A stretch of 64,000 nucleotides of DNA from assembly GCF_041361465.1 (NCBI RefSeq), contig NZ_JBGKAC010000001.1, positions 124,001 to 188,000 of the forward strand. Direction: 5' to 3'. Of the stretch, positions 1-64,000 are shown piece by piece. A program made the position numbers and the translations under genes. The DNA is from Halobaculum sp. MBLA0143. Lineage in GTDB: Archaea > Halobacteriota > Halobacteria > Halobacteriales > Haloferacaceae. The first letter of the stretch is position 1, and the number at the start of each line of letters is the position of its first letter. The notes below the pieces were generated by a model. It saw only the letters and a list, made by a program, of their open reading frames with translations. It had not been told where the DNA came from and searched no databases.

Positions 1-2
1 AG

Positions 3-1334
3 TACGACGACCTGATCGAGGAGATGTTGGAGGAGATGACGATCATCGAAGACGAGTCGGCCACCAGCGGGCCGGTCGCCCGGATCCGAAACTGGGGGCG
101 GACGGAGGTGTCCCGCCAGATGTACGAGAACATCCGGTACCGGCTCAACCGCGACATCGTCGGGTTCGGGCCGTTGGAGCCGATCATGCGGGACCCGGCC
201 AACGAGGACATTCACGTCATCGGTCCCAGCGAGTGTCACGTCGACCACGCCGTCTTCGGGATGCTGGAGACGACCGTCGACTTCGGCACCCCGAAGGAGT
301 TCGACAACTGGCTCCGGAACATGGGCGAGCGGATGGGCGACCCGGTGTCCGACTCGAACCCCATCGTGGACAGCACGCTGCCGGACGGCTCGCGTATCAA
401 CATCATCTACTCCGACGACGTGTCGGTGAAGGGGTCGTCGCTGACCATCCGGCAGAGCGAGGACACGCCGTTGTCGATCAACCAGATCACGAAGTGGGGG
501 ACGCTCTCGCCGAAGCTGGCGGCGTACCTCTGGCTGTGTCTGGAGAACGAACAGACCGTGTTCGTCGTCGGGGAGACGGCGTCGGGGAAGACGACGACAC
601 TGAACTCCTCGCTGTCGTTCATCCCACGGGACTCGAAGATCTACACCGCGGAAGACACCGCGGAGGTCGTCCCGCCACACAGCACCTGGCAGCAGTTGCT
701 CACCCGCGAGGACGGCGGGGAGGAGGAGGGGTCGGACGTGGACATGTTCGACTTGGTCGCGGCGGCGCTGCGGTCGCGCCCGGACTACATCATCGTGGGC
801 GAGGTGCGTGGCGCCGAGGGGCGGATGGCGTTCCAGGCCGCCCAGACGGGCCACCCCGTCATGCTCACCTTCCACGCGTCGGACATCGTCTCGATGATCC
901 AACGGTTCACCTCCGACCCGATCAACGTCCCGGAGACGTTCATGGGGATCGCGGACGTGGCGTTGTTCCAGAACCGTGTCAAGCAGGGCGACGACGTGCT
1001 CCGCCGGGTCACCTCCGTCCAGGAGATCGAGGGGTACTCCGACGAGATGGACGGGGTCGTCACCCGGCAGGTGTTCGACTGGGACCCGGTGGAAGACGAG
1101 ATCGTGTTCCGCGGCATGAACAACTCCTACGTCCTGGAAGAACAGATTGCGGCGCTGCTGGGGTACGCAGACACCCGCGACATCTACGACGACCTGGAGT
1201 TCCGGGCGGAGCTGATGGAACGGATGATCCAGGAGGGAATCTTGGAGTACCACGAGGTCAACGAGACGATCGAGGCGTTCCAACGGGACGGGGTGGAGGG
1301 GCTCCCGTTCGACATGCACAGGTCGACGAGGTAG
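3..1334 (+). CDS. Type II/IV secretion (archaeal pilus PilB/TadA-like) ATPase, 5' end outside window
   Basis: The reading frame is open to the left edge, so the N-terminus is missing. Counting from the first in-window ATG (base 24), a Walker A loop GETASGKT lies at residues 183-190, a Walker B/Glu motif [10 protein letters not shown] ends near 263, and a His box ([11 protein letters not shown]) follows near 276-286. These are hallmarks of the PilB/VirB11/ArlI secretion ATPases. They are hexameric cytoplasmic motors that drive assembly of type IV pilus-like filaments. The next gene begins 3 bases after the stop and encodes the matching membrane platform, so the two form an operon. No pilin gene follows. 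The family is clear; which filament it builds is not. Confidence 0.93.
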
Positions 1335-1337
1335 CCG

Positions 1338-3092
1338 ATGAGCGCCGAGGTGGGGACGGAGGAGGGTGGGAACTTCCTCCCGGACTCCGTCGGGGAGCTG
1401 TTGGAGGAGGTCGGCGAGGCGTACGACCAACTGGACATCCCGAAGCGACGGTACGTCGGCTACGTCCTCCTCCCGGCGGCGTTGTTCTTCCTCGTCAGTC
1501 TGATCGTCGCGGTCGTGACGGACCTGGCGGTGTTGATCCGACTCCCGGTCGCGGGGCTGGGGGGGTTGTTGTTCGTCGCGGCCGCGATCTACCCGAAGCT
1601 GTACCTCAACAGCCGGAAGGTGTCGATCGAGAACAAGCTCCACCTCGTGATGACCCACATGACCGTCCTGTCGACGACGAACATCGACCGGATGGAGGTG
1701 TTCCGGACGCTGGCGGACGAGGAGGAGTACGACGCGGCCGCAGACGAGATCAGGCAGGTCGTCCACCTGGTCGACACCTGGAACCAGTCGTTGGACGACG
1801 CGCTCCGACGCCGGGCCCAGCAGGTGCCCTCGGACAACCTCTCGGACTTCTTCGATCGGCTGGGCTACACCATCGGCGCCGGCCAGGAGCTGTCGGAGTT
1901 CCTCCTGTCCGAACAGGACGCCGTGATGCAGAACTACATCACCGTGTACGAGGGAGCCCTCGGCAACCTGGAGGTGATGAAGGACCTGTACATGTCGATG
2001 ATCCTGTCGATGACGTTCGCGTTGGTGTTCGCCATCGTCCTGCCGATCCTGACGGGGAACAACCCGACGCTGACGGTGTCGGCAGTGATCGTCCTGTTCA
2101 TGCTGGTCCAGCTGGGCTTCTACGTCGCGATCCGTGCGATGGCGCCGTACGACCCGCTGTGGTTCCACAGCGAGGAGGGGGCCCCGAACGACCAACTCCT
2201 GTACGGGAGCTTCGTCGTCGGCGTGTTGGCGACGTTCGCGGCCATCGCCTTCGTCGGGATGGGGGTGTTCGACATGGGGCCGGGGCTGCGTGGAATCCTG
2301 TTCTTCATGCAGGACATCCCGTTGCCGTTGTACATCGCGGTGCCGATCACCCCGATGGCCATCACCGGAATCGTCGTCCGGTTGGAGGAGAACCGGATCA
2401 AGTCCCGCGACGAGCAGTTCCCGTCGTTCATCCGGGCGCTGGGGGCCGCAGAGAGCGCCAAGCAGTCGACGACCGGCGACGTGTTGGAGACGCTCCACCA
2501 GAAGGACTTCGGGCCGTTGTCGGCGGCAGTCGTCCGGCTGTACCGCCGGCTCAACATCCGGATCGACTCCTCGGACGCCTGGTACACGTTCGCCTCCGAC
2601 ACCCGGTCGTACCTGATCCAGAAGTTCTCCGGCATGTACCTCCAGGGGCGCGCGATGGGCGGCGACCCCGGGCAGCTCGGGGAGCTGATCTCCGACAACA
2701 TGACGACCGTCTGTCAGCTCCGACAACAACGCGACCAGGCGACGCTCACGCTCGTCGGGCTGTTGTACGGGATCACGGCGGCGTCGTCGTTCGCCTTCTT
2801 CATCGGTCTCCAGATCGTCAACATCCTGGCGGACTTCTCCGAGCAGTTGAACATCTCCACGGTCGGGAGCGTCGGCCGGATCGTCTACGCCGGTGTGTAC
2901 AACATCCCGTTGATCGAGTTCCTGTTGCTGCTCGTGATCCTGTTCAACGCCGTGCTCTCCTCGGTGATGATCCGGACCATCGACGGCGGCAACAAGGCCA
3001 ACGCCTACCTCCACTTCGTCCTACTGACGTGGCTGGGGGCGGCGACCGCAATCGGCACGAAGGCGCTCGTGGCGGCCGTCCTGTCGATCTGA
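1338..3092 (+). CDS. Type II secretion F / PilC-TadC-like membrane platform protein
   Basis: The 584-residue protein has two T2SF-like cytoplasmic helical segments (roughly 80-210 and 355-465) alternating with hydrophobic helices near 38-80, 215-265, 285-350 and 475-580. This duplicated layout is usual for haloarchaeal PilC/ArlJ-type proteins. It would sit in the membrane and connect the upstream ATPase motor to the growing pilus. It starts with ATG 3 bases after the ATPase stop, a typical pilB-pilC pairing. The gene converges on serA with only 6 bases between the stops. Confidence 0.92.
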   Translation: MSAEVGTEEGGNFLPDSVGELLEEVGEAYDQLDIPKRRYVGYVLLPAALFFLVSLIVAVVTDLAVLIRLPVAGLGGLLFVAAAIYPKLYLNSRKVSIENKLHLVMTHMTVLSTTNIDRMEVFRTLADEEEYDAAADEIRQVVHLVDTWNQSLDDALRRRAQQVPSDNLSDFFDRLGYTIGAGQELSEFLLSEQDAVMQNYITVYEGALGNLEVMKDLYMSMILSMTFALVFAIVLPILTGNNPTLTVSAVIVLFMLVQLGFYVAIRAMAPYDPLWFHSEEGAPNDQLLYGSFVVGVLATFAAIAFVGMGVFDMGPGLRGILFFMQDIPLPLYIAVPITPMAITGIVVRLEENRIKSRDEQFPSFIRALGAAESAKQSTTGDVLETLHQKDFGPLSAAVVRLYRRLNIRIDSSDAWYTFASDTRSYLIQKFSGMYLQGRAMGGDPGQLGELISDNMTTVCQLRQQRDQATLTLVGLLYGITAASSFAFFIGLQIVNILADFSEQLNISTVGSVGRIVYAGVYNIPLIEFLLLLVILFNAVLSSVMIRTIDGGNKANAYLHFVLLTWLGAATAIGTKALVAAVLSI

Positions 3093-3098
3093 CGGAGT

Positions 3099-4694
3099 CT
3101 AACGACCCTCGCCTGTCTCCAGGGAGATCTGCGTCGCCTCGATCATCCGTTCGTCCGCGAGCAGCTCCTCCAAGACGGGTTCGGGCACCCGGTCGTCCAG
3201 GTTGTACACGGTGAGCGCCTCCCCGCCGCTGGTCTCCCGGGCGTTGAACATCCCGGCGATGTTGACGTCGGCCTCCCCGAGGACGCTCCCGACGAAGCCG
3301 ATCACGCCCGGCTGGTCGCGGTTCCGGGCAACGAGCGCCTGGCCGTACGGCCGAGCGTCGACGCGGTAGCCGTCGATCCTGACGATCCGCGGGTCGTCGT
3401 CCGCGAACAAGGTCCCACAGACGGCCAGCTCTCGGTCGCCGTCGCGGACGGTGACGGTGACGAGGCTCCGGAAGTCGTCGGACTGTCTGGTCTTGCTCTC
3501 CGTCACCTCGACGCCGCGGTCCTCGGCGATCCGCGGGGCGTTGACGGCGTTGACCTCGTACTCCAGCGAGCCGAACACGCCCCGGAGCGCGGAGGCGGTC
3601 ACCAGTTCCACGTCCTGGTCTGCGATCTCACCCTGGTAGTGGACCTCCACCTCGGCGATCCGTTCGTCCAGCAGTTGGACGGCGATCCGACCGGCCGTGT
3701 CCGCGATGTCGACGTACGGCCGGACGGCCGGGAACGCCGACTCGTCCAACGACGGCGCGTTGAGCGCGTTCACGACGGGCTCGTCGCGGAACGCCGAGAG
3801 GACCTGGCGTGCGGTGTCGACGGCGACGTTCTCCTGGGCGGCACGGGTGCTCGCCCCCAGGTGCGGCGTGACGACGATCTCCTCGTGCTCCAGCAACGGG
3901 GAGTCGGCCGGCAGCGGCTCGTCGGCGAACACGTCCAGGGCGGCCCCGCGGAGCGTGTCGTCCGCGACGGCCGCCGCGAGCGCCTCCTCGTCGACGATCC
4001 CGCCGCGGGCGCAGTTGACGAGGAAGCCGTCGCCCAACGCCGCCAGCTCCGACTCGCCGATCATCCCCTCCGTCTCCGGCAACAACGGGGTGTGGACCGT
4101 CGCCACGTCTGCCCGGGCGAGACAGTCGCTCAACTCCTGGACGAGTTCGGCGCCGAACTGCGCGGCGCGTTCCTCGCTGATGTACGGGTCGTGGACGATC
4201 AACTCCATCCCCAGCGCGTCGAGTCGCTTCGCCACCTCCTGGCCGACCCGACCGAGCCCGACGATCCCGAGGGTGGCGCCGTTGAGCTCCGTCCCGAGGT
4301 ACTCCGACTTGGCCCACTCCCCGTCGTGGAGCCGGCCGTGTGCCTGTGGAATCGACCGTGCTGCAGCGAACGTCATGGCGACAGTGTGTTCTGCGGCCGC
4401 CCGGACGTTCCCCTCCGGCGCGTTGGCGACGATCACCCCGTGGCGTGTCGCGGCGTCGATGTCGATGTTGTCGACGCCGATGCCGGCGCGCCCGACGATG
4501 ACAAGATCCTCGGCGGCCTCGAAGACGGCCTCGGAGACCTCCGTCCCCGACCGGACGATCATCGCGTCCGCGTCTGCCACCGCCGACAGCAGTGCCTCCC
4601 CCTCCAACTCGTACCCCGTAGTCACGTCGTGGTCGGCCCCTCGCAGCAGGTCCAAGCCGGCGTCGTCGACGGGGTCCGTGACGAGTACCTTCAC
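3099..4694 (-). CDS. serA: D-3-phosphoglycerate dehydrogenase
   Basis: It oxidises 3-phosphoglycerate to 3-phosphohydroxypyruvate, the first step of serine synthesis. From the GTG at 4694 the product is 531 residues, the usual long form. It shows an NAD-binding GxGxxG (GLGRVG, 146-151) and the catalytic Arg230 (NCARGG), Glu259 and His278 (TPHLGAST) of the D-2-hydroxyacid dehydrogenase family. A long C-terminal part carries an allosteric-substrate-binding domain and an ACT domain, probably for serine feedback. An upstream in-frame extension to 4811 is unlike the family and was rejected. serB, for the last step of the pathway, is divergent next door. Confidence 0.95.
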   Translation of the reverse strand: MKVLVTDPVDDAGLDLLRGADHDVTTGYELEGEALLSAVADADAMIVRSGTEVSEAVFEAAEDLVIVGRAGIGVDNIDIDAATRHGVIVANAPEGNVRAAAEHTVAMTFAAARSIPQAHGRLHDGEWAKSEYLGTELNGATLGIVGLGRVGQEVAKRLDALGMELIVHDPYISEERAAQFGAELVQELSDCLARADVATVHTPLLPETEGMIGESELAALGDGFLVNCARGGIVDEEALAAAVADDTLRGAALDVFADEPLPADSPLLEHEEIVVTPHLGASTRAAQENVAVDTARQVLSAFRDEPVVNALNAPSLDESAFPAVRPYVDIADTAGRIAVQLLDERIAEVEVHYQGEIADQDVELVTASALRGVFGSLEYEVNAVNAPRIAEDRGVEVTESKTRQSDDFRSLVTVTVRDGDRELAVCGTLFADDDPRIVRIDGYRVDARPYGQALVARNRDQPGVIGFVGSVLGEADVNIAGMFNARETSGGEALTVYNLDDRVPEPVLEELLADERMIEATQISLETGEGR

Positions 4695-4720
4695 GTACCC
4701 GTACGTCGCCGGGCGCCGCT

Positions 4721-4732
4721 GTAAGCCTTTCC
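4721..4732 (-). promoter_or_regulatory. Candidate serA promoter (BRE/TATA)
   Basis: Read on the minus strand, GGAAAGGCTTAC sits about 27 bases before the chosen GTG start of serA. This fits a purine-rich BRE followed by a weak TATA element of a leaderless haloarchaeal transcript. It also supports starting serA at 4694. Confidence 0.4.
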
Positions 4733-4811
4733 GCGGTGGGGATTCCTGCGGTCGGCGGACTGCCCGGAACAGCAGTGACGGGATGGTCCCGGACGCGGTG
4801 TTTGAGGGCAC

Positions 4812-4982
4812 AGACTAGATTCTACATAGCAATTAAAGCAAAAAGACAAACAGATTGAATAGCGCCGGCCTCGCCGGACGGCGAGTCAAATCTACGGGGT
4901 AACAATTGAACGACGGCCCACTCGGGTGGACTCTCTCGCGCCGACCAGTACAATTGAATCCTCGGGGGCCGGAGTGGCGGGC
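4812..4982. promoter_or_regulatory. AT-rich serA-serB divergent intergenic region with repeated CAATT elements
   Basis: This gap is far richer in A/T than its surroundings. CAATTAAA occurs at 4830-4837 and CAATTGAA at 4903-4910 and 4951-4958, the last two 48 bases apart. The 4951 copy lies 25-32 bases before the serB GTG, where a TATA box of a leaderless transcript would be. The other copies could be extra promoters or regulator sites; that part is inference. Confidence 0.4.
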
Positions 4983-5621
4983 GTGACACTGATCGCGTTC
5001 GACTTCGACGGCACGCTGTCGGACTCGGAGATGACCGTCCTGCTGGGCGAGCGGGCGGGCGTCGCCGACGAGATGGCACGGATCACGGAACGAGCGATGA
5101 ACGACGAGATCGGCTACGCGGAGAGTCTGCGCGACCGGGCGGACCTGCTCGCGGACCTGTCGGACGCGGAAGCGGCGGCCGCCTTCGACGAGGTTCGGCT
5201 CCGCCCCGGTGCCGGGGCAGTGATCGACGACCTCCGGGCGGCCGGCCACCACGTGGCGATCCTGACGGGTGGGTTCGACCGCGGCGTGGCGGCGGCGTTG
5301 TCGGCCGCCGACACCGCCGTCGACACGGTCGTCGCCAACGAGCTGCCGGTCGCGGACGAGGCGCTCACGGGTGAGGTGACGGGACCGTTGATCGAGGGGA
5401 CGAAAGACGACGCGCTGGCGTCGCTGGCGGCCGACCTCGGCACGACCGTAGACGAGGCGGTCGCGGTCGGCGACGGGGCCAACGACCTCCCGATGCTGGA
5501 GGTCGCCGGCCTCGCCGTCGGCTACGACCCGAAGCCCGCCGTCGCGCCGGCGTGCGACACCGTCGTCACCGATGTCGACGAGTTGGCCGCGACGCTCCGC
5601 GGCGAAGCCCTCTTCGAGTGA
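4983..5621 (+). CDS. serB: Phosphoserine phosphatase (HAD family)
   Basis: It hydrolyses phosphoserine to serine, the final step of the pathway begun by the divergent serA. From the GTG at 4983 the product is 212 residues. It starts with the HAD nucleophile motif DFDGTLSD (Asp7, Asp9). It continues with a Ser/Thr motif LTGGF, a Lys in the KDDALASL region and the acidic motif GDGANDLPML that binds Mg2+, which is typical of SerB. An upstream in-frame GTG at 4926 would add 19 residues that do not look like the family. The phosphoserine aminotransferase step is not encoded beside it. Confidence 0.92.
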   Translation: MTLIAFDFDGTLSDSEMTVLLGERAGVADEMARITERAMNDEIGYAESLRDRADLLADLSDAEAAAAFDEVRLRPGAGAVIDDLRAAGHHVAILTGGFDRGVAAALSAADTAVDTVVANELPVADEALTGEVTGPLIEGTKDDALASLAADLGTTVDEAVAVGDGANDLPMLEVAGLAVGYDPKPAVAPACDTVVTDVDELAATLRGEALFE

Positions 5622-6041
5622 GGTGTGAGCGCTGTACACGGAAGTAACAGTCGAGTTCGACGAAACTCTCGACACGTTGCGAGGGGTCGTGGGGTGTGCC
5701 GGCTGTGCTCACGCCCGCGGCGCCGGCCCCGTCCGTCGATTCCGTAGAGCACAGTCCGCGCTGGAGACAACGGCGACGGCGGTGATCCCGTCGTTGTCTG
5801 TCGACCCGCTGCCGACGTCGTGGTTGTCGTCACCGGTGTCGCGGCTGCCGTTATCGACGTCGTGGTCGTCGCTGCCGTTCTTCCGTTCGGTGTCACTCGC
5901 GACACACCGTTTCTCGATCCCGAGAACGGGGGAGTTAGTATCAAGTGTCTCCCCCGCACAGACTGGATCAGAGGCGACTCGCCGGCTCACGTTCCCCCGA
6001 GGCCGGCGGTCGCCCGCGCCGCGGTCGGACGCTCACACGCT
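5622..6041. other. Gap between serB and helicase with tandem-like repeats and a G/C hairpin
   Basis: There is no confident gene here. Bases 5815-5885 hold two imperfect copies of a unit starting CGACGTCGTGG. GGGGGAG at 5928-5934 pairs with CTCCCCC at 5949-5955 across a 14-base loop. A weak minus-strand reading frame is listed separately. Confidence 0.4.
5709..5990 (-). CDS. Possible small acidic protein, unknown
   Basis: This 93-residue frame starts with GTG 51 bases after the end of the helicase gene on the same strand. Its product is Asp/Asn/Gly/Ser-rich in the middle with two similar stretches (DDHDVDNGS and DDNHDVGSGS), reflecting the underlying DNA repeat. The acidic composition fits a haloarchaeal protein, but no domain is recognisable and the frame may be chance in repetitive DNA. 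Confidence 0.25.
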   Translation of the reverse strand: MSRRVASDPVCAGETLDTNSPVLGIEKRCVASDTERKNGSDDHDVDNGSRDTGDDNHDVGSGSTDNDGITAVAVVSSADCALRNRRTGPAPRA

Positions 6042-8078
6042 CTACAGCTCCTCGTCTGCGAGCTCCGCCTCGCCGACGATCTCGTAGGGGGTCTGCCCCG
6101 AGCGGATCCCCTCGAGCAGCCGGAAGGCGTCCCGGGGCGACAGGAAGTGTTCCGTCACCGCTCGCCCCAGCGGTGTCGGCTCCAGTCCGTCGATGAACTC
6201 CCACTCCAACAGCTTCCCCACGGCGTGTTTCGTCGGCACGTCCCCGACCATCCGGTCTGCGACGGCCTTCGCCCGTTCGCCGGCGACGGTGATGTTCGCC
6301 AGCGTCTCTTCTGCGGCAGCCGGCCCGTCGTACACGGTCTCGACGTTCTCCATCTCGCCTTTCAACAGCTTGAACGACACCTCGTCTTCCGTCATGTCCA
6401 TGGAGTTGTGGTAGACGCAGTCCGGCTCCACCAGGACGTACACGGTCCCTTGGTCGTGGTAGTCTGGACGACCGGCGCGACCGAGCATCTGTTCGAACTC
6501 CTGGACGGTGAGCCACTCGATCCCCATCGCCAGCGAGTCGAAGATCACCTGCGAGGCGGGGAAGTCGACACCGGCTGCCAACGCCGCCGTCGTGACGACC
6601 GCGGCGAGCTCCTGGTCGCCGAACTGTCGCTCCACCCGTTTGCGCTGTCCGTAGTCCAGTCCGGCGTGGTACGGCGCGGAGTCGTACTCCAGCTTCCGGC
6701 TGATCTCGTGACAGCGTCGCCTGGAGTTGGTGAACACGATGGTCTGGCCACGGTACCCCTTCGACGACTTCGAGTCGAACGCCCGCTCGACCAGTCGCTT
6801 CTCGATACGCACCTTCTCGCGGGCGTCCGCGAACGTGACGTGTCGCTCGATCGGGACGGGCCGTTCCTCGAACTCCACGAGGCGGGCGCGGAGTCGCTCG
6901 GCGAGCCACTCCGGGTTGCCGACGGTCGCAGAGAGGTAGATCCACTGGGCCGACTCCCCCCGAGCGGCACAGTAGTGTTTCAGCCGCGCGATGGTGCCGT
7001 CGAGCCGGTGGCCACGCCCCTCCTCTTTCAGCGTGTGGACCTCGTCGATGACGACCGTTCCGATCTCGCCGAGATCCTTCCCCGTCCGGAGGGCGTGGTC
7101 GATCCCCTCGTAGGTGCCGACGATCACGTCTGCGTCCGGGTCGAACCGTTGGCCGGAGTCGTTGATCCGGGAGGCGCCCACCCGGAGTGTCACGTCGACG
7201 GCGTCGCCGTACGCCTCTTCGAAGTCCTCGTGTTTCTGGTTGGCCAGCGCGACGAGTGGGACGAGAAAGAGGAGCTTCCCCTGGCCGTTGAGCGCTCGAT
7301 TCACCCCGGCGAGCTCCCCGACGAGCGTCTTCCCGGTCGCGGTCGCGGAGACGACGAGCTGGTCGTCGCCGTCGAACAGACCGTTGCGGACGGACAGCGA
7401 CTGCACCGGCAGCAGTTCGTCGAACCGGTCGGTCAGCCGTTGTTCCAGGGCAGGGTGGAGCGTCAGGTCCGCCGTCGCCACCGGCTCGACGTCCTCGACG
7501 GTCGCCGAGATCGTGTCGAACTTGGTCAGCTCCGGATCGAGATTACCCTGGAGGAGGTCGGTGATCCGGTCCAAGTCGCCGGTCTCGAACAGCAGTTCCT
7601 CCAGTCGGTCGGCGGCGTCGGCGGTGAACTCCCCCTTGTAGGCGAGCTCCCGGTCGAGCTCCTCGCGGGCGCAGTCCCGACAGATGTAGTCGCGGTCGGC
7701 CTTCACGGCCGTCTCGGAGGTGATGGGGGAGTAGCGCCCGGCGTTGGCGCAGTAGCGACAGGTCCGGACCTGGACGGCCTCCAGCTGGTACGCGTCCAGC
7801 ATCGCCGTGAGGCGGTCGCGGGCGGCCGAACTCGTCTGTTCGGAGATCCGGATCCGGGCGGCCGTCCGGACGAGTTCGACGAGCTGGTCCGGCTGCCGCG
7901 GCTCCTCCCCGGAGCCACGCTTCACCCGGAACCGTCGGGGACGCGGCCCGGCGTCCGTCTCCTTCAGCTCCAGGATACCACGGAGCCGCCGCTCCTCGTC
8001 GGCACGCACCACGACGAGGTAGTCGTCGTCGCGCTCGTGGAAGAACACCGTCTCGACCGCCGGCAGTTGTTCCGACAC
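6042..8078 (-). CDS. Archaea-specific superfamily II DEAD/DEAH helicase with zinc-ribbon N-terminus
   Basis: The 678-residue protein has an N-terminal region with a Cys4 zinc ribbon (Cys107, Cys110, Cys133, Cys136). A RecA-like helicase core follows: Walker A SATATGKT (244-251), DEVH (345-348), SAT (383-385), motif IV/V around TIVFTNS and TTAALAAGVDFP, and the motif VI arginines in QMLGRAGRP. A winged-helix-like C-terminal region completes it. The layout matches COG1202-type archaeal Ski2-like helicases, which act on nucleic acids with ATP; the exact substrate is unknown. It is monocistronic as far as can be seen, with its start 176 bases from the divergent response regulator. Confidence 0.88.
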   Translation of the reverse strand: MSEQLPAVETVFFHERDDDYLVVVRADEERRLRGILELKETDAGPRPRRFRVKRGSGEEPRQPDQLVELVRTAARIRISEQTSSAARDRLTAMLDAYQLEAVQVRTCRYCANAGRYSPITSETAVKADRDYICRDCAREELDRELAYKGEFTADAADRLEELLFETGDLDRITDLLQGNLDPELTKFDTISATVEDVEPVATADLTLHPALEQRLTDRFDELLPVQSLSVRNGLFDGDDQLVVSATATGKTLVGELAGVNRALNGQGKLLFLVPLVALANQKHEDFEEAYGDAVDVTLRVGASRINDSGQRFDPDADVIVGTYEGIDHALRTGKDLGEIGTVVIDEVHTLKEEGRGHRLDGTIARLKHYCAARGESAQWIYLSATVGNPEWLAERLRARLVEFEERPVPIERHVTFADAREKVRIEKRLVERAFDSKSSKGYRGQTIVFTNSRRRCHEISRKLEYDSAPYHAGLDYGQRKRVERQFGDQELAAVVTTAALAAGVDFPASQVIFDSLAMGIEWLTVQEFEQMLGRAGRPDYHDQGTVYVLVEPDCVYHNSMDMTEDEVSFKLLKGEMENVETVYDGPAAAEETLANITVAGERAKAVADRMVGDVPTKHAVGKLLEWEFIDGLEPTPLGRAVTEHFLSPRDAFRLLEGIRSGQTPYEIVGEAELADEEL

Positions 8079-8224
8079 GTCTTGACTCCGCTACGCGCAG
8101 CCGACACTTGATACGTTCGGGTCGCCGGTCTGGGTCGTCTGCCGGACGTTCCGCCCGACCGTGGCGTTCGTCTCGTCTCTCGAACTCGTCTCCCCGCCGT
8201 GGGAGCGGGAATCCGACGAAAAGG

Positions 8225-8231
8225 TGATTAC
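8225..8231 (+). promoter_or_regulatory. Candidate promoter of the HalX response regulator
   Basis: TGATTAC, preceded by the BRE-like CGAAAAGG, lies 24-30 bases before the ATG at 8255. This is the expected TATA position for a leaderless message. Confidence 0.4.
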
Positions 8232-8254
8232 GGGTCCACGACAACGGACCACAC

Positions 8255-8824
8255 ATGACGACGGGGGAGTCAGTGTCAGTGTTGGTCGTCGACGACGAGC
8301 GGGACGTCGCCCAGACGTACGCCGACCACTTGGCGACGGACCAGACGTTCTCGCCGACGGTCGCCGACAGCGGAGAGACCGCAGTCGAGACGATGGACGA
8401 CTCCGTCGACGTGGTGTTACTCGACCGACGGATGCCGGGCTTCTCCGGCGACGAGGTGTTGCGCCACTTCCGGGACGTGGGCTACGACTGTGCCGTCGGG
8501 ATGGTGACGGCCGTCAGCCCCGAGGCGGACGTGGTCGACCTCCCGTTCGACATGTACCTCGTGAAACCGGTCGGTCACGAGGAACTGCTCACTGCGGCAC
8601 ACACGCTCGCCCGGGTGTGCACCTACGAGGACGCCGTCCGGGAGGAGTTCACTCTCGCGCGCAAGTGTGCACTCCTGCGCGAACACCTCCCGGAGTCGGA
8701 GCTGGCGGAGTCGCCGGCGTACGAGCGTCTCCGCGAGCGCTACGAGTCGGTCGCCGACGAGACGGACGCCGTGCTCGCGGAGATGGACGTCGGGGAGATC
8801 AGACGGACGCTCGGACGGATTTGA
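8255..8824 (+). CDS. Response regulator with HalX domain
   Basis: The 189-residue protein starts with a receiver domain: acidic pocket Asp13/Asp14, phosphoacceptor Asp57 in VVLLDRRMPG, Thr85 and Lys104 (YLVKP). The C-terminal half is the alpha-helical HalX domain found mainly in haloarchaea. The domain has no known DNA-binding fold, so the output is probably protein-protein contact. No histidine kinase lies next to it, so it is an orphan regulator. It is divergent from the helicase gene and followed by a DUF6338-like membrane protein. Confidence 0.9.
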   Translation: MTTGESVSVLVVDDERDVAQTYADHLATDQTFSPTVADSGETAVETMDDSVDVVLLDRRMPGFSGDEVLRHFRDVGYDCAVGMVTAVSPEADVVDLPFDMYLVKPVGHEELLTAAHTLARVCTYEDAVREEFTLARKCALLREHLPESELAESPAYERLRERYESVADETDAVLAEMDVGEIRRTLGRI

Positions 8825-8844
8825 ATTCGTCAGGTCGGTGACTG

Positions 8845-8869
8845 TTCGTTGTATCTATTCATCAACGAA
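8845..8869. promoter_or_regulatory. Inverted repeat TTCGTTG-N11-CAACGAA enclosing a TATA-like core
   Basis: TTCGTTG (8845-8851) and CAACGAA (8863-8869) are perfect inverted copies around TATCTATTCAT. The enclosed TATCTATTC would serve as a TATA box for a transcript starting near 8880, just before the ATG at 8904. It may be an operator overlapping the promoter, or less likely a terminator hairpin of the response regulator gene. Confidence 0.4.
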
Positions 8870-8903
8870 ACAGTGATTGGTCACCAGCCTCCAACTGACC
8901 TTG

Positions 8904-9725
8904 ATGGCAAACGGGTCGCCGTTCGCAGTCAACTTTCTGTTTCTCGTGTTTCTCCTCGTGCCCGGCTACGTCTCGCTCCGTGGCTACCTCGGCGCGACCG
9001 TCCAGCTCGACACAGTGACCCGATTCGACAAACTGCTGTTGTCCGTGGTCGGCGGAACGCTGACGCTCGGCGTCTCGCTCGCCGGCTACCGGCTCGGAGT
9101 CGTCGACCGGCTCTGGCGGGCGACGGGATCTCTGGGGCGCATCGACTCACTCGGGAGCAAACCGTTGTCGACGACTGTGGTGTCCGAAACGTCCGCCTCG
9201 GCGGTCGTCGTGGCTGTCCTGGGCCTCTCCTGTCTCGGGTACGCTCTCGGCTACGGCTGTGGAACGCTCGTCCACGGCCACAACACCCGAAAGAAGTCAC
9301 AGGAAGACCTGGAACAGCCCTGGGAGACGGCTGTCAAGCAGTCTGCTCTCGGCGACGAGGTGATCGTCGTCACGCGCGACGGGGAACGGATTCACGGCCA
9401 ACTGTACCGGATCGGGTCGCCGTCGGAAGACTACGATCTGCTCCTCTCGCGTGCCGAGCGGGAGGGGGAAGACGGCCGTATCCCGCTCGGGATGACGTAC
9501 CACCACTACCGGGATATCCTGCGAATCCAGTTCCCACAGATGCAAGAGAGAGGAGTCGGCAACGAGGCGAACGCCGTGTTCCGGCTCGGGGGGTGGGCTG
9601 CTGGCCTTCCCTCCCGCGCCAAGTCGAGAGCCACACGGATCAAACAGGGTGCTGAAGAACGGCTGTGCTCAGACGAAGCCGGTGACGAGACCGGTGACGA
9701 CGAGCCACCCCAAGGCGATCAGTAG
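8904..9725 (+). CDS. DUF6338-like membrane protein
   Basis: The 273-residue product begins with a hydrophobic helix containing FLLVPGYVSLRGY. A second helix lies near residues 43-60 and a third near 100-120. A soluble C-terminal region follows with a small beta-rich part (DEVIVVTRDGERIHGQLY) and a charged tail. This order resembles the DUF6338 family, whose function is unknown. ATG at 8904 was preferred to a GTG at 8877, though the promoter position allows either. The gene converges on the next with a 7-base overlap of the ends. Confidence 0.7.
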   Translation: MANGSPFAVNFLFLVFLLVPGYVSLRGYLGATVQLDTVTRFDKLLLSVVGGTLTLGVSLAGYRLGVVDRLWRATGSLGRIDSLGSKPLSTTVVSETSASAVVVAVLGLSCLGYALGYGCGTLVHGHNTRKKSQEDLEQPWETAVKQSALGDEVIVVTRDGERIHGQLYRIGSPSEDYDLLLSRAEREGEDGRIPLGMTYHHYRDILRIQFPQMQERGVGNEANAVFRLGGWAAGLPSRAKSRATRIKQGAEERLCSDEAGDETGDDEPPQGDQ

Positions 9726-10201
9726 AAAACGCTGTTTTTGGCGTACTCGGGGTACTCCTCGTAGACGCGGTCGATCAGGTTCGACAACGGCATCTCGCCG
9801 AACTGTTGGACGACCGCTTCGGCGACGTGCTCGACACAGGCGAACCGTTCTGGCCCGTCACTCGGCTCGTCACCTGGCTCCCAGCCGGAGTCGGGCCTGT
9901 TCTCCCGATACGTCTCGTGGCCGGACGGCGTCAGCCGGTAGTCGAAACGCTCGTCGCCGCCGAACGTCCGTCGCACCCCGATTTCGACGAGCCCGTCGTC
10001 TTCGAGTGTCTCGATATCCTCCATCAGTTCTTTGCTGAACGGCCCGTAGTCGTACGGGTCGAACTCGTGAGGGGCGATTTCGTACTCCTCTTGCAGCTCC
10101 TGTCTGGCGAGGAAAGCGAGCTTCTGCAGCCGTGTTTTGCCACGGATCTCACCGCCCGCCGCGGCGAGCAGCGCGAGCGGAAGGAACTGCTTTACCTCCA
10201 T
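9719..10201 (-). CDS. Uncharacterised protein, YwgA/DUF4065-like
   Basis: From the ATG at 10201 the product is 160 residues. The early segment contains GKTRLQKLAFLA, then YDYGPFSKELMEDIETLEDDGL. This pattern recalls YwgA-like and DUF4065 (Panacea-type) proteins, which have a compact helical fold with a winged-helix flavour. The assignment is from memory and moderate. An upstream in-frame extension to 10438 is low-complexity Ser/Thr/Arg-rich and was rejected. AGTATAG at about 10245 on this strand could be the TATA box of a short-leader transcript. The gene overlaps the end of the convergent membrane protein gene by 7 bases. Confidence 0.7.
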   Translation of the reverse strand: MEVKQFLPLALLAAAGGEIRGKTRLQKLAFLARQELQEEYEIAPHEFDPYDYGPFSKELMEDIETLEDDGLVEIGVRRTFGGDERFDYRLTPSGHETYRENRPDSGWEPGDEPSDGPERFACVEHVAEAVVQQFGEMPLSNLIDRVYEEYPEYAKNSVFY

Positions 10202-10364
10202 GGTTCGAATCTTATCTCCCGTGGTAAGTGTCTCTGTCGTCGACGAACTATACTCTTCTGGCTCGGAGACTGACGCGGACGACCACAGCCTGTCTACCGC
10301 GGCTCGGAGACGATCTCTCACGGGGGTGGTGCTCACCTCCTGAATTAACTCTCCTCCCCCGGTC

Positions 10365-11171
10365 TCACTCTGCTGTCTCGTTACACGACACGACCAGTTC
10401 GTCGACGGCGGGGTCGTGGACCGGCTCCTGTGGCTCACGCAGTGGCGAGACGCTGACGTCGCCGGCGACGACGGCCGCGCGGTCGGAGTGTGGTGGGTAG
10501 TCGCCGTCGGCGTCGGCGAGCCTCGGAAACCGTTCCTCGGTCGAGACGGTGGGCCAGCCGCGGGTGTGGAACCGCACGTCGTCCCCTTCCTCCTCCTCGT
10601 CGGCGCCGACGGACACCTCGTAGTCGGTCAGCGGGCGCGTGACGCGGTAGTGTCCCTCGCGTTCGACGGGGGCGTTGACGTTGAGGTAGCCGACGCGGTC
10701 GAGGGCGTCGCCGGACAGCGCCCGTTCGACGAGCCGTCGGGTCACGGTCGCGGGCACGTCGTAGGGGGTGTCGCGGGGCGGGAAGAACTCCTCTCGGTGG
10801 TAGCCGGAGGCGGCGATCCCGGGGAGACCGAGGAAGGCACCCTCGACGACCGCGCCGACGGTGCCGGAGTAGCCGAGGCCGTAGGCGCCGCAGTTGGGCC
10901 CGAGGTTGCAGCCGGAGACGACGAGGTCGAACTCGGTCTCGAGACCGGCGACGGCGTAGGCGACACAGTCGACGGGGGTGCCGTGGACGGCGTACCCCCG
11001 CTCGTGGTTGTCCACGTCGACGGTGCGCGAGCGGGAGCGACCGACGCCGCTCTGATTGTCGGCGGGAGCGACGACGGTGACGTCGGCGACACGCTGGAGC
11101 TGTTCGTGGACGGCCGCGAGCCCGCGCGAGTCGATCCCGTCGTCGTTCGTCAGCAGGACCTGTGTAGGCAC
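10365..11171 (-). CDS. surE: 5'/3'-nucleotidase SurE
   Basis: SurE is a metal-dependent nucleoside monophosphate phosphatase. The 268-residue product from the GTG at 11171 begins VLLTNDDGIDSRG, with metal ligands Asp10 and Asp11. Ser41 lies in ADNQSG, and the Asn-containing SGCNLGPN motif is also present. All of these are diagnostic for the family. The long upstream open frame to 12011 covers a GC-rich repetitive gap and is not part of the gene. The neighbours give no pathway link. Confidence 0.94.
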   Translation of the reverse strand: MPTQVLLTNDDGIDSRGLAAVHEQLQRVADVTVVAPADNQSGVGRSRSRTVDVDNHERGYAVHGTPVDCVAYAVAGLETEFDLVVSGCNLGPNCGAYGLGYSGTVGAVVEGAFLGLPGIAASGYHREEFFPPRDTPYDVPATVTRRLVERALSGDALDRVGYLNVNAPVEREGHYRVTRPLTDYEVSVGADEEEEGDDVRFHTRGWPTVSTEERFPRLADADGDYPPHSDRAAVVAGDVSVSPLREPQEPVHDPAVDELVVSCNETAE

Positions 11172-11641
11172 TGTCGGAGGGGACGACCCCCGGGGTGAAG
11201 TCCCTTCGGTCACGTCACGCGGGCTGCACCGCGCGGACGGGGGACGACTCGATACGGCTCGATACGATACGGCTCGACAGATTAGCGCCGACGGCGACGC
11301 CACACTGGACCGAACACGGACGAACGACTGCCCGTCGGTAGGTCTCGCCGGACGGTCGCGGTGCGGCGGCGGTGCAGCGGTGTAGCGGCGGTTTGACCGA
11401 AGTTCGCGGGCCAACGAGGACCGAAAGTGAGTCTCGTTCGGGGCGGCGGCGGTGCGGGGCAGCGCGGAGCGGCCGTGATCGGCGCCGGATCGGACGCGAG
11501 CGCGGACCCGAAAATCCGCCCGTGTGGTGCGGGACGGGAGCTGTGCGGAACGGGGCGGAAGTTGTGCGGCGCGGTGCGGAGGCGATAGCTGTGCGACGCG
11601 GTGCAGAGGCGGTACGGCACTAAGATTCAGGACGCGAGTGA
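11172..11641. repeat. Non-coding gap with degenerate tandem repeats
   Basis: CGATACGGCTCGATACGATACGGCTCGACAG-like short tandem units lie around 11249-11280. From about 11360 to 11625 a degenerate unit of roughly 20-27 bases recurs, built around GTGCGG(A/C)(A/G)CGG and GCGGTGC, with clear copies near 11540-11620. Open frames cross it on both strands, but their products are Arg/Pro/His-rich and unlike the acidic proteome. I see no gene in it. Confidence 0.5.
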
Positions 11642-11668
11642 GGGCCGAAGGCCCGAGCGAGCGCTTTT
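11642..11668 (+). terminator. Hairpin followed by T-run
   Basis: GGGCC (11642-11646), loop GAA and GGCCC (11650-11654) form a short hairpin. Nine bases later comes a run of five T (11664-11668). The shape is that of an intrinsic terminator, but no plus-strand gene ends just before it, so it may be part of the larger structured element next to it. Confidence 0.35.
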
Positions 11669-11677
11669 TGATCGACA

Positions 11678-11727
11678 TTTTTGCCGTGAGAGGTGCGCGC
11701 CGCAGGCGCGCACCCGAACGGCAAAAA
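11678..11727. repeat. 50-bp nested palindrome (cruciform-like)
   Basis: The outer arms TTTTTGCCGT (11678-11687) and ACGGCAAAAA (11718-11727) are perfect 10-base inverted copies. Inside them GGTGCGCGCC (11692-11701) and GGCGCGCACC (11705-11714) form a second perfect 10-base stem with loop GCA. It lies 6 bases past the stop of the minus-strand gene at 11734. Read from that gene it gives a strong hairpin flanked by T-runs, so it probably terminates transcription and may be a dispersed haloarchaeal repeat. Confidence 0.6.
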
Positions 11728-11733
11728 GGTCGG

Positions 11734-12036
11734 TTAGTAGGTCTGCACTCTCCCCTCCCGGATGTCCTCGGCACACCCCTCACAGTCGTCGACACCGGCC
11801 TCGAAGCAGGCGGGACGGCCGTTGGCGTCGACGGGGACGGACCGGCGTTCGGCGTAACGACGGCAGACGATTCGAGCGTCGCCGTCGGCGTCGGCAGGGA
11901 GGTCGAACTCTCGAGGGTCGACGCGCTCGGCGGCGTCGCGGGCCTCGCGGTAGGCGCTGCGGCTCTCGGCGTACTGTCGGCCGGCTCGGCGGGCCTGTTG
12001 GCGGAGGACACGCCGGAGGCGGTCTCCCAGGGTCAC
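11734..12036 (-). CDS. Conserved haloarchaeal small protein with Cys cluster
   Basis: The 100-residue product has a basic helical N-terminus (RQQARRAGRQYAESRSAY), then IVCRRYAERRSVPVD and CFEAGVDDCEGCAEDIREG. Its four cysteines could bind a metal. I recall similar uncharacterised haloarchaeal proteins but cannot name a function. GTG at 12036 was chosen because GCTAAGTC sits 27 bases upstream on this strand as a TATA-like element. An ATG at 12150 would add 38 low-complexity residues. Confidence 0.65.
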   Translation of the reverse strand: MTLGDRLRRVLRQQARRAGRQYAESRSAYREARDAAERVDPREFDLPADADGDARIVCRRYAERRSVPVDANGRPACFEAGVDDCEGCAEDIREGRVQTY

Positions 12037-12206
12037 GAGCGAACGGACGGCCGCCGGTGACTTAGCTCCGTCGTCGGCCGCGCCGAGGGCCGACGGCCGC
12101 TCACGCTCGGATGTCCCCGCGACCCGAGTCTCGGCGGTGCCGGCGGACACGCGGGCGTCGTCGTGCCGTCGCGTCCGCCGAGTTCGAGTCGAGCCGTATC
12201 GTCCCG

Positions 12207-12273
12207 GCGTTCCAAAACGAGCCGCGGTGGGCTCCAGCGTTCCAAACGAGCCGCGGTGGGCCCCAGCGTTCCA
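12207..12273. repeat. 30-bp tandem repeat upstream of rpa
   Basis: Two near-identical units begin with GCGTTCCAAA at 12207 (30 bases) and 12237 (29 bases), sharing ACGAGCCGCGGTGGG. A third partial copy (GCGTTCCA) starts at 12266. They end about 25 bases before the rpa TATA box. Confidence 0.7.
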
Positions 12274-12299
12274 CTTTCACCGTCCGCGCGGCCCGAGGC

Positions 12300-12306
12300 T
12301 TAAATA
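12300..12306 (+). promoter_or_regulatory. rpa operon TATA box
   Basis: TTAAATA is one of the best TATA matches in the window. It predicts a transcript start near 12330 and a leader of about 35 bases before the ATG at 12367. Confidence 0.55.
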
Positions 12307-12366
12307 CGATTGGGCGCCAAGTGTCGTGTGCCTCCCACTCGAAACACTACCGGAGGCAGGAGAACC

Positions 12367-13296
12367 ATGCCAGACGTGCGAACCCACGCGGAAGAGATCA
12401 GTGCGCAGTTTTCCGACCACCTCGACGTGAGCACCGACGAGGTCGAGACACAGCTCCGGACGCTCGTCGACGACTACAGCGTCCCGTTGGAGGAGGCCCG
12501 CCGCAGCGTGACCAGCGAGTACCTGGAGGAGGCGGGGCTCGACCGCGACGAACTCGCGCCGGGCGGGAGCGAGTCGACGTTGGTCGGCGAGATCGACACG
12601 GACGAGCAGTGGGTCGACCTGGAGGTCCAGGTGGCGGACCTCTGGGAGCCGGGCCACGACTCCATCGGGCAGGTCGGCCTGCTCGGCGACGACTCGGGGA
12701 CGATCAAGTTCGTCGCCTTCGAGACGAGTGACCTCCCGGAGTTGGAGGAGGGGGCCAGCTACGCCCTCGGCAACGTCGTCACCGACGAGTACGAGGGGAG
12801 CTACTCCGTGAAGCTCAACCGGACGACGACGATTGAGGAACTCGACCACGACGTGGAGGTCGGCGACGACAGCGTCTCCGTCGAGGGGGCGTTGGTCGAC
12901 CTCCAGGCCGGCTCCGGCCTCATCAAGCGGTGTCCCGAGGAGGACTGTACGCGGGTGCTCCAGAACGGCCGGTGTTCCGAACACGGCCAGGTGGACGGAG
13001 AGTTCGACCTCCGGATCAAGGCGGTGTTGGACGACGGGGACAGCGTCCAAGAGGTGATCTTCGACGAGGCGGCGACGGAGTCGCTGACGGGGATCGACCT
13101 CGCGGAGGCCAAACAGATGGCTCAGGACGCCCTGGACACGACGGTCGTGGAAGAGGAGATCACGGAGCGGGTTACCGGCCGGTACTACCGGGTCCACGGT
13201 CCGGAGTTCCGTCGGTACGTCCTGGTCGACGAGTTCGAAGAACTGGGCGGGGAGACGGACGCGGAACAGACGCTGATCCGAGCGAGGTCGATCTGA
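12367..13296 (+). CDS. Replication protein A (single-stranded DNA-binding protein), RPA3-like
   Basis: The protein coats single-stranded DNA in replication and repair. From the ATG at 12367 it has 309 residues. There is a helical N-terminal segment, an OB-fold at roughly 68-155 (TLVGEIDTDEQWVDLEVQV onward), and a C4-type zinc finger with Cys189, Cys194, Cys203 and His206, followed by a second beta-rich region. The length and the partner gene one base downstream match the RPA3-RPAP3 pair described in Haloferax. The upstream in-frame start at 12310 was rejected. Confidence 0.92.
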   Translation: MPDVRTHAEEISAQFSDHLDVSTDEVETQLRTLVDDYSVPLEEARRSVTSEYLEEAGLDRDELAPGGSESTLVGEIDTDEQWVDLEVQVADLWEPGHDSIGQVGLLGDDSGTIKFVAFETSDLPELEEGASYALGNVVTDEYEGSYSVKLNRTTTIEELDHDVEVGDDSVSVEGALVDLQAGSGLIKRCPEEDCTRVLQNGRCSEHGQVDGEFDLRIKAVLDDGDSVQEVIFDEAATESLTGIDLAEAKQMAQDALDTTVVEEEITERVTGRYYRVHGPEFRRYVLVDEFEELGGETDAEQTLIRARSI

Positions 13297-13297
13297 C

Positions 13298-13918
13298 ATG
13301 AGTAGTGTCCCAACCAGAGAGGTCGCACGACGGGTGTTCGCGGCGGAGTACAACGACGGCAGCCACACGTTCAAGGAGTCGGACGACGAGCGTGCACCGC
13401 TGTACTACCTCCTCCCGACGGGTGAGCGGGCCAACCGGGTGTTCCTGGTCGGCACCCTCACCGAGACGGAGGACGTGGGCGAGGACAGCGAGTACTGGCG
13501 CGGTCGGATCGTCGACCCGACGGGGACGTTCTTCGCGTACGCCGGGCAGTACCAGCCGGAGGCGGCCTCGACGCTGCGGGAGCTGGAGCCGCCCGCCTAC
13601 GTCGCGATCGTCGGCAAGCCACGGACGTACGAGACGGACGACGGCACCGTCAACGTCTCCGTCAGGCCGGAGTCGATCACGGAGGTGCCCGCGGGCGCCC
13701 GGGACCGGTGGGTGATCGAGACGGCCGAACGGACGCTCGACCGGATCGAGGCGTACGACGACGAGGCCAACGAGTACGGTCGGATGGCCCGCGAGCGCTA
13801 CGACCTCGACACGGAGCAGTACCGCGAGGCGGTCGTCGCCGCCCTGGAGTCGTTGGACGACGGCGACGAGCTCGGCGGCGACGACGGCGACCGACGGGCC
13901 AGCGAGCCGCCGGCCTAG
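13298..13918 (+). CDS. RPA-associated protein (COG3390 family)
   Basis: The 206-residue product has an OB-fold-like core with ANRVFLVGTLTE, YWRGRIVDPTGTFF and PAYVAIVGKPRTY, which is typical of the RPA-associated proteins that form a complex with RPA in haloarchaea. A helical stretch and an acidic, disordered tail follow. It starts one base after the rpa stop, so the pair is co-transcribed and made together. In Haloferax such partners are specific to their own RPA, which suggests the same here. Confidence 0.9.
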   Translation: MSSVPTREVARRVFAAEYNDGSHTFKESDDERAPLYYLLPTGERANRVFLVGTLTETEDVGEDSEYWRGRIVDPTGTFFAYAGQYQPEAASTLRELEPPAYVAIVGKPRTYETDDGTVNVSVRPESITEVPAGARDRWVIETAERTLDRIEAYDDEANEYGRMARERYDLDTEQYREAVVAALESLDDGDELGGDDGDRRASEPPA

Positions 13919-13972
13919 CGGCTCCCGTCCGTCTGACGAATCTTCAAGTGACGAGCGGCCCCACCGTGCGGC

Positions 13973-14410
13973 ATGGGAAGAAAAGACAAGACGATCTCCT
14001 TCCGGGTGAACCAGGACACCTTCGAGTCGCTCCAGGAGATCGCCGACGAGCGTGACCTCTCGCTTTCGGCGTTGTTCCGCGACTACGTCGACGCCCTGGT
14101 CGACCACGACGGGCGCGTGGAGGTCGTCCCGGAGCGTGAGACCGACAACGAGGAGACGGACGACCCGGTGTTCCCCCCGACCGTCACCGTACCCAAGCGG
14201 TTCGTCCGCGAGCACGAACGGCTGGAGCTGGAGGCGGACCACCTCAGAGAACAGATCGAGGAGTACCGACGCTACGTCGCTCACCTCAACGACCAGCTCG
14301 ACGACGACGAGGAGGTCGTCTACTTGGAGGAGTTAGACGGCGACGGCCACGACAGCGTGGACGCGGAGGAGTTCGAACTGGACGGAGACGAGCCGTACCG
14401 ACTGGGCTAA
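13973..14410 (+). CDS. Ribbon-helix-helix domain protein with coiled coil
   Basis: The 145-residue product opens with a CopG/Arc-like ribbon-helix-helix: KDKTISFRVNQDTFESLQEI, then a turn and LSLSALFRDYVDALV. This fold normally binds DNA as a dimer. Residues near 75-110 (EHERLELEADHLREQIEEYRR) form a coiled coil, and the tail is acidic. It lies 54 bases after the rpa partner and could be part of that transcript. No toxin-like gene is beside it, so a TA role is not supported. Confidence 0.78.
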   Translation: MGRKDKTISFRVNQDTFESLQEIADERDLSLSALFRDYVDALVDHDGRVEVVPERETDNEETDDPVFPPTVTVPKRFVREHERLELEADHLREQIEEYRRYVAHLNDQLDDDEEVVYLEELDGDGHDSVDAEEFELDGDEPYRLG

Positions 14411-14862
14411 CCCGTCAGCTCCCGTTTCGCCTCCCGAGCCAGCCGGGCAGTCTCGCCGTCGCCCTCGACCTCGGCGAGCGACTCGACGGCCTCCAGCGTC
14501 CGGACGGCGGAGTCGAGGAAGGAGAGCACGTCGCCGGAGTAGGCGTACAGCATGTAGTCGTCGCCCATCACGTCGACGATGGCGTCCGGGCCGAGTCCCT
14601 GCGCGCGGAGTTCGAGGAGATAGACGACGAACTTCCGCTCCGGGTGGCCACAGTACGGGTTGTCCTGACAGTCGCAGTCGAGGAAGTCCTCGGCGAACTC
14701 CAACAGTCGGTCGCGGGTGGACTCGTCCAACTCCGCGAGCCCGTCGCCGGTGAAGACGAGATCCAGCGTCGCCCCCTTGAAGGCCCCCTTCGGGACGCTC
14801 GTGTCGAGCTGGGAGGCGATCTGGCGGTGGTTCTTCAGGTAGATCTTGTCCGTGATCGCCAC
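14407..14862 (-). CDS. Conserved archaeal protein with Cys-rich motif, unknown function
   Basis: The 151-residue product begins MAITDKIYLKNHRQIASQL and carries the cluster DCDCQDNPYCGHPERKF (residues about 62-78), which could bind a metal. A conserved-looking GLGPDAIVDVMGDDYMLYAY follows. I recognise it as a widespread haloarchaeal protein but not its role. It converges on the ribbon-helix-helix gene with a 4-base overlap and lies 120 bases from tRNA-His. Confidence 0.75.
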   Translation of the reverse strand: MAITDKIYLKNHRQIASQLDTSVPKGAFKGATLDLVFTGDGLAELDESTRDRLLEFAEDFLDCDCQDNPYCGHPERKFVVYLLELRAQGLGPDAIVDVMGDDYMLYAYSGDVLSFLDSAVRTLEAVESLAEVEGDGETARLAREAKRELTG

Positions 14863-14982
14863 AGTGGCCTGTCGTAGGCCCGACTGCTACAAGAGACCGG
14901 CGGTCGCGCCGGCGTGCGACGGGCTCACGCGGTCGCACGGAGTCGTAACGTACTTCACTGCCACCGCAGTACGTGCGTGTGT

Positions 14983-15054
14983 GTCCGGGTTGGGGTAGTG
15001 GTATCCTTCAGCCTTGTGGGGGCTGAGACGTGGGTTCAATTCTCACACCCGGAC
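14983..15054 (+). tRNA. tRNA-His (anticodon GTG)
   Basis: The cloverleaf is complete. Eight base pairs form the acceptor (GTCCGGGT with ACCCGGAC), which includes the encoded extra G at position -1 typical of tRNA-His pairing C73. The D arm is GGGGTAGTGGTATCC. The anticodon stem CAGCC/GGCTG encloses the loop TTGTGGG with anticodon GTG at 15016-15018. The T arm is GTGGG-TTCAATT-CTCAC. No CCA is encoded and no intron is seen. Confidence 0.96.
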
Positions 15055-15110
15055 CTTCTCACGACACCTCCGAGCGACAGCCGTGACTTCGAGTGGTGTG
15101 TGCTTCTAGG

Positions 15111-15118
15111 TAATATTC
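15111..15118 (+). promoter_or_regulatory. Candidate promoter of the type IIG R-M gene
   Basis: TAATATTC lies 28-35 bases before the GTG at 15146, in a short AT-rich stretch after tRNA-His. This suggests the enzyme has its own promoter. Confidence 0.45.
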
Positions 15119-15145
15119 ATACGTCTGGCTCCACCAGAGCAGGCC

Positions 15146-18100
15146 GTGCGCAGTGTCGAGAGTGACGAAAGAGACACGACAGAGCGAGTGGTGACGGCTC
15201 TGACAGACGCCGTCGCCGAACTCGCCGACGAGATGGAGACGGACGCCTTCGAGGCGGTGGTGTCTGGCGGCGCGTCGCCGACGTCGGACGACCTCGACGC
15301 GCTCCCGGAGTCGTGGACGGAAGACGCGCTGATCCGGCCGTTGCTCTCGGCGGTGGGGGTGGAGAAGGCGCCGGGGCGACCCTGTGACCGCCGGGAGGTA
15401 GACGGCGACATCCGCTGGGAGATTCCGGACTTCAGGCTCGTCGACGACGACTGGGGGTTCAGCGTCGTCGGCGAGGCGAAGCCGCCGGGCCGTCTGGAGG
15501 AGGCGGAGACGGATCTCCTGGAGGAGTACCTCACGAGCAAGGCGTGGCCCGACTTCGGGGTCGCGACGACCGGCGTCGAGTGGGTGGTCTACCGCGCGGA
15601 GCACGGCGGCGACTTCCTGGAGTTTCAGGAGGCGGCCCGGGTCGACTTCGGTGACACGCTGCGCGGGCTGGCCCGCGAGCGCGGTCACCTCCCGTCGTCC
15701 CCGCCCGACCGAGTCGAGACCGGTCCGGTCGAACGGTTCGGCGAGCAGTTCTCGCCGGACGCGCTCGACCGACTGCTCACGGAGGAGGCGCCACGCGAGT
15801 TCCGCGAGCGACGCCGCCGGAGCGTCGACGACTTCTACGACCGGTACGTGGAACTGTTGTTCGGTGAAGGCGAGCGGACGGACTGCGCCGTGAGTCTCCG
15901 GGCGGCGGTCTCGACGCCGCCGGGGACGGAGGACCGTCGGCGGGACCTGTTCGTCGTGTCGTTGGTCAACCGACTGTTGTTCGTCCGGTTGTTGGAGCTA
16001 CGCGGGGTGTTGGAGCCGGGACTGCTCGTCGACCTCGTCGACGAGTACGAGAGTCGGGCGGACGACTCCCCCGGCACCCTCTACGGGGCGGTCGTGGAGC
16101 CGTTGTTCTACGAACTGCTGAACACGCCGCCGTCGGAACGGGCGCCGAAACACCGGACCGGACGGTTCAGCGAGGTGCCGTACCTCAACGGCGGGTTGTT
16201 CCGGGAGCCGACGCCGCCGGAGTCGGAGTTTCGGGTCCCGGACGCGCCGCTGACGGCGGTGGTGCGTGAGCTCGTGGCCGGAATCGACCTCGACGACGCG
16301 GAGTTCGATCCGGCGTTGCTCGGCAGCGTGTTCGAGAAGACGATCAACCACATCGGCGGCGAGACCGGTCGTCAGGCGGAGGTGGGCGCCTACTACACGC
16401 CGGCGGACGTGACACGCCACGTCACGGAACGGACCGTCGACGCGAAGGTGCACGACCTCGCGGTCGAGACCTTCGCCGCCAACCCCGGCGAGGGGTACGA
16501 CTCGGAGACGGTGCGTGAGGCAGTCGCCGAGACGGAGCTGCAGACCCTGCTGCGGGAAGTCGAGACCGGCCCGGGGGCGTTCGGCGAGTCACACGCCGCC
16601 CTGTCGGCGTTGTTGGACGCCGTCGGGGACCTGACCGTGCTCGATCCCGCCTGTGGCTCCGGTCACTTCCTCACGACCGCGATGGAGGAACTCCACCGCG
16701 TCCAGTACTCGTTGCTGCGTGGGCTCGACGACGGCCGCCCGCCGAGCGACGAACGGCTGTACGAGGCCAAACGACGACTCGCGTTGAACGTCGTCCACGG
16801 CGTCGACGTGGACGCGGTCGCGGTGGAGATCGCCCGCCTCAGGGTGTGGCTGAAGATGATCGACGACGGCTACGACCAGACGTACGGCCGGCTCCCGAAC
16901 GTCGACGTGAACGTCGTCAGAGGGAACTCACTCGTCGGGCTCCCGATACTCTCGGCGGGGTCGACACAGGTGACCGGACGGACGTTCGACGACCGACTGG
17001 ACCGGCTGGCGGCAGCCAGGACGGAGTACCTGGACGGCGAGACCGCAGACCGATCCCAGGTGGCGGCGCTGACCGAGGACCTCCGGGAGGACTGCAACGA
17101 GGTGTACCTGAACGCGCTCACCCACACCGTCGAGACGACCGTGAGGGAGCCGGAGACGTTGGACGCCACCTTCGCGGACGTGCCGGCGGGCGAGGTCTAC
17201 CCCACCCTGTCGTCCGTCCGAGCCCGTCGGCTCGTCGACGGGGAGCCGGCGGCGCTCGGCGGTGAAGACAAAGAACGGCTGGCGCGTGCCGGCTTCGAGT
17301 GGCAGTCCTGGCGCGACCGGAACCGCAGCGCCCGGCTGGACGTCGACCGGGTGTTGTCGGCGTCCGACACGGCCACCTCCCGGCCGGACCGCGCGGCGAC
17401 GCTGTTGGACGACCTCCGTCGGCTCCTGGCGGACGGCTACACGCTGGAACTGGAGCGGCAGCCGACCCCGTACGACCTCGCCGGCGCCGACGCCGCGCCG
17501 GTCCACTGGGGAGCGCAGTTCCCGGAACTGCGCCGCGACGACGCCGGCGGTCTCCCGTCCATCTCCGTCGACGTGGTCCTGGGCAATCCCCCGTACGGCG
17601 ACGTGTTGCCCGACGCCGAGCGCGCCTTCACGGCGCCGTACCGAACCGGTTCGATCCGCGAGGTGTCCGCACAGTTCGTGGAGCGACAGCTCCAGCTGTT
17701 GGACGACGACGGCTACCTGGGTAACGTGACGACGCTCCGGCTGTTCTACCAGTCCTCGCTGGAGTCGTTCCACGACCTGTTGCGCGACCGGCTGGAGACG
17801 GCGGACGTGGCGTGTTTCGGGTCACGGCCGGCGAAGCTGTTCGACGACGCGGACGTCCGGGTCGCGTTGCTCACCGGGCGTCGGGGTGACGGGGACGGGG
17901 AGATTCGGACGAGCCGGATGCGACTGTTCACGGAGGCGACCCGCGGGGAGTGTTTCGACACGCTGTCGTACGCGTCGACGGAGGGGTTGGTGCTCAGAGA
18001 CCGGATCGGGGGCGACGGCGACGGGGGACCGATTCTCCCGAAGGTGGGGACGGAGACGGTCCGGGGGCTGCTCTCCCGGCTCCGCGGGCAGTCGGACGAA

Positions 18101-18628
18101 CTGTTGTCGGACCGCTACGACCGCGGCTCGGGGGCAGACGGGGACCACCCCGTCTGGCGCCGCGAGGGGGTGCGCTACTGGATCAACCCGATGCTGGAAC
18201 GGCTGTACGACGCCCGCGAGGTGACCGCGCTGTGGTTCGACTCGGAGCTAGAGCGCCGAACGGCGTTTCTCGTGCTCCAGTCGTCGCCGTACTACGTGTA
18301 CTGGTCGGCGTACGGCAACCAACACCACCACACCTGGACGCAGCTGTCGGCGTTCCCGTGGCCGGACGACGACCGCGTCCGGGCGGCGGCCGACCGGATC
18401 GACGCGCTGTCTCGGCGGCTGTGGGACGGAATGGTGGAGAGCTACACGGAGACGACCCGAGGAACGGGTAGCTTCGACACCGGACGGGTCCGCGAGACGG
18501 TCGGCGAGGTCGACACGCTCGTCGGGGAGCTGTACGGGCTCTCCGACGAGCAAGTGGCGTACGCGACGGCGTACCTCACGGACCTGGGGCCGGGGCTGGG
18601 GCGGGCGGGCTACGACGAGCCGGGGTAG
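15146..18628 (+). CDS. Type IIG restriction-modification enzyme (Eco57I-like)
   Basis: The 1160-residue single chain combines nuclease and methyltransferase. The N-terminus has a PD-(D/E)xK-type site: PDFRL (Asp95), then VVGEAK with Glu110 and Lys112. A helical connector leads to the methyltransferase with AdoMet motif [10 protein letters not shown] (Asp500-Gly504) and the catalytic N6-adenine motif NPPYG (Asn814). The C-terminal 300 residues would be the target recognition domain. One protein of this kind both cuts and protects DNA, so no separate methylase is needed, and none is present. It starts 91 bases after tRNA-His and its end overlaps the end of the convergent protease gene. Confidence 0.9.
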
Positions 18629-19794
18629 CTTGTCTCCCCGCGGTCGCGGTACCGGCCCGGGCCGCCGACGCGGCCGCCGCGGCTGATGATGTCGAAGGCG
18701 TCCATCAGGTCCGTCCGGGAGATGAGTCCGACGAGGTCGCCGTCGTCGTCGACGACGATCAGTCGGCCGACCCCGTCGTCCTGCATCGCCCGCAGCGCCT
18801 GGATCGCCTCCGTCCGCGGCCCGACGCTGGCAATCTCCGTCGCCATCACGTCGCCGACGGGGTAGGCGTCCTGCTCCACCTCGCGGACACTCTGGGCGTC
18901 TTCCAGGGTGACCATTCCGACGAGTCGGTCGTTCTCGACGACCGGGTAGCCGGTGTGGCGCTCCTGGACCATCCGACTCAACAGCTCGGCGACGCTGGTG
19001 CGTGGCGCCACCGTCTTCACCTCCGAGGCTGGCGTCATGATGTCGCCGACGGTCACGTCCTCCAGGGCGGCCTGGAGAGCGGTCTGTTGGGCCTCGCCGG
19101 AGGCGGCGACGTAGACGAACAAGGCGAGCCCGACGAGCAGCCAGTCCTGCGAGAGGATACCGAAGAAACCCATCAGGAACGCGAACACCTTCCCCACGTC
19201 GGCGGCGATCTTCGTCGCCTTCGGGTACGAGTAGGTGCTGGCCAGGAGCGCCCTGAGCACCCGCCCCCCGTCCATCGGGAACCCCGGGAGCATGTTGAAC
19301 ACGGCCAAGACGACGTTCATCAGCGCGAGGTAGCCGACGACGAACGCGACCGTCTCCGGCAGGGAGACGGTCGAGGCGACCGCGCCGAACGCGACGCCGA
19401 GCCCGACGCTGACGGCCGGCCCGGCCAACGCGATCACGAACTCGGCGCGCCAGTCGTCGGGGTTGTCCTCGAACTGGGCGACGCCGCCGAACAGCCACAG
19501 CGTGATCGACTCGATCCCGTAGCCGTACCGGAGCGCGGCGAACGAGTGGCCGAACTCGTGGAGTAAGACGGAGCCGAACAGCCCGACGGCGGCCCCGGCT
19601 CCGAGTGCGAGCGGGAGCAGCCCACCGGTGAGCGTCCCCGGAGCGATGCCGAGCCCCAGGAGACCGTTGAGCGGGTCGATCAGCCGCCCCACCTGTTGGC
19701 CGATCAGCCAGGCGAACACCGGCAGGATGACGAGGAACGTCCAGTTCAACTGGATCGGAATGCCGGCGACGCGGCCGACGCGGATACCTCGCAT
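18610..19794 (-). CDS. Site-2 protease family metalloprotease with two CBS domains
   Basis: The 394-residue protein has membrane helices at about 13-35, 57-78, 120-140, 148-170 and 205-230. The zinc motif HEFGH is at residues 79-83, and the third ligand Asp175 lies in [11 protein letters not shown], as in S2P intramembrane proteases. Two CBS domains (about 250-305 and 312-368) probably sense an adenine nucleotide. The ATG at 19794 gives the conserved start ([14 protein letters not shown]); an ATG 27 bases upstream at 19821 is better placed for a TATA-like AATCAAT and is possible. Substrate unknown. Confidence 0.9.
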
Positions 19795-19877
19795 ACCCGA
19801 CACTCCGTGCCCGCGGGTCATAAACCCGAGTGTCGGGGGGCGGCAGATTGATTCCGGTCGTGACCGAACGGACGGCC

Positions 19878-20276
19878 GTGACAGACACGACACAGTCGAC
19901 GGACGACGGACCGGGCCCGACCGTTCGGGACGCAGACGGGGTGTCGGCGGAGCCGGTCGACGCCGCCGAGGGGCTGTCGAAGGCCGTGTTGGTGGACGAG
20001 ACGGACGGCGCACCGAACTTCGCGCTCCGGCGGTTCCGGCTGGCCCCCGGCGCGAGCGTGCCGGCACACACGAACGCGGTGGAACACGAACAGTACGTCC
20101 TGTCGGGAGAGTACACTGTCGAAATCGACGACGAGGAACACACGGTGTCTCGGGGGGACGCGCTCCTGATCCCGGCCGGCACCGTCCACGCGTACGACAA
20201 CGCCGGCGACGAGCCGGGGTCGTTCCTCTGTGTGGTGCCGAACGGCGACGACGAGATCGACCTCGTGGACAGCTAG
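19878..20276 (+). CDS. Cupin domain protein
   Basis: The 132-residue product from the GTG at 19878 has a single cupin fold. It shows the two metal motifs, [15 protein letters not shown] and [16 protein letters not shown], with His and Glu ligands. Members range from small-molecule dioxygenases to sugar or metal binders, so the role is open. It is divergent from the site-2 protease gene, with AGATTGATTCC between them as a possible shared promoter. It converges on pyrD with a 4-base overlap. Upstream GTGs at 19830 and 19860 are alternatives. Confidence 0.82.
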
Positions 20277-21331
20277 AGGTCGGCGCCGACGGCGTCCTCG
20301 ACGGAGTCGAACCCGTCGCGCTCCAGCAGCTCCAGGAGTCCACGATTTATGTCGCGGGCGACGGTCGGCCCCTCGAACACGAGCGCGGTGTACAGTTGGA
20401 CGACGCTGGCGCCGGCGCGGATCTTGGCGTACGCGCCGGCGGCGTCGCTCACCCCGCCGACGCCGATCACGGGCACGTCCACTCGTTCGGCGACGAACCG
20501 GACGAGTTCCGTCGCCCGGCCCTCGATGGGGGCGCCGGAGAGCCCGCCCCGCTCTGCCTGCCGGGGGTCGTCGACGTCGTCTCGTTCCGTCGTCGTGTTC
20601 GTCACGACGACGCCGTCGAGCCCGAGGTCGGAGACGACCGCGAGCGCCTCCTCCGTCGCGGCCGTCGAGAGGTCCGGCGACAGCTTCACCAACAACGGGT
20701 TCGCCCCGGCGTCCCGGAGCTCTCCCAGGATCGACTCCAGGGCCGAGCGGTTCTGGAGCGAGCGGAGCCCGGGCGTGTTCGGGCTGGAGACGTTGACGAC
20801 CGTGTAGTCGGCGTGGTCGCCGACACGGTCGTAGGTGTAGCGGTAGTCGTCGGCGGCCTCCGACAACGGCGTCGACTTGGACTTCCCGACGTTGACGCCG
20901 ACTGGCACCGGCGGCGCGGGCTCGCGGGCGAGCCTGTCGCCGACGGCGTCGGCGCCCTCGTTGTTGAACCCCATGCGGTTGACCACGGCATCGGCCTCCG
21001 GCAGCCGGAACATCCGGGGGCGACGGTTGCCGGACTGGCGTTCGGCGGTGACCCCGCCGACCTCGACGTGACCGAACCCCAGTGCGGCGAGGAACCGCGG
21101 CACGTGGGCGTTCTTGTCGAAGCCGGCCGCGACACCGACCGGCGTGGGAAACTCCAGCCCCCACAGCTCCGTCGACAGCCGGGGGTCGCGGACGGTCAGG
21201 GTCCGCTCCAGTGCAGACTGGACGGGAGTGTCCTGGACGGTCCGCATCAGGCGGTGTGTGAGTCCGTGGGCCGTCTCCGGCGGCAGTGCGAACAGTGCTG
21301 GCTTCAGTCGGTCGTACAGAGTCGTGCTCAC
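20273..21331 (-). CDS. pyrD: Dihydroorotate dehydrogenase (quinone), class 2
   Basis: It oxidises dihydroorotate to orotate in pyrimidine synthesis and passes electrons to the quinone pool. The 352-residue product has the class 2 N-terminal helices, the FMN-site motif [10 protein letters not shown] and the catalytic Ser in [11 protein letters not shown]. It continues with VKLSPD, VVTNTT, GGLSG and the phosphate-binding GVGGVSDA and [11 protein letters not shown]. It lies 8 bases downstream of a small AbrB-like gene on the same strand, so the two probably share a transcript. Confidence 0.95.
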
Positions 21332-21339
21332 GGGCCCTC

Positions 21340-21537
21340 TCAGAAGTCGTGTTCCACGTCGTCCGGGTCCGCCTGTTGAATGATGATCTTCCCGTCTCGC
21401 ACACGGACGAAGACCTCGTCACCGATATCCATCCCCGCGACGGCGAGTTCGTCCTCGTGGAGGTTCACGTGAACGTTGTGGTACTCCCCGTCTTCGTCCT
21501 TGGCCCCACTCGGGCTGAGCGTCTTCTTCCGGACCAT
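21340..21537 (-). CDS. Small AbrB/SpoVT-like protein
   Basis: The 65-residue product contains VHVNLHEDELAVAGMDIGDEVFVRVRDGKIIIQQA. Its pattern of a beta-strand, a GDEV turn and a KIII strand recalls the swapped-hairpin AbrB fold, usually DNA-binding. It starts with ATG and precedes pyrD by 8 bases, so it might regulate or simply accompany that gene. A role beyond this is guesswork. Confidence 0.72.
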   Translation of the reverse strand: MVRKKTLSPSGAKDEDGEYHNVHVNLHEDELAVAGMDIGDEVFVRVRDGKIIIQQADPDDVEHDF

Positions 21538-21633
21538 CGACCTTCGTACTGCGGCTATTCGCCGTACGCCCTACAAAAGTCTTGGTTTCGGGCCTGCGGA
21601 AGGGCTTTTCACGCCGCGGGCCGTTGCATCCCC

Positions 21634-22572
21634 GTGACACGGGCCCGTCTCCTCGTCGTCTGTGTGGTCGTGGTCGTCGCCGGCTGTGGCGGGCTCGCCG
21701 GCTCCGACGGCGCCGACGGCAACACGGTCAATCCGGCACTGGAGGGGACGCCGACGGCGACTCCGACGCCCACGGCCTCGCCCGTACCGACGCCGACCGT
21801 GTCGCCGACTCCGACCGAGACCCCGACGCTCCCGGAGGCACTGCCGCCGGCGTTGGGGCCGGAGACGGTCGACGCCGGTCGGCTCGCGGCGAGTCACGCC
21901 CGGAGCCTCGCCTCGCAGTCCCGGACGGTCGTCCGGACGATCACGGTGCGGTCGACCGACGGAGAGCTGTTGGGCCGGAGCCGTGTCGTCCTCCGGGACG
22001 ACGGCGACCCCCGCGGCGGACGACTGGCGGTGGTCCAGACCGTCTCCGGCCCACGCCCGGGTGCCGTCGACCTGGGTGAGCGCAACGTCAGCTACTGGGG
22101 CAACGACAGTCTGACCGTCTCCCGGACGGAGTCGGCCGACGGCAACGTGACGTACGGCTTCGACCGGACGCCGTTCCCCCCCATCGCCCGTTCGGACACG
22201 ACCGGCCAGGCGGCCGTCGCGTTCGCGTTCCGAGCGGCGAACGTCACCCGCGTGAGCCGCGTCGGGACGACCGACCCCGTGTTCCTCGTGGAGGGGTCGG
22301 CGGCCGTCGACTCGGCGTACGAGGCGTACGACGTGCGACTGACGGCGACGGTGGAGCCGAGCGGCGTCGTCCGGTCGTTCGAGGTGACGTACACCCGCGA
22401 CCGGGGCGGCCAGCTCCGGCGGGTCACCCGACGGTTCCGGGTGACGAACCGCGACGCGACGACCGTCTCGCGGCCGTCGTGGTACAGACAGGCGGTCGCG
22501 GCCGGGACGGACGGGGAGACGGCGACTCCGCGGACCCGAGTGGGCCCACGCCCGTGTGCCGGAGTGGCATAG
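21634..22572 (+). CDS. Haloarchaeal lipoprotein, unknown function
   Basis: From the GTG at 21634 the 312-residue product begins with a short basic start, a Val-rich hydrophobic stretch and a lipobox VVAGC (Cys18). It is therefore exported and lipid-anchored outside the cell. A Thr/Pro linker (about residues 35-70) follows, as in many haloarchaeal lipoproteins. The rest is a beta-rich outer domain with several N-x-T/S sites (for example NVTY, NVTR) that could be glycosylated. The C-terminus runs to within 36 bases of the next gene. Confidence 0.8.
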   Translation: MTRARLLVVCVVVVVAGCGGLAGSDGADGNTVNPALEGTPTATPTPTASPVPTPTVSPTPTETPTLPEALPPALGPETVDAGRLAASHARSLASQSRTVVRTITVRSTDGELLGRSRVVLRDDGDPRGGRLAVVQTVSGPRPGAVDLGERNVSYWGNDSLTVSRTESADGNVTYGFDRTPFPPIARSDTTGQAAVAFAFRAANVTRVSRVGTTDPVFLVEGSAAVDSAYEAYDVRLTATVEPSGVVRSFEVTYTRDRGGQLRRVTRRFRVTNRDATTVSRPSWYRQAVAAGTDGETATPRTRVGPRPCAGVA

Positions 22573-22607
22573 AAACCGTTTTCCGCAATACTCGCCACCA
22601 CCCCGGT

Positions 22608-24374
22608 ATGCGAGTCCACGTCGGAGCGGGAGCCACAGACGAGGAGGCGTCCGCCATCGCGTCGGCGCTGGCCGAACACCTCGCCGTCGAGGTGGAGGTA
22701 GTGGTCGGCGACGGGGAGGAGCCGGCCGCGGCCGCGACGCCGCCGGAACCGGACTACCCGGTCGACGACGGCAAACGGCCGGGCGACCGGGAACGACAGC
22801 TCCGCCAGGAGGTCGACGACATCCTCTCGGGCGGTCCACAGAAGTACAAGGACCGACTCCCGGACCAGGGGAAGCTGTTCGTCCGCGACCGACTGAACCT
22901 CTGGTTCGGCGACCCCGACGGTGACCCCGGGGACGCGTTGACGTTCGAGGACGGTCGGTTCGCCAACTTCGACGACTGGCACCCGGACTCGCCGGAGACG
23001 ACGGACCCGACGGAGAGCGACCGCATCCCCGCCGACGGACTCATCACCGGCGGCGCGGAGTTCGAGGGGCGCGACATCCACGTCATGGCCAACGACTTCA
23101 CGGTGAAGGCGGGGTCGATGGCCGCGAAGGGGGTCGAGAAGTTCCTCCGGATGCAACAACGCGCGCTGAAGAACGGCAAGCCGGTCGTCTACCTGATGGA
23201 CTCCTCCGGCGGTCGGATCGACCAACAGACCGGCTTCTTCGCCAACCGCGAGGGGATCGGGAAGTACTACTACAACCACTCGATGCTGTCCGGGCGGGTG
23301 CCACAGATCTGTGTGCTGTACGGGCCTTGCATCGCCGGCGCGGCGTACACCCCGGTGTTCGCCGACTTCACGATCATGGTGGAGGGGATGTCGGCGATGG
23401 CCATCGCCTCGCCCCGGATGGTGAAGATGGTCACCGGCGAGGAGATCGAGATGGACGACCTCGGCGGCCCGGCGGTCCACGCCAAGTACTCCGGCAGCGC
23501 GGACCTCGTCGCCGACGACGAGGCCCACGCCCGGCAGTTGGTCGCGGAGCTGATCTCGTACCTCCCGGACGTGGCCGGCGAGGACCCGCCGCGGGCGGAC
23601 CCGGAGCCGCCGGCACTGGACCCACGCGGGACGGACGCGGTCATCCCGGACGCCCCGAATCGGGCGTACGACGTGACCGACCTGATCGAACGGGTCGTGG
23701 ACGCGGAGTCGGTGTTCGAGCTGAAGCCGGAGTACGGCCCGGAGATCGTCACTGCGTTCGCCCGGATCGACGGCCGGCCGGTGGGGATCGTCGCCAACCA
23801 ACCCGCCGAGCGGTCGGGGGCGATCTTCCCCGACGCCGCCGAGAAGGCCGCGGAGTTCATCTGGACGTGTGACGCCTACGAGATCCCCCTGCTGTACCTC
23901 TGTGACACGCCGGGGTTCATGGCCGGCTCACAGGTGGAGAAAGACGCCATTCTGGAGAAGGGGAAGAAGTTCATCTACGCCACCTCCGCCGCGACCGTCC
24001 CCCAGCAGACGGTGGTCGTCCGGAAGGCGTACGGCGCCGGGATCTACGCGATGGGTGGCCCGGCCTACGAGCCGGAGTCCGTGCTGGGGCTCCCCTCCGG
24101 CGAGATCGCCATCATGGGGCCGGAGGCGGCGATCAACGCCGTCTACGCCAACGAACTCGCGGACATCGAAGACGAGGACGCCCGTGCGGAACGCGAACAG
24201 GAGCTACGCGAGGAGTACCGTCGGGACATCGACGTCCACCGGATGGCGAGCGAGGTGGTGATCGACGACGTGATCGAGCCGTCGACGCTCCGCGAGGAGC
24301 TGGTCAACCGGTTCGACTTCTACGCCGACATCGACAAGAGCGTGCCGGAGAAGAAACACGGGACGATCCTGTAG
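22608..24374 (+). CDS. Acyl-CoA (propionyl/acetyl-CoA) carboxylase, carboxyltransferase subunit with N-terminal extension
   Basis: This 588-residue biotin-dependent carboxyltransferase transfers CO2 from carboxybiotin to an acyl-CoA. Two crotonase-like halves are visible. The first has MDSSGGRIDQQ, GPCIAGAAYTP and DLGGPAVHAKYSG. The second has GIVANQPAERSGAIFPDAAEKAAEFI, CDTPGFMAGSQVE and MGPEAAINAVY. Residues 1-40 are not part of the normal core. They read like the small epsilon/PccX subunit (ATDEEASAIASALAEHL), joined by a Pro/Ala/Glu linker. No biotin carboxylase or carrier gene is adjacent, so the alpha subunit must be elsewhere. Confidence 0.92.
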   Translation: MRVHVGAGATDEEASAIASALAEHLAVEVEVVVGDGEEPAAAATPPEPDYPVDDGKRPGDRERQLRQEVDDILSGGPQKYKDRLPDQGKLFVRDRLNLWFGDPDGDPGDALTFEDGRFANFDDWHPDSPETTDPTESDRIPADGLITGGAEFEGRDIHVMANDFTVKAGSMAAKGVEKFLRMQQRALKNGKPVVYLMDSSGGRIDQQTGFFANREGIGKYYYNHSMLSGRVPQICVLYGPCIAGAAYTPVFADFTIMVEGMSAMAIASPRMVKMVTGEEIEMDDLGGPAVHAKYSGSADLVADDEAHARQLVAELISYLPDVAGEDPPRADPEPPALDPRGTDAVIPDAPNRAYDVTDLIERVVDAESVFELKPEYGPEIVTAFARIDGRPVGIVANQPAERSGAIFPDAAEKAAEFIWTCDAYEIPLLYLCDTPGFMAGSQVEKDAILEKGKKFIYATSAATVPQQTVVVRKAYGAGIYAMGGPAYEPESVLGLPSGEIAIMGPEAAINAVYANELADIEDEDARAEREQELREEYRRDIDVHRMASEVVIDDVIEPSTLREELVNRFDFYADIDKSVPEKKHGTIL

Positions 24375-24383
24375 CCGGCTGGT

Positions 24384-24869
24384 TCACCCACTCCCGACCC
24401 GACTCTCGCGGGCGTCACGGAACACGACGAGCGCCAGCGCCAGCAGTCCCAGGTCCCGCGCGATCACGTCGCCGAACGCGCCGGTCGTCAGCCACACGAC
24501 ACCGAGGTACGCGATCGTCGCAGACAGCGACACCCACGCGACGGTCGCGGCGAACGCGGTGTAGCGATCCGCGAGCAACAGTCCGGCGAACCCCAGCTCC
24601 AGCCAGCCGTTGAGCAGCATGAACTGGACGGGCGTGACGACGAGGAACGGCGCGAGCCAGTCGGTGACGTACGCCGCCCAGTCGCCCGGTTGGAGCAGTT
24701 TGTGGGCGCCGGCGGCGACGAGCATCGCCGCGAGCCCGAGTCGGGCGAGCGTCGCCGGCGCGGGCAACGCCACGGCCACGCGATCCGCGACGGTGCCGGC
24801 GCTGTCGACGAGCGTACCCGCGGCCGCGACGAGCGAGCCCACGGCGCCGTCGGGCGCGGCGGCCGTCAC
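24384..24869 (-). CDS. DoxX-like membrane protein
   Basis: The 161-residue protein has four hydrophobic helices after a short Ala-rich N-terminus. LARLGLAAMLVAAGAHKLLQP starts the DoxX-like pattern. The helices LLNGWLELGFAGLLLADRY and the C-terminal DLGLLALALVVFRDA complete it. DoxX relatives include quinol oxidase subunits and many proteins of unknown role. Its start overlaps the stop of the MaoC-like gene by 4 bases, so the two are translationally coupled. Confidence 0.75.
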   Translation of the reverse strand: MTAAAPDGAVGSLVAAAGTLVDSAGTVADRVAVALPAPATLARLGLAAMLVAAGAHKLLQPGDWAAYVTDWLAPFLVVTPVQFMLLNGWLELGFAGLLLADRYTAFAATVAWVSLSATIAYLGVVWLTTGAFGDVIARDLGLLALALVVFRDARESRVGSG

Positions 24870-25417
24870 GACTCGGCGTCCCGTTTCAGCGACAACACGG
24901 TCCGCTCGAACGAGCAGACGAGCACGTCGCCGTCGTCGGTCACCTCGCTGGGGTCGGCGCTGCCGCCGTCGTAGTCGCCGGTTGCGGGGTCGGCGTCGGC
25001 GACTTTGAACGCCTCGACGCGCATGGTGACGACACCGCGTTCGCCGTCACTCGTCTCGCGTTTGTCCGTGACGGTCGAGCGTGCGCGGATCGTGTCGCCG
25101 TGGAAGACGGGGTTGGGGTGAGACACGTCGTCGTACGAGAGATTGGCGACGATCGTGCCGTCGGTGGTCTCGGGGATAGAGACGCCGACGGCGACGCTCA
25201 TCGTGAGGAGGCCGTTGACGATCCGCTCGCCGAACTGGGTGTCGCCGGCGAAGTCGGCGTCCAGGTGGAGCGGTTGTTGGTTCATCGTCGTGTCACAGAA
25301 CACCTGGTTGTCGCGCTCGCTGATCGTCCGGCGGCGCTCGTGGTCGACGGTCTCTCCGACGGTGAACGCCTCGTAGTAGCGTCCGGTCACGCCCGGACGG
25401 TCGGCCGGCGGGGACAT
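24866..25417 (-). CDS. MaoC-like enoyl-CoA hydratase/dehydratase
   Basis: The 183-residue product from the ATG at 25417 is a single hot-dog domain. It carries a hydratase-2-like motif (QVFCDTTMNQQPLHLDADFA) and NPVFHGDTIRARSTV. Such enzymes add water to enoyl-CoA substrates. The divergent neighbour 55 bases away is a CitE-like lyase, and the pair together suggests hydration of mesaconyl- or similar CoA followed by C-C cleavage. That pathway link is inference. The gene is coupled to a DoxX-like gene downstream. Confidence 0.82.
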   Translation of the reverse strand: MSPPADRPGVTGRYYEAFTVGETVDHERRRTISERDNQVFCDTTMNQQPLHLDADFAGDTQFGERIVNGLLTMSVAVGVSIPETTDGTIVANLSYDDVSHPNPVFHGDTIRARSTVTDKRETSDGERGVVTMRVEAFKVADADPATGDYDGGSADPSEVTDDGDVLVCSFERTVLSLKRDAES

Positions 25418-25472
25418 AGACCCCCCGGAGCCGACCGGAAGCTTCGAACGGCAGGCGGCCGAGGGTGCGGGC

Positions 25473-26324
25473 GTGTCCAGACGCAGTCTCCTGTTCTCGC
25501 CCGGCGACCAGCCCGAACTCGTCCGGAAGGCGCCCCGCGCGGACCCGGACGTGATCGCAGTAGACTTGGAGGACGCCGTCGCGCCGGACGCGCTGCCGGC
25601 GGCCCGCGAGGCGGTTGCAGAGCTGTTGGCGGACCCGGAGTTCCAGCCGGACGCGGAGGTGTGTGTCCGGCTGTCCGGGACGGAGCCGGCGGCGGACGCG
25701 GACGCCCTCGTGGACGCGCCGCCGGACTCGGTGATGCTGGCGAAGGCGAGCGGCGCAGACGACGTGGCGGCGACGGCGGAGCTGTTGGCCGAGCGAGGAC
25801 TCGACTGTCCGGTGTTGGCGCTCGTCGAGACCGCTCGGGGGGTGACCGAGGCCGTCGAAATCGCCGACCACCCGGCGACGGACGCGCTCGTGTTCGGCGC
25901 GGAGGATCTGGCGGCGGACGTGGGAGCGACCCGAACGAGCGAGGGGACGGAGGTGGTGTACGCCCGCCAACGGGTCGTCACCGCGGCTGCGGCCGCCGGA
26001 GTCGACGCGATCGACACGCTGTACACGGACTTCGAGGACGAGGCCGGGCTCCGAGCGGACACCCACACGGCCGTCGAGTTCGGCTACGACGGGAAGATGG
26101 CGATCCACCCGGCCCAGGTCGGCCCGATCAACGAGGCGTTCACCCCGGACGACGACCGGATCGCGTGGGCTCGCCGGGTGTTGGCGGCCCGGGACCGCGC
26201 AGCCGACGACGGCCGTGGCGTGTTCGAGGTGGACGGAGAGATGATCGACGCACCGCTGATCGCCCAGGCCGAGCGGGTCCGCGAGCGGGCGCTCGCGGCC
26301 GGCGTCTCCTTCGACGGTGGGTGA
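25473..26324 (+). CDS. HpcH/HpaI-CitE family lyase (malyl-CoA/citramalyl-CoA lyase-like)
   Basis: The 283-residue TIM-barrel protein starts RRSLLFSPGDQPELVRKA and shows DVIAVDLEDAVAP, with acidic metal ligands. Further on come LALVETARGV, LVFGAEDLAADVGA and GYDGKMAIHPAQV, the standard signature of the CitE-like lyases. Substrates in the family include malyl-CoA, beta-methylmalyl-CoA and citramalyl-CoA; haloarchaea use the second in the methylaspartate cycle. Glutamate dehydrogenase lies next downstream, which would fit, but the exact substrate is not proven. A tandem duplication covers the 3' end of the gene. Confidence 0.85.
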   Translation: MSRRSLLFSPGDQPELVRKAPRADPDVIAVDLEDAVAPDALPAAREAVAELLADPEFQPDAEVCVRLSGTEPAADADALVDAPPDSVMLAKASGADDVAATAELLAERGLDCPVLALVETARGVTEAVEIADHPATDALVFGAEDLAADVGATRTSEGTEVVYARQRVVTAAAAAGVDAIDTLYTDFEDEAGLRADTHTAVEFGYDGKMAIHPAQVGPINEAFTPDDDRIAWARRVLAARDRAADDGRGVFEVDGEMIDAPLIAQAERVRERALAAGVSFDGG

Positions 26325-26366
26325 CTCCCGACGGCGTCTCGTTCGACGCAGGTGAGTGACCCTCGA
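26301..26366 (+). repeat. Tandem duplication of the lyase 3' end
   Basis: GGCGTCTCCTTCGACGGTGG at 26301 is followed by stop and spacer. GGCGTCTCGTTCGACGCAGG then recurs from 26333, again with a GTGA(G)TGA-like end. The second copy encodes the same GVSFD tail in another frame position after the stop, pointing to a recent 32-base duplication. Confidence 0.55.
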
Positions 26367-26540
26367 CGCGGACGAGCGACCCGGGGCGCCGCTCACCCCG
26401 GAGTGCCCGGCGACAACTCGAACACGAGTCAGAATTCTGGCCGCTCTGGGCTTCTCCCGACCCTTCAGCCCGGGAACGGTACACACGGGGTGGATAATTA
26501 AGGTCGTAATAGGATTAGGTATGCGATTGATTCGGCAGGC

Positions 26541-26548
26541 TTACAAAC
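26541..26548 (+). promoter_or_regulatory. gdh promoter TATA box
   Basis: TTACAAAC lies 22-29 bases before the ATG of glutamate dehydrogenase. A second AT-rich stretch at 26493-26520 (GATAATTAAGG, GTAATAGGATTAGG) just upstream may hold a regulator site. Confidence 0.5.
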
Positions 26549-26569
26549 GCCGGTACCTCTCGCGTAGAT

Positions 26570-27826
26570 ATGTCCGACGAGGCGAACCCCTTCGAGAGTC
26601 TCCAGGAACAAATCGACGACGCGGCGCGTCACTTGGACGTGTCGCCGGACGTGCTCACCCGGCTGAAGAACCCAGAGCGCGTGTTGGAGACGAACCTCTC
26701 CGTCGAACTCGACGACGGGAGCATCGAGGTGTTCAGCGCGTACCGCTCGCAGTTCAACGGGGACCGTGGGCCGTACAAAGGCGGAATTCGCTACCACCCG
26801 GGGGTCGACCGCGACGAGGTGAAGGCGTTGTCCGGGTGGATGGTGTACAAGTGTGCAATCGCGAACGTCCCGTACGGCGGCGGGAAGGGCGGGATCGAGG
26901 TGGAGCCGTCGGCGTACAGCGACGCGGAGTTGGAACGACTCACCCGCGCGTTCGCCACGGAGCTGCGGCCGTTGATCGGCGAGGACCGCGACATCCCGGC
27001 GCCGGACGTCAACACCGGCCAACGGGAGATGAACTGGATCAAGGACACGTACGAGACGCTGGAGAACACGACCGCGCCGGGCGTCATCACGGGGAAGGCG
27101 CCGGACAACGGCGGCAGCGCCGGCCGCGTGGAGGCGACCGGCCGGTCGACGACGTTCGCCAGCCGCGAGGTGTTCGACTACCTCGACCGTGACCTGTCGG
27201 AGGCCACTGTCGCCGTCCAAGGGTACGGCAACGCTGGCTGGGTCGCCGCGAAGCTGATCGAACGACAGGGTGGGACGGTCGTCGCCGTCTCCGACTCCAG
27301 CGGCGCGATCCACGACCCCGCGGGTCTCGACACGGTCGCGGTCAAGGAGTTCAAGCGGGAGACCGGCTCCGTCTCCGGCTACGAGGGGGCCACGGAGGAG
27401 CTGTCCAACGACGAACTGCTGACGATGGACGTGGACCTCCTCGTCCCCGCCGCCCTGGAGAACGCCATCGACGGCGACCTGGCGACGGACGTGCGTGCGG
27501 ACGTTATCGTCGAGGCCGCCAACGGTCCGCTCACGCCCGAGGCCGACGACGTGCTCGCCGACTCCGACACGTACGTCGTCCCGGACATCCTCGCCAACGC
27601 CGGCGGCGTCACCGTGAGCTACTTCGAGTGGGTCCAGAACCGGCAGCGCTTCTACTGGACCGAGGAGAAGGTGAACGAGGAACTGGAACGCCACATCACG
27701 AACGGGTTCGACGACATGATCGACGCCTTCGAGTCGACCGACGCGCCGAACCTCCGGACCGCGGCGTACGTCGTCGCCATCCGCCGGGTCGTCGACGCCT
27801 ACGAGAACTCCGGTAACTGGCCGTAG
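26570..27826 (+). CDS. gdhA: Glutamate dehydrogenase (Glu/Leu/Phe/Val dehydrogenase family)
   Basis: The enzyme interconverts glutamate and 2-oxoglutarate plus ammonia. The 418 residues are standard for archaeal hexameric GDH. The substrate site GGIRYHPGV leads into the lysines of [20 protein letters not shown] (Lys94, Lys106). The Rossmann domain has GYGNAGW (218-224), and the N-terminal helix region is normal. Whether it uses NAD or NADP cannot be read safely. It stands alone between the CitE-like gene and the nuo operon, with its own promoter. Confidence 0.93.
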
Positions 27827-28063
27827 TCGCGGTACGTCGGACCCGTCGCTCCTCTCGACAGTCGTCGTGCGTGCCCGAACGGCCCCCCCCGGGAGACGAC
27901 CGCGCCGACCGTGTGACTGCCACCCAGGTCGCGCGCACACGGGAGAATGATCGTTTACGACCACGCGGCGACGACGACCGTCTCTACTCCGGCCGATCCC
28001 TCAGACGAGCGTGTACAGCCGCTCACACGGCCGGCCGACGGGGCCGGCGCGTTCTCGAAACCT

Positions 28064-28070
28064 TGAAACC
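28064..28070 (+). promoter_or_regulatory. Candidate nuoJ-N promoter
   Basis: CTTGAAA, preceded by the BRE-like TCGAAAC, lies about 25-31 bases before the ATG at 28095. It fits a leaderless start of the nuoJ1-to-N transcript. The 268-base gap after glutamate dehydrogenase holds no other gene; a run of eight C occurs at 27893-27900. Confidence 0.35.
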
Positions 28071-28094
28071 CGCACCGAAGGGAACCTCCACGTA

Positions 28095-28391
28095 ATGGTC
28101 GCAGAGACAATCGCGTTCGCGCTGTTCGCCCTCGTTACGGTGGGCTCGGCGCTGGGCGTCGTCCTGATGGAGGACGTGTGGCACTCCGCACTCCTCCTCG
28201 GGGTCGCGTTGCTCAGCGTCGCGGTGCACTACGTGATGTTACAGGCGGAGTTCCTGGCCGCCATGCAGATCCTCGTCTACGTTGGCGGGGTGTTGATCCT
28301 CATCACGTTCGCCGTCATGCTGGTCCGCCGCGGCGGGGTCGACGCCGAGACCGACACGAACGAGCCGGAGCCGGAGGCTGATCGCGCGTGA
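28095..28391 (+). CDS. nuoJ1: NADH-quinone oxidoreductase subunit J, N-terminal half
   Basis: The 98-residue product has three membrane helices and the NuoJ N-terminal pattern (VLMEDVWHSALLLG, FLAAMQILVYVGGVLILITFAVML). Haloarchaea split NuoJ into two short genes, and this is the first. It is part of the membrane arm of complex I. The ATG at 28095 was chosen over an upstream start that would add a charged, unrelated stretch. The next gene overlaps it by 4 bases. Confidence 0.9.
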   Translation: MVAETIAFALFALVTVGSALGVVLMEDVWHSALLLGVALLSVAVHYVMLQAEFLAAMQILVYVGGVLILITFAVMLVRRGGVDAETDTNEPEPEADRA

Positions 28392-28735
28392 GCGACGCCT
28401 CCTGGCCCCGACTGAAGCTGGGCTCGCACCTGGTTCCGGGACTGGCCGCGGTGGCACTGTTCGGTGTGCTCGCCGTCGTCGTCCTCGGCAGCGACTTCGG
28501 TGCCGCACAGGGGTTCCCGGCGGACGCCTCCATCACCGCCAGCATCGGCTACGCGATGTTCAACCTCCCGCAGGGTGACGTCGACGCCGAGGGGTTCCTC
28601 GTGGCGTTCATCACCATCGCGGTCGTGCTGGACGTCGCCATCGACGCGGCCGTCTACCTCGCCCAGACGGAAGACGACGGTGGGCTCACGACGGCGCTGT
28701 CCGACGGCGGGACGAACGAGGGGGGTGACCGCTGA
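28388..28735 (+). CDS. nuoJ2: NADH-quinone oxidoreductase subunit J, C-terminal half
   Basis: The 115-residue product has two membrane helices (residues about 17-36 and 70-92) and matches the second half of NuoJ in position and hydrophobic layout. It starts at a GTG overlapping nuoJ1 and its stop overlaps the nuoK ATG by one base. This keeps the two J fragments in fixed ratio. The acidic tail (about 95-115) is a haloarchaeal addition. Confidence 0.85.
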   Translation: MSDASWPRLKLGSHLVPGLAAVALFGVLAVVVLGSDFGAAQGFPADASITASIGYAMFNLPQGDVDAEGFLVAFITIAVVLDVAIDAAVYLAQTEDDGGLTTALSDGGTNEGGDR

Positions 28736-29040
28736 TGGCCGTCCCGGTCCAGTGGTACCTCCTGCTGGCGGCAGCAGTGTTCTGTATCGGCGTGTTCGGC
28801 GTCCTGACCCGCCGGAACGCGTTGTTGTTCCTGATGTCCGTGGAACTGATGCTCAACGCAGCCAACATCAATCTCGTCGCGTTCGCACGCATGTGGGGGA
28901 ACCTCACCGGACAGGTGTTCAGCCTGTTCACGATGGCGCTGGCGGCCGCGGAGGTCGCCGTCGGGATCGGAATCATCCTGGTGTTGTACCGCCGGTTCTC
29001 CGGCGTCGACGTGACAGAGGCGACAACGATGAGGTGGTGA
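28735..29040 (+). CDS. nuoK: NADH-quinone oxidoreductase subunit K
   Basis: The 101-residue protein has the usual three helices. It carries the conserved ALLFLMSVELMLNAANINLV with a membrane Glu, and a second Glu in ALAAAEVAVGIGI. Both are essential for proton movement in the family. Length and position between nuoJ2 and nuoL are standard. Confidence 0.95.
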   Translation: MAVPVQWYLLLAAAVFCIGVFGVLTRRNALLFLMSVELMLNAANINLVAFARMWGNLTGQVFSLFTMALAAAEVAVGIGIILVLYRRFSGVDVTEATTMRW

Positions 29041-29041
29041 G

Positions 29042-31111
29042 ATGGCGGGCGCGTTCACCTACGCTCCGGCGATCGTCGCGCTGCCGTTCGTCTCGTTCCT
29101 GATCGCGCTCGCGGCCGGGCTGTACGGTCGTGACGTGTTGCCCAAGGGCGGGGCACTGCCCGGTATCGCGGCGACCGCGGGGTCGCTCGTCCTGTCTGGC
29201 TGGGTCGCCCTGACCGTCGCGGGCGGTGACGTGTACGACGAGACGATCTACGAGTGGGCCGTCGCGGCCGGCGTCGAGGCGGAGACGCTGGAGCTCACCT
29301 TCGGGCTCCTGTTGGACCCGTTGTCGGCGATGATGCTCGTGATCGTCTCGTTGGTCGCCCTCTTGGTCCACGTCTTCTCGCTGGGCTACATGAACGACGA
29401 GGGCGAGACCGGTCTCCCGCGGTACTACGCCGGGCTCGGGCTGTTCACGGCGTCGATGCTCGGGTTCGTCGTCTCCGACAACCTGCTCCAGTCGTTCGTC
29501 TTCTTCGAGCTGGTCGGGCTGTGTTCGTTCCTGCTGATCGGCTTCCACTTCCGGGAGTCCGGTCCGCCCAGCGCGGCCAAGAAGGCGTTCCTCGTCACCC
29601 GGTTCGGGGACTACTTCTTCCTCGTCGGGCTGGTCGGGATCGTCGCCACGTTCGGTACGGCGCAGTTCGCGGGCGGGGAGTCGTTCCCGCACCTCGCGGA
29701 GCTCGTGCTCGCCGGTGAGGCGAGCGTCCGGACGTTCGGCTTCGAGCCGGGGACGTGGTTCACGATCCTCGGTCTGCTCGTGTTGGGCGGCGTGATCGGG
29801 AAGTCCGCCCAGTTCCCGTTGCACACCTGGCTGCCGGACGCGATGGAGGGTCCGACCCCGGTGTCGGCGCTGATCCACGCCGCGACGATGGTCGCGGCCG
29901 GGGTGTTCCTGGTCGCCCGGATGTACGGCTTCTACGCCGTCTCGCCCGGGGCGCTCGCCGTCGTCGCCTTGGTCGGTGGCTTCACCGCCCTGTTCGCGGC
30001 GACGATGGGGCTCGTCAAACGGGAACTGAAACAGGTGCTGGCGTACTCCACGATCTCCCAGTACGGCTACATGATGCTCGCGCTGGGGACCGGCGGCTAC
30101 GTCGCCGCGACGTTCCACCTGCTCACCCACGCCTTCTTCAAGGCGCTCCTGTTCCTGGGTGCAGGGTCGGTCATCATCGCCATGCACCACAACGAGAACA
30201 TGTGGGACATGGGCGGTCTCCGAAAGCGGATGCCCGTCACGTACGCGACGTTCCTGGTCGGCTCGCTGGCGCTGGCGGGGATCGTCCCGTTCGCGGGCTT
30301 CTGGTCGAAAGACGAGGTGCTGTACGAGGCGTTGATCCACGGGCTCGGCACGACCGGGCCGCTCGGGACGGTGTTCCTGGCGGCGTACGCGATGGGCCTG
30401 TTGGCGGTGTTGTTCACCGGGTTCTACACGTTCCGGATGGTGGCGCTCACCTTCCACGGTGAGGCGCGGACGGACCAGGCCGCCGATCCGGAGCCGGTCC
30501 GGTGGAACGTCAAGGGGCCGTTGACGGTGCTGGGCGTGCTCGCGGCGACGACCGGGTTCCTCAACCTCGCGCCGGTGAAGAAGCTCACCGGCGCCGAGGT
30601 GGACTTCCTCCACCAGTGGCTCCACGGCCCGAAGGGGGTCGCGCTGATGGAGACGCTGTCGACGGAGCACTACCACCACCTGCTCCACAGCGTGAACCCG
30701 GCGAAGATAACCGCCGCCGAGCTGGGACCGATCCTGCCCGGAGCGTTGTCTCTGGGGCTGGCGCTGATCGGTGCGATCGCCGGCTTCCGGCTGTACGCGA
30801 CGCCGGAGCCGACCGAGCACACGGCGAAGCTCGGCGGGCTCCAGGACGTGTTGTACAACAACTACTACCAGGACGAGTACCAGGTGTGGCTGGCGACGAA
30901 CGTCGTCCAGCCGCTCGCGCGGGTCGCAGACACCGTCGACCAGAGTCTGATCGACGGGGTCGTGAACGGCGTCTCCAGCGTGAGTCTCTCGTCTGGCTCC
31001 CGGATCCGCCGGATCCAGACGGGGATCGTGAGTAACTACGCGACGCTCGTGACGCTGGGGCTGACGGCGCTCCTGGTGGCGTTCGGGCTGTACGAGGGGT
31101 GGTTGCTGTGA
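29042..31111 (+). CDS. nuoL: NADH-quinone oxidoreductase subunit L (antiporter-like)
   Basis: This 689-residue membrane protein is the distal proton pump of complex I. Its conserved antiporter-type core includes FFELVGLCSFLLIGF (the key membrane Glu), the Lys-bearing GKSAQFPLHTWLPDAMEGPTPVSALIHAATMV, and QVLAYSTISQYGYMMLALG. A long C-terminal section provides the lateral helix. One base separates it from nuoK, and its stop overlaps the nuoM start. Confidence 0.96.
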   Translation: MAGAFTYAPAIVALPFVSFLIALAAGLYGRDVLPKGGALPGIAATAGSLVLSGWVALTVAGGDVYDETIYEWAVAAGVEAETLELTFGLLLDPLSAMMLVIVSLVALLVHVFSLGYMNDEGETGLPRYYAGLGLFTASMLGFVVSDNLLQSFVFFELVGLCSFLLIGFHFRESGPPSAAKKAFLVTRFGDYFFLVGLVGIVATFGTAQFAGGESFPHLAELVLAGEASVRTFGFEPGTWFTILGLLVLGGVIGKSAQFPLHTWLPDAMEGPTPVSALIHAATMVAAGVFLVARMYGFYAVSPGALAVVALVGGFTALFAATMGLVKRELKQVLAYSTISQYGYMMLALGTGGYVAATFHLLTHAFFKALLFLGAGSVIIAMHHNENMWDMGGLRKRMPVTYATFLVGSLALAGIVPFAGFWSKDEVLYEALIHGLGTTGPLGTVFLAAYAMGLLAVLFTGFYTFRMVALTFHGEARTDQAADPEPVRWNVKGPLTVLGVLAATTGFLNLAPVKKLTGAEVDFLHQWLHGPKGVALMETLSTEHYHHLLHSVNPAKITAAELGPILPGALSLGLALIGAIAGFRLYATPEPTEHTAKLGGLQDVLYNNYYQDEYQVWLATNVVQPLARVADTVDQSLIDGVVNGVSSVSLSSGSRIRRIQTGIVSNYATLVTLGLTALLVAFGLYEGWLL

Positions 31112-32637
31112 TAATCGAGGCACTGATCGGCGTGACGTTCCTGGCCGCACTGGTCGTACTGCTCGCCCCCGACAGGGTCGCCGGTAAGCTCGCGTTCGTC
31201 GCGAGCCTCCTACCGCTGGCGGGGAGCCTCTACATGTGGACGGCGTTCGACGCCGCCGGCAACGCCCTGCTGGACGGCTCTGCCGCCCGGGCGTTCGAGA
31301 CACAGATCCGGTGGCTGGAGGTCGGCGGAATCGAGCTCCAGTGGTTCGTCGGCGTCGACGGGGTGAGTCTCCCGCTCGTCGTTCTCTCGACGTTCCTCAC
31401 GTCGCTGGCGATCCTCTCGGCGTGGAAACCCATCGACGAGCGACAGGCGCAGTTCTACGGGCTCGTCCTGTTCATGGAGGCGAACCTGTTGGGCGTGTTC
31501 ACCGCGCTCGACTTCTTCGCGTGGTTCGTGTTCTGGGAGGCCGTGCTCGTCCCGATGTACTTCCTGATCGGGATCTGGGGCGGTCCCCGCCGCAAGTACG
31601 CGGCGATCAAGTTCTTCGTGTACACGAACATCGCCTCGCTCGTGATGTTCATCTTCTTCATCCAGCTCGTGTACAGCCTGGACGTGTCCACGTTCGGTCT
31701 GCCGGCGATCACGGCCGCGATCCACGCGGGCGAGGTGTCCGGCTTCCTCGGACTGGCGCCGTCGACGGTGAAGACGGTCGCGTTCGCCGCCATGTTCCTC
31801 GGGTTCGCGGTGAAGGTGCCGGTCGTCCCGTTCCACACCTGGCTGCCGGACGCCCACGTCGAGGCGCCGACCCCGGTGTCGGTGCTCCTGGCGGGCGTCC
31901 TGCTGAAGATGGGGACGTACGCGATGCTCCGGTACAACTTCACGATGCTGCCGGACGTGGCCCAACAGTACGCGGGGCTGATCGCGATCTTCGCGGTCGT
32001 CTCCGTGATCTACGGCGCGATGCTGGCGCTGGCCCAACGGGACCTCAAGCGGATCGTCGCGTACTCGTCGGTGTCGTCGATGGGGTACGTGATCTTGGGG
32101 CTCGTCGCCTACACCACGCTGGGTGTCGGCGGCGCCACGTTCCAGATGGTCGCGCACGGCCTGATCTCCGGGCTGATGTTCATGGCGGTCGGCGTCATCT
32201 ACAACGAGACCCACACGCGGATGGTGGGGTCGATGTCCGGGCTGGCAGACCGGATGCCGGTGACGGTCGGGATCCTGATCGCCGGCGCGTTCGGCTACAT
32301 GGGACTGCCGCTGATGGCCGGCTTCGCCGCGGAGTTCTTCATCTTCCAGGGGGCGTTCGCCTCGACGGTGTTGCCGTCGGCGCCCCTGTTCGCGGCCGCC
32401 GCGATGTTCGGGATCGTGATCGTCGCGGGCTATCTCCTGTTGGCGATGCAGAAGACGTTGTTCGGCCCGTACGAACTGGAGACGGACTACGACGTGTCGC
32501 CCGCCGGGCTGACGGAGACGGTGCCGCTGGCGGTGTTGCTCCTGTCGATCGTCGCCTTGGGCGTCGCTCCGGAGCTGTTCTTCGACATGATCACGGACGC
32601 CATCGACCCGATCCTGGGAACGGGGGGTGAGCTGTAA
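31108..32637 (+). CDS. nuoM: NADH-quinone oxidoreductase subunit M (antiporter-like)
   Basis: The 509-residue proton-pumping subunit has the membrane Glu in FVFWEAVLVPMYFLIG and the VKVPVVPFHTWLPDAHVEAP segment with its Lys. KRIVAYSSVSSMGYVILG is also present. The start is the GTG of the GTGA overlap with the nuoL stop; a GTG three codons earlier is less likely. Confidence 0.96.
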   Translation: MIIEALIGVTFLAALVVLLAPDRVAGKLAFVASLLPLAGSLYMWTAFDAAGNALLDGSAARAFETQIRWLEVGGIELQWFVGVDGVSLPLVVLSTFLTSLAILSAWKPIDERQAQFYGLVLFMEANLLGVFTALDFFAWFVFWEAVLVPMYFLIGIWGGPRRKYAAIKFFVYTNIASLVMFIFFIQLVYSLDVSTFGLPAITAAIHAGEVSGFLGLAPSTVKTVAFAAMFLGFAVKVPVVPFHTWLPDAHVEAPTPVSVLLAGVLLKMGTYAMLRYNFTMLPDVAQQYAGLIAIFAVVSVIYGAMLALAQRDLKRIVAYSSVSSMGYVILGLVAYTTLGVGGATFQMVAHGLISGLMFMAVGVIYNETHTRMVGSMSGLADRMPVTVGILIAGAFGYMGLPLMAGFAAEFFIFQGAFASTVLPSAPLFAAAAMFGIVIVAGYLLLAMQKTLFGPYELETDYDVSPAGLTETVPLAVLLLSIVALGVAPELFFDMITDAIDPILGTGGEL

Positions 32638-34163
32638 TGTCCAGTCACCTCCCGGCGTGGGTCGGGCTCGCGCCGGCGGTCGCGCTCGCGGTCACCGGAC
32701 TGCTCCTGTTCGTGATCGACCTGATCGACCCGGACGACAACAGTCCGGCGCTCCTGGCCGGCCTGTCGGTGGTCGGCTCGCTGTCGGCGCTGGGGCTGGC
32801 CGGCTGGCTGCTGTCGCCCGGCGCCGGGCTGATCGGCACCGGCGAGTCGCTGACGCTGTTCGACGGCGCCCTAGTCGTCGACGGGATGTCGTTGTTCTTC
32901 CAGGCGTTGTTCGCGTCCGTCACCGCGCTCGTGTCGGTGGCGAGCTTCGACTACCTCCGTGACCGCAGCTACCAGGCGGAGTACTACGCGCTCGTCCTGC
33001 TGGCGGCCACGGGCATGGCGCTGATGGCCAGCGCCAACTCCCTGGCGACGGCGTTCGTCTCGCTGGAGCTGGCGTCGCTGCCGTCGTACGCGCTCGTCGG
33101 GTTCCTGAAGTCCAACGACGGCAGCGTCGAGGGTGGGCTGAAGTACTTCCTCGTCGGCGCGCTGTCGTCTGCGGTGTTCGCGTTCGGGATCTCGCTCGTG
33201 TACGGCGCCACCGGCTCGCTCGTCCTGTCGGACGTGGCCGCCGGGCTCCGCGAGCCGGCGGCGGTCGTCGGCGGCGCAGACGGCGTCGCCGGCATCGCCG
33301 GCGTCGGTGTGCTGATGGTCGCCGGTGGGTTCGCGTTCAAGACCGCGAGCGCCCCGTTCCAGTTCTGGGCGCCGGAGGCGTACGAGGGTGCGCCCGCGCC
33401 CGTCACCGCGTTCCTGTCGTCGGCGTCGAAGGCCGCCGGGTTCGCGCTGATGTTCCGAGTGTTCACGCTCGGGTTCCCGTTGGAAGGGGTCGGCGTCGAC
33501 TGGATGCTGTTGTTCCAGGTGTTGGCGATCGTCACGATGACACTGGGGAACTTCGCCGCCGCCACCCAGGAGACGGTCAAGCGGATGCTGGCGTACTCTT
33601 CCGTCGGTCACGCCGGCTACGCCCTGATCGGGCTGGCCGCCTGGACCGGCGGCTCCGTCACCGCCGCCGAGCCCGGTAGCGTGCTGGGGGCGTCGATGGC
33701 CCACCTCATGGTGTACGGCTTCATGAACACCGGGGCGTTCCTGTTCGTCGCGCTGGCGGAGAACTGGGGCGTCGGGAAGCGGTTCGAGGACTACGCCGGG
33801 CTCGGCCGGCAGGTGCCGGTCGCGGCCGCCGCGATGTCCGTGTTCATGTTCTCGCTCGCGGGGCTGCCGCCGTTCGGCGGCTTCTTCTCGAAGTACTTCC
33901 TGTTCGCCGGCGCCGTCAGCGCCGGCTACTGGTGGCTCGCGGCCGCGGGGGCGGTCAACTCCGCGCTGTCGTTGTTCTACTACAGCCGGGTCGTGAAGGC
34001 GCTGTGGATCGAAGAGCCGGACACGCCCGTCGAGCTGTCGGGCACGCCGACGGCACTGTACGCCGCCGTGATCGTCGCCGCCGTCGGGACGCTGCTACTG
34101 CTCCCCGGCTTCGGCCCGATCATCGAGACGGCCGAGGCCGCGGCCGCCGGACTCCTGCCGTAG
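32637..34163 (+). CDS. nuoN: NADH-quinone oxidoreductase subunit N (antiporter-like)
   Basis: The 508-residue antiporter-like subunit completes the membrane arm. It shows FVSLELASLPSYALVGF, FKTASAPFQFWAPEAYEGAPAP (one residue of Lys in the helix), KRMLAYSSVGHAGYALIG and a C-terminal FFYYSRVVKALW. The A of its ATG is the last base of the nuoM stop. It is the last gene of the J1-J2-K-L-M-N run; nuoA, B, CD, H and I are not in this window. Confidence 0.95.
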   Translation: MSSHLPAWVGLAPAVALAVTGLLLFVIDLIDPDDNSPALLAGLSVVGSLSALGLAGWLLSPGAGLIGTGESLTLFDGALVVDGMSLFFQALFASVTALVSVASFDYLRDRSYQAEYYALVLLAATGMALMASANSLATAFVSLELASLPSYALVGFLKSNDGSVEGGLKYFLVGALSSAVFAFGISLVYGATGSLVLSDVAAGLREPAAVVGGADGVAGIAGVGVLMVAGGFAFKTASAPFQFWAPEAYEGAPAPVTAFLSSASKAAGFALMFRVFTLGFPLEGVGVDWMLLFQVLAIVTMTLGNFAAATQETVKRMLAYSSVGHAGYALIGLAAWTGGSVTAAEPGSVLGASMAHLMVYGFMNTGAFLFVALAENWGVGKRFEDYAGLGRQVPVAAAAMSVFMFSLAGLPPFGGFFSKYFLFAGAVSAGYWWLAAAGAVNSALSLFYYSRVVKALWIEEPDTPVELSGTPTALYAAVIVAAVGTLLLLPGFGPIIETAEAAAAGLLP

Positions 34164-34183
34164 GCTCCCGGCACACCCCTCTC

Positions 34184-34239
34184 TCCGCTCGCGACACCGT
34201 CCGGAGACGCTTCTGTCCGCTCGCGACACCGTCCGGAGA
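34184..34239. repeat. 24-bp direct repeat upstream of the cdc48 operon
   Basis: TCCGCTCGCGACACCGTCCG plus GAGA occurs at 34184-34207 and again, identical, at 34216-34239, 32 bases apart. It lies between nuoN and the cdc48 promoter. The rest of this 274-base gap holds no gene. Confidence 0.65.
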
Positions 34240-34392
34240 GACGCGCCCGTCGTCCGTCGCCCACGACCGCTCGGCCGTCTCCGCCCCGCCGCCCGCTGTC
34301 GGTTCCCACGTCGTGTCGCCGCGACGGCCCCGCGATGTGAAGCGCGAGACAACCGCACTCGGGACACCCCGACGCCGTATTGCGATTGATCG

Positions 34393-34408
34393 GCGAAAGG
34401 TTCATATG
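34393..34408 (+). promoter_or_regulatory. Promoter of the DUF7127-cdc48 operon (BRE plus TATA)
   Basis: GCGAAAGG (34393-34400) followed directly by TTCATATG is a good BRE/TATA pair. It predicts a transcript start near 34430, a few bases before the ATG at 34438. Confidence 0.5.
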
Positions 34409-34437
34409 CGTACGACTGTTACCTGTGGTTAGGAAAG

Positions 34438-34683
34438 ATGACCCAGAGACACTCACAGACCGGTGCGGAACGGCTCGTGCGGCGGTACGACTACCCGGAC
34501 CGGACGGTCCTCGCGGTCGACCTCCCGGGGGGGGAGACGGCCTCCGTCGACACGGTCGACGGGGTCGCGATCGTGGCCGTCGGCGAGGGCGCAGACGCCG
34601 ACACCTTCGAGCTCGAACTGCCGGGTGAGCCGGCGTCGGCGACTGTCAACAACGGTGTGGTCGTCGTGGAGGTGGCAGCGTGA
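34438..34683 (+). CDS. Small Hsp20-like (DUF7127-type) protein
   Basis: The 81-residue product is mostly predicted beta strands ([20 protein letters not shown], then FELELPGEP and NNGVVVVEV). Together they resemble the sandwich fold of small heat-shock/p23 proteins. Its stop overlaps the GTG start of cdc48 by 4 bases, so the two are made together and the small protein may be a Cdc48 adaptor or cochaperone (inference). A run of eight G within the gene at 34527-34534 keeps frame. Confidence 0.7.
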
Positions 34684-36953
34684 ATCTCACCGTCAAGCCG
34701 TTGAAGCAGAAGGACGCCGGCCGCCGGCTGGCGGCCGTCGACCGGCTGGCCGCAGAGGAGCTGGACCTGCAGGCCGGCGACTACGTGAAGCTCGTCGGCG
34801 ACGAGACCGCGATCGCGCGGGTGTGGCCCGGCTACCCGGAGGACGACAGCAGCGGCGTCGTCCGGATCGACGGCCAGCTCCGCAAGGAGGCGGACGTCGG
34901 GATCGACGACACGGTCGAGGTGGCGGCGGCGGACGTGGAGCCCGCAGAACGCATCACGATCGCGTTACCCCAACAGTTCGGGGTGCGGGGTGACATCGGC
35001 TCGCTGATCCGCAACAAGCTGTCCGGCCGTCCGGTGACGAAGGGCCAGACGCTGCCGTTCTCCTTCGGGCTCGGGATGATGGGCGGCAACTCCCAGGCCG
35101 TGCCGTTGAAGATCGCCTCCACGAGCCCCGAGGGGACGGTCGTCATCACGGACTCCACGGAGGTCCAGGTGAGCGAGCGCCCCGCAGAGCAGATCGCGGA
35201 CGACGCCGCCGCCGCCGGGGCGGAGACGCCGGACGTGACCTACGAGGACATCGGCGGGCTGGACGGCGAACTCCAGCAGGTGCGCGAGATGATCGAACTG
35301 CCGATGCGGCACCCGGAGCTGTTCAACCGTCTCGGCATCGAGCCGCCGAAGGGGGTGTTGCTCCACGGCCCGCCGGGCACCGGGAAGACGATGATCGCCA
35401 AGGCGGTCGCCAACGAGATCGACGCCCACTTCCAGACGCTCTCCGGGCCGGAGATCATGAGCAAGTACTACGGGGAGAGCGAAGAACAGCTCCGGGAGGT
35501 GTTCGAGGAGGCCCAGGAGAACGCCCCCGCGATCATCTTCATGGACGAGCTGGACTCCATCGCGCCCAAACGCGAGGAGACCTCCGGCGACGTGGAGCGG
35601 CGCGTCGTCGCCCAGCTCCTCTCCCTGATGGACGGGCTGGAGGAGCGCGGGCAGGTGGTCGTGATCGGCGCGACCAACCGTGTGGACGCCATCGACCCGG
35701 CGCTGCGGCGTGGGGGCCGGTTCGACCGCGAGATCGAGGTCGGCGTGCCGAACCGCGAGGGCCGCCGCGAGATTCTCCAGGTCCACACCCGCAACATGCC
35801 GTTGTCGGACGACGTGGACGTGGACGCGTACGCCGACAACACCCACGGGTTCGTCGGCGCGGACCTGGAGTCGTTGGCCAAGGAGGCCGGGATGAACGCC
35901 CTCCGGCGCATCCGCCCGGAGATCGACCTGGAGTCCGAGGAGATCGACGCGGAGATCCTCGAACGGATCGAGGTGACGGACGACGACCTCCAGGACGCCA
36001 TGCACGGTATCGAGCCGTCGGCGCTCCGGGAGGTGTTCGTCGAGGTGCCGGACGTGACCTGGGACCAGGTCGGTGGCCTCGAAGACACCGAACAACGGCT
36101 GACGGAGACGATCCAGTGGCCCCTGGAGTACGGTGAGGTGTTCGACACGATGGACGTGGAGTCCGCGAAGGGGGTGTTGCTGTACGGGCCGCCGGGCACC
36201 GGGAAGACGCTCCTGGCGAAGGCGGTCGCCAACGAGGCAGACTCCAACTTCATCTCGGTGAAGGGGCCGGAGCTGTTGGACAAGTACGTCGGCGAGTCGG
36301 AGAAGGGGGTCCGCGAGATCTTCTCGAAGGCCCGCGAGAACGCCCCGACGGTGGTGTTCTTCGACGAGATCGACGCCATCGCCACCGAGCGCGGGAACAA
36401 CACGGGTGACTCCGGCGTCTCCGAGCGGGTCGTCTCCCAGCTGTTGACGGAGCTAGACGGCCTGGAGGCGCTGGAGGACGTGGTCGTGATCGCCACGACG
36501 AACCGTCCGGACCTGATCGACAGCGCACTCCTCCGGCCGGGCCGGCTGGACAGACACGTCCACGTTCCGGTGCCCGACCGGGAGGCCCGCCGGAAGATCC
36601 TGGCCGTCCACACCCGCGAGAAGCCGTTGACCGACGGCGTCGACCTGGACGACCTGGCCGCCCGGACGGACGGCTACGTCGGTGCCGACCTGGAAGCGCT
36701 GTGCCGTGAGGCGTCGATGAACGCCTCTCGGGAGTACATCACCCGGATGGAGTCGGCGACGGACGGCGCCGAGATGGAGCGTAGCCTCGGCAACGTCCGG
36801 ATCACGCCCGACCACTTCGAGCAGGCGTTGGACGAGGTGGCGCCGTCCGTCACGGACGAGACCCGCGAGCAGTACGACGAGATCGAGTCTCGGTTCCAAC
36901 GCTCCAGCCCCCGCGACGACCGCGTCGAGGGGACGGGAACGGCGTTCCAGTGA
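34680..36953 (+). CDS. cdc48: Cdc48/VCP-type AAA+ ATPase
   Basis: The 757-residue hexameric unfoldase has an N-terminal double-psi barrel domain (1-90), a second N subdomain, and two AAA domains. The first has Walker A GPPGTGKT at 230-237, DELDSIAP and an arginine finger region. The second has GPPGTGKT at 503-510 and DEIDAIA. It extracts and unfolds proteins for the proteasome or for remodelling. The acidic C-terminal tail ends without an obvious hydrophobic-Tyr motif. It is coupled to the upstream DUF7127-like gene. Confidence 0.95.
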
Positions 36954-37015
36954 CCCGACCGCCGTCGGGGGCGTAGAGACTCCCAGACGGCGTCGTTCCT
37001 CTCCTGACGACACGT

Positions 37016-37028
37016 CGAAAGGAATAAC
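37016..37028 (+). promoter_or_regulatory. Promoter of the DUF4129-DUF58 operon
   Basis: CGAAAGGAATAAC places AATAAC 25-30 bases before the GTG at 37053, with a BRE-like CGAAA in front. Confidence 0.45.
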
Positions 37029-37052
37029 CGTGGTTTTCTGTTACACAGTGTC

Positions 37053-38009
37053 GTGGTAGACAGACGCACTGCCCTGTCGGTCCTCCTCGCGGTCGCGGCG
37101 GTCGCCGCCCTGTCGTTGTCGGCCGCGACCCTCACCTCCACGACACGGACGAGCAGCGACGGCGTCGGCGCCGGCACCCAGAGCGGCCAGACGGGACTGG
37201 GCACCGGCCCGGACAGCGGTGTCGACATCACGGAGTCGTCCGGCGGTGAGTCGCCGGAGATCTGTGTCGAGGAGCTACGCACGCTGCCGGCACAGCTCCT
37301 CGGGCTGGCCGTGATCGTCGCCGGGTTCCTCCTCCTCTACAGACAGATGGGCTCCGTCGTGTTGTCCGCGCTGGCGGTGATGTCGTTGTCGTTCCCGTTC
37401 CTGTTCATCTGGGGGCTGTTGATCTCCTGTGGGACGACACAGTCGAGTCCCAGCGAGCAGGAGTACGGGCTCGGAGACACGAACCAGACGGGGCTGTTGA
37501 GCGGCGGCGGCTCGTCGGGGCTCGGCGGCACCGGCGAGGCCGTGTCGACGCCGACCGCGATTCTCGGCGTGTTGTTGGTCCTCGCCATCGCCGGTAGCGC
37601 CGTTCTCCTGATCCGATCTGCCGCCCAGGAACAGGACGAGGCGGACGAAGACGGCGAGACGACGAGCGCCAGCCGGCAGGCGGCCGTCGGTCAGGTCGCG
37701 GGCGCGGCCGCAGACCGACTGGAGGCGGACGCGAACGTGGACAACGAGGTGTACCGCGCCTGGCGGGAGATGACGACCCACCTGGACGTGGACCGGCCTC
37801 GGTCCAGCACGCCCGCAGAGTTCGCCGCGGCAGCCGTCGAGGCCGGCATCGACCGCGAGGACGCCACGGAGCTGACGGCGTTGTTCGAGGAGGTGCGCTA
37901 CGGCGGGGAGGAGGTCACGGACGACCGCGAGCGTCGGGCGGTCGCGGCGCTCCGCAACGTCGAGGCGGTGTACGCGGACGAGGACGACGACGGGGGTGAC
38001 ACCGCGTGA
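37053..38009 (+). CDS. DUF4129-domain membrane protein
   Basis: The 318-residue protein starts with a hydrophobic signal-like helix (ALSVLLAVAAVAALSLSAA) and a Ser/Gly-rich outer segment. Helices follow at about 82-95, 103-128 and 165-190. The soluble C-terminal part contains VYRAWREMTTHLDVDRPRSSTP and LTALFEEVRYGGEEV, the signature of DUF4129, seen beside transglutaminase-like and DUF58 proteins. It heads a four-gene operon with overlapping ends and probably takes part in a cell-surface process. Confidence 0.82.
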   Translation: MVDRRTALSVLLAVAAVAALSLSAATLTSTTRTSSDGVGAGTQSGQTGLGTGPDSGVDITESSGGESPEICVEELRTLPAQLLGLAVIVAGFLLLYRQMGSVVLSALAVMSLSFPFLFIWGLLISCGTTQSSPSEQEYGLGDTNQTGLLSGGGSSGLGGTGEAVSTPTAILGVLLVLAIAGSAVLLIRSAAQEQDEADEDGETTSASRQAAVGQVAGAAADRLEADANVDNEVYRAWREMTTHLDVDRPRSSTPAEFAAAAVEAGIDREDATELTALFEEVRYGGEEVTDDRERRAVAALRNVEAVYADEDDDGGDTA

Positions 38010-38863
38010 GACTCTCGGAGATCGGCGGACTGACGCTCGTCGGCGCCGGCTTCGTCGTCCTGTTTCAACGAGGGATCGCAGGGGCGTTCGACGTGTCGTA
38101 CCTGTTCGTCACCGGTGTCGGGGTGTCGGCGGCGTTGCTCGGCCTGAACTACTTCAACGTCGGTCGCCAGACCCGTCGGCGCGAGACCGTCGTGGACGAC
38201 GTGGAACTGCGGCACGAGACGACGGTGCCGGGAACGGAGACGGACGAACTGCTCGCCGACGCGACGGGTATGTCCCGTGGCAGCGTGGCGTACCGTCGAG
38301 AGCTGCGCGACCGGCTCCGCCAGGTGACCGTCGAGACGCTGCGGCGGACGGAGAGCGTCGGCGAGGCGACCGCCGAGGCGGCGGTGGCGGACGGCGACTG
38401 GACGCCCGACCCCGTCGCGGCGTGGTTCCTCGCGGACGAGACGGACGACGCCCCCTTCTCCGTCAGAGTTCGGGGCGTGGTCGGGAGTGAGTCCGGGTTC
38501 GCCTTCGCCGCCCGGCGGACGACCGCGGCGATCGCGGCCGTCGAACGCGGGGAGCGTCCGGCGACGGCGCCGCCGCCGGACGCGCCCGACGGCGAGTTCG
38601 CACGCCTGCGGCGTCGACTGCGCGATCGACTGCGCGACCGACTCTCGTCGGACGACGGCGACGCGACCGAACCGGACGACGACACGGGGACGGAGCCGGG
38701 CGACGGCGACGGGCTCCCCGGCCGACCGGGCGCCGACCTCGGGAGGGAGACGGGACGGGCAGTCACCCCGGGCACCGACGGTGACACGGCCGACGAACGG
38801 ACTCGCACCCCGACGGGGGCGGAACACGGCGACGCCTGGAAGCTCGTGGAGGGTGAAGAGTGA
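38006..38863 (+). CDS. Unknown membrane-anchored protein of the DUF58 operon
   Basis: The 285-residue product has two membrane helices near the N-terminus (about 8-28 and 32-48). A soluble region follows with RRRETVVDDVELRHETTVPG and RELRDRLRQVTVETLRR, then a long acidic, low-complexity tail. Such a protein commonly sits between DUF4129 and DUF58 genes in haloarchaea, but no function is known. It overlaps both neighbours by 4 bases. Confidence 0.75.
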   Translation: MRLSEIGGLTLVGAGFVVLFQRGIAGAFDVSYLFVTGVGVSAALLGLNYFNVGRQTRRRETVVDDVELRHETTVPGTETDELLADATGMSRGSVAYRRELRDRLRQVTVETLRRTESVGEATAEAAVADGDWTPDPVAAWFLADETDDAPFSVRVRGVVGSESGFAFAARRTTAAIAAVERGERPATAPPPDAPDGEFARLRRRLRDRLRDRLSSDDGDATEPDDDTGTEPGDGDGLPGRPGADLGRETGRAVTPGTDGDTADERTRTPTGAEHGDAWKLVEGEE

Positions 38864-40131
38864 GCGCCGACAGTGGCGGCGTCCCGACGGAACGGTGGGC
38901 GGGCGTCGCGGCGTTGGCGTTGCTCCCCGTCGGCCTGGGCGTCATCGTCCAACACCCGCCCCTGGTGTTGGCCGGGGTCGTCGGCGTCGGCTACGCGGCG
39001 TACGCCCGCGGCGACCCGACGCCGACGCCGTCCGTTCGGGTGGAGCATGAACTGGCCCCGCCGTCGCCGAGCCCCGGTGACGACGTGACGGTCACCGTCC
39101 GGGTCCACAACGACGGGGACTTCCTGCCGGATCTCCGGGTGGTCGACGGCGTGCCGGCGGCGCTGGCGACCGACGACACTGCGCGGCTGGCGACCTCGTT
39201 GTTACCGGGGCGGTCCGTCTCGTTCGAGTACACGCTGACGGCCGTCCGCGGGGAACACGAGTGGGACCCCGTGACGGTGGTCGCCCGCAACGCCAGCGGC
39301 TCGCGGGAGGTGACTCTGGAGGTGGACGCCGACACGACGCTCCAGTGTCACCCGGAGCTCGCGGCGACGGCGACGCTCCCGCTGCGGGGGCTGACCGCGC
39401 AGTTCAGCGGGCGGGTGCCGACGGACGTGGGCGGCAGCGGCCTGGAGTTCCACTCCACCCGGGAGTACCGCCACGGTGACCCCGTGCGCCGGATCAACTG
39501 GGCGCGGCTCGCAAGCACGGGCGAACTCTCCACCCTGGAGTTCCGCGAGGAACGGGCGGCGACGGTCGTCCTGTTGATCGACAGCCGCCGGAAGGCGTAC
39601 CGCTCGCCGGATCCGGAGGCGGAGAACGCGGTCGAGCGGTCGGTGGACGCCGCCACACAGGCGTTCTCGGCGTTGTTGGACAGCGGCGACCGGGTCGGGA
39701 TCGCCGCCTTCGGCCCGGGGGAGTGCTGGCTCCCACCCGGCACCGGCGCCGACCACCGCGCCGCCGCCCGGGAGCTGTTCACCGCCCACCCGGCGTTGTC
39801 CGCGACGCCGTTGGAAGACCGGTTCCTCCCGACGACGTGGCTGTACAAGTTCCGGCGCCGACTCCCGGGTGACGCCCAGGTGTTGTTCTTCTCGCCGGTC
39901 GTCGACGACTTCGCCGTCCAGACGGCCCGACGGCTGGACGCCTACGGCCACCTCGTCACCGTCGTCAGTCCGGACCCGACGGGCGGAGAGACGACGGGCC
40001 AACGGCTGGCTCGGGTGGAGCGGGCGAACCGACTCTCCGAGCTCCGGTCGTCGGGGCTGCGAGTGATCGACTGGGGTGACACGCCGTTGGCGACGGAGTT
40101 GGAACGAGCCGCGAGGCGGTGGTCTGCGTGA
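38860..40131 (+). CDS. DUF58-domain protein
   Basis: The 423-residue protein has two N-terminal helices (about 13-45). A beta-rich middle (DDVTVTVRVHNDGDFLPDLRV) resembles CARDB/BatA outer domains. The DUF58 signature follows: FHSTREYRHGDPVRRINW, then a von Willebrand A-like fold (ATVVLLIDSRRKAY, DRVGIAAFGPG). DUF58 proteins normally work with a MoxR ATPase; none is in this operon. The start and stop overlap neighbours by 4 bases. Confidence 0.87.
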   Translation: MSADSGGVPTERWAGVAALALLPVGLGVIVQHPPLVLAGVVGVGYAAYARGDPTPTPSVRVEHELAPPSPSPGDDVTVTVRVHNDGDFLPDLRVVDGVPAALATDDTARLATSLLPGRSVSFEYTLTAVRGEHEWDPVTVVARNASGSREVTLEVDADTTLQCHPELAATATLPLRGLTAQFSGRVPTDVGGSGLEFHSTREYRHGDPVRRINWARLASTGELSTLEFREERAATVVLLIDSRRKAYRSPDPEAENAVERSVDAATQAFSALLDSGDRVGIAAFGPGECWLPPGTGADHRAAARELFTAHPALSATPLEDRFLPTTWLYKFRRRLPGDAQVLFFSPVVDDFAVQTARRLDAYGHLVTVVSPDPTGGETTGQRLARVERANRLSELRSSGLRVIDWGDTPLATELERAARRWSA

Positions 40132-40619
40132 CTGTCGACCACACGCCGCCGGTCGCCGGCCAGGTCTCGGTCGCGGTGGTCGGGGGGCTGGCGACGCTCG
40201 GGCTGTCGCTGGGCTCCGTCACCGGCGGGGCGGTCGCGGCGGTCGGGACGTTCATGGCCCTGTTAGGCGTGACACAGGGGCAACGGCGACTCGTCGGCGG
40301 CGGCGCCGTCGCGGCCGGCTTCGGACTGCTGGTCGCGGGCGTCGGCGGGGCACCGGCGCTGCCGTTGCTCGTCGGTTCCATCGGCACGGTGTCGCTGTGG
40401 GACTTGGGCGATCACGCCGTCGGGCTAGGCGAGCAGACGACCGCCGACAGTGACGCGACGTGGAACGTCGCCGTCCACGCGGGCGGCACGGTCGCGGCCG
40501 GCGCCGTCGTCGCCGCGCTCGGCTTCGGCACGTACCGTGCCGCGGCGGGCGGCCAGCCGGTCGTGGTGTTGTTCTTCCTGTTGGCGGGCGCGGTCGGGCT
40601 GGCGGTGGCGCTGCGGTAG
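40128..40619 (+). CDS. Membrane protein, last gene of the DUF58 operon
   Basis: The 163-residue product from the GTG at 40128 is almost entirely hydrophobic, with about five helices rich in Gly, Ala and Val. It has no clear catalytic residues. It overlaps the DUF58 stop by 4 bases and is followed 10 bases later by a hairpin with a T-run. Its role is unknown; it may be a scaffold for the upstream proteins. Confidence 0.72.
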   Translation: MTVDHTPPVAGQVSVAVVGGLATLGLSLGSVTGGAVAAVGTFMALLGVTQGQRRLVGGGAVAAGFGLLVAGVGGAPALPLLVGSIGTVSLWDLGDHAVGLGEQTTADSDATWNVAVHAGGTVAAGAVVAALGFGTYRAAAGGQPVVVLFFLLAGAVGLAVALR

Positions 40620-40628
40620 GCGGGAGAT

Positions 40629-40650
40629 GCCGCCACCGGGCGGCTTTTTT
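40629..40650 (+). terminator. Hairpin plus T6 after the DUF58 operon
   Basis: GCCGCC (40629-40634) pairs perfectly with GGCGGC (40639-40644) across a four-base loop and is followed at once by six T. It lies 10 bases after the last stop of the operon and 24 bases before cofH, a clean intrinsic-type terminator that insulates the two units. Confidence 0.65.
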
Positions 40651-40673
40651 GCCTCCGCGGGTAGTGTCGTGGT

Positions 40674-42056
40674 ATGGATCAGCCGTCGCCGGGCGTCACG
40701 GCCGACGATCTCGCCTTCCGGCACCAGCCGGAGACGGACCAGTCGTTCGAGAACGCGCTGGCGAAGGCGCGCGACGGCGGCCGTCTGACCGTCGACGACG
40801 CGGTGGAACTGCTCACGACCGGGACGGAGACGGACGGGCTGGACCCGGCCCGGACGGAGGCCGTGCTGACGGCCGCGGACCACCGCCGCCGCGAGGAGGT
40901 GGGAGAGGAGGTCACGTTCGTCGCCAACCTCAACAACAACGTGACGACCGCGTGCAACACCGGTTGTCTGTTCTGTAACTTCAAAGACACCGCGAGCACG
41001 TTCGAGACGGACAGCGAGGGGACGACCCGTGGGTTCACGAAGACGCCGGCGGAGTCCCGCGAGATCGTCCGCGACGGGGTGGAACGCGGGATCTACGAGG
41101 TGTGTTCCGTCTCCGGGCTCCACCCGGCGTTCGCCTTGGACGCGGAACACCACGAGGTGCTGCGAGGGTACGACGCCCCGGCCCGCGAGGTGAACTACAA
41201 GCCGCCGGCCGTCTACGAGACGGACCCGGGGACGTACGTCGAACAGATCGAGGCGATGGCCGTCGACGGGGTCCACGTCCACTCGATGACGCCGGAGGAG
41301 GCGTACCACGCCCGTCGCGGGACGGACTGGTCGTACCGCGAGGTGTACGAGCGGCTCGCAGACGCCGGCCTCGACTCCGCGCCCGGCACCGCGGCGGAGA
41401 TCCTCGTCGACGAGGTGCGCGACGTGATCTGTCCCGGAAAGATCGACACGGAGGGGTGGCTGGCGGCGATGGAGGGAGCCGTCGCCGCCGGGCTGGACGT
41501 GACGGCGACGATCATGTACGGCCACGTCGAGAACGAGTACCACCGCGCGCTCCACCTGGAACGGATCCGCGACCTCCAGGACCGAACCGGCGGGATCACC
41601 GAGTTCGTCCCGTTGTCGTTCGTCCACGAACGGACGCCGTTGTACGAGCAGGGGGTCGTCTCCGGCGGCGCGACCGACCGCGAGGACAAGCTGTTGATCG
41701 CCGTCTCTCGGTTGTTCCTCGACAACGTCGACAACATCCAGACCTCCTGGGTGAAGTACGGCGACGAGAAGGCGTTGGAGACGTTGTCGTGTGGCGCGAA
41801 CGACTTCATGGGGACGATCCTCTCGGAGGAGATTACGAGCCGCGCCGGCGGGGAGTACGGGGAGTTCCGGTCGTTCGACGACTACGTCGACCTGATCCGG
41901 AGTGTCGGCCGGCGTCCGGTGGAACGGTCGACGGACTACAGACACCGCCGGGAGATCGACACGGACGGCGGTCCGTACGGGCCGCGGCTCGGCCCGCACG
42001 CGGACGGCACACCCCTCCTGGCCGACGAGGCGACGCCGCCGACCGCCGACGACTGA
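40674..42056 (+). CDS. cofH: 7,8-didemethyl-8-hydroxy-5-deazariboflavin synthase subunit 2
   Basis: CofH is a radical SAM enzyme that joins a tyrosine-derived fragment to the flavin precursor in coenzyme F420 synthesis. The 460-residue product has the radical SAM cluster CNTGCLFC (Cys94, Cys98, Cys101). CofH-type motifs follow (ICPGKIDTEGW, ATIMYGHVE, TEFVPLSFVH, QTSWVKYG). The usual partner cofG is not adjacent. It starts with ATG and the promoter must lie in or just after the preceding hairpin. Confidence 0.95.
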   Translation: MDQPSPGVTADDLAFRHQPETDQSFENALAKARDGGRLTVDDAVELLTTGTETDGLDPARTEAVLTAADHRRREEVGEEVTFVANLNNNVTTACNTGCLFCNFKDTASTFETDSEGTTRGFTKTPAESREIVRDGVERGIYEVCSVSGLHPAFALDAEHHEVLRGYDAPAREVNYKPPAVYETDPGTYVEQIEAMAVDGVHVHSMTPEEAYHARRGTDWSYREVYERLADAGLDSAPGTAAEILVDEVRDVICPGKIDTEGWLAAMEGAVAAGLDVTATIMYGHVENEYHRALHLERIRDLQDRTGGITEFVPLSFVHERTPLYEQGVVSGGATDREDKLLIAVSRLFLDNVDNIQTSWVKYGDEKALETLSCGANDFMGTILSEEITSRAGGEYGEFRSFDDYVDLIRSVGRRPVERSTDYRHRREIDTDGGPYGPRLGPHADGTPLLADEATPPTADD

Positions 42057-42207
42057 CGGCCCTCTCGCGGGGTTTTCGACCGAACACGCGTTCGGCGCGA
42101 GCGGAACCCGACACGCGCCAGATTATCTCGGCGAGAAATGTCGGACTCGTCGCTGCCGAGCGACCGACCCGTGCCTTTTTGTTCCACAATCGGCAATCCT
42201 AGAGTGT

Positions 42208-42384
42208 ATGGGATTCGGGAGCTACGACGAATCCGAACAGGAGAACCAGGAACTGGATTCGGACCTCGGCGACGACGACACAGTAGACGCAGGTGAGAGC
42301 ACCCACGAGGGGGACGTGGAGTTCGAAATCGGCGCTTCGAACGACGAACTCCTGGACAAGCTCCAGGAGATCAAAGACGAGTAG
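42208..42384 (+). CDS. Small acidic haloarchaeal protein (DUF5786-like)
   Basis: The 58-residue product begins MGFGSYDESEQENQELDSD and ends in NDELLDKLQEIKDE, a small acidic protein with a C-terminal helix. This type is common in haloarchaea and has no known role. CTTTTTGTTCC about 30 bases upstream may be its promoter. It sits 4 bases before the DUF99 gene and probably shares its transcript. Confidence 0.75.
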   Translation: MGFGSYDESEQENQELDSDLGDDDTVDAGESTHEGDVEFEIGASNDELLDKLQEIKDE

Positions 42385-42388
42385 CGCG

Positions 42389-42949
42389 GTGAAACCCGGC
42401 ACGCGGACGCTCGGGGTCGCGGCCTCGGACGGTCCCGAGACGGCGACGCTCGCCGGCGCCGTCGTCCGCGTCGACCGGGTCGTCGACGGCCTGGCGTACG
42501 GCCGCTGTACGGTCGGCGGAACGGACGCCACCGCGGCCGTGACGGATCTTCTTCGGAACCACGACCGCGAGGACCTCCAGTACCTGCTGACGACCGGCGT
42601 CGCCCCGGCGTGGTTCAATCTTCTCGACCTCGACGCACTCGCAGACGAGTTCGGCGGTCCCGTCGTCGCGGTCTCGTTCGAAGCGTCCGACGGGTTGGAG
42701 TCGACCCTGCGCGAGCAGTTCGACGGCGCGGCGTTGGCCCGACGACTGGCCGTCTACGAGGGGCTGCCGCCGCGAGAACGGGTGGCCGTCGGCGACGACA
42801 CGGTGTGGGTGCGGGCGGTCGGCTGTGACGCCGCGACCGCGCGGGAACTCGTCGTCCGGACGACTCCCGAGGGGAGCGGTCGGCCGGAGCCGCTGCGGGT
42901 CGCCCGACTGGCCGCTCGGGCCGGCCGGCAGTACCGCGACCGGGGGTGA
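42389..42949 (+). CDS. DUF99 (endonuclease V-like, UPF0215) protein
   Basis: The 186-residue product from the GTG at 42389 matches the archaeal DUF99 pattern: LGVAASDGPETATLAGAVVR, VVDGLAYGRCTVGGTDAT and GGPVVAVSFEASDG. These proteins share the RNase H-like fold of endonuclease V, but catalysis has not been shown as far as I know. The gene follows the small DUF5786-like gene and precedes a uracil-DNA glycosylase, a DNA-repair-flavoured grouping. Confidence 0.85.
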   Translation: MKPGTRTLGVAASDGPETATLAGAVVRVDRVVDGLAYGRCTVGGTDATAAVTDLLRNHDREDLQYLLTTGVAPAWFNLLDLDALADEFGGPVVAVSFEASDGLESTLREQFDGAALARRLAVYEGLPPRERVAVGDDTVWVRAVGCDAATARELVVRTTPEGSGRPEPLRVARLAARAGRQYRDRG

Positions 42950-42991
42950 GCGGAGCGAACCACACTTGCCCGCGGCGGTCGACTGACGGGT

Positions 42992-43582
42992 ATGGACGAC
43001 TCGCTGTGTGTGAGCGACTGTACGGACTGTCCGCGGCTCGTCGACTCTCGGAGTCGGATCGTGAACGGGGTCGGGCCGACGGACGCCGACGTGGTGTTCG
43101 TCGGCGAGGGGCCGGGTGAGACGGAAGACGCCGAAGGAGAGCCGTTCGTCGGGCGCTCCGGGACGGTGTTGGACGACGCCTTACGCGACGCCGGGCTCGC
43201 CCGCGAGGACGTGCGGATCACCAACAGCGTGCGGTGTCGGCCGCCGGAGAACCGCGACCCGCGGAGCGGGGAACTCGACAACTGCCGCCGTCACCTCGCG
43301 GACGAGTTGGCGGCGATCGACCCGGAGATCGTCGTGGCGCTGGGGAAGGTCCCCGCACAGAACCTCTTGGAGCGATCCGTCGCCGTCACGAGCGAGGCGG
43401 GCGACGTGGCCGACGCCCGCGTCGGCGACGCGAGCTACCGGGTGTTGATCTGTGTCCACCCGGCGGCGACGCTGTACGACGGCAGCCAGAAGGAGACGTT
43501 CCAGTCGACGATACAGACGGCCGCGGAGCTGGCAGGCGACGGGGACGACGGGAGCGGGCAGGCGCGACTGGGGGAGTGGTGA
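42992..43582 (+). CDS. Family 4 uracil-DNA glycosylase
   Basis: It removes uracil from DNA formed by cytosine deamination. The 196-residue product has the family 4 active-site motif GEGPGETEDAEGEPFVGRSG and the C-terminal HPAATLY loop. Four cysteines of an iron-sulphur cluster are likely among Cys10, Cys13 (CTDCPRL), the Cys in VRCRPPENRDP and the Cys in DNCRRH. The length is normal for the family. It follows the DUF99 gene by 42 bases. Confidence 0.92.
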   Translation: MDDSLCVSDCTDCPRLVDSRSRIVNGVGPTDADVVFVGEGPGETEDAEGEPFVGRSGTVLDDALRDAGLAREDVRITNSVRCRPPENRDPRSGELDNCRRHLADELAAIDPEIVVALGKVPAQNLLERSVAVTSEAGDVADARVGDASYRVLICVHPAATLYDGSQKETFQSTIQTAAELAGDGDDGSGQARLGEW

Positions 43583-43628
43583 TCGCCCGGCGACACCGCC
43601 TATGGACCCTAAACGATCCAGTAAAGTG

Positions 43629-43636
43629 AAATATTA
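43629..43636 (+). promoter_or_regulatory. Promoter of the methyltransferase gene
   Basis: AAATATTA lies 21-28 bases before the GTG at 43657, in a clearly AT-rich gap. It is a strong TATA for a leaderless transcript. Confidence 0.5.
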
Positions 43637-43656
43637 CGAAGAAGCATACAAACACC

Positions 43657-44301
43657 GTGAAGTACGACTCCGATCACTTCGACAGCCTGTACCAGAGTGG
43701 TGACGGCGACCCGTGGGGGTTCTACGAGTCGACGTACGAGCAACGGAAGTACGACCGGACGCTGAACGTGGCCGTCGACAGGACCGCGGACACGGAGGTG
43801 GACGCCGTTCTCGAACTCGGCTGTGGGAACGGGGCCTTCACCGCCAGACTCGTCGACGCCTTCCCCGAGGCGGACGTCCACGGAGTCGACATCTCGGAGG
43901 AGGCGCTCGCCGTCGCCCGCGACCGGGTCGACGGAGCGACCTTCGAGCACGCCGAGATGGTCGAGTGGGCTGCCGACCGCACGGAGTCGTTCGATCTGGT
44001 GTTCGCCAGCGAGTGTCTCTACTACCCCGCCGCGGATCTCCCGGTAACGGAGTACGTCGGCTTCACCCGGACGCTGACGGAGTTCGTCGCTCCGGAGGGC
44101 TACCTCGTGTCGGCGTCGATCCACCGGGACGGCGAGGGCTCGGTCACCAAAGAGGACGAACGGGTCGTTCGGACGATTCGGGCGACGCTGGAGCGACACG
44201 CCGATCTCGTCGGGCGCGAGCAGTACACGGACACCAAACGGGAGGACGGAGACATCCGAGAGTACGACTACGAGATCTGGACGTTCGCGCACGAGAGCTG
44301 A
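43657..44301 (+). CDS. NodS-like SAM-dependent methyltransferase
   Basis: The 214-residue protein has a class I methyltransferase fold: motif I LELGCGNGAFTARL (about 52-65), an acidic HGVDISEEAL loop and FDLVFASECLYY at motif IV. The N-terminal part (FDSLYQSGDGDPWGFYESTYEQRKYDRTL) resembles the NodS-type proteins and small-molecule methyltransferases. Its substrate is not evident. It has its own AT-rich promoter and lies 120 bases before trpD. Confidence 0.85.
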   Translation: MKYDSDHFDSLYQSGDGDPWGFYESTYEQRKYDRTLNVAVDRTADTEVDAVLELGCGNGAFTARLVDAFPEADVHGVDISEEALAVARDRVDGATFEHAEMVEWAADRTESFDLVFASECLYYPAADLPVTEYVGFTRTLTEFVAPEGYLVSASIHRDGEGSVTKEDERVVRTIRATLERHADLVGREQYTDTKREDGDIREYDYEIWTFAHES

Positions 44302-44383
44302 GACTTCCGGTTCCACAACATCGTCCGGGTGGAGCAGACTCTGAGGCCGACGAGCTGAGTGAGCCGCGAAAGCCTCAAGTCGA

Positions 44384-44419
44384 TGTACACACTCGTACAT
44401 CGCACGACCAAATCGTACA
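44384..44419 (+). promoter_or_regulatory. Three helically phased TGTACA/CGTACA motifs upstream of trpD
   Basis: TGTACA (44384-44389), CGTACA (44394-44399) and CGTACA (44414-44419) start 10 and 20 bases apart, so all face the same side of the helix. The first two also form the palindrome ATGTAC-N6-GTACAT (44383-44400). They lie between a likely BRE/TATA (GCGAAAGCCTCAAG, about 44368) and the trpD ATG at 44422. TGTACA is the TRP box bound by the TrpY repressor in Methanothermobacter. A trp repressor operator is the natural reading, but the binding protein here is unknown. Confidence 0.55.
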
Positions 44420-44421
44420 CC

Positions 44422-45420
44422 ATGTCCATCCAGAGTCTCACAGAACGGGTGACGGACGGCGAGGACCTGAGCGTCGACGAGGCGCGGGAGGCGTCGCGGC
44501 TGGTCTTCGAGGAGGCGACGGAGGCACAGATCGGGGCGTTGCTGGCGGCGCTCCGGGCGAAAGGGGAGACGGAAGCGGAGATCGCCGGCTTCGCCCAGGG
44601 GATGCGGGAGGCGGCCCGGACGATCCAGCCGGACGCCGACCGACTCGTCGACACCTGCGGGACGGGCGGGGACGACTTCGACACGATCAACGTCTCGACC
44701 ACGTCGGCGTTCGTCGCGGCCGGCGCGGGCGTCACCGTCGCCAAACACGGCAACTACAGCGTCTCCTCGCCGTCGGGGAGCGCGGACGTGTTGGAGGCGA
44801 TCGGCGTGGACGTGGAGGCGGAACCGGCGGACGTGGAGGCGGACATCGAAGACAACGGGATGGGGTTCATGCTCGCGCCCGTCTTCCACCCGGCGATGAA
44901 GGCGGTGATCGGCCCGCGCCAGGAGTTGGGGATGCGGACGATCTTCAACGTGCTCGGGCCGCTGACGAACCCGGCGGGCGCGGACGCCCAGGTGTTGGGC
45001 GTGTACAGCGAGGCGCTGGTGCCCCAGATCGCGGAGTCGCTGACCCACATGCCGACCGAACGGGCGCTGGTCGTCCACGGCGACGGCGCAGACGAGATCG
45101 CGCTCCACGGGGAGACGACCGTTGCAGAGGTGGACGGGGACGAGGTGACGGAGTACACGCTGACGCCGGAGGATCTCGGCTTAGAACGGGCACCGGTGTC
45201 GGAGATCGCCGGCGGCTCGCCCGAGGAGAACGCGGCGGATCTGGAGGGGATCGTCCGCGGGGAGGTGACCGGCCCGAAACGGGACGTGATCCTCGCCAAC
45301 GCCGGCGCGGCGGTGTACGTCGCCGGGCTGGCAGACTCCCCGGCCGAGGGAGTGGAGGTCGCAGCCGACGCCATCGAGAACGGCGAGGCGGCGGCGGCGC
45401 TGGAGCAGATGCGGTCGTGA
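44422..45420 (+). CDS. trpD: Anthranilate phosphoribosyltransferase
   Basis: It adds phosphoribose to anthranilate, the second step of tryptophan synthesis. The 332-residue product has the PRPP-binding motif VDTCGTGGDDFDTINVST, the TVAKHGNYSVSSPSGSAD segment and FNVLGPLTNPA. These are typical of TrpD. ATG at 44422 was chosen over an in-frame start at 44359 that would run through the operator motifs. It heads trpDFEG, the haloarchaeal arrangement, in which trpCBA is separate. Confidence 0.95.
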   Translation: MSIQSLTERVTDGEDLSVDEAREASRLVFEEATEAQIGALLAALRAKGETEAEIAGFAQGMREAARTIQPDADRLVDTCGTGGDDFDTINVSTTSAFVAAGAGVTVAKHGNYSVSSPSGSADVLEAIGVDVEAEPADVEADIEDNGMGFMLAPVFHPAMKAVIGPRQELGMRTIFNVLGPLTNPAGADAQVLGVYSEALVPQIAESLTHMPTERALVVHGDGADEIALHGETTVAEVDGDEVTEYTLTPEDLGLERAPVSEIAGGSPEENAADLEGIVRGEVTGPKRDVILANAGAAVYVAGLADSPAEGVEVAADAIENGEAAAALEQMRS

Positions 45421-45466
45421 GCCGCGAGGGTCAGAGTGAAGCCCACCGCCCCACGAGGAGAAGACG

Positions 45467-46135
45467 ATGACCAGAGTGAAGATCTGCGGCGTGACGAACG
45501 CCATCGACCTGCGAGCGGTCGTGGAGACGGGTGCGGACGCGGTCGGCCTGATCACGGACGTGTCCGCGGACACGCCACGCGAGATCGACCGGTCGACGGC
45601 GGCGGATCTGGCGGCCCGAACGCCGCCGTTCCTGACGAGCGTCGCCGTCACGATGTCGGAGACGCCGGAAGACGCCGTCGACACCGTGCGGTCGGTCGCC
45701 CCGGACGTGGTCCAGCTCCACGCCGACTTCGACGCCGAGCAGTTGGGGTACGTCCGGGCGGAGACGGAGACGCAGGTGGTGCCGGTCGTCGACGCCGACA
45801 GCCCACACCGTGCCCGGGAGATCGACGAGGCGGCCGACGCCGTCTTGGTCGACTCCACGACGGAGTCGGGCGCGGGCGGCACCGGAGAGACACACGACTG
45901 GTCGGCGACCGGGGAGCTGGCCCGGGAGCTGTCCTCTCCGGTCGTGCTCGCGGGCGGGCTCACCCCGGACAACGTCGCCGACGCCGTCCGGGTTGCGGAG
46001 CCGTTCGCCGTCGACGTGGCGAGCGGCGTAGAGCGGGCCGGCGGCGCGAAAGACCACACCGCGGTCGCCAGGTTCGTCCGCAACGCCGGGCGCGCGTTGG
46101 ACGAGCCGGCGGTCAGCGAGGGGGAACTGGGCTGA
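45467..46135 (+). CDS. trpF: Phosphoribosylanthranilate isomerase
   Basis: The 222-residue TIM-barrel enzyme carries out the Amadori rearrangement after TrpD. The catalytic Cys lies in VKICGVTN, and the acidic partner should be in VVPVVDADSPH. The phosphate-binding ends VVLAGGLTPDNV and FAVDVASGVERAGGAKD are clear. It starts 46 bases after trpD. Confidence 0.94.
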   Translation: MTRVKICGVTNAIDLRAVVETGADAVGLITDVSADTPREIDRSTAADLAARTPPFLTSVAVTMSETPEDAVDTVRSVAPDVVQLHADFDAEQLGYVRAETETQVVPVVDADSPHRAREIDEAADAVLVDSTTESGAGGTGETHDWSATGELARELSSPVVLAGGLTPDNVADAVRVAEPFAVDVASGVERAGGAKDHTAVARFVRNAGRALDEPAVSEGELG

Positions 46136-46163
46136 CGAGTCGACACGGACGCGAGGAGCCACA

Positions 46164-47822
46164 GTGACAGACCAGACACACACGAACGAGACGGCAGCGA
46201 CACCCGGGGGGGACTCCGGCGAGACGGACGGCGGGCGGGCGGTCGAGACGACGGTCGAACTCGACCGCTCGCGAGAGACGTTCCGGGATCTCGTGGCCGA
46301 CGCCGACGGACCGGTGGTCACCAGACTGGCGGCGCCGGTGCCGGCAGACGTGGAGCCGTTGACGGCGTACGCCGCCCTCTCGGAGCGGTCGGACCACTCG
46401 TTCCTGTTGGAGAGTGCACAGAAAGTGGCCAGCTCCGACCCGGACGGCGCCTTCGCCCCGAGCACGGACGACGCCGACCGACACGCCCGGTTCTCCTTCG
46501 TCGGCTACGACCCGGATGCGGTCGTCACCGTCCGGCCGGAGGAGACGACGGTCGACGCCCGCGGACCGGCCGCGGAGTACGTCGAGACGGCGACGGGAGA
46601 CACGTTAGATCGGGTCCGGGCGGCGCTGCCGGACGTGACCCGCGTCGGGTTCCCGGACCACGACCGCCAACACCTGGACGGCGGGCTCGTCGGCTTCCTC
46701 TCGTACGACGCCGTCTACGACGTGACGCTGTCGGAGGTGGGTGTCGACCGACCGACGCCGGTCGCCCCGGACGCGGAGTTCCTGCTCACCACCCGGACGC
46801 TCGTGTTCGACGACCGGACGGACAGTGTCGAACTCGTGTTCACCCCGGTCGTCGGCCCGGACGACGACCCGGACGCCGTCTACGACGAGCTACAGACGGA
46901 GGCGGCGTCGGTGGTCGAGCGACTGTCGACGGCAGCGCCGCCCGAGACCGGCGGGGTGACGGTCGACGCGGAGACTGCCGGCGCGCAGGCGGACTACGAG
47001 GAAGCCGTCGAGACGACCAAACAGCACGTCCTCGACGGCGACGTGTACCAGGGGGTGATCTCCCGCACGCGGACGCTCTCGGGCGACGTGGACGACCTCG
47101 GACTGTACGAGTCGCTGCGGGAGGTGAACCCCTCGCCGTACATGTACCTCCTCCAACACGGCGACCGGTCGGTGATCGGCGCCTCGCCGGAGACGCTCGT
47201 GTCCGTTCGTGGAGACCGGGTCGTCGTCAACCCGGTCGCGGGCACCTGCCCCCGGGGGACCTCCCCGGTGGACGACCGGCGGCTGGCCGGGGAGATGTTG
47301 GCCGACGAGAAGGAACGGGCGGAGCACACGATGTTGGTGGACCTGGCCCGCAACGACGTGCGCCGGGTGAGCGACCCCGGCTCCGTCCGGGTGGAGGAGT
47401 TCATGAACGTCCTGAAGTACAGCCACGTCCAGCACATCGAGTCGACAGTCGTGGGCACCCTCGCGGCCGACGCCGACGCCTTCGACGCGACGCGGGCGAC
47501 GTTCCCGCGTGGCACCCTCACGGGCGCGCCGAAGGTGCGGGCGATGGAAATCGTCGACGACCTAGAGACCTCCCCGCGGGGGATCTACGGCGGCGGCGTC
47601 GGCTACTACTCCTGGAGCGGGGACGCGGACCTGGCGATCGTGATCCGGACCGCGACCGTCGACCACGGTGGGTCGACGGACGAACTCGGCGTCCGGGCGG
47701 GCGCGGGAGTCGTCGCCGACTCCGACCCGACCGCGGAGTACGAGGAGACGGAACAGAAGATGCGCGGGGTGTTGGACGCGGTCGACCGGATCGCCGACCG
47801 CGACGGAGGTGGAGGGTCGTGA
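46164..47822 (+). CDS. trpE: Anthranilate synthase component I
   Basis: The 552-residue chorismate-binding subunit makes anthranilate with ammonia supplied by TrpG. It has the Trp-site region (LESAQKVASS in place of the usual LLES pattern). The chorismate domain motifs are GDVYQGVISRTRTL, NPSPYMYLLQHG, AGTCPRGTSP, LVDLARNDVRRVS, PRGTLTGAPKVRAMEI, GGVGYYSW and VRAGAGVVADSDP. The GTG at 46164 gives a normal start after a disordered acidic leader. It overlaps trpG by 4 bases. Confidence 0.95.
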   Translation: MTDQTHTNETAATPGGDSGETDGGRAVETTVELDRSRETFRDLVADADGPVVTRLAAPVPADVEPLTAYAALSERSDHSFLLESAQKVASSDPDGAFAPSTDDADRHARFSFVGYDPDAVVTVRPEETTVDARGPAAEYVETATGDTLDRVRAALPDVTRVGFPDHDRQHLDGGLVGFLSYDAVYDVTLSEVGVDRPTPVAPDAEFLLTTRTLVFDDRTDSVELVFTPVVGPDDDPDAVYDELQTEAASVVERLSTAAPPETGGVTVDAETAGAQADYEEAVETTKQHVLDGDVYQGVISRTRTLSGDVDDLGLYESLREVNPSPYMYLLQHGDRSVIGASPETLVSVRGDRVVVNPVAGTCPRGTSPVDDRRLAGEMLADEKERAEHTMLVDLARNDVRRVSDPGSVRVEEFMNVLKYSHVQHIESTVVGTLAADADAFDATRATFPRGTLTGAPKVRAMEIVDDLETSPRGIYGGGVGYYSWSGDADLAIVIRTATVDHGGSTDELGVRAGAGVVADSDPTAEYEETEQKMRGVLDAVDRIADRDGGGGS

Positions 47823-48412
47823 AGGTCGCGTTCGTCGACAACTACGACTCGTTCACCTACAACATCGTCGAGTACGTCAGCGACCACGAGCCGGACGGCG
47901 AGCCCGTCGAGACGACGGTATTGAAGAACGCCGTCGACCTGGAAGACGTACGGGCGGCCGACCCGGACGGGATCGTCATCAGCCCCGGCCCGGGCCACCC
48001 GAAGAACGACCGCGACGTGGGCGTGACGATGCCGGTCCTCCGGGAGCTGTCCCCGGAGATTCCCACACTCGGTGTGTGTCTCGGCTTGGAGGCGGCCGTC
48101 TACGAGTACGGCGGCAGCGTCGGCCACGCGCCCGAGCCGATCCACGGGAAGTCGTACCCGGTGTCACACGACGGCGAGGGGGTGTTCGCCGGGCTCGATC
48201 AGGGACTGCGCGCAGGCCGCTACCACTCGCTGATCGCCACGACGGTGCCCGACTGCTTCGACGTGACTGCGACGACCGACCACGACGGCGAAGAGCTTGT
48301 GATGGGTGTGCGCCACCGCGAGCACCCCATCGAGTGTGTCCAGTTCCACCCGGAGTCCGTGTTGACCGGTGCCGGCCACGACGTGATCGAGAACTTCCTC
48401 GGGAGCGTCTGA
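47819..48412 (+). CDS. trpG: Anthranilate synthase component II (glutamine amidotransferase)
   Basis: It releases ammonia from glutamine for TrpE. The 197-residue class I amidotransferase has the nucleophile Cys87 in GVCLGLEA, and His177 and Glu179 in VQFHPES. The oxyanion segment ISPGPGHP is also present. The residues after Cys-Leu-Gly, usually His-Gln, are Leu-Glu here. The GTG start overlaps the trpE stop, fixing the 1:1 ratio. It is the last gene of the operon. Confidence 0.92.
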   Translation: MKVAFVDNYDSFTYNIVEYVSDHEPDGEPVETTVLKNAVDLEDVRAADPDGIVISPGPGHPKNDRDVGVTMPVLRELSPEIPTLGVCLGLEAAVYEYGGSVGHAPEPIHGKSYPVSHDGEGVFAGLDQGLRAGRYHSLIATTVPDCFDVTATTDHDGEELVMGVRHREHPIECVQFHPESVLTGAGHDVIENFLGSV

Positions 48413-48595
48413 ACTACCGCAGCCGACACCCGAACAGACTCGAGACCTGTTGGTAGACGAACTGTCACACTCGTAGATCGCCCGAGTGGCCCTCGCGCGG
48501 TGACGAGACACAGTCGTCGTCGATGTCACAGGGACCGCCCAACTGAGTGTATTCACCCCCACCCAACTCGATGCAGCTTCCGTCGGGAGACGAGC

Positions 48596-48943
48596 CTACC
48601 GTGGGTCAGTTACGTCTCTGTCCTCACGGTAGCGTGCGTACCGCCACGCGTACACCCGCCACTTCTCGGTGAAGTGGTCGATAGCGTCGTCGACAGTGAA
48701 GTCGGATCCGAGCCAGTCTTTGTCCCTCTGTGCAGGCGGGAGCCAGGGCTTGTCGAGGTGTGGTTCTCCGTGATCCGTGTCGATACGTACGACGTTGGTG
48801 TTTGCTGCGGGTTCTGATCGAACAACCGAGACACACCACTCGTCTGTTTTCCCAGGTCTTTTAGCAATATTGATGTAATAAATGTCTCCTTCGTACTCTC
48901 CCAACGGCACGTCGTCAACTGTCTCCTTAGATCCGCGAGTCAC
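48596..48943 (-). CDS. DUF7718-like protein, possible TA partner
   Basis: The 115-residue product has a beta-rich start (EGDIYYINIAKRPGKTDEWCVSVVR), RIDTDHGEPHLDKPW, and a helical end (FTVDDAIDHFTEKWRVYAWRYARYRED). I associate this pattern with haloarchaeal DUF7718 proteins that neighbour winged-helix genes. Here the winged-helix gene is divergent, starting 197 bases away, with a lower-GC intergenic between them. A collapsed second copy of both genes lies at 51661-52072. Function is unknown; a toxin-antitoxin role is only suggested by the context. Confidence 0.6.
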   Translation of the reverse strand: MTRGSKETVDDVPLGEYEGDIYYINIAKRPGKTDEWCVSVVRSEPAANTNVVRIDTDHGEPHLDKPWLPPAQRDKDWLGSDFTVDDAIDHFTEKWRVYAWRYARYREDRDVTDPR

Positions 48944-49071
48944 GAGACATCACGCGTACCGAGACCGTTCCCGTTCGGTCGTTTGAGCCGTTCGTTGGGC
49001 CTGTCTATCCGGGTTCTCGTCATTGTCGAACGCACGAACTGTGTCTGTATAGAGTATTTAGTAATCTAACT

Positions 49072-49122
49072 ACTGTTGACACCAATCAGTACGTTTTTGT
49101 CGTTGGAGTATCTACCAACAGT
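49072..49122. promoter_or_regulatory. Inverted repeat ACTGTTG-N37-CAACAGT before the winged-helix gene
   Basis: ACTGTTG (49072-49078) and CAACAGT (49116-49122) are perfect inverted arms around AT-rich sequence holding TATA-like GAGTATC and a TTTTT run. They end 17 bases before the ATG at 49140. They could be the site at which the encoded winged-helix protein regulates its own promoter (inference). Confidence 0.35.
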
Positions 49123-49139
49123 CAGTAGGGGAACAACAG

Positions 49140-49523
49140 ATGGGTAAACACGACGACGACACAGACGCGCCGAGAGACGCTGTCGGCGAGATCGGGGCGT
49201 CCGCCGAGGAACGCCCCGAGCAGAGACGGGTCCGATTCTACCGTGCGCTGCGGGACGCCGGCTACAACGACCTCACGATCATTAGACGCGAGGACGTTGC
49301 AGACGAGTTCAACCACAGACACTTCGCAATCATCGACTATCTCCGGGAGGAGTCGGCCGACTCGGTCCGCGACCTCGCGCGCGAGCTCGGCCTCGACAAA
49401 GGGGATGTCTCCGAGGACATACAGTTCCTCTCTCGTCTCGAGATCGTCACGTGCGAGACGGACGGCCGAGCCAAGATCCCTCGCCTGAAGAAGGATCACG
49501 TCTTCGTCGAACCGCTCGTCTGA
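49140..49523 (+). CDS. Winged-helix DNA-binding protein (HVO_A0114-like)
   Basis: The 127-residue product has an acidic N-terminal arm, a helical segment (RVRFYRALRDAGYNDLTIIRRED), then a winged helix: FAIIDYLREESADSVRDLARELG, the recognition region KGDVSEDIQFLSRLEIV and a beta wing (GRAKIPRL). The ending resembles the HVO_A0114 family of putative haloarchaeal DNA-binding proteins. It is divergent from the DUF7718-like gene and likely represses the shared intergenic region. The copy at 51767-52072 is about three-quarters identical. Confidence 0.72.
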   Translation: MGKHDDDTDAPRDAVGEIGASAEERPEQRRVRFYRALRDAGYNDLTIIRREDVADEFNHRHFAIIDYLREESADSVRDLARELGLDKGDVSEDIQFLSRLEIVTCETDGRAKIPRLKKDHVFVEPLV

Positions 49524-49639
49524 GGGGGCTGTCGACGGCGTCTTCCGTGTTCGACTGTCACCTTTCGCCTGCGACCGAGCACGGAGAAGCGCTCGGACAC
49601 GGACTGACAGCGCTGACGCGGGGGTACGCCGCTGGTCGT

Positions 49640-49972
49640 TCACTCCGCGTCCCACAACGGCAACACACCGACTCTTCGTAGTGCCCAGTCGACTACCATA
49701 CACACGCCCAGTAGTATCGAGAAGAACACGAGATCATAGCGGACGCCGGCGAGGAATGCGATTCCCGCTACGACACCGGCGACTCCGTAGCTAACTGACT
49801 CCCACTGTCGGCGTCCGAGACGACACCAGTCCCGTTCTATCGGGACGTACCCCGCGAACACGACTCCGTGACAACCGCACAGTGCAGCCACGTACGGGTG
49901 ACTACTGGACACGTGGACGGCGATGAAGAACAGAGCAGCCGAAACACCGATATTGAGCAGAGCGGTGTACAT
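49640..49972 (-). CDS. Small membrane protein, unknown
   Basis: The 110-residue product has about four hydrophobic helices (residues near 5-22, 27-43, 62-80 and 83-98), with two Cys in AALCGCHG. No family is recognised. Its base composition is lower in GC than the chromosome average. It sits between the winged-helix gene and the deiminase gene and is probably part of the same accessory stretch. Confidence 0.55.
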   Translation of the reverse strand: MYTALLNIGVSAALFFIAVHVSSSHPYVAALCGCHGVVFAGYVPIERDWCRLGRRQWESVSYGVAGVVAGIAFLAGVRYDLVFFSILLGVCMVVDWALRRVGVLPLWDAE

Positions 49973-50174
49973 CGGTCGAGATCACACGAGTGGTGACGTG
50001 CAGTCGTTCCCCCCGTCTGATCGAGACGGTCCAGACCAGTTCGCACGCTCTCTCTGGTCGAACACACGACACTGTACCCAAACGAGCGATCAAAAGTCTT
50101 GTCGAATATCACTCACAATCTGTGGCCTGATGGGTGTCCCACAGCCCAGCGACAGCAGTTTACTCGTGGGCGAG

Positions 50175-51443
50175 TCACCCACGCGCCAGCGGCGCAGTCA
50201 TGCAGTGGACGCCGCCGTAGCCGCTCCGGAGCGCCTCCATCGGGAGGCCGGTGCCGTCGGGGACGATCTCGACGCCTGCGTCGCGGAGTCGTCGGATCGT
50301 CTCGTTTCGTTCCGGGTCGAACGCGCCGTCCTCGTCGGGGTAGTAGATCGGGAGGACAGTCCGGTCCGACAGCGTGAGGAAGTTAGTGCCGACCGCGCGT
50401 TCCGCGTGGGGGACGGCAACGAGGTCGAAGCCGTGATGGTCGAGGTAGTCGGCGAGCGAGCAGTCGCGGTCGTGGTGGTAGCCGTCGCCGTCGCGGACGA
50501 ACACCTCGACGGTGGCGGCCTCGACGAGCGGCTCCCGTCCGACGGCCAGGTCGTGGCCGGCGACGTTGAACCAAGTGTCGAGGTGCATGATCTCCATCTC
50601 CGCTTCTCTGTCGTCGCCAGCGTGGCGCGCCCGGCTCCGGCGGTCGGCCGCCAACGGCGCTCGGACGAGCCCAACCTCCGAGTGGCCGACGGCGTCGGCG
50701 GCCAACAGCTCTCGTGCGGCCGCCCGGCTCGTTCGGACCACTCGGTCACCGTCCGGGCGGTCGGCGGAGACGCCGAAGAGGCCGAACTCCCCGGCGGGGA
50801 GGTAGTCGCCGCCCTCCAACGGGCCGGTCGACACCCGGTGGACGGGGTCGACGGCCCGCGCGACGATTTCCCGTTCCCGGCGTCTGGTGTCGGTGGCGGC
50901 GGCACACAGCACGTGCCCCCGCGGGGTGGTGATCTGTTGGTCGCGTTGGAAGTAGAGGTTCGACGCCGGCTCGTCGAACACCAGCCGGGACGTCTCTAGG
51001 CGCCCGGGGTCGAGGTCGCCGGCCAGCGAGTCGGTCTCGTCGTCGTGCGGGGCGGCGCCGAGCCGGGTGACGCGCGCGCCGGCGGCGATCAACTGGAGCT
51101 GTTGACGAGACGAGAGCCCACGGAGCGTCTCGTGGAGCTGTCGTTCGACCGTCTCGCGGCGGTCGTCACGGAGCCCGTCCGTGTCGACGGCCACCGTCTC
51201 GGCGACCAGTCCCGACAGTTGGCCGGCGGCGGCCAACTCGTCGGTGAGCGTTCTGACGGTGACGCCGGCGTCCTCCAGGGCCGCGACGAGCCGTCCGTGT
51301 TCTCGTCTGGCGGCCTCCAGGGAGAACCCCCTTCGAAAGAGGTTCGGCAACGGGTCGACCACCCCGGCGAGCGTCTCGAACCCGGGCTCGTGAACCCGGA
51401 CGGCGGTCAACGGCTCCCACTCCGCCTCGACGGTTTCCTTCAT
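50175..51443 (-). CDS. Arginine-deiminase-family (amidinotransferase-fold) enzyme
   Basis: The 422-residue protein has the five-bladed guanidine-modifying fold with FQRDQQ (Asp168), LEGGDYLPAG (Glu210, Asp213), MHLDTWFN (His287) and the catalytic Cys414 in GGVHCMTAPL. It should hydrolyse arginine or a related guanidino compound. The rest of an arginine deiminase pathway (carbamate kinase, ornithine carbamoyltransferase, antiporter) is not adjacent. TTTCAAATACG on this strand at about 51490 is a plausible promoter. Confidence 0.85.
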   Translation of the reverse strand: MKETVEAEWEPLTAVRVHEPGFETLAGVVDPLPNLFRRGFSLEAARREHGRLVAALEDAGVTVRTLTDELAAAGQLSGLVAETVAVDTDGLRDDRRETVERQLHETLRGLSSRQQLQLIAAGARVTRLGAAPHDDETDSLAGDLDPGRLETSRLVFDEPASNLYFQRDQQITTPRGHVLCAAATDTRRREREIVARAVDPVHRVSTGPLEGGDYLPAGEFGLFGVSADRPDGDRVVRTSRAAARELLAADAVGHSEVGLVRAPLAADRRSRARHAGDDREAEMEIMHLDTWFNVAGHDLAVGREPLVEAATVEVFVRDGDGYHHDRDCSLADYLDHHGFDLVAVPHAERAVGTNFLTLSDRTVLPIYYPDEDGAFDPERNETIRRLRDAGVEIVPDGTGLPMEALRSGYGGVHCMTAPLARG

Positions 51444-51660
51444 CGACGGTCCGTTGCAACCTCGGACACAAATCGTTACTCGTATTTGAAAGACAAGCTA
51501 CACGATTGCGGCCGCGCTCACTCGGCGTCAGCGTCGGACGGGGACCGACTCCTCTGGAGACGGAGGGATAGAGAGACGTCGTGATCTCACTGGCCGTCGA
51601 CGGTGGTGCGGTGGTACACGGAGCCACGAGCGTCGGTGGAGACCAGGAACGAGAACGACA

Positions 51661-51780
51661 CTACCGTGGGTCGGTCACGTCTCTGTCCTCGCGGTAGGTT
51701 GCGTACCGCCACGCGTACTCCTCCCACTCCTCTGTGAAGTGATCGACAGCGTCGTCGACTGTCTCCTTGGAGCGACGAGT
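51661..51780 (-). pseudogene. Remnant of a DUF7718-like gene (internal deletion, start lost)
   Basis: Read on the minus strand this encodes TRRSKETVDD joined directly to AVDHFTEEWEEYAWRYATY and RED-RDVTDPR-stop. The intact gene at 48596-48943 has TRGSKETVDD at its N-terminus and TVDDAIDHFTEKW near its C-terminus. The segment between the two VDD-coding stretches has been lost in frame. The GTG start is replaced by CGG and a TAG lies two codons further up, so it cannot be translated. Confidence 0.75.
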
Positions 51781-52072
51781 CCGCTCCTACCGCGCGCTGC
51801 GAGACGCCGGCTACAGCGACCTCACGACCGTCAGACGCGAGGACGTCGCAGCGGAGTTCAACCACAGACAGTTCGCGGTCGTCGACTACCTCCGGGAGGA
51901 GTCGGCCGACTCGATCCGCGACCTGGCGCGCGAACTCGGCTTCGACGAGGAGGACATCTCCGAGGATCTCCAGTTGTTGTCCCGTCTCGAAGTCGTCACG
52001 TGCGAGACGGACGGGCGGGCGAAGGTGCCTCGCCCGAAGAGAGAACACGTCTCCGTCGAACCGCTCGTCTGA
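51767..52072 (+). pseudogene. Truncated second copy of the winged-helix gene
   Basis: It encodes RRVRSYRALRDAGYSDLTT and the whole winged-helix part, ending GRAKVPRPKREHVSVEPLV, closely matching the intact gene at 49140-49523. The first 28 residues and the promoter region are missing, because the sequence joins straight into the opposite-strand DUF7718 remnant. Only a TTG at 51767 offers a start. It might still make a short DNA-binding protein, but it looks like a relic. Confidence 0.6.
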
Positions 52073-52288
52073 CGCGCTCTCTGCCGTCCCTCACGTTCGA
52101 CCGTTACCTTCCTCCCTCTCGGTTCAGGAAGAAAGAGAGACTCTTGACCCTGGACCGACAAGTCCGACGCGACGGTGCGTCGCCGGCGGGCGGCGACGCG
52201 CCGAGCGAGCACGAATGACACGCACACGACGGCCGCGGACGGGGGTCCGGGGCTACGAGACGGGCGAGACGCGCAGGAGGTGTCGCGG

Positions 52289-54442
52289 GTGACGGACGGC
52301 GGACTGTTCGCGCCCGAGCGGGTGGCCGTCGTCGGCGCGACGGAGCGGGACGGCTCCGTCGGCCGGGCGGTGACGGCGAACCTGTTGGCGGACTTCGACG
52401 GCGAGGTGGTGCCGGTGAACCCCAACCGGGAGACGGTGTTGGGCGAGCCGTGTGTCGCGGCCGTCGGCGACAGCGGCGCCGATCTGGCGATCGTCGCCAT
52501 CCCGCCGGAGCCGGCGGTGGAGGCCGTCCGGGCGGCGGGCGAGGCGGGGATCACCAACCTCGTCGTGTTGACGGCCGGCTTCGGCGAGACCGGCAGCGAG
52601 GGAGCCACCCGGGAGCAACGGCTCCGGGAGATCGCCGCGGAGTACGACCTGACGCTCGTCGGCCCGAACAGTCTGGGGATCGCCAGCACGCCCGTCGGGC
52701 TGAACGCGACGTTCGGCCCGTCGATGCCCGATCCGGGCGGGATCTCCTTCATGAGCCAGTCGGGGGCGTTCGTCACCGCGGTGATCGACTGGGCGTTCGA
52801 GCAGGACATCGGCTTCAGATACGTCGTCTCGCTGGGCAACAAGGCGGTCGTCGACGAGACGGACCTGGTCGCCGACTGGGGCGACGACGACGGGACGGAC
52901 GTGATCGTCGGCTACCTAGAGAGCGTCGAGGACGGCGAGGCGTTCGTGGAGACGGCCCGCGAGGTGACGAAGGAGACGCCGGTCGTCGCGGTCAAGTCCG
53001 GCCGGACGGAGGCTGGCGCGGGGGCGGCCGCGAGCCACACGGGCGCTATCGCCGGCAACGAGCGGGCCTACGAGGTGGGGTTCCGCGAGGCGGGCGTCCT
53101 GCGAGCGGAGTCGACGGGAGAGCTGTTCGACGCCGCTCGGGCGTTGTCGGGCCAACCGTTGCCGAAGACGGACGGCGTGGCGGTCGTGACGAACGCCGGC
53201 GGGCCGGGCGTGATGGCGACGGACGCCATCGGCGACGCGGAGTCGTTGTCGCTGGCGGATCTCTCGGACGAGACGGTCGACCGACTCGCGGAGGTGTTGC
53301 CGGCGGAGGCCAACCGGTTCAACCCGGTCGACGTGATCGGGGACGCGGACGTCGACCGGTTCCGGGACGCGTTGGAGGTGACGCTCGCGGACGACGGCGT
53401 CGGCGCGGCCGTCGTGTTGTCGGCTCCGACGGCGACGCTGTCGTTCGACGAGCTGGCGACGGCGATCACGGAGGTGCAGGCGGACGCGGAGCTGCCGGTC
53501 GCCGCCTGTCTGATGGGCGGCGAACGGGCAGACGAGTCGAGCGGCGTGTTGTCGGCGGCGGGGATCCCGACGTACTTCGACCCCTCGCGGGCCGTCGGCA
53601 GCCTCGACACGCTGGCCCGGTACCGGGAGATCCGCGAGCGGCCGACGCCGGAGCCGGAGCGGTTCGACGTCGACCGCGAGCGGGTCCACGAGGTGCTGTC
53701 GCGGGTCCGCGACCGGTCGGACAACCGACTGGGCGTCGAGTCGATGGAGATCCTAGACGCCTACGGCGTACCGACGCCGGACGGCGAGATCGTCGACAGC
53801 CCGGCGGACGCGGCGACGGTCGCGGCCGGGATCGACGGCCCAGTCGTGATGAAGATCGTGAGCCCGGACATCGTCCACAAGAGCGACATCGGCGGGGTCG
53901 CCGTCGGCATCGCGGACGACGAGGTGCGAGACACCTACGAGCGGCTCGTGACCCGGGCACGAAACTACCAGCCGGACGCGACGGTGTTGGGCGTCCAGGT
54001 GCAGGCGTCGATCGACCTGGACGCGGGCGTCGAGACCATCGTCGGCGTCAACCGCGACCCGCAGTTCGGCCCGCTGGTGGTGTTCGGGCTCGGCGGAATC
54101 TTCGTCGAGACGTTGGAAGACACCGCGGCGAGCCTGGCGCCCGTCGACGAGCGGGCGGCCCGCGAGATGACAGAGGAGATCCAGGCGGCACCGTTGCTCC
54201 GTGGCGCGCGCGGCCGGGAGCCGACCGACCTGGACGCCGTCGTGGAGACGATCCAACGGCTGTCACAGCTCGCAGACGACTTCCCGGCGATCCTCGAACT
54301 GGACGTGAACCCGCTCGTCGCCACGCCCGAGGGGGTCCAGGCGGTCGACCTGCGACTGACCGTCGATCCGGAGCAGTTGGGCGAGGCGCCCACGACGACG
54401 GACACGCCCGTCGAGGCGACCGACGGGGGAGAGTCACAATGA
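52289..54442 (+). CDS. ADP-forming acyl-CoA (acetate-CoA) ligase, fused alpha-beta
   Basis: It converts an acyl-CoA such as acetyl-CoA plus ADP and phosphate to the acid, CoA and ATP, saving energy. The 717-residue product has an N-terminal CoA-binding domain (RVAVVGATERDGSVG), succinyl-CoA ligase-like domains with FMSQSGAF and AAASHTGAIAGN (His250, a likely phospho-histidine), and a C-terminal ATP-grasp domain (VVMKIVSPDIVHKSDIGGV). The GTG at 52289 fits the family length. The next gene overlaps by 4 bases. Confidence 0.9.
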   Translation: MTDGGLFAPERVAVVGATERDGSVGRAVTANLLADFDGEVVPVNPNRETVLGEPCVAAVGDSGADLAIVAIPPEPAVEAVRAAGEAGITNLVVLTAGFGETGSEGATREQRLREIAAEYDLTLVGPNSLGIASTPVGLNATFGPSMPDPGGISFMSQSGAFVTAVIDWAFEQDIGFRYVVSLGNKAVVDETDLVADWGDDDGTDVIVGYLESVEDGEAFVETAREVTKETPVVAVKSGRTEAGAGAAASHTGAIAGNERAYEVGFREAGVLRAESTGELFDAARALSGQPLPKTDGVAVVTNAGGPGVMATDAIGDAESLSLADLSDETVDRLAEVLPAEANRFNPVDVIGDADVDRFRDALEVTLADDGVGAAVVLSAPTATLSFDELATAITEVQADAELPVAACLMGGERADESSGVLSAAGIPTYFDPSRAVGSLDTLARYREIRERPTPEPERFDVDRERVHEVLSRVRDRSDNRLGVESMEILDAYGVPTPDGEIVDSPADAATVAAGIDGPVVMKIVSPDIVHKSDIGGVAVGIADDEVRDTYERLVTRARNYQPDATVLGVQVQASIDLDAGVETIVGVNRDPQFGPLVVFGLGGIFVETLEDTAASLAPVDERAAREMTEEIQAAPLLRGARGREPTDLDAVVETIQRLSQLADDFPAILELDVNPLVATPEGVQAVDLRLTVDPEQLGEAPTTTDTPVEATDGGESQ

Positions 54443-55575
54443 CAGACACAGACCCAGACACAGACACGGAACCCGACGCGGCGACGGATGGATCGACGAC
54501 GGACGACGGCGAGACGGACGTGGTGCTGATCGGCTCCGTCGACGGCAGCGGCGGCAAGACGGCCGTCGCCTTGGCGCTGGCGACACTCGCACGACGGCGG
54601 GGGCTCGACGTGGGCTACGCCAAGCCGAAGGGGACGCGGCTCCGGAGCCGCGTCGGCAAGACCTTAGACGAGGATCCGATGCTGGCCCGGGAGCTGCTCG
54701 GTACGGACGACGAGGTGCACGAGATGGAGCCGGTCGTCTACTCCCCGACGTTCGTCGAGGGTGCCATCCGTGGGATGGAAGACACCGACGAGCTCCGGGC
54801 GCAGGTCCGCGAGAGCTTCGAGACGGTCGCGGCCGACAGGGACTTACTCGTGGTCGAGGGCGGTGACAGCCTCGCCACCGGCCGCGCGGTCGACCTGGCG
54901 GACCCACAGGTAGCGGCGCTGTTGGACGCGGAGATCCTGTTGGTCGCGGACTACGAGGAGCCGGGCGACGTGGACGACGTGTTGGCGGCCGCAGACGACG
55001 CCGGCGACCGACTCGCGGGCGTCCTGTTCAACCGCGTGACGGACGCACAGTACGACGATGTGGCCGCGGACGTGGCGCCGTTCCTGGAGAGCCGGGACGT
55101 GCCGGCGCTCGGCGTGCTGCCCCGGCGGTCGGCGCTGGCGGGCGTCACGGTCGACGCGCTCGGCTCGGAGCTCGGCGCCGAACGACTGACCGACGCCGGC
55201 GGCGACGAGCTCGTCGAGGGGTTCCTCGTCGGCGCGATGGGGGGTGACGCCGCCCTACGACACATGCGTCGGCGGAAGGACGTGGCCGTCATCACGGGCG
55301 GCGACCGGTCGGACGTGTTGACCGCAGCGATCGACGCCGGCGGGGTGTCGTGTCTCGTCCTGACGGGCGGCCACCGCCCCTCGGGGGCGATCCTCGGCAA
55401 GGCGGAGACGGCCGGCGTCCCGGTGTTGCTGCTCAACACGGACACGCTGACGGCCGTCGAGCGGGCGGAAGACGTGATCCACGAGGGCCGTACCCGCGAC
55501 GCGGAGACGGTGGCGGTGATGCGGGAACTACTGTCGGATCACGCGGACGTGGAGACGATCCTGGACCTGGCGTAG
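54439..55575 (+). CDS. BioD-like P-loop plus DRTGG domain protein (phosphotransacetylase-family)
   Basis: The 378-residue product starts with an acidic leader. A dethiobiotin-synthetase-like P-loop follows, GSVDGSGGKTAVALALA (about 34-50), with VVEGGDSLATG and VLFNRVTDAQYDD. A DRTGG-type domain (DVAVITGGDRSDVLTAAID) lies at about 280-370. These two domains head bacterial phosphotransacetylases, but the catalytic acetyltransferase part is absent. Coupling to the ADP-forming ligase suggests a regulatory role in acyl-CoA/acetate metabolism (inference). Confidence 0.85.
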   Translation: MTDTDPDTDTEPDAATDGSTTDDGETDVVLIGSVDGSGGKTAVALALATLARRRGLDVGYAKPKGTRLRSRVGKTLDEDPMLARELLGTDDEVHEMEPVVYSPTFVEGAIRGMEDTDELRAQVRESFETVAADRDLLVVEGGDSLATGRAVDLADPQVAALLDAEILLVADYEEPGDVDDVLAAADDAGDRLAGVLFNRVTDAQYDDVAADVAPFLESRDVPALGVLPRRSALAGVTVDALGSELGAERLTDAGGDELVEGFLVGAMGGDAALRHMRRRKDVAVITGGDRSDVLTAAIDAGGVSCLVLTGGHRPSGAILGKAETAGVPVLLLNTDTLTAVERAEDVIHEGRTRDAETVAVMRELLSDHADVETILDLA

Positions 55576-55614
55576 TCGTCGCGGCGACACGCGAGTGTCG
55601 CACCCCTCGTTGGC

Positions 55615-55620
55615 TTTATC
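55615..55620 (+). promoter_or_regulatory. TATA box of the aminotransferase gene
   Basis: TTTATC lies 25-30 bases before the ATG at 55645, just after the preceding gene. It fits a leaderless promoter. Confidence 0.5.
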
Positions 55621-55644
55621 GTAGTTCCGTCCCTGAGTACGTGT

Positions 55645-56823
55645 ATGGACGACGACTTTCTCCTCTTGAATCCGGGACCGGTGCCGGTGCGACAGTCGGT
55701 CCTGGACGCGATGGCGGAGCCGATGGTGTCACACCGGTCGGCGGAGTTCGAGGCCGTCTACGAGCGCGCACAGACGGGCGTCGAGTACGTGTTCGAGCAG
55801 TCGACGCCGACGGAACGAGAGACCGCCGCCGGTGGGACGGCGTTGTTGCTCAACGGCACCGCGACCATGGGGATGGAGGCGGCAGTCGCCAACCTGGTCG
55901 ACTCGGACGGCCACGTCGTGGCCCTGGTCAACGGGAAGTTCGGTCGGCGGTTCGCCCGGATCGCGGAGCGACACTCCGAGAACGTGACCCGTGTGGACGT
56001 GCCCTGGGGGGAGTCGATCCCGTTGTCGGCGGTGAGAGACGCCGTCCAGCCGGACACCCAGCTCGTGACGATGGTGCACAACGAGACGTCGACCGGGCTC
56101 CAGAACCCGGTGTGGGGGGTCGGCGACGTGGTCGCGGACCACGACGCCCACTTCGTCGTCGACGGCGTGACGAGCGTCGGCGGCGACGTGTTCTGCGTCG
56201 ACGACTGGAACGTGGACGTGGCGATCACGGACGCTCAGAAGGCGTTGGAGACGCCGCCGGGAATCTCGGCGGTGTACGTGACGAGCGAGGTGCGCGACGA
56301 GTTCGACGGCGAGTCGGCGCCGTTCTACGAGGACCTGGAGTGGCACCTCAGGAAGGCGGAGAGCCACCAGACCCCGTTCACCTCGGCGGTGCCGTTGTTC
56401 CGTGGAATGGCGGAGGCCGTGAAGGCAATCGAACGCGAGGGGATGCCCGCCCGGATCGCCCGGCACCACAGACAGGCTCGAGCGTTCCGCCACGGGTTCG
56501 CCGCGCTCGGGTTGGAACCGTTCCCCGACGCGGCGGACCACACGGTGTTGTCGAACACGGTGACGGCGATGTCGCTCCCGGAGTCGCTCCGCGGTGACCC
56601 CGAGGAGTTCTTCGCGGCCGTAGAGGAACGCGGCGTGTCGATCTCCGGCGGCCAGGCCCACCTCGGCGGAGAGATCTTCCGGGTGTCGAACATGGGGTCG
56701 CTCCGGGGCGACCAGGTCGTCCGCGGCGTCCGGGTGGTCGGGGAGGCGCTGTCGGCCGTCGGGATCGACGCCGACGTGGACGCCGGCGTCGCGGCCGCTC
56801 GTGAGCGGGTGGAGACGAACTGA
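55645..56823 (+). CDS. Class V aminotransferase (alanine/serine-glyoxylate type)
   Basis: The 392-residue PLP enzyme begins LLLNPGPVPVRQSVLDAM and has the conserved HRSAEF. The PLP Lys199 lies in TDAQKAL, and VDGVTSVGGD holds the Asp that pairs with the cofactor nitrogen. The pattern is that of alanine-glyoxylate or serine-glyoxylate aminotransferases. In archaea relatives of this group may also supply the phosphoserine aminotransferase step missing beside serA and serB; this is only a possibility. It has its own promoter. Confidence 0.88.
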   Translation: MDDDFLLLNPGPVPVRQSVLDAMAEPMVSHRSAEFEAVYERAQTGVEYVFEQSTPTERETAAGGTALLLNGTATMGMEAAVANLVDSDGHVVALVNGKFGRRFARIAERHSENVTRVDVPWGESIPLSAVRDAVQPDTQLVTMVHNETSTGLQNPVWGVGDVVADHDAHFVVDGVTSVGGDVFCVDDWNVDVAITDAQKALETPPGISAVYVTSEVRDEFDGESAPFYEDLEWHLRKAESHQTPFTSAVPLFRGMAEAVKAIEREGMPARIARHHRQARAFRHGFAALGLEPFPDAADHTVLSNTVTAMSLPESLRGDPEEFFAAVEERGVSISGGQAHLGGEIFRVSNMGSLRGDQVVRGVRVVGEALSAVGIDADVDAGVAAARERVETN

Positions 56824-56905
56824 TCGGCTCGAAGAACGGAGGAACTCGTGGAGGGTGACGGGCCACGAACCCGTAGTCGTCGAGACGCGACCGCCTACTG
56901 ACCGA

Positions 56906-57112
56906 TCACCAGAGGCCGAAGATGGAGCCGACCTCGTAGACCGTCTCCGCGACGGTAATGATGGTGTCGGAGTTGTCCCCGATCCAGTTGAAGGCGTCCG
57001 TGAACCAGCCTGCCGTGGCGGCCTGCAGAGTGGTCTGGGCTGCGACGGGGTCAACGAACGACGCGACTGCGACCAGGGCCATTGCGGCCAGGACGATGCG
57101 CTTGATGTTCAT
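56906..57112 (-). CDS. Small secreted peptide with signal sequence, unknown
   Basis: The 68-residue product has a textbook secretion signal: MNIKR, a hydrophobic stretch (about 6-20) and a likely cleavage after PVAA or VAAQ near residue 25-26. This leaves about 42 residues, rich in Trp, Phe, Ile and Thr (GWFTDAFNWIGDNSD, then an amphipathic VAETVYEVGSIFGLW). No Cys is present in the mature part. A short membrane-active or halocin-like peptide is one possibility. The gene stands alone behind an unusually AT-rich promoter and no processing or immunity gene is evident. Confidence 0.62.
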   Translation of the reverse strand: MNIKRIVLAAMALVAVASFVDPVAAQTTLQAATAGWFTDAFNWIGDNSDTIITVAETVYEVGSIFGLW

Positions 57113-57120
57113 GACGCACC

Positions 57121-57195
57121 TACTGATACAGGAGATAACAACTAAAACTTTTCTCTAGCTATCTAACTAGTCCTCTTCGAAATTAGTTTCAACTC
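57121..57195 (-). promoter_or_regulatory. AT-rich promoter region of the secreted peptide gene
   Basis: This 75-base stretch is strikingly A/T-rich in a high-GC genome. Read on the minus strand, TTTTAG (57147-57142), within AAAAGTTTTAGTTG, gives a TATA element about 30-35 bases before the ATG, so the leader is under 10 bases. CTAGCTATCTAACTAG (57156-57171) upstream is nearly palindromic and may be a regulator site. Confidence 0.45.
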
Positions 57196-57538
57196 CGAAA
57201 GCCAAGTCTCGGACGCGAACAGTGAATTATAGTGCAGGTGGCGAGTGAGGAGCCCGCGTGGACGACGAACAGTACGGCTGTGACCGTGACACGCGTGGTC
57301 GGGGGGTCGGCTCGGCGCTCACGGCTCGCGTGTGGATACGATCGATCGAAACTGAGAATTTCAGCTGCGTTACGAGTCACTGCCGAACGTAACACTGTCG
57401 TCTGCGGGCGGGAGTCGGGCTTCGACAGTGGGGCGTGTCGGTCGGTCGACGCGACAGACGCTCGTCTCCGTCGTCTGGTCGCGTCAGCGTTCCCGCGGCG
57501 CCGAAAGAGCGATTGGTCTGCCGGCCGCGGGTGGAGGC
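57196..57538. other. Gap without recognisable gene
   Basis: Between the peptide promoter and the ADP-ribosylglycohydrolase gene I see no reading frame with convincing composition. CGAAAGAGCGATTGG (57502-57516) near the right end is the probable promoter of the hydrolase. Confidence 0.45.
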
Positions 57539-58456
57539 GTGACCACGACACACTCACGCGCGGTCGGCTGTCTGCTCGGGCTGGCCTGCGGCGACGCCCT
57601 CGGCCGGCCGGTCGAGTTCCAGTCGTCGACCGGGATCGCAGACCAACACGGTCGCGTCGACCAGATGTACGGCGACGGTACCCACGGCCAACCCGCCGGC
57701 ACCGTGACGGACGACACGGAGCTCGCGCTGGCGCTCGCCAGGAGTCTCGCGGACACCGGCGGCTTCGACGCCGCGGACGTCGCCGACCGGTACGTCGCGT
57801 GGTACGAGTCGGGGCCGTTCGACGTCGGTCTGGCGACCGCCGACGCGCTCCGCGAGCTCCGCGACGGGGCCGACCCGGCGGACGCCGGGCGGATCGTCTG
57901 GGAGCGCCGTCCGGAGGGACAGAACGCGGGCAACGGTAGTCTGATGCGGTGTGCGCCGTTGGCGCTGGCGACCCCGGACGACGAGCGTCGCGCGGCGGCC
58001 GCCGCCGCAGACTCCCGGATCACACACGCGGACCCGCGGTGTGTCGAGGGCTGTGTCGCCTACCTGACCGTGCTCGACCGACTGCTCTCGGGGGCCGACC
58101 CGGAGTCGGCCGTCGACGCCGGGCTGTCGACCGCCGCCGACCGCGACGCACCCCGCGCGGTGCGGACCGCGCTGGCCAACGCGACGGACGGCCAGGCGGC
58201 GTCGTTGGAGACCTCCGGCTACGTCGTCCACACGCTGGAGACGGCACTGTACGACGCCGCGACCGCGACGACCGCCGAGGAGGCGATCGTCACGACGGTC
58301 TCCCGAGGCGGGGACACGGACACGCTCGGGGCAGTCGCGGGCGCCGCCGCCGGCGCACGCTTCGGCGCCGACGCGATCCCGGACCGGTGGCTGGACGTGC
58401 TCGACGTCGAATCGGAGCTTCGAGAGCTCGCGGAGACACTGATCGACGAGCGGTAG
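57539..58456 (+). CDS. ADP-ribosylglycohydrolase family protein
   Basis: From the GTG at 57539 the product is 305 residues. It shows the DraG-type pattern: AVGCLLGLACGDALGRPVEF, the metal motif TVTDDTEL (Thr-Asp-Asp), GNGSLMRCAPLAL, and the C-terminal VSRGGDTDTLGAVAGAAAGA with two more metal ligands. Such enzymes remove ADP-ribose from proteins or cleave related molecules. The target here is unknown and there is no ADP-ribosyltransferase gene nearby. CGAAAG-N3-GATTGG ahead of the start fits a leaderless promoter. Confidence 0.9.
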   Translation: MTTTHSRAVGCLLGLACGDALGRPVEFQSSTGIADQHGRVDQMYGDGTHGQPAGTVTDDTELALALARSLADTGGFDAADVADRYVAWYESGPFDVGLATADALRELRDGADPADAGRIVWERRPEGQNAGNGSLMRCAPLALATPDDERRAAAAAADSRITHADPRCVEGCVAYLTVLDRLLSGADPESAVDAGLSTAADRDAPRAVRTALANATDGQAASLETSGYVVHTLETALYDAATATTAEEAIVTTVSRGGDTDTLGAVAGAAAGARFGADAIPDRWLDVLDVESELRELAETLIDER

Positions 58457-58717
58457 CTCGCTCGCGGACACGGCGACGTGGGTGGAGGTGCAGCTCCCGA
58501 CCCGTGGATCACGGTCTCCTCGCAGAGAGCGTACGCCGTCTACCTGCAGGTCTCGTCTCTCTCCCGGAGTAGTTCTCGCCCCTCTGTCGTGCTCTCCCGT
58601 TCTCGTCCCGGCCCGCGGTGGGCAGTGACGGCGAATTCTCTATCGCGCTATGCGCTTTACGAGTCGGGATGCGCGGGCGGTTCGACGGCTCGCTCGGCGG
58701 GGGCCGGGACCCCGTCA

Positions 58718-58723
58718 CTTATA
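58718..58723 (+). promoter_or_regulatory. TATA box of the M24-fold gene
   Basis: CTTATA lies 26-31 bases before the ATG at 58749, the expected place in a leaderless gene. The 290 bases before it contain no gene. Confidence 0.5.
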
Positions 58724-58748
58724 CCCCAAGCCGCGGGAAATTGGTCGT

Positions 58749-59936
58749 ATGTCGACACGACTGCCGGAGGCGGCCTTCGACGAGCGGCTCGCGGCCGTCC
58801 GAGACCGGCTCGCGGAGACGGACGCAGACGCGGCGGTGTGGTTCGGGGCGACCAGCATCGAGTACCTCACCGGGTTCCACCACGTCCCGACGGAGCGGCC
58901 GGTCGCGCTCGCGGTCACCGACGACCGGGTAGAGATCGTCGTCCCACGCCTGGAGGTGGAGCGTGTGGAGCCGAACCCACGGATAGACGGGGTCCACAGC
59001 TACTTCGACTACCCGGGCGATGCTCCGTTGGAGACGGTCGCGGAGATGCTGGCCGGACTGGACACCGACCGGGTCGCGGCCGACGCCGACGGCGCACCGG
59101 GCGTGATGGGGTACGAGGGCCCGGCGCTGTCGGCGTTCGTGGAAGTCGACACCCAGGGGTGGGTCGCGCGAATGCGCTGGGAGAAGAGCGACGCCGAGAT
59201 CGACCTGATCCGGGAGTCGGCCAAGTGGGCCAACCTCGGGCACCGCTACCTCGCAGACTACACGGAGCCGGGCGCACACCCCGCGACCGTGAGCCAGCGC
59301 GCGTCGATGGACGCCTCGCGGGCGATGCTGGACGCGCTGGGCGACCGCTACGCCGTCCGGGTGCGTGGCGACGGCCCGGTCCACGCGGGCTACATCTCCG
59401 GCCACGAGACCGCCCTCCCGCACGGTCACACGCCCAACGAACGCCTCTCGGAGGGTGACGTGCTCGTCACCGGCGCGTCGGCCAACGTCGACGGCTACCG
59501 CTCGGAGCTGGAACGGACGATGTTCGTCGGCGAACCCAGCGAAGAGCAGACCCACTACTTCGAGCTGATGCTGGAGGCCCAGACCATCGCTATCGACGCG
59601 CTCGGGCCGGACGTACCCGTCGCGCACGTCGACCAGGTCGTCTGGGACTACTTCGAGGAACAGGGCGTGACGGATCTCGCACAACACCACGTCGGCCACA
59701 ACATCGGGCTGGGTGGCCACGAGCCGCCGTACCTCGACCGCGGCTGGGGGGAGTACGACCACGTCGAGGAAGGCGACGACGTGATCCGGCCGGGTCAGGT
59801 GTACACGCTCGAACCCGGGCTGTACACCGAGGAGTACGGCTACCGCCACTCCGACACCGTCGCCGTCACCGAGGACGGCACGGAGACGCTGACCACGTTC
59901 CCCCGGGACCTGGAGTCGAACACGATCCGACACTGA
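58749..59936 (+). CDS. M24-family (Xaa-Pro peptidase-like) protein with altered metal site
   Basis: The 395-residue protein has the creatinase N-terminal domain (FDERLAAVRDRLAETDADAAV, YLTGFHHV) and the C-terminal pita-bread fold. Of the five ligands usual in M24 peptidases, His317 (HHVGHNIG) and Glu355 (YTLEPGLY) remain. The first Asp is Thr241, the second Asp is Glu253 (RSELERT), and the last Glu is Ser368 (YRHSDTVAV). A two-metal peptidase is therefore unlikely. A metal-free activity like that of creatinase or another hydrolase of the fold fits better. Confidence 0.85.
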   Translation: MSTRLPEAAFDERLAAVRDRLAETDADAAVWFGATSIEYLTGFHHVPTERPVALAVTDDRVEIVVPRLEVERVEPNPRIDGVHSYFDYPGDAPLETVAEMLAGLDTDRVAADADGAPGVMGYEGPALSAFVEVDTQGWVARMRWEKSDAEIDLIRESAKWANLGHRYLADYTEPGAHPATVSQRASMDASRAMLDALGDRYAVRVRGDGPVHAGYISGHETALPHGHTPNERLSEGDVLVTGASANVDGYRSELERTMFVGEPSEEQTHYFELMLEAQTIAIDALGPDVPVAHVDQVVWDYFEEQGVTDLAQHHVGHNIGLGGHEPPYLDRGWGEYDHVEEGDDVIRPGQVYTLEPGLYTEEYGYRHSDTVAVTEDGTETLTTFPRDLESNTIRH

Positions 59937-59998
59937 CAGCGAGTGAAGCCGAGCCGAAGCCGAACCAGAGAAGTTCACGCGCCCGCCTACCCCCGGGC

Positions 59999-60613
59999 GT
60001 GACAGCCAACTCCTTCGAACTGTTCGGGACGCTCGTCGACGCAGACCTACCAGACGACCCCGCACGCGCCGTCGGTCGGGAGCTGGCCGACCGCGGCGTC
60101 GACCTCCCGGCCGACTGGGCGACCGCTTACGACGAGACACACATCGACCCGCCGGCGGAGGCGGTCGTCCCGTTGCCGGCCCACGTCAGCGCCGCCCTCG
60201 GCTCGCGGGGGGTAGACGCCCCGGACAACGCCCCGCGACGAGCGGTTGTCGCGGCGTTCGACCCGGAAGTCCGGACGCGCGAGGGGGCAAGTGAGGCGCT
60301 CGCGGCCGCGGCCGACCGCGGCCCCGTCGCGGTGCTCGCGGACGCCCCCGCGCCGGAGTTGGCCCGCCGGACGCTGATCCGTGCGGACCTGGACCGCTCG
60401 CTCCTCGACGCGACCGTCTCCACCGCCGCCTGCGGCTGGGCGCTGACCGCTCCGGAGGCCCACGAGACGGTCGCGCGCCGACTCGGGGCCGAGCGAGTGG
60501 TCCACGTCGGCCGCGCTGCCGTCGACCGCGAGCAGGCCCGCGACGTGACGGAGACACCCCTCCCGGCGCTGGCCCGCGAGTGGCGGGAGTCGCCGGACGA
60601 CGCCGCTCGGTAA
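59999..60613 (+). CDS. HAD-fold protein with degenerate active site
   Basis: The 204-residue product begins SFELFGTLVDADLPDDPARAV, very like haloarchaeal HAD phosphatases, but the nucleophile Asp is Glu7. The usual Lys motif (WRKPD-like) reads WALTAPEAHE, and the metal Asp of HVGD is Arg in RVVHVGRAAVD. At least three catalytic positions are lost, so it is probably not a phosphatase; a regulatory or scaffolding role is possible. GTG start. It lies between the M24-fold gene and trkH. Confidence 0.78.
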   Translation: MTANSFELFGTLVDADLPDDPARAVGRELADRGVDLPADWATAYDETHIDPPAEAVVPLPAHVSAALGSRGVDAPDNAPRRAVVAAFDPEVRTREGASEALAAAADRGPVAVLADAPAPELARRTLIRADLDRSLLDATVSTAACGWALTAPEAHETVARRLGAERVVHVGRAAVDREQARDVTETPLPALAREWRESPDDAAR

Positions 60614-60706
60614 ACCAGATACCGCGATACAGAATCGCCGTCTCCACTCTCGGTCGCGCCGAGTCGACTCGGGAGACTTTTTCACTACGCCAGCCGTCCG
60701 GATGAA

Positions 60707-60721
60707 CGTCTCTGTGAGACG
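60707..60721 (+). promoter_or_regulatory. Hairpin just before the trkH start
   Basis: CGTCTC (60707-60712), loop TGT, GAGACG (60716-60721) is a perfect 6-base-pair hairpin ending 12 bases before the GTG at 60734. It could affect translation of the potassium transporter if the transcript includes it. GACTTTTTCAC further up (about 60675) may be the promoter. Confidence 0.35.
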
Positions 60722-60733
60722 AAATGCTCCGAG

Positions 60734-62275
60734 GTGTCGGTCGTGACGTTCCGCGTCGACCTCCGGACGACGGCGAGCGTGCTCGGACGGGTGCTCCAGT
60801 ACCTCGCGGTGCCGGTGGTGTTCCCGTTGACGATCGCCGTCTACTACGGCGAGAGTCTACTCCCGTTCGTGGCGACCATCGTCGTCGCGGTCGTCGTCGG
60901 TACGGCGCTGTCACGTCTCGATCCAGACCCGGACCTGGACGCGCCCGAGGGGTTCCTGTTCGTCGGGCTGACGTGGCTCGTCGTCCCGCTCGTCGGGACC
61001 ATCCCCTACCTCGTCGCCGGGGAGGGGACGATCGCGGCGTTCCCGAACGCGTTGTTCGAGGCGATGAGTGGCTTCACCACGACCGGCGCGACCGTGCTCG
61101 GCGACATCTCCGTCGACACGCACGGTCGTGCAGTGCTCATGTGGCGACAGCTCACCCAGTGGCTCGGTGGGATGGGAATCGTCGTCCTGATGGTGGCGAT
61201 TCTCCCCGAACTCGGCGCCGGCGGTGCCCAGCTCGTCGAGTCGGAGTCGCCGGGACTGGAACTGGACAAGCTCACCCCACGGATCGCCGAGACGGCGCGA
61301 GCGCTGTGGCTGTTGTACGTCTTCCTGACGGCCATCCTGGCCGGGCTCCTCTACCTCCTCCACCTCCTCGGGCTGGCGGACGGGATGACCCTCTACAACG
61401 CCGTCGCGCACGCCTTGACGACGATGCCGACCGGCGGCTTCTCGCCGGAGGCCCGGAGTATCGAGGCGTTCTCGCCGGCGGTCCAGTGGGTGATCACCCT
61501 GTTCATGGTCGTCGCGGGAACGAACTTCGCGTTGCTGTGGCGGGTACGGGCGGGTGACCCCGACCGACTCCTCCGCAACGAGGAGTTCCGGACGTACCTC
61601 GCGGCCGTCGCCGGGGTCGCCGTCGTCGCGGCGACGTTGCTCGTCACCGGCGCCGGGCTGGCCCGGACGCCGACCGGCGTGCCGGCGATCGTCGGCAACG
61701 TGGAGCGAGCGCTCCGGCACGGACTGTTCCAGGCGGCAGCCATCGTCACGACGACGGGCTACGCCAGCATGGACTTCAACACCTGGAGTGCGCCCGCGAA
61801 GTACCTCCTGTTGGCGGCGATGTTCCTCGGCGGCTCCGCCGGCTCCGCGGCCGGCTCGGTGAAGATCGTCCGCTGGGTCGTCGGGGTGAAGACGGCCGTC
61901 CGGGAGCTGTTCACCACCGGCCGCCCGGACGCCATCCGACCGGTCCGGACTAGCGGCGAGGTGGTCGACGAGGCGACGATCCGGGGGATCTTCGCCTTCC
62001 TCTTCCTGTTCGTCGTCACCTTCGCCGTCTCGACGCTGTTGTTGTTCCTCGACGCCGTCGGCACTGGGCTGGATCTCTCCGTACTGGAGGCTGCGAGCGC
62101 CACTGTCGCCATCCTGGGCAACGTGGGCCCGGGATTCGGCGCGGTCGGCCCGATGAACGGCTACACGGACTTCTCCACCCAGTCGAAGCTGTTCATGGTG
62201 TTGTTGATGTGGATCGGACGCCTGGAGATCGTCTCCGTGCTCGTCCTACTGACGCCCTCGTTCTGGCGGACGTAG
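60734..62275 (+). CDS. trkH: TrkH/KtrB-family potassium uptake protein
   Basis: The 513-residue membrane protein imports potassium, the main osmolyte of salt-in haloarchaea. Four pore-loop repeats are visible with the selectivity glycines: MSGFTTTGATV, TTMPTGGFSPEA, VTTTGYASMDF and LGNVGPGFGAVG. Its regulatory partner TrkA (RCK/NAD-binding) is not next to it. A GTG nine bases into the gene is an alternative start. The convergent MFS gene ends 35 bases later. Confidence 0.93.
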   Translation: MSVVTFRVDLRTTASVLGRVLQYLAVPVVFPLTIAVYYGESLLPFVATIVVAVVVGTALSRLDPDPDLDAPEGFLFVGLTWLVVPLVGTIPYLVAGEGTIAAFPNALFEAMSGFTTTGATVLGDISVDTHGRAVLMWRQLTQWLGGMGIVVLMVAILPELGAGGAQLVESESPGLELDKLTPRIAETARALWLLYVFLTAILAGLLYLLHLLGLADGMTLYNAVAHALTTMPTGGFSPEARSIEAFSPAVQWVITLFMVVAGTNFALLWRVRAGDPDRLLRNEEFRTYLAAVAGVAVVAATLLVTGAGLARTPTGVPAIVGNVERALRHGLFQAAAIVTTTGYASMDFNTWSAPAKYLLLAAMFLGGSAGSAAGSVKIVRWVVGVKTAVRELFTTGRPDAIRPVRTSGEVVDEATIRGIFAFLFLFVVTFAVSTLLLFLDAVGTGLDLSVLEAASATVAILGNVGPGFGAVGPMNGYTDFSTQSKLFMVLLMWIGRLEIVSVLVLLTPSFWRT

Positions 62276-62310
62276 TCGTCACGTGGGCGTCTCGCTGCGC
62301 GCTCCCGGCC

Positions 62311-63561
62311 TCACGCGGCCATCGTAGTGTCGAGTCGCCCGCGCGCGACCCACCCCACCGCGAGCAGGACGCCGCCGGCGACGGCGAACCCGGCTGCCGG
62401 GGAGACGCGGGCGGCGAGCCAGCCGCCGCCGAGGTACGCCAGCGGGAACGGCAGTTGGTACAGCGCGTTCGCCGCGCCAACGACGGTGCCGCGGTCGCGT
62501 TCCGGCACGCTCGCTTGCAGGACGCTGTCCGTCGGGACGTTGAACGCCGGCTGTGTCGCGCCGACGACGGCGGCCGCGACGGCCGCGGCCGCGAGCCCGA
62601 CGGTCGTGCCGCCGCCGACGGCGACGACCGCGGCGAGTCCGAGGGTTGCGAGTCCGCAAGCGACGACCCCGCCCGCGAGGGCGGCCGTCCGGTCCCAGTC
62701 GGCACGGGCGACGACCCCGTTGCCCAGGAGTTTGCCCGCCTCGAACCCGACGAGCAGCACGGTGTACGCGAGCGCCGCCTCGAACGTCGCCGCTCCCAAC
62801 GCCGCGAAGAACAGACTGTACGCGGGCATCACGAGGTTGATCCCGACGGCGACGGCGACGAGCACCGCGAGCGGGCCACGGAGGTAGCCCACGCCCGTCC
62901 GGGTCCGCGACAGCAACGCCCGAGGGCGCAAGCCCGGGCCCGTCTCGTCGGAGTCGCTCGTCTCGTCGCGCCCGTCGGCCCGCCCGGGTGGGAGCGCCGC
63001 CAACGGGACGGCCCCGACGAGTGCGGCGGCGCCGGCGACGCCCAGCGCGGTCGTCGCCGTCGTCGCGGCGGTGAGGAGCCCGCCGGCCAGCAGGACCACC
63101 ACCTGCGTCGCCGCGTCCGTGCCGTGGACGACGGCGTTGGCGGCGTCCAAGTCCGTGACCAACTCCGGCAGCCACGCCTGACGGGCGACGTGGTGGAGGA
63201 ACTGCCCGACGCCGAGCACGACCACGACGGCGTACACCGCCGGCAGTGACAGCGCTCCGACGGCCGCCAACGCCGGCAGCGCGACGAGCCCGCCGCCGAA
63301 CAGGATCACTCCGGCCGCGACCACTCGGCGGCGCGGGAGGTGGTCGACGAGCGAACCGACGACCGGCGCCAGCAGCGCGTCGACGGAGCCCAGAGCCAGC
63401 GTCGCGCCGAGTTGGAGCGGCGACCCGGTCCGGCTCACGACGAGCCACGGCAACGCGACCCGCCGGAGCCCCGCCGCCAGCCTGACCGCGAGGCCGACGG
63501 TCCACAGCAGCGCGAACGAGCGTCGTCGTCGGAACAGCGAACGCAGCCACACGCGAACCAC
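62311..63561 (-). CDS. MFS transporter
   Basis: The 416-residue protein has about 12 membrane helices in two halves, joined by an acidic loop (DGRDETSDSDE) near the middle. The MFS motif A-like VDHLPRRRVVAAG follows helix 2, and VPERDRGTVVGAANAL lies in the second half, as in drug/multi-substrate exporters. Its substrate is unknown. The GTG at 63561 was chosen because TCAAATC with a BRE-like CGAAACGG sits 24-30 bases upstream; further upstream in-frame sequence is not family-like. Confidence 0.87.
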   Translation of the reverse strand: MVRVWLRSLFRRRRSFALLWTVGLAVRLAAGLRRVALPWLVVSRTGSPLQLGATLALGSVDALLAPVVGSLVDHLPRRRVVAAGVILFGGGLVALPALAAVGALSLPAVYAVVVVLGVGQFLHHVARQAWLPELVTDLDAANAVVHGTDAATQVVVLLAGGLLTAATTATTALGVAGAAALVGAVPLAALPPGRADGRDETSDSDETGPGLRPRALLSRTRTGVGYLRGPLAVLVAVAVGINLVMPAYSLFFAALGAATFEAALAYTVLLVGFEAGKLLGNGVVARADWDRTAALAGGVVACGLATLGLAAVVAVGGGTTVGLAAAAVAAAVVGATQPAFNVPTDSVLQASVPERDRGTVVGAANALYQLPFPLAYLGGGWLAARVSPAAGFAVAGGVLLAVGWVARGRLDTTMAA

Positions 63562-63584
63562 CCGCGGGCCGTTCGCCCGACCCC

Positions 63585-63599
63585 GATTTGACCGTTTCG
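63585..63599 (-). promoter_or_regulatory. Promoter of the MFS transporter gene
   Basis: On the minus strand CGAAACGGTCAAATC has a BRE-like CGAAAC and TCAAATC 24-30 bases before the GTG at 63561. Confidence 0.45.
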
Positions 63600-63693
63600 A
63601 CGGTGTGTGAGTCTGGAACACGGCGACGGCGGCGAACGTCGGCCGTCCGGCGGGACGGGGGACTTTTGTCCCGGCCGCGTGAAGTGTCGTCTC

Positions 63694-64000
63694 GTGACAG
63701 ACGGGGGCGTCGACGAGGAGACTGCCGGCGGACGAGCCGACGGCCCGACGGCCGATCAGGTGGCCGAGTTGGCCGAGCGTGACTGGCGAGCGGCGCTGGC
63801 GGCCACGGGAGAGCTCGTCGGCCCGATCACTGACGAGATCATCCGGACCCACGGCGACCGCGGCCGTCGCGCCATCGAGGCGGTGTCGGAGCTCCGGGTG
63901 AAGCAGTACCGCGACTTCACGGTCGTCGTCGGCCACCACGAGGAACACGTCGTCGAGGACGGGGGCTGTGACTGTGCCGACGCCGCCTACAACCTCGACC
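63694..64000 (+). CDS. Conserved haloarchaeal protein, 3' end outside window
   Basis: A GTG at 63694 starts an uninterrupted acidic frame to the right edge, at least 102 residues. It has a helical segment (QVAELAERDWRAALAATGE), DEIIRTHGDRGRRAIEAVSE, then YRDFTVVVGHHEEHVVEDG and CDC, where a metal-binding or SWIM-type cysteine motif may start. ACTTTTGTC about 30 bases upstream, inside a GGGAC/GTCCC hairpin (63659-63672), may be its promoter. Function unknown. Confidence 0.7.
   Translation, partial: MTDGGVDEETAGGRADGPTADQVAELAERDWRAALAATGELVGPITDEIIRTHGDRGRRAIEAVSELRVKQYRDFTVVVGHHEEHVVEDGGCDCADAAYNLD

Follow-up and report, generated by a model that had tools for sequence, protein, structure and literature searches.

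A helically phased GTAC array at haloarchaeal trp operons, probably the site of a TrpY-type repressor

Introduction

In Methanothermobacter thermautotrophicus, TrpY binds the hexamer TGTACA, which we take to be its TRP box, and the trpY gene of Methanothermobacter is autoregulated, the boxes being shared with the trpY promoter. When tryptophan is present, Methanothermobacter TrpY represses trpEGCFBAD (PMC6737238). TkTrpY, the Thermococcus homologue, shares 42% identity with the Methanothermobacter protein and has no control over trp; in Thermococcus kodakarensis the trp genes are activated by Tar (TK0271), which responds to aromatic amino acids, and a published tree puts the haloarchaeal TrpY homologues in branches whose function is unknown (PMC6737238). 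Expression of both trp operons of Haloarcula hispanica depends on TrmB, yet no TrmB site or motif was found near them, and the study considered that additional factors may act on these operons (PMC10817205). The H. volcanii trpCBA promoter is described as "not tightly regulated" in a 2026 paper, which cites Large et al. 2007 (PMC13147458). In the open-licence literature searched, we found neither a direct regulator of haloarchaeal trp operons nor a description of an operator of the kind reported here.

Here, we analyse a 64,000-nucleotide stretch of DNA from Halobaculum sp. MBLA0143 (the window), in which the trpDFEG promoter carries TGTACA-like boxes. The likeness to the Methanothermobacter system is drawn from the sequence of the boxes; unlike in Methanothermobacter, two separate trp operons bear arrays. 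Tar is likewise an archaeal trp regulator responsive to aromatic amino acids and differs in being another protein and an activator. The analysis names a candidate protein, gives exact positions and puts forward two operons as targets. It also suggests that a mechanism familiar from one methanogen extends across a phylum.

Results

A four-register array between the TATA-like element and trpD

The array precedes four genes that were initially read as a trpDFEG operon, an identity that Pfam matches for all four confirm, and it has a TATA-like element on one side and the ATG of trpD (44422) on the other. The features are, in window coordinates:

44374–44379, + strand: TATA-like element CTCAAG (columns 7–12 in the alignment of 87 distinct haloarchaeal trpD promoters; STTAAR in most relatives)
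44384–44389, + strand: register 1, TGTACA, core GTAC 44385–44388 (G 100%, A 99%, C 99% in 86 promoters)
44394–44399, + strand: register 2, CGTACA, core GTAC 44395–44398 (G, C and A 100% in 86 promoters)
44405–44408, + strand: register 3, degenerate CGAC (column 41: 100% C, rounded, across 86 promoters)
44414–44419, + strand: register 4, CGTACA, core GTAC 44415–44418 (C and A 100% in 86 promoters)
44422–45420, + strand: trpD, anthranilate phosphoribosyltransferase (Pfam PF00591, PF02885)
45467–46135, + strand: trpF, PRA isomerase (Pfam PF00697)
46164–47822, + strand: trpE, anthranilate synthase component I (Pfam PF00425, PF04715)
47819–48412, + strand: trpG, anthranilate synthase glutamine amidotransferase (Pfam PF00117)

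The preliminary description had placed three hexamers at 44384 (TGTACA), 44394 (CGTACA) and 44414 (CGTACA), on one face of the helix and downstream of a likely TATA box. The sequence agrees with these starts and the helical phasing is real, with two refinements: the array consists of four registers exactly 10 bp apart (44385, 44395, 44405 and 44415), the third (CGAC) hidden inside the 20-bp gap, and the TATA-like element, CTCAAG, is degenerate where the haloarchaeal consensus at this place is STTAAR. Registers 1 and 2 together read ATGTAC-N6-GTACAT. Register 3 has lost GTA, and relatives keep its C alone, exactly 10 bp past the C of register 2. Register 4 ends 2 bases before the trpD ATG and is followed by GGTG in most relatives.

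Because the window holds many copies of the single hexamer (85 matches vs 25 expected), the evidence lies in phasing and position rather than in the hexamer alone. The pair YGTACA-N4-YGTACA occurs once in the window, both strands counted, and the whole 3.58-Mb genome has it at three distinct places; sixty simulated windows of 64 kb (first-order Markov) contained one 10-bp pair and zero triples. Several of the other 10-bp GTAC pairs of this genome that were inspected overlap ORFs or adjoin unrelated genes, and these pairs were set aside. Between a methyltransferase gene and a kinase-like gene lies a GTACAT-N4-like dyad whose two GTAC cores are spaced by 10 bp (G000:C1:2323977-2323994; L120).

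An in-frame GTG at 44359 upstream of trpD would add 21 residues across the operator (44359–45420), and automatic annotation may choose this GTG, although relatives lend it no support. In-frame stops in relatives, such as the TGA after ATGTAC in L013 and L041, argue against the boxes being a coding part of an extended TrpD, and that reading was rejected. A small HVO_A0114-type winged-helix gene (49140–49523, + strand) lies 3' of trpG; nothing ties it to the operator.

The phased boxes are kept in haloarchaeal trpD promoters

Conservation of the phased boxes, which the preliminary description had raised as a check, is borne out by aligned upstream regions from trpD loci, 30 kept from a search of 195 genomes and 80 from a public genome collection. 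These regions align gap-free as GACA-N2-STTAAR, RTGTAC-N6-GTACAT, YRYAANNCGAA, NGTACAT, YGGTG and ATG, the placement being the best fit to a consensus hand-written from the same sequences and biased toward agreement to that extent. Column statistics were calculated for 86 distinct promoters, with one locus that has no boxes (L035) set aside. The only columns with at least 95% C are 21, 31, 41 and 51, i.e. exact 10-bp steps, in percentages that reflect the kinship of the 86 sequences and are not independent counts. Because these C-rich columns fall at 10-bp steps, the gaps of 10 and 20 bp first reported conceal an additional register at 44405–44408. A spacing test independent of consensus placement gave exact GTAC-N6-GTAC in 62 of 103 distinct trpD promoters vs 15 of 3715 control windows from the same loci. 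In L035, a MAG near this genome, the GTAC boxes are lost ~110 bases upstream of trpD; its genome retains TrpY and a second homologue, 38% identical.

Arrays at trpC and trpB

The second trp operon, trpCBA, also has phased boxes, this genome included. At 25 of 30 fetched trpC loci, we found CTTATGTAC-N6-GTNC-N6-GTAC or a near variant ending close to the ATG, with registers at 0, +10 and +20 and nearly invariant G and C; the spacing counts for trpC were made over this selected 25-locus set plus this genome. In this genome the trpC promoter reads CTCTTTTGTACAGATAACGCCACTGACGTACACGGATG, with boxes at 0 and +20. In three genomes from two other haloarchaeal families (L138, L157 and L160), the array lies ahead of trpB and not of trpC; these trpB arrays occur where the trpCBA operon is split. 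The trpC loci L147 and L166 are truncated by contig ends and fall outside the 25 + 3 array-bearing loci.

A TrpY-family protein is encoded in the genome

The preliminary description had suggested looking for a TrpY-like protein with a helix-turn-helix and an ACT or TRASH domain. An ACT-domain search of this genome led to a 192-aa protein (C1:2107771-2108346) that is a TrpY-family member, scoring 216.7 bits on NCBIfam TrpY_fam (NF053754), over the curated cut-off of 180. The ACT match is sub-threshold (13 bits; Pfam cut-off 27), and the protein gave no TRASH match. In an alignment of homologues from 86 loci, the best-conserved segment is approximately DRRVVDAT, which looks like a recognition helix as judged from its residues. 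A PDB sequence search with TrpY returned designed ankyrin-like matches alone, which were judged to be chance.

The gene is not adjacent to the trp operons in this genome, unlike in Methanothermobacter, and in a further difference from that system we found no phased partners in 66 + 20 trpY upstream regions and accordingly, across these 86 regions, no array in the trpY promoter and no sign of autoregulation. In L188, trpY comes after an ORF resembling hisB by eye. The TrpY family has one match in each of 64/64 near-complete haloarchaea and is present in 162/165 near-complete genomes of the phylum; because it is near-universal, co-occurrence of TrpY and array has little power.

Arrays extend to other Halobacteriota

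From other families of the phylum 30 genomes were chosen; 29 of the 30 have TrpE, and 29 regions were fetched, their trp genes being mapped using this genome's own proteins. Upstream of the leading trp genes, partner boxes at exactly 10, 20 or 30 bp from a GTAC numbered 36 of 178 vs 14 of 1667 at other distances of 5–35 bp (odds ratio 30, Fisher p 3e-27, pairs inside one array not being independent). The three distances had been fixed beforehand from haloarchaea; the looser partner set (GTAC, ATAC, GTAT) was picked after viewing these promoters, and the control used the identical set. The remainder of the same loci had no excess at 10, 20 or 30 bp. Arrays were called in 12 of 26 TrpY-positive genomes, vs 2.2 expected by shuffling, and in 0 of 3 TrpY-negative genomes. 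The figure of 12/26 is a minimum wherever homology begins deep within the gene, as in G278, whose array is visible and was missed by calling; the 14 of 26 TrpY-positive loci without a called array include some with a promoter that was missed or that falls beyond the contig. Because arrays extend past haloarchaea within the phylum, a conserved repressor is favoured over a convergent one, two possibilities that the preliminary description had left side by side.

A scan of the order finds its strong matches mainly at trpD

A sequence-only model of the trpD operator was run over 59 genomes of the order and gave as a rule a single strong match in each; wherever positions were compared, this match was at trpD. 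Beyond trp promoters the model picked up little. Weak matches lie beside trpC in G008, G022, G045 and G049, and several incomplete genomes had no match. Among the 59 genomes, G009, G011, G025 and G037 had no strong trpD match; in the last three the array sits at trpB. Nine weaker matches were fetched and inspected, and within these nine the classification is five carB-like genes, one second trpD copy and three unrelated places. The second trpD copy, in G040 (L298, reverse strand, ~740–800), carries a GTAC and an ATAC box at 10-bp spacing immediately ahead of its ATG.

Discussion

The array is not accidental: it keeps its phase, is conserved in haloarchaea and recurs at trpCBA or trpB. We consider it likely that 44384–44419 is the trpDFEG operator and that TrpY fills its 10-bp registers and represses trp synthesis with tryptophan present. 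Read from the sequence, the row of boxes is probably the site where a TrpY-type repressor turns tryptophan synthesis down; TrpY binding and tryptophan as the signal we infer from family membership and target choice. In archaea the start site lies ~26 bp past the TATA centre. The predicted trpD start would then be at ~44402, with registers 1 and 2 between TATA and this start and the other two in the leader, so that the array would run from just past TATA beyond the start, almost to the ATG. Such an arrangement fits repression at the step of polymerase recruitment or of initiation. In the proposed mechanism, the single TrpY-family protein of this genome would place one subunit on each register along one face of the DNA, tryptophan on its ACT-like domain would tighten binding, the filled array would keep RNA polymerase from starting, and both trp operons would be turned down together. 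Observations that count against this model are the "not tightly regulated" trpCBA promoter of H. volcanii, TkTrpY without control of trp, L035 with TrpY but without boxes, and the TrpY-positive loci outside haloarchaea in which no array was called.

A genuine trp operator occupied by a different conserved regulator, e.g. an Lrp/AsnC-type or TrmB-like protein, is in our estimate an unlikely reading of the array: the GTAC core matches what we take to be the TRP box of TrpY, a TrpY-family member is encoded in this genome, and three TrpY-less genomes have no array, three being few. Such a regulator would be in keeping with Thermococcus, where Tar and not the TrpY homologue controls trp (PMC6737238), and with H. 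hispanica, where both trp operons follow TrmB without nearby TrmB sites and the authors propose a TrmB homologue (PMC10817205). Still less probable is that TrpY or another factor acts here as an activator or weak tuner, with a promoter hardly repressed by tryptophan; the description of H. volcanii trpCBA fits such a reading (PMC13147458), whereas the registers lie between TATA and the predicted start and beyond, and TrmB-family regulators that bind downstream of TATA are reported to inhibit the recruitment of polymerase (PMC10817205). Chance, or a by-product of a coding or leader constraint (an N-terminal extension of TrpD or an RNA element), is hardly credible, for the boxes of the window are indeed in frame with trpD behind the GTG, but relatives have in-frame stops, and the exact 10-bp phase recurs at trpD, trpC, trpB and outside haloarchaea with differing sequence between the boxes.

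Returning to repression by TrpY, we tentatively raise the possibility, itself open to considerable doubt, that the phylum ancestor already controlled trp synthesis by TrpY assembling filament-like on 10-bp half-boxes, and that the boxes followed the genes through operon splits and rearrangements.

The regulator may have further targets, given a single box that recurs at carB-like promoters. The weak matches there were rejected as operator arrays, there being one box and no array; these promoters (L295, L296, L299, L300 and L301) share a conserved CTTATTACGATGTACG stretch, with the one box like register 1.
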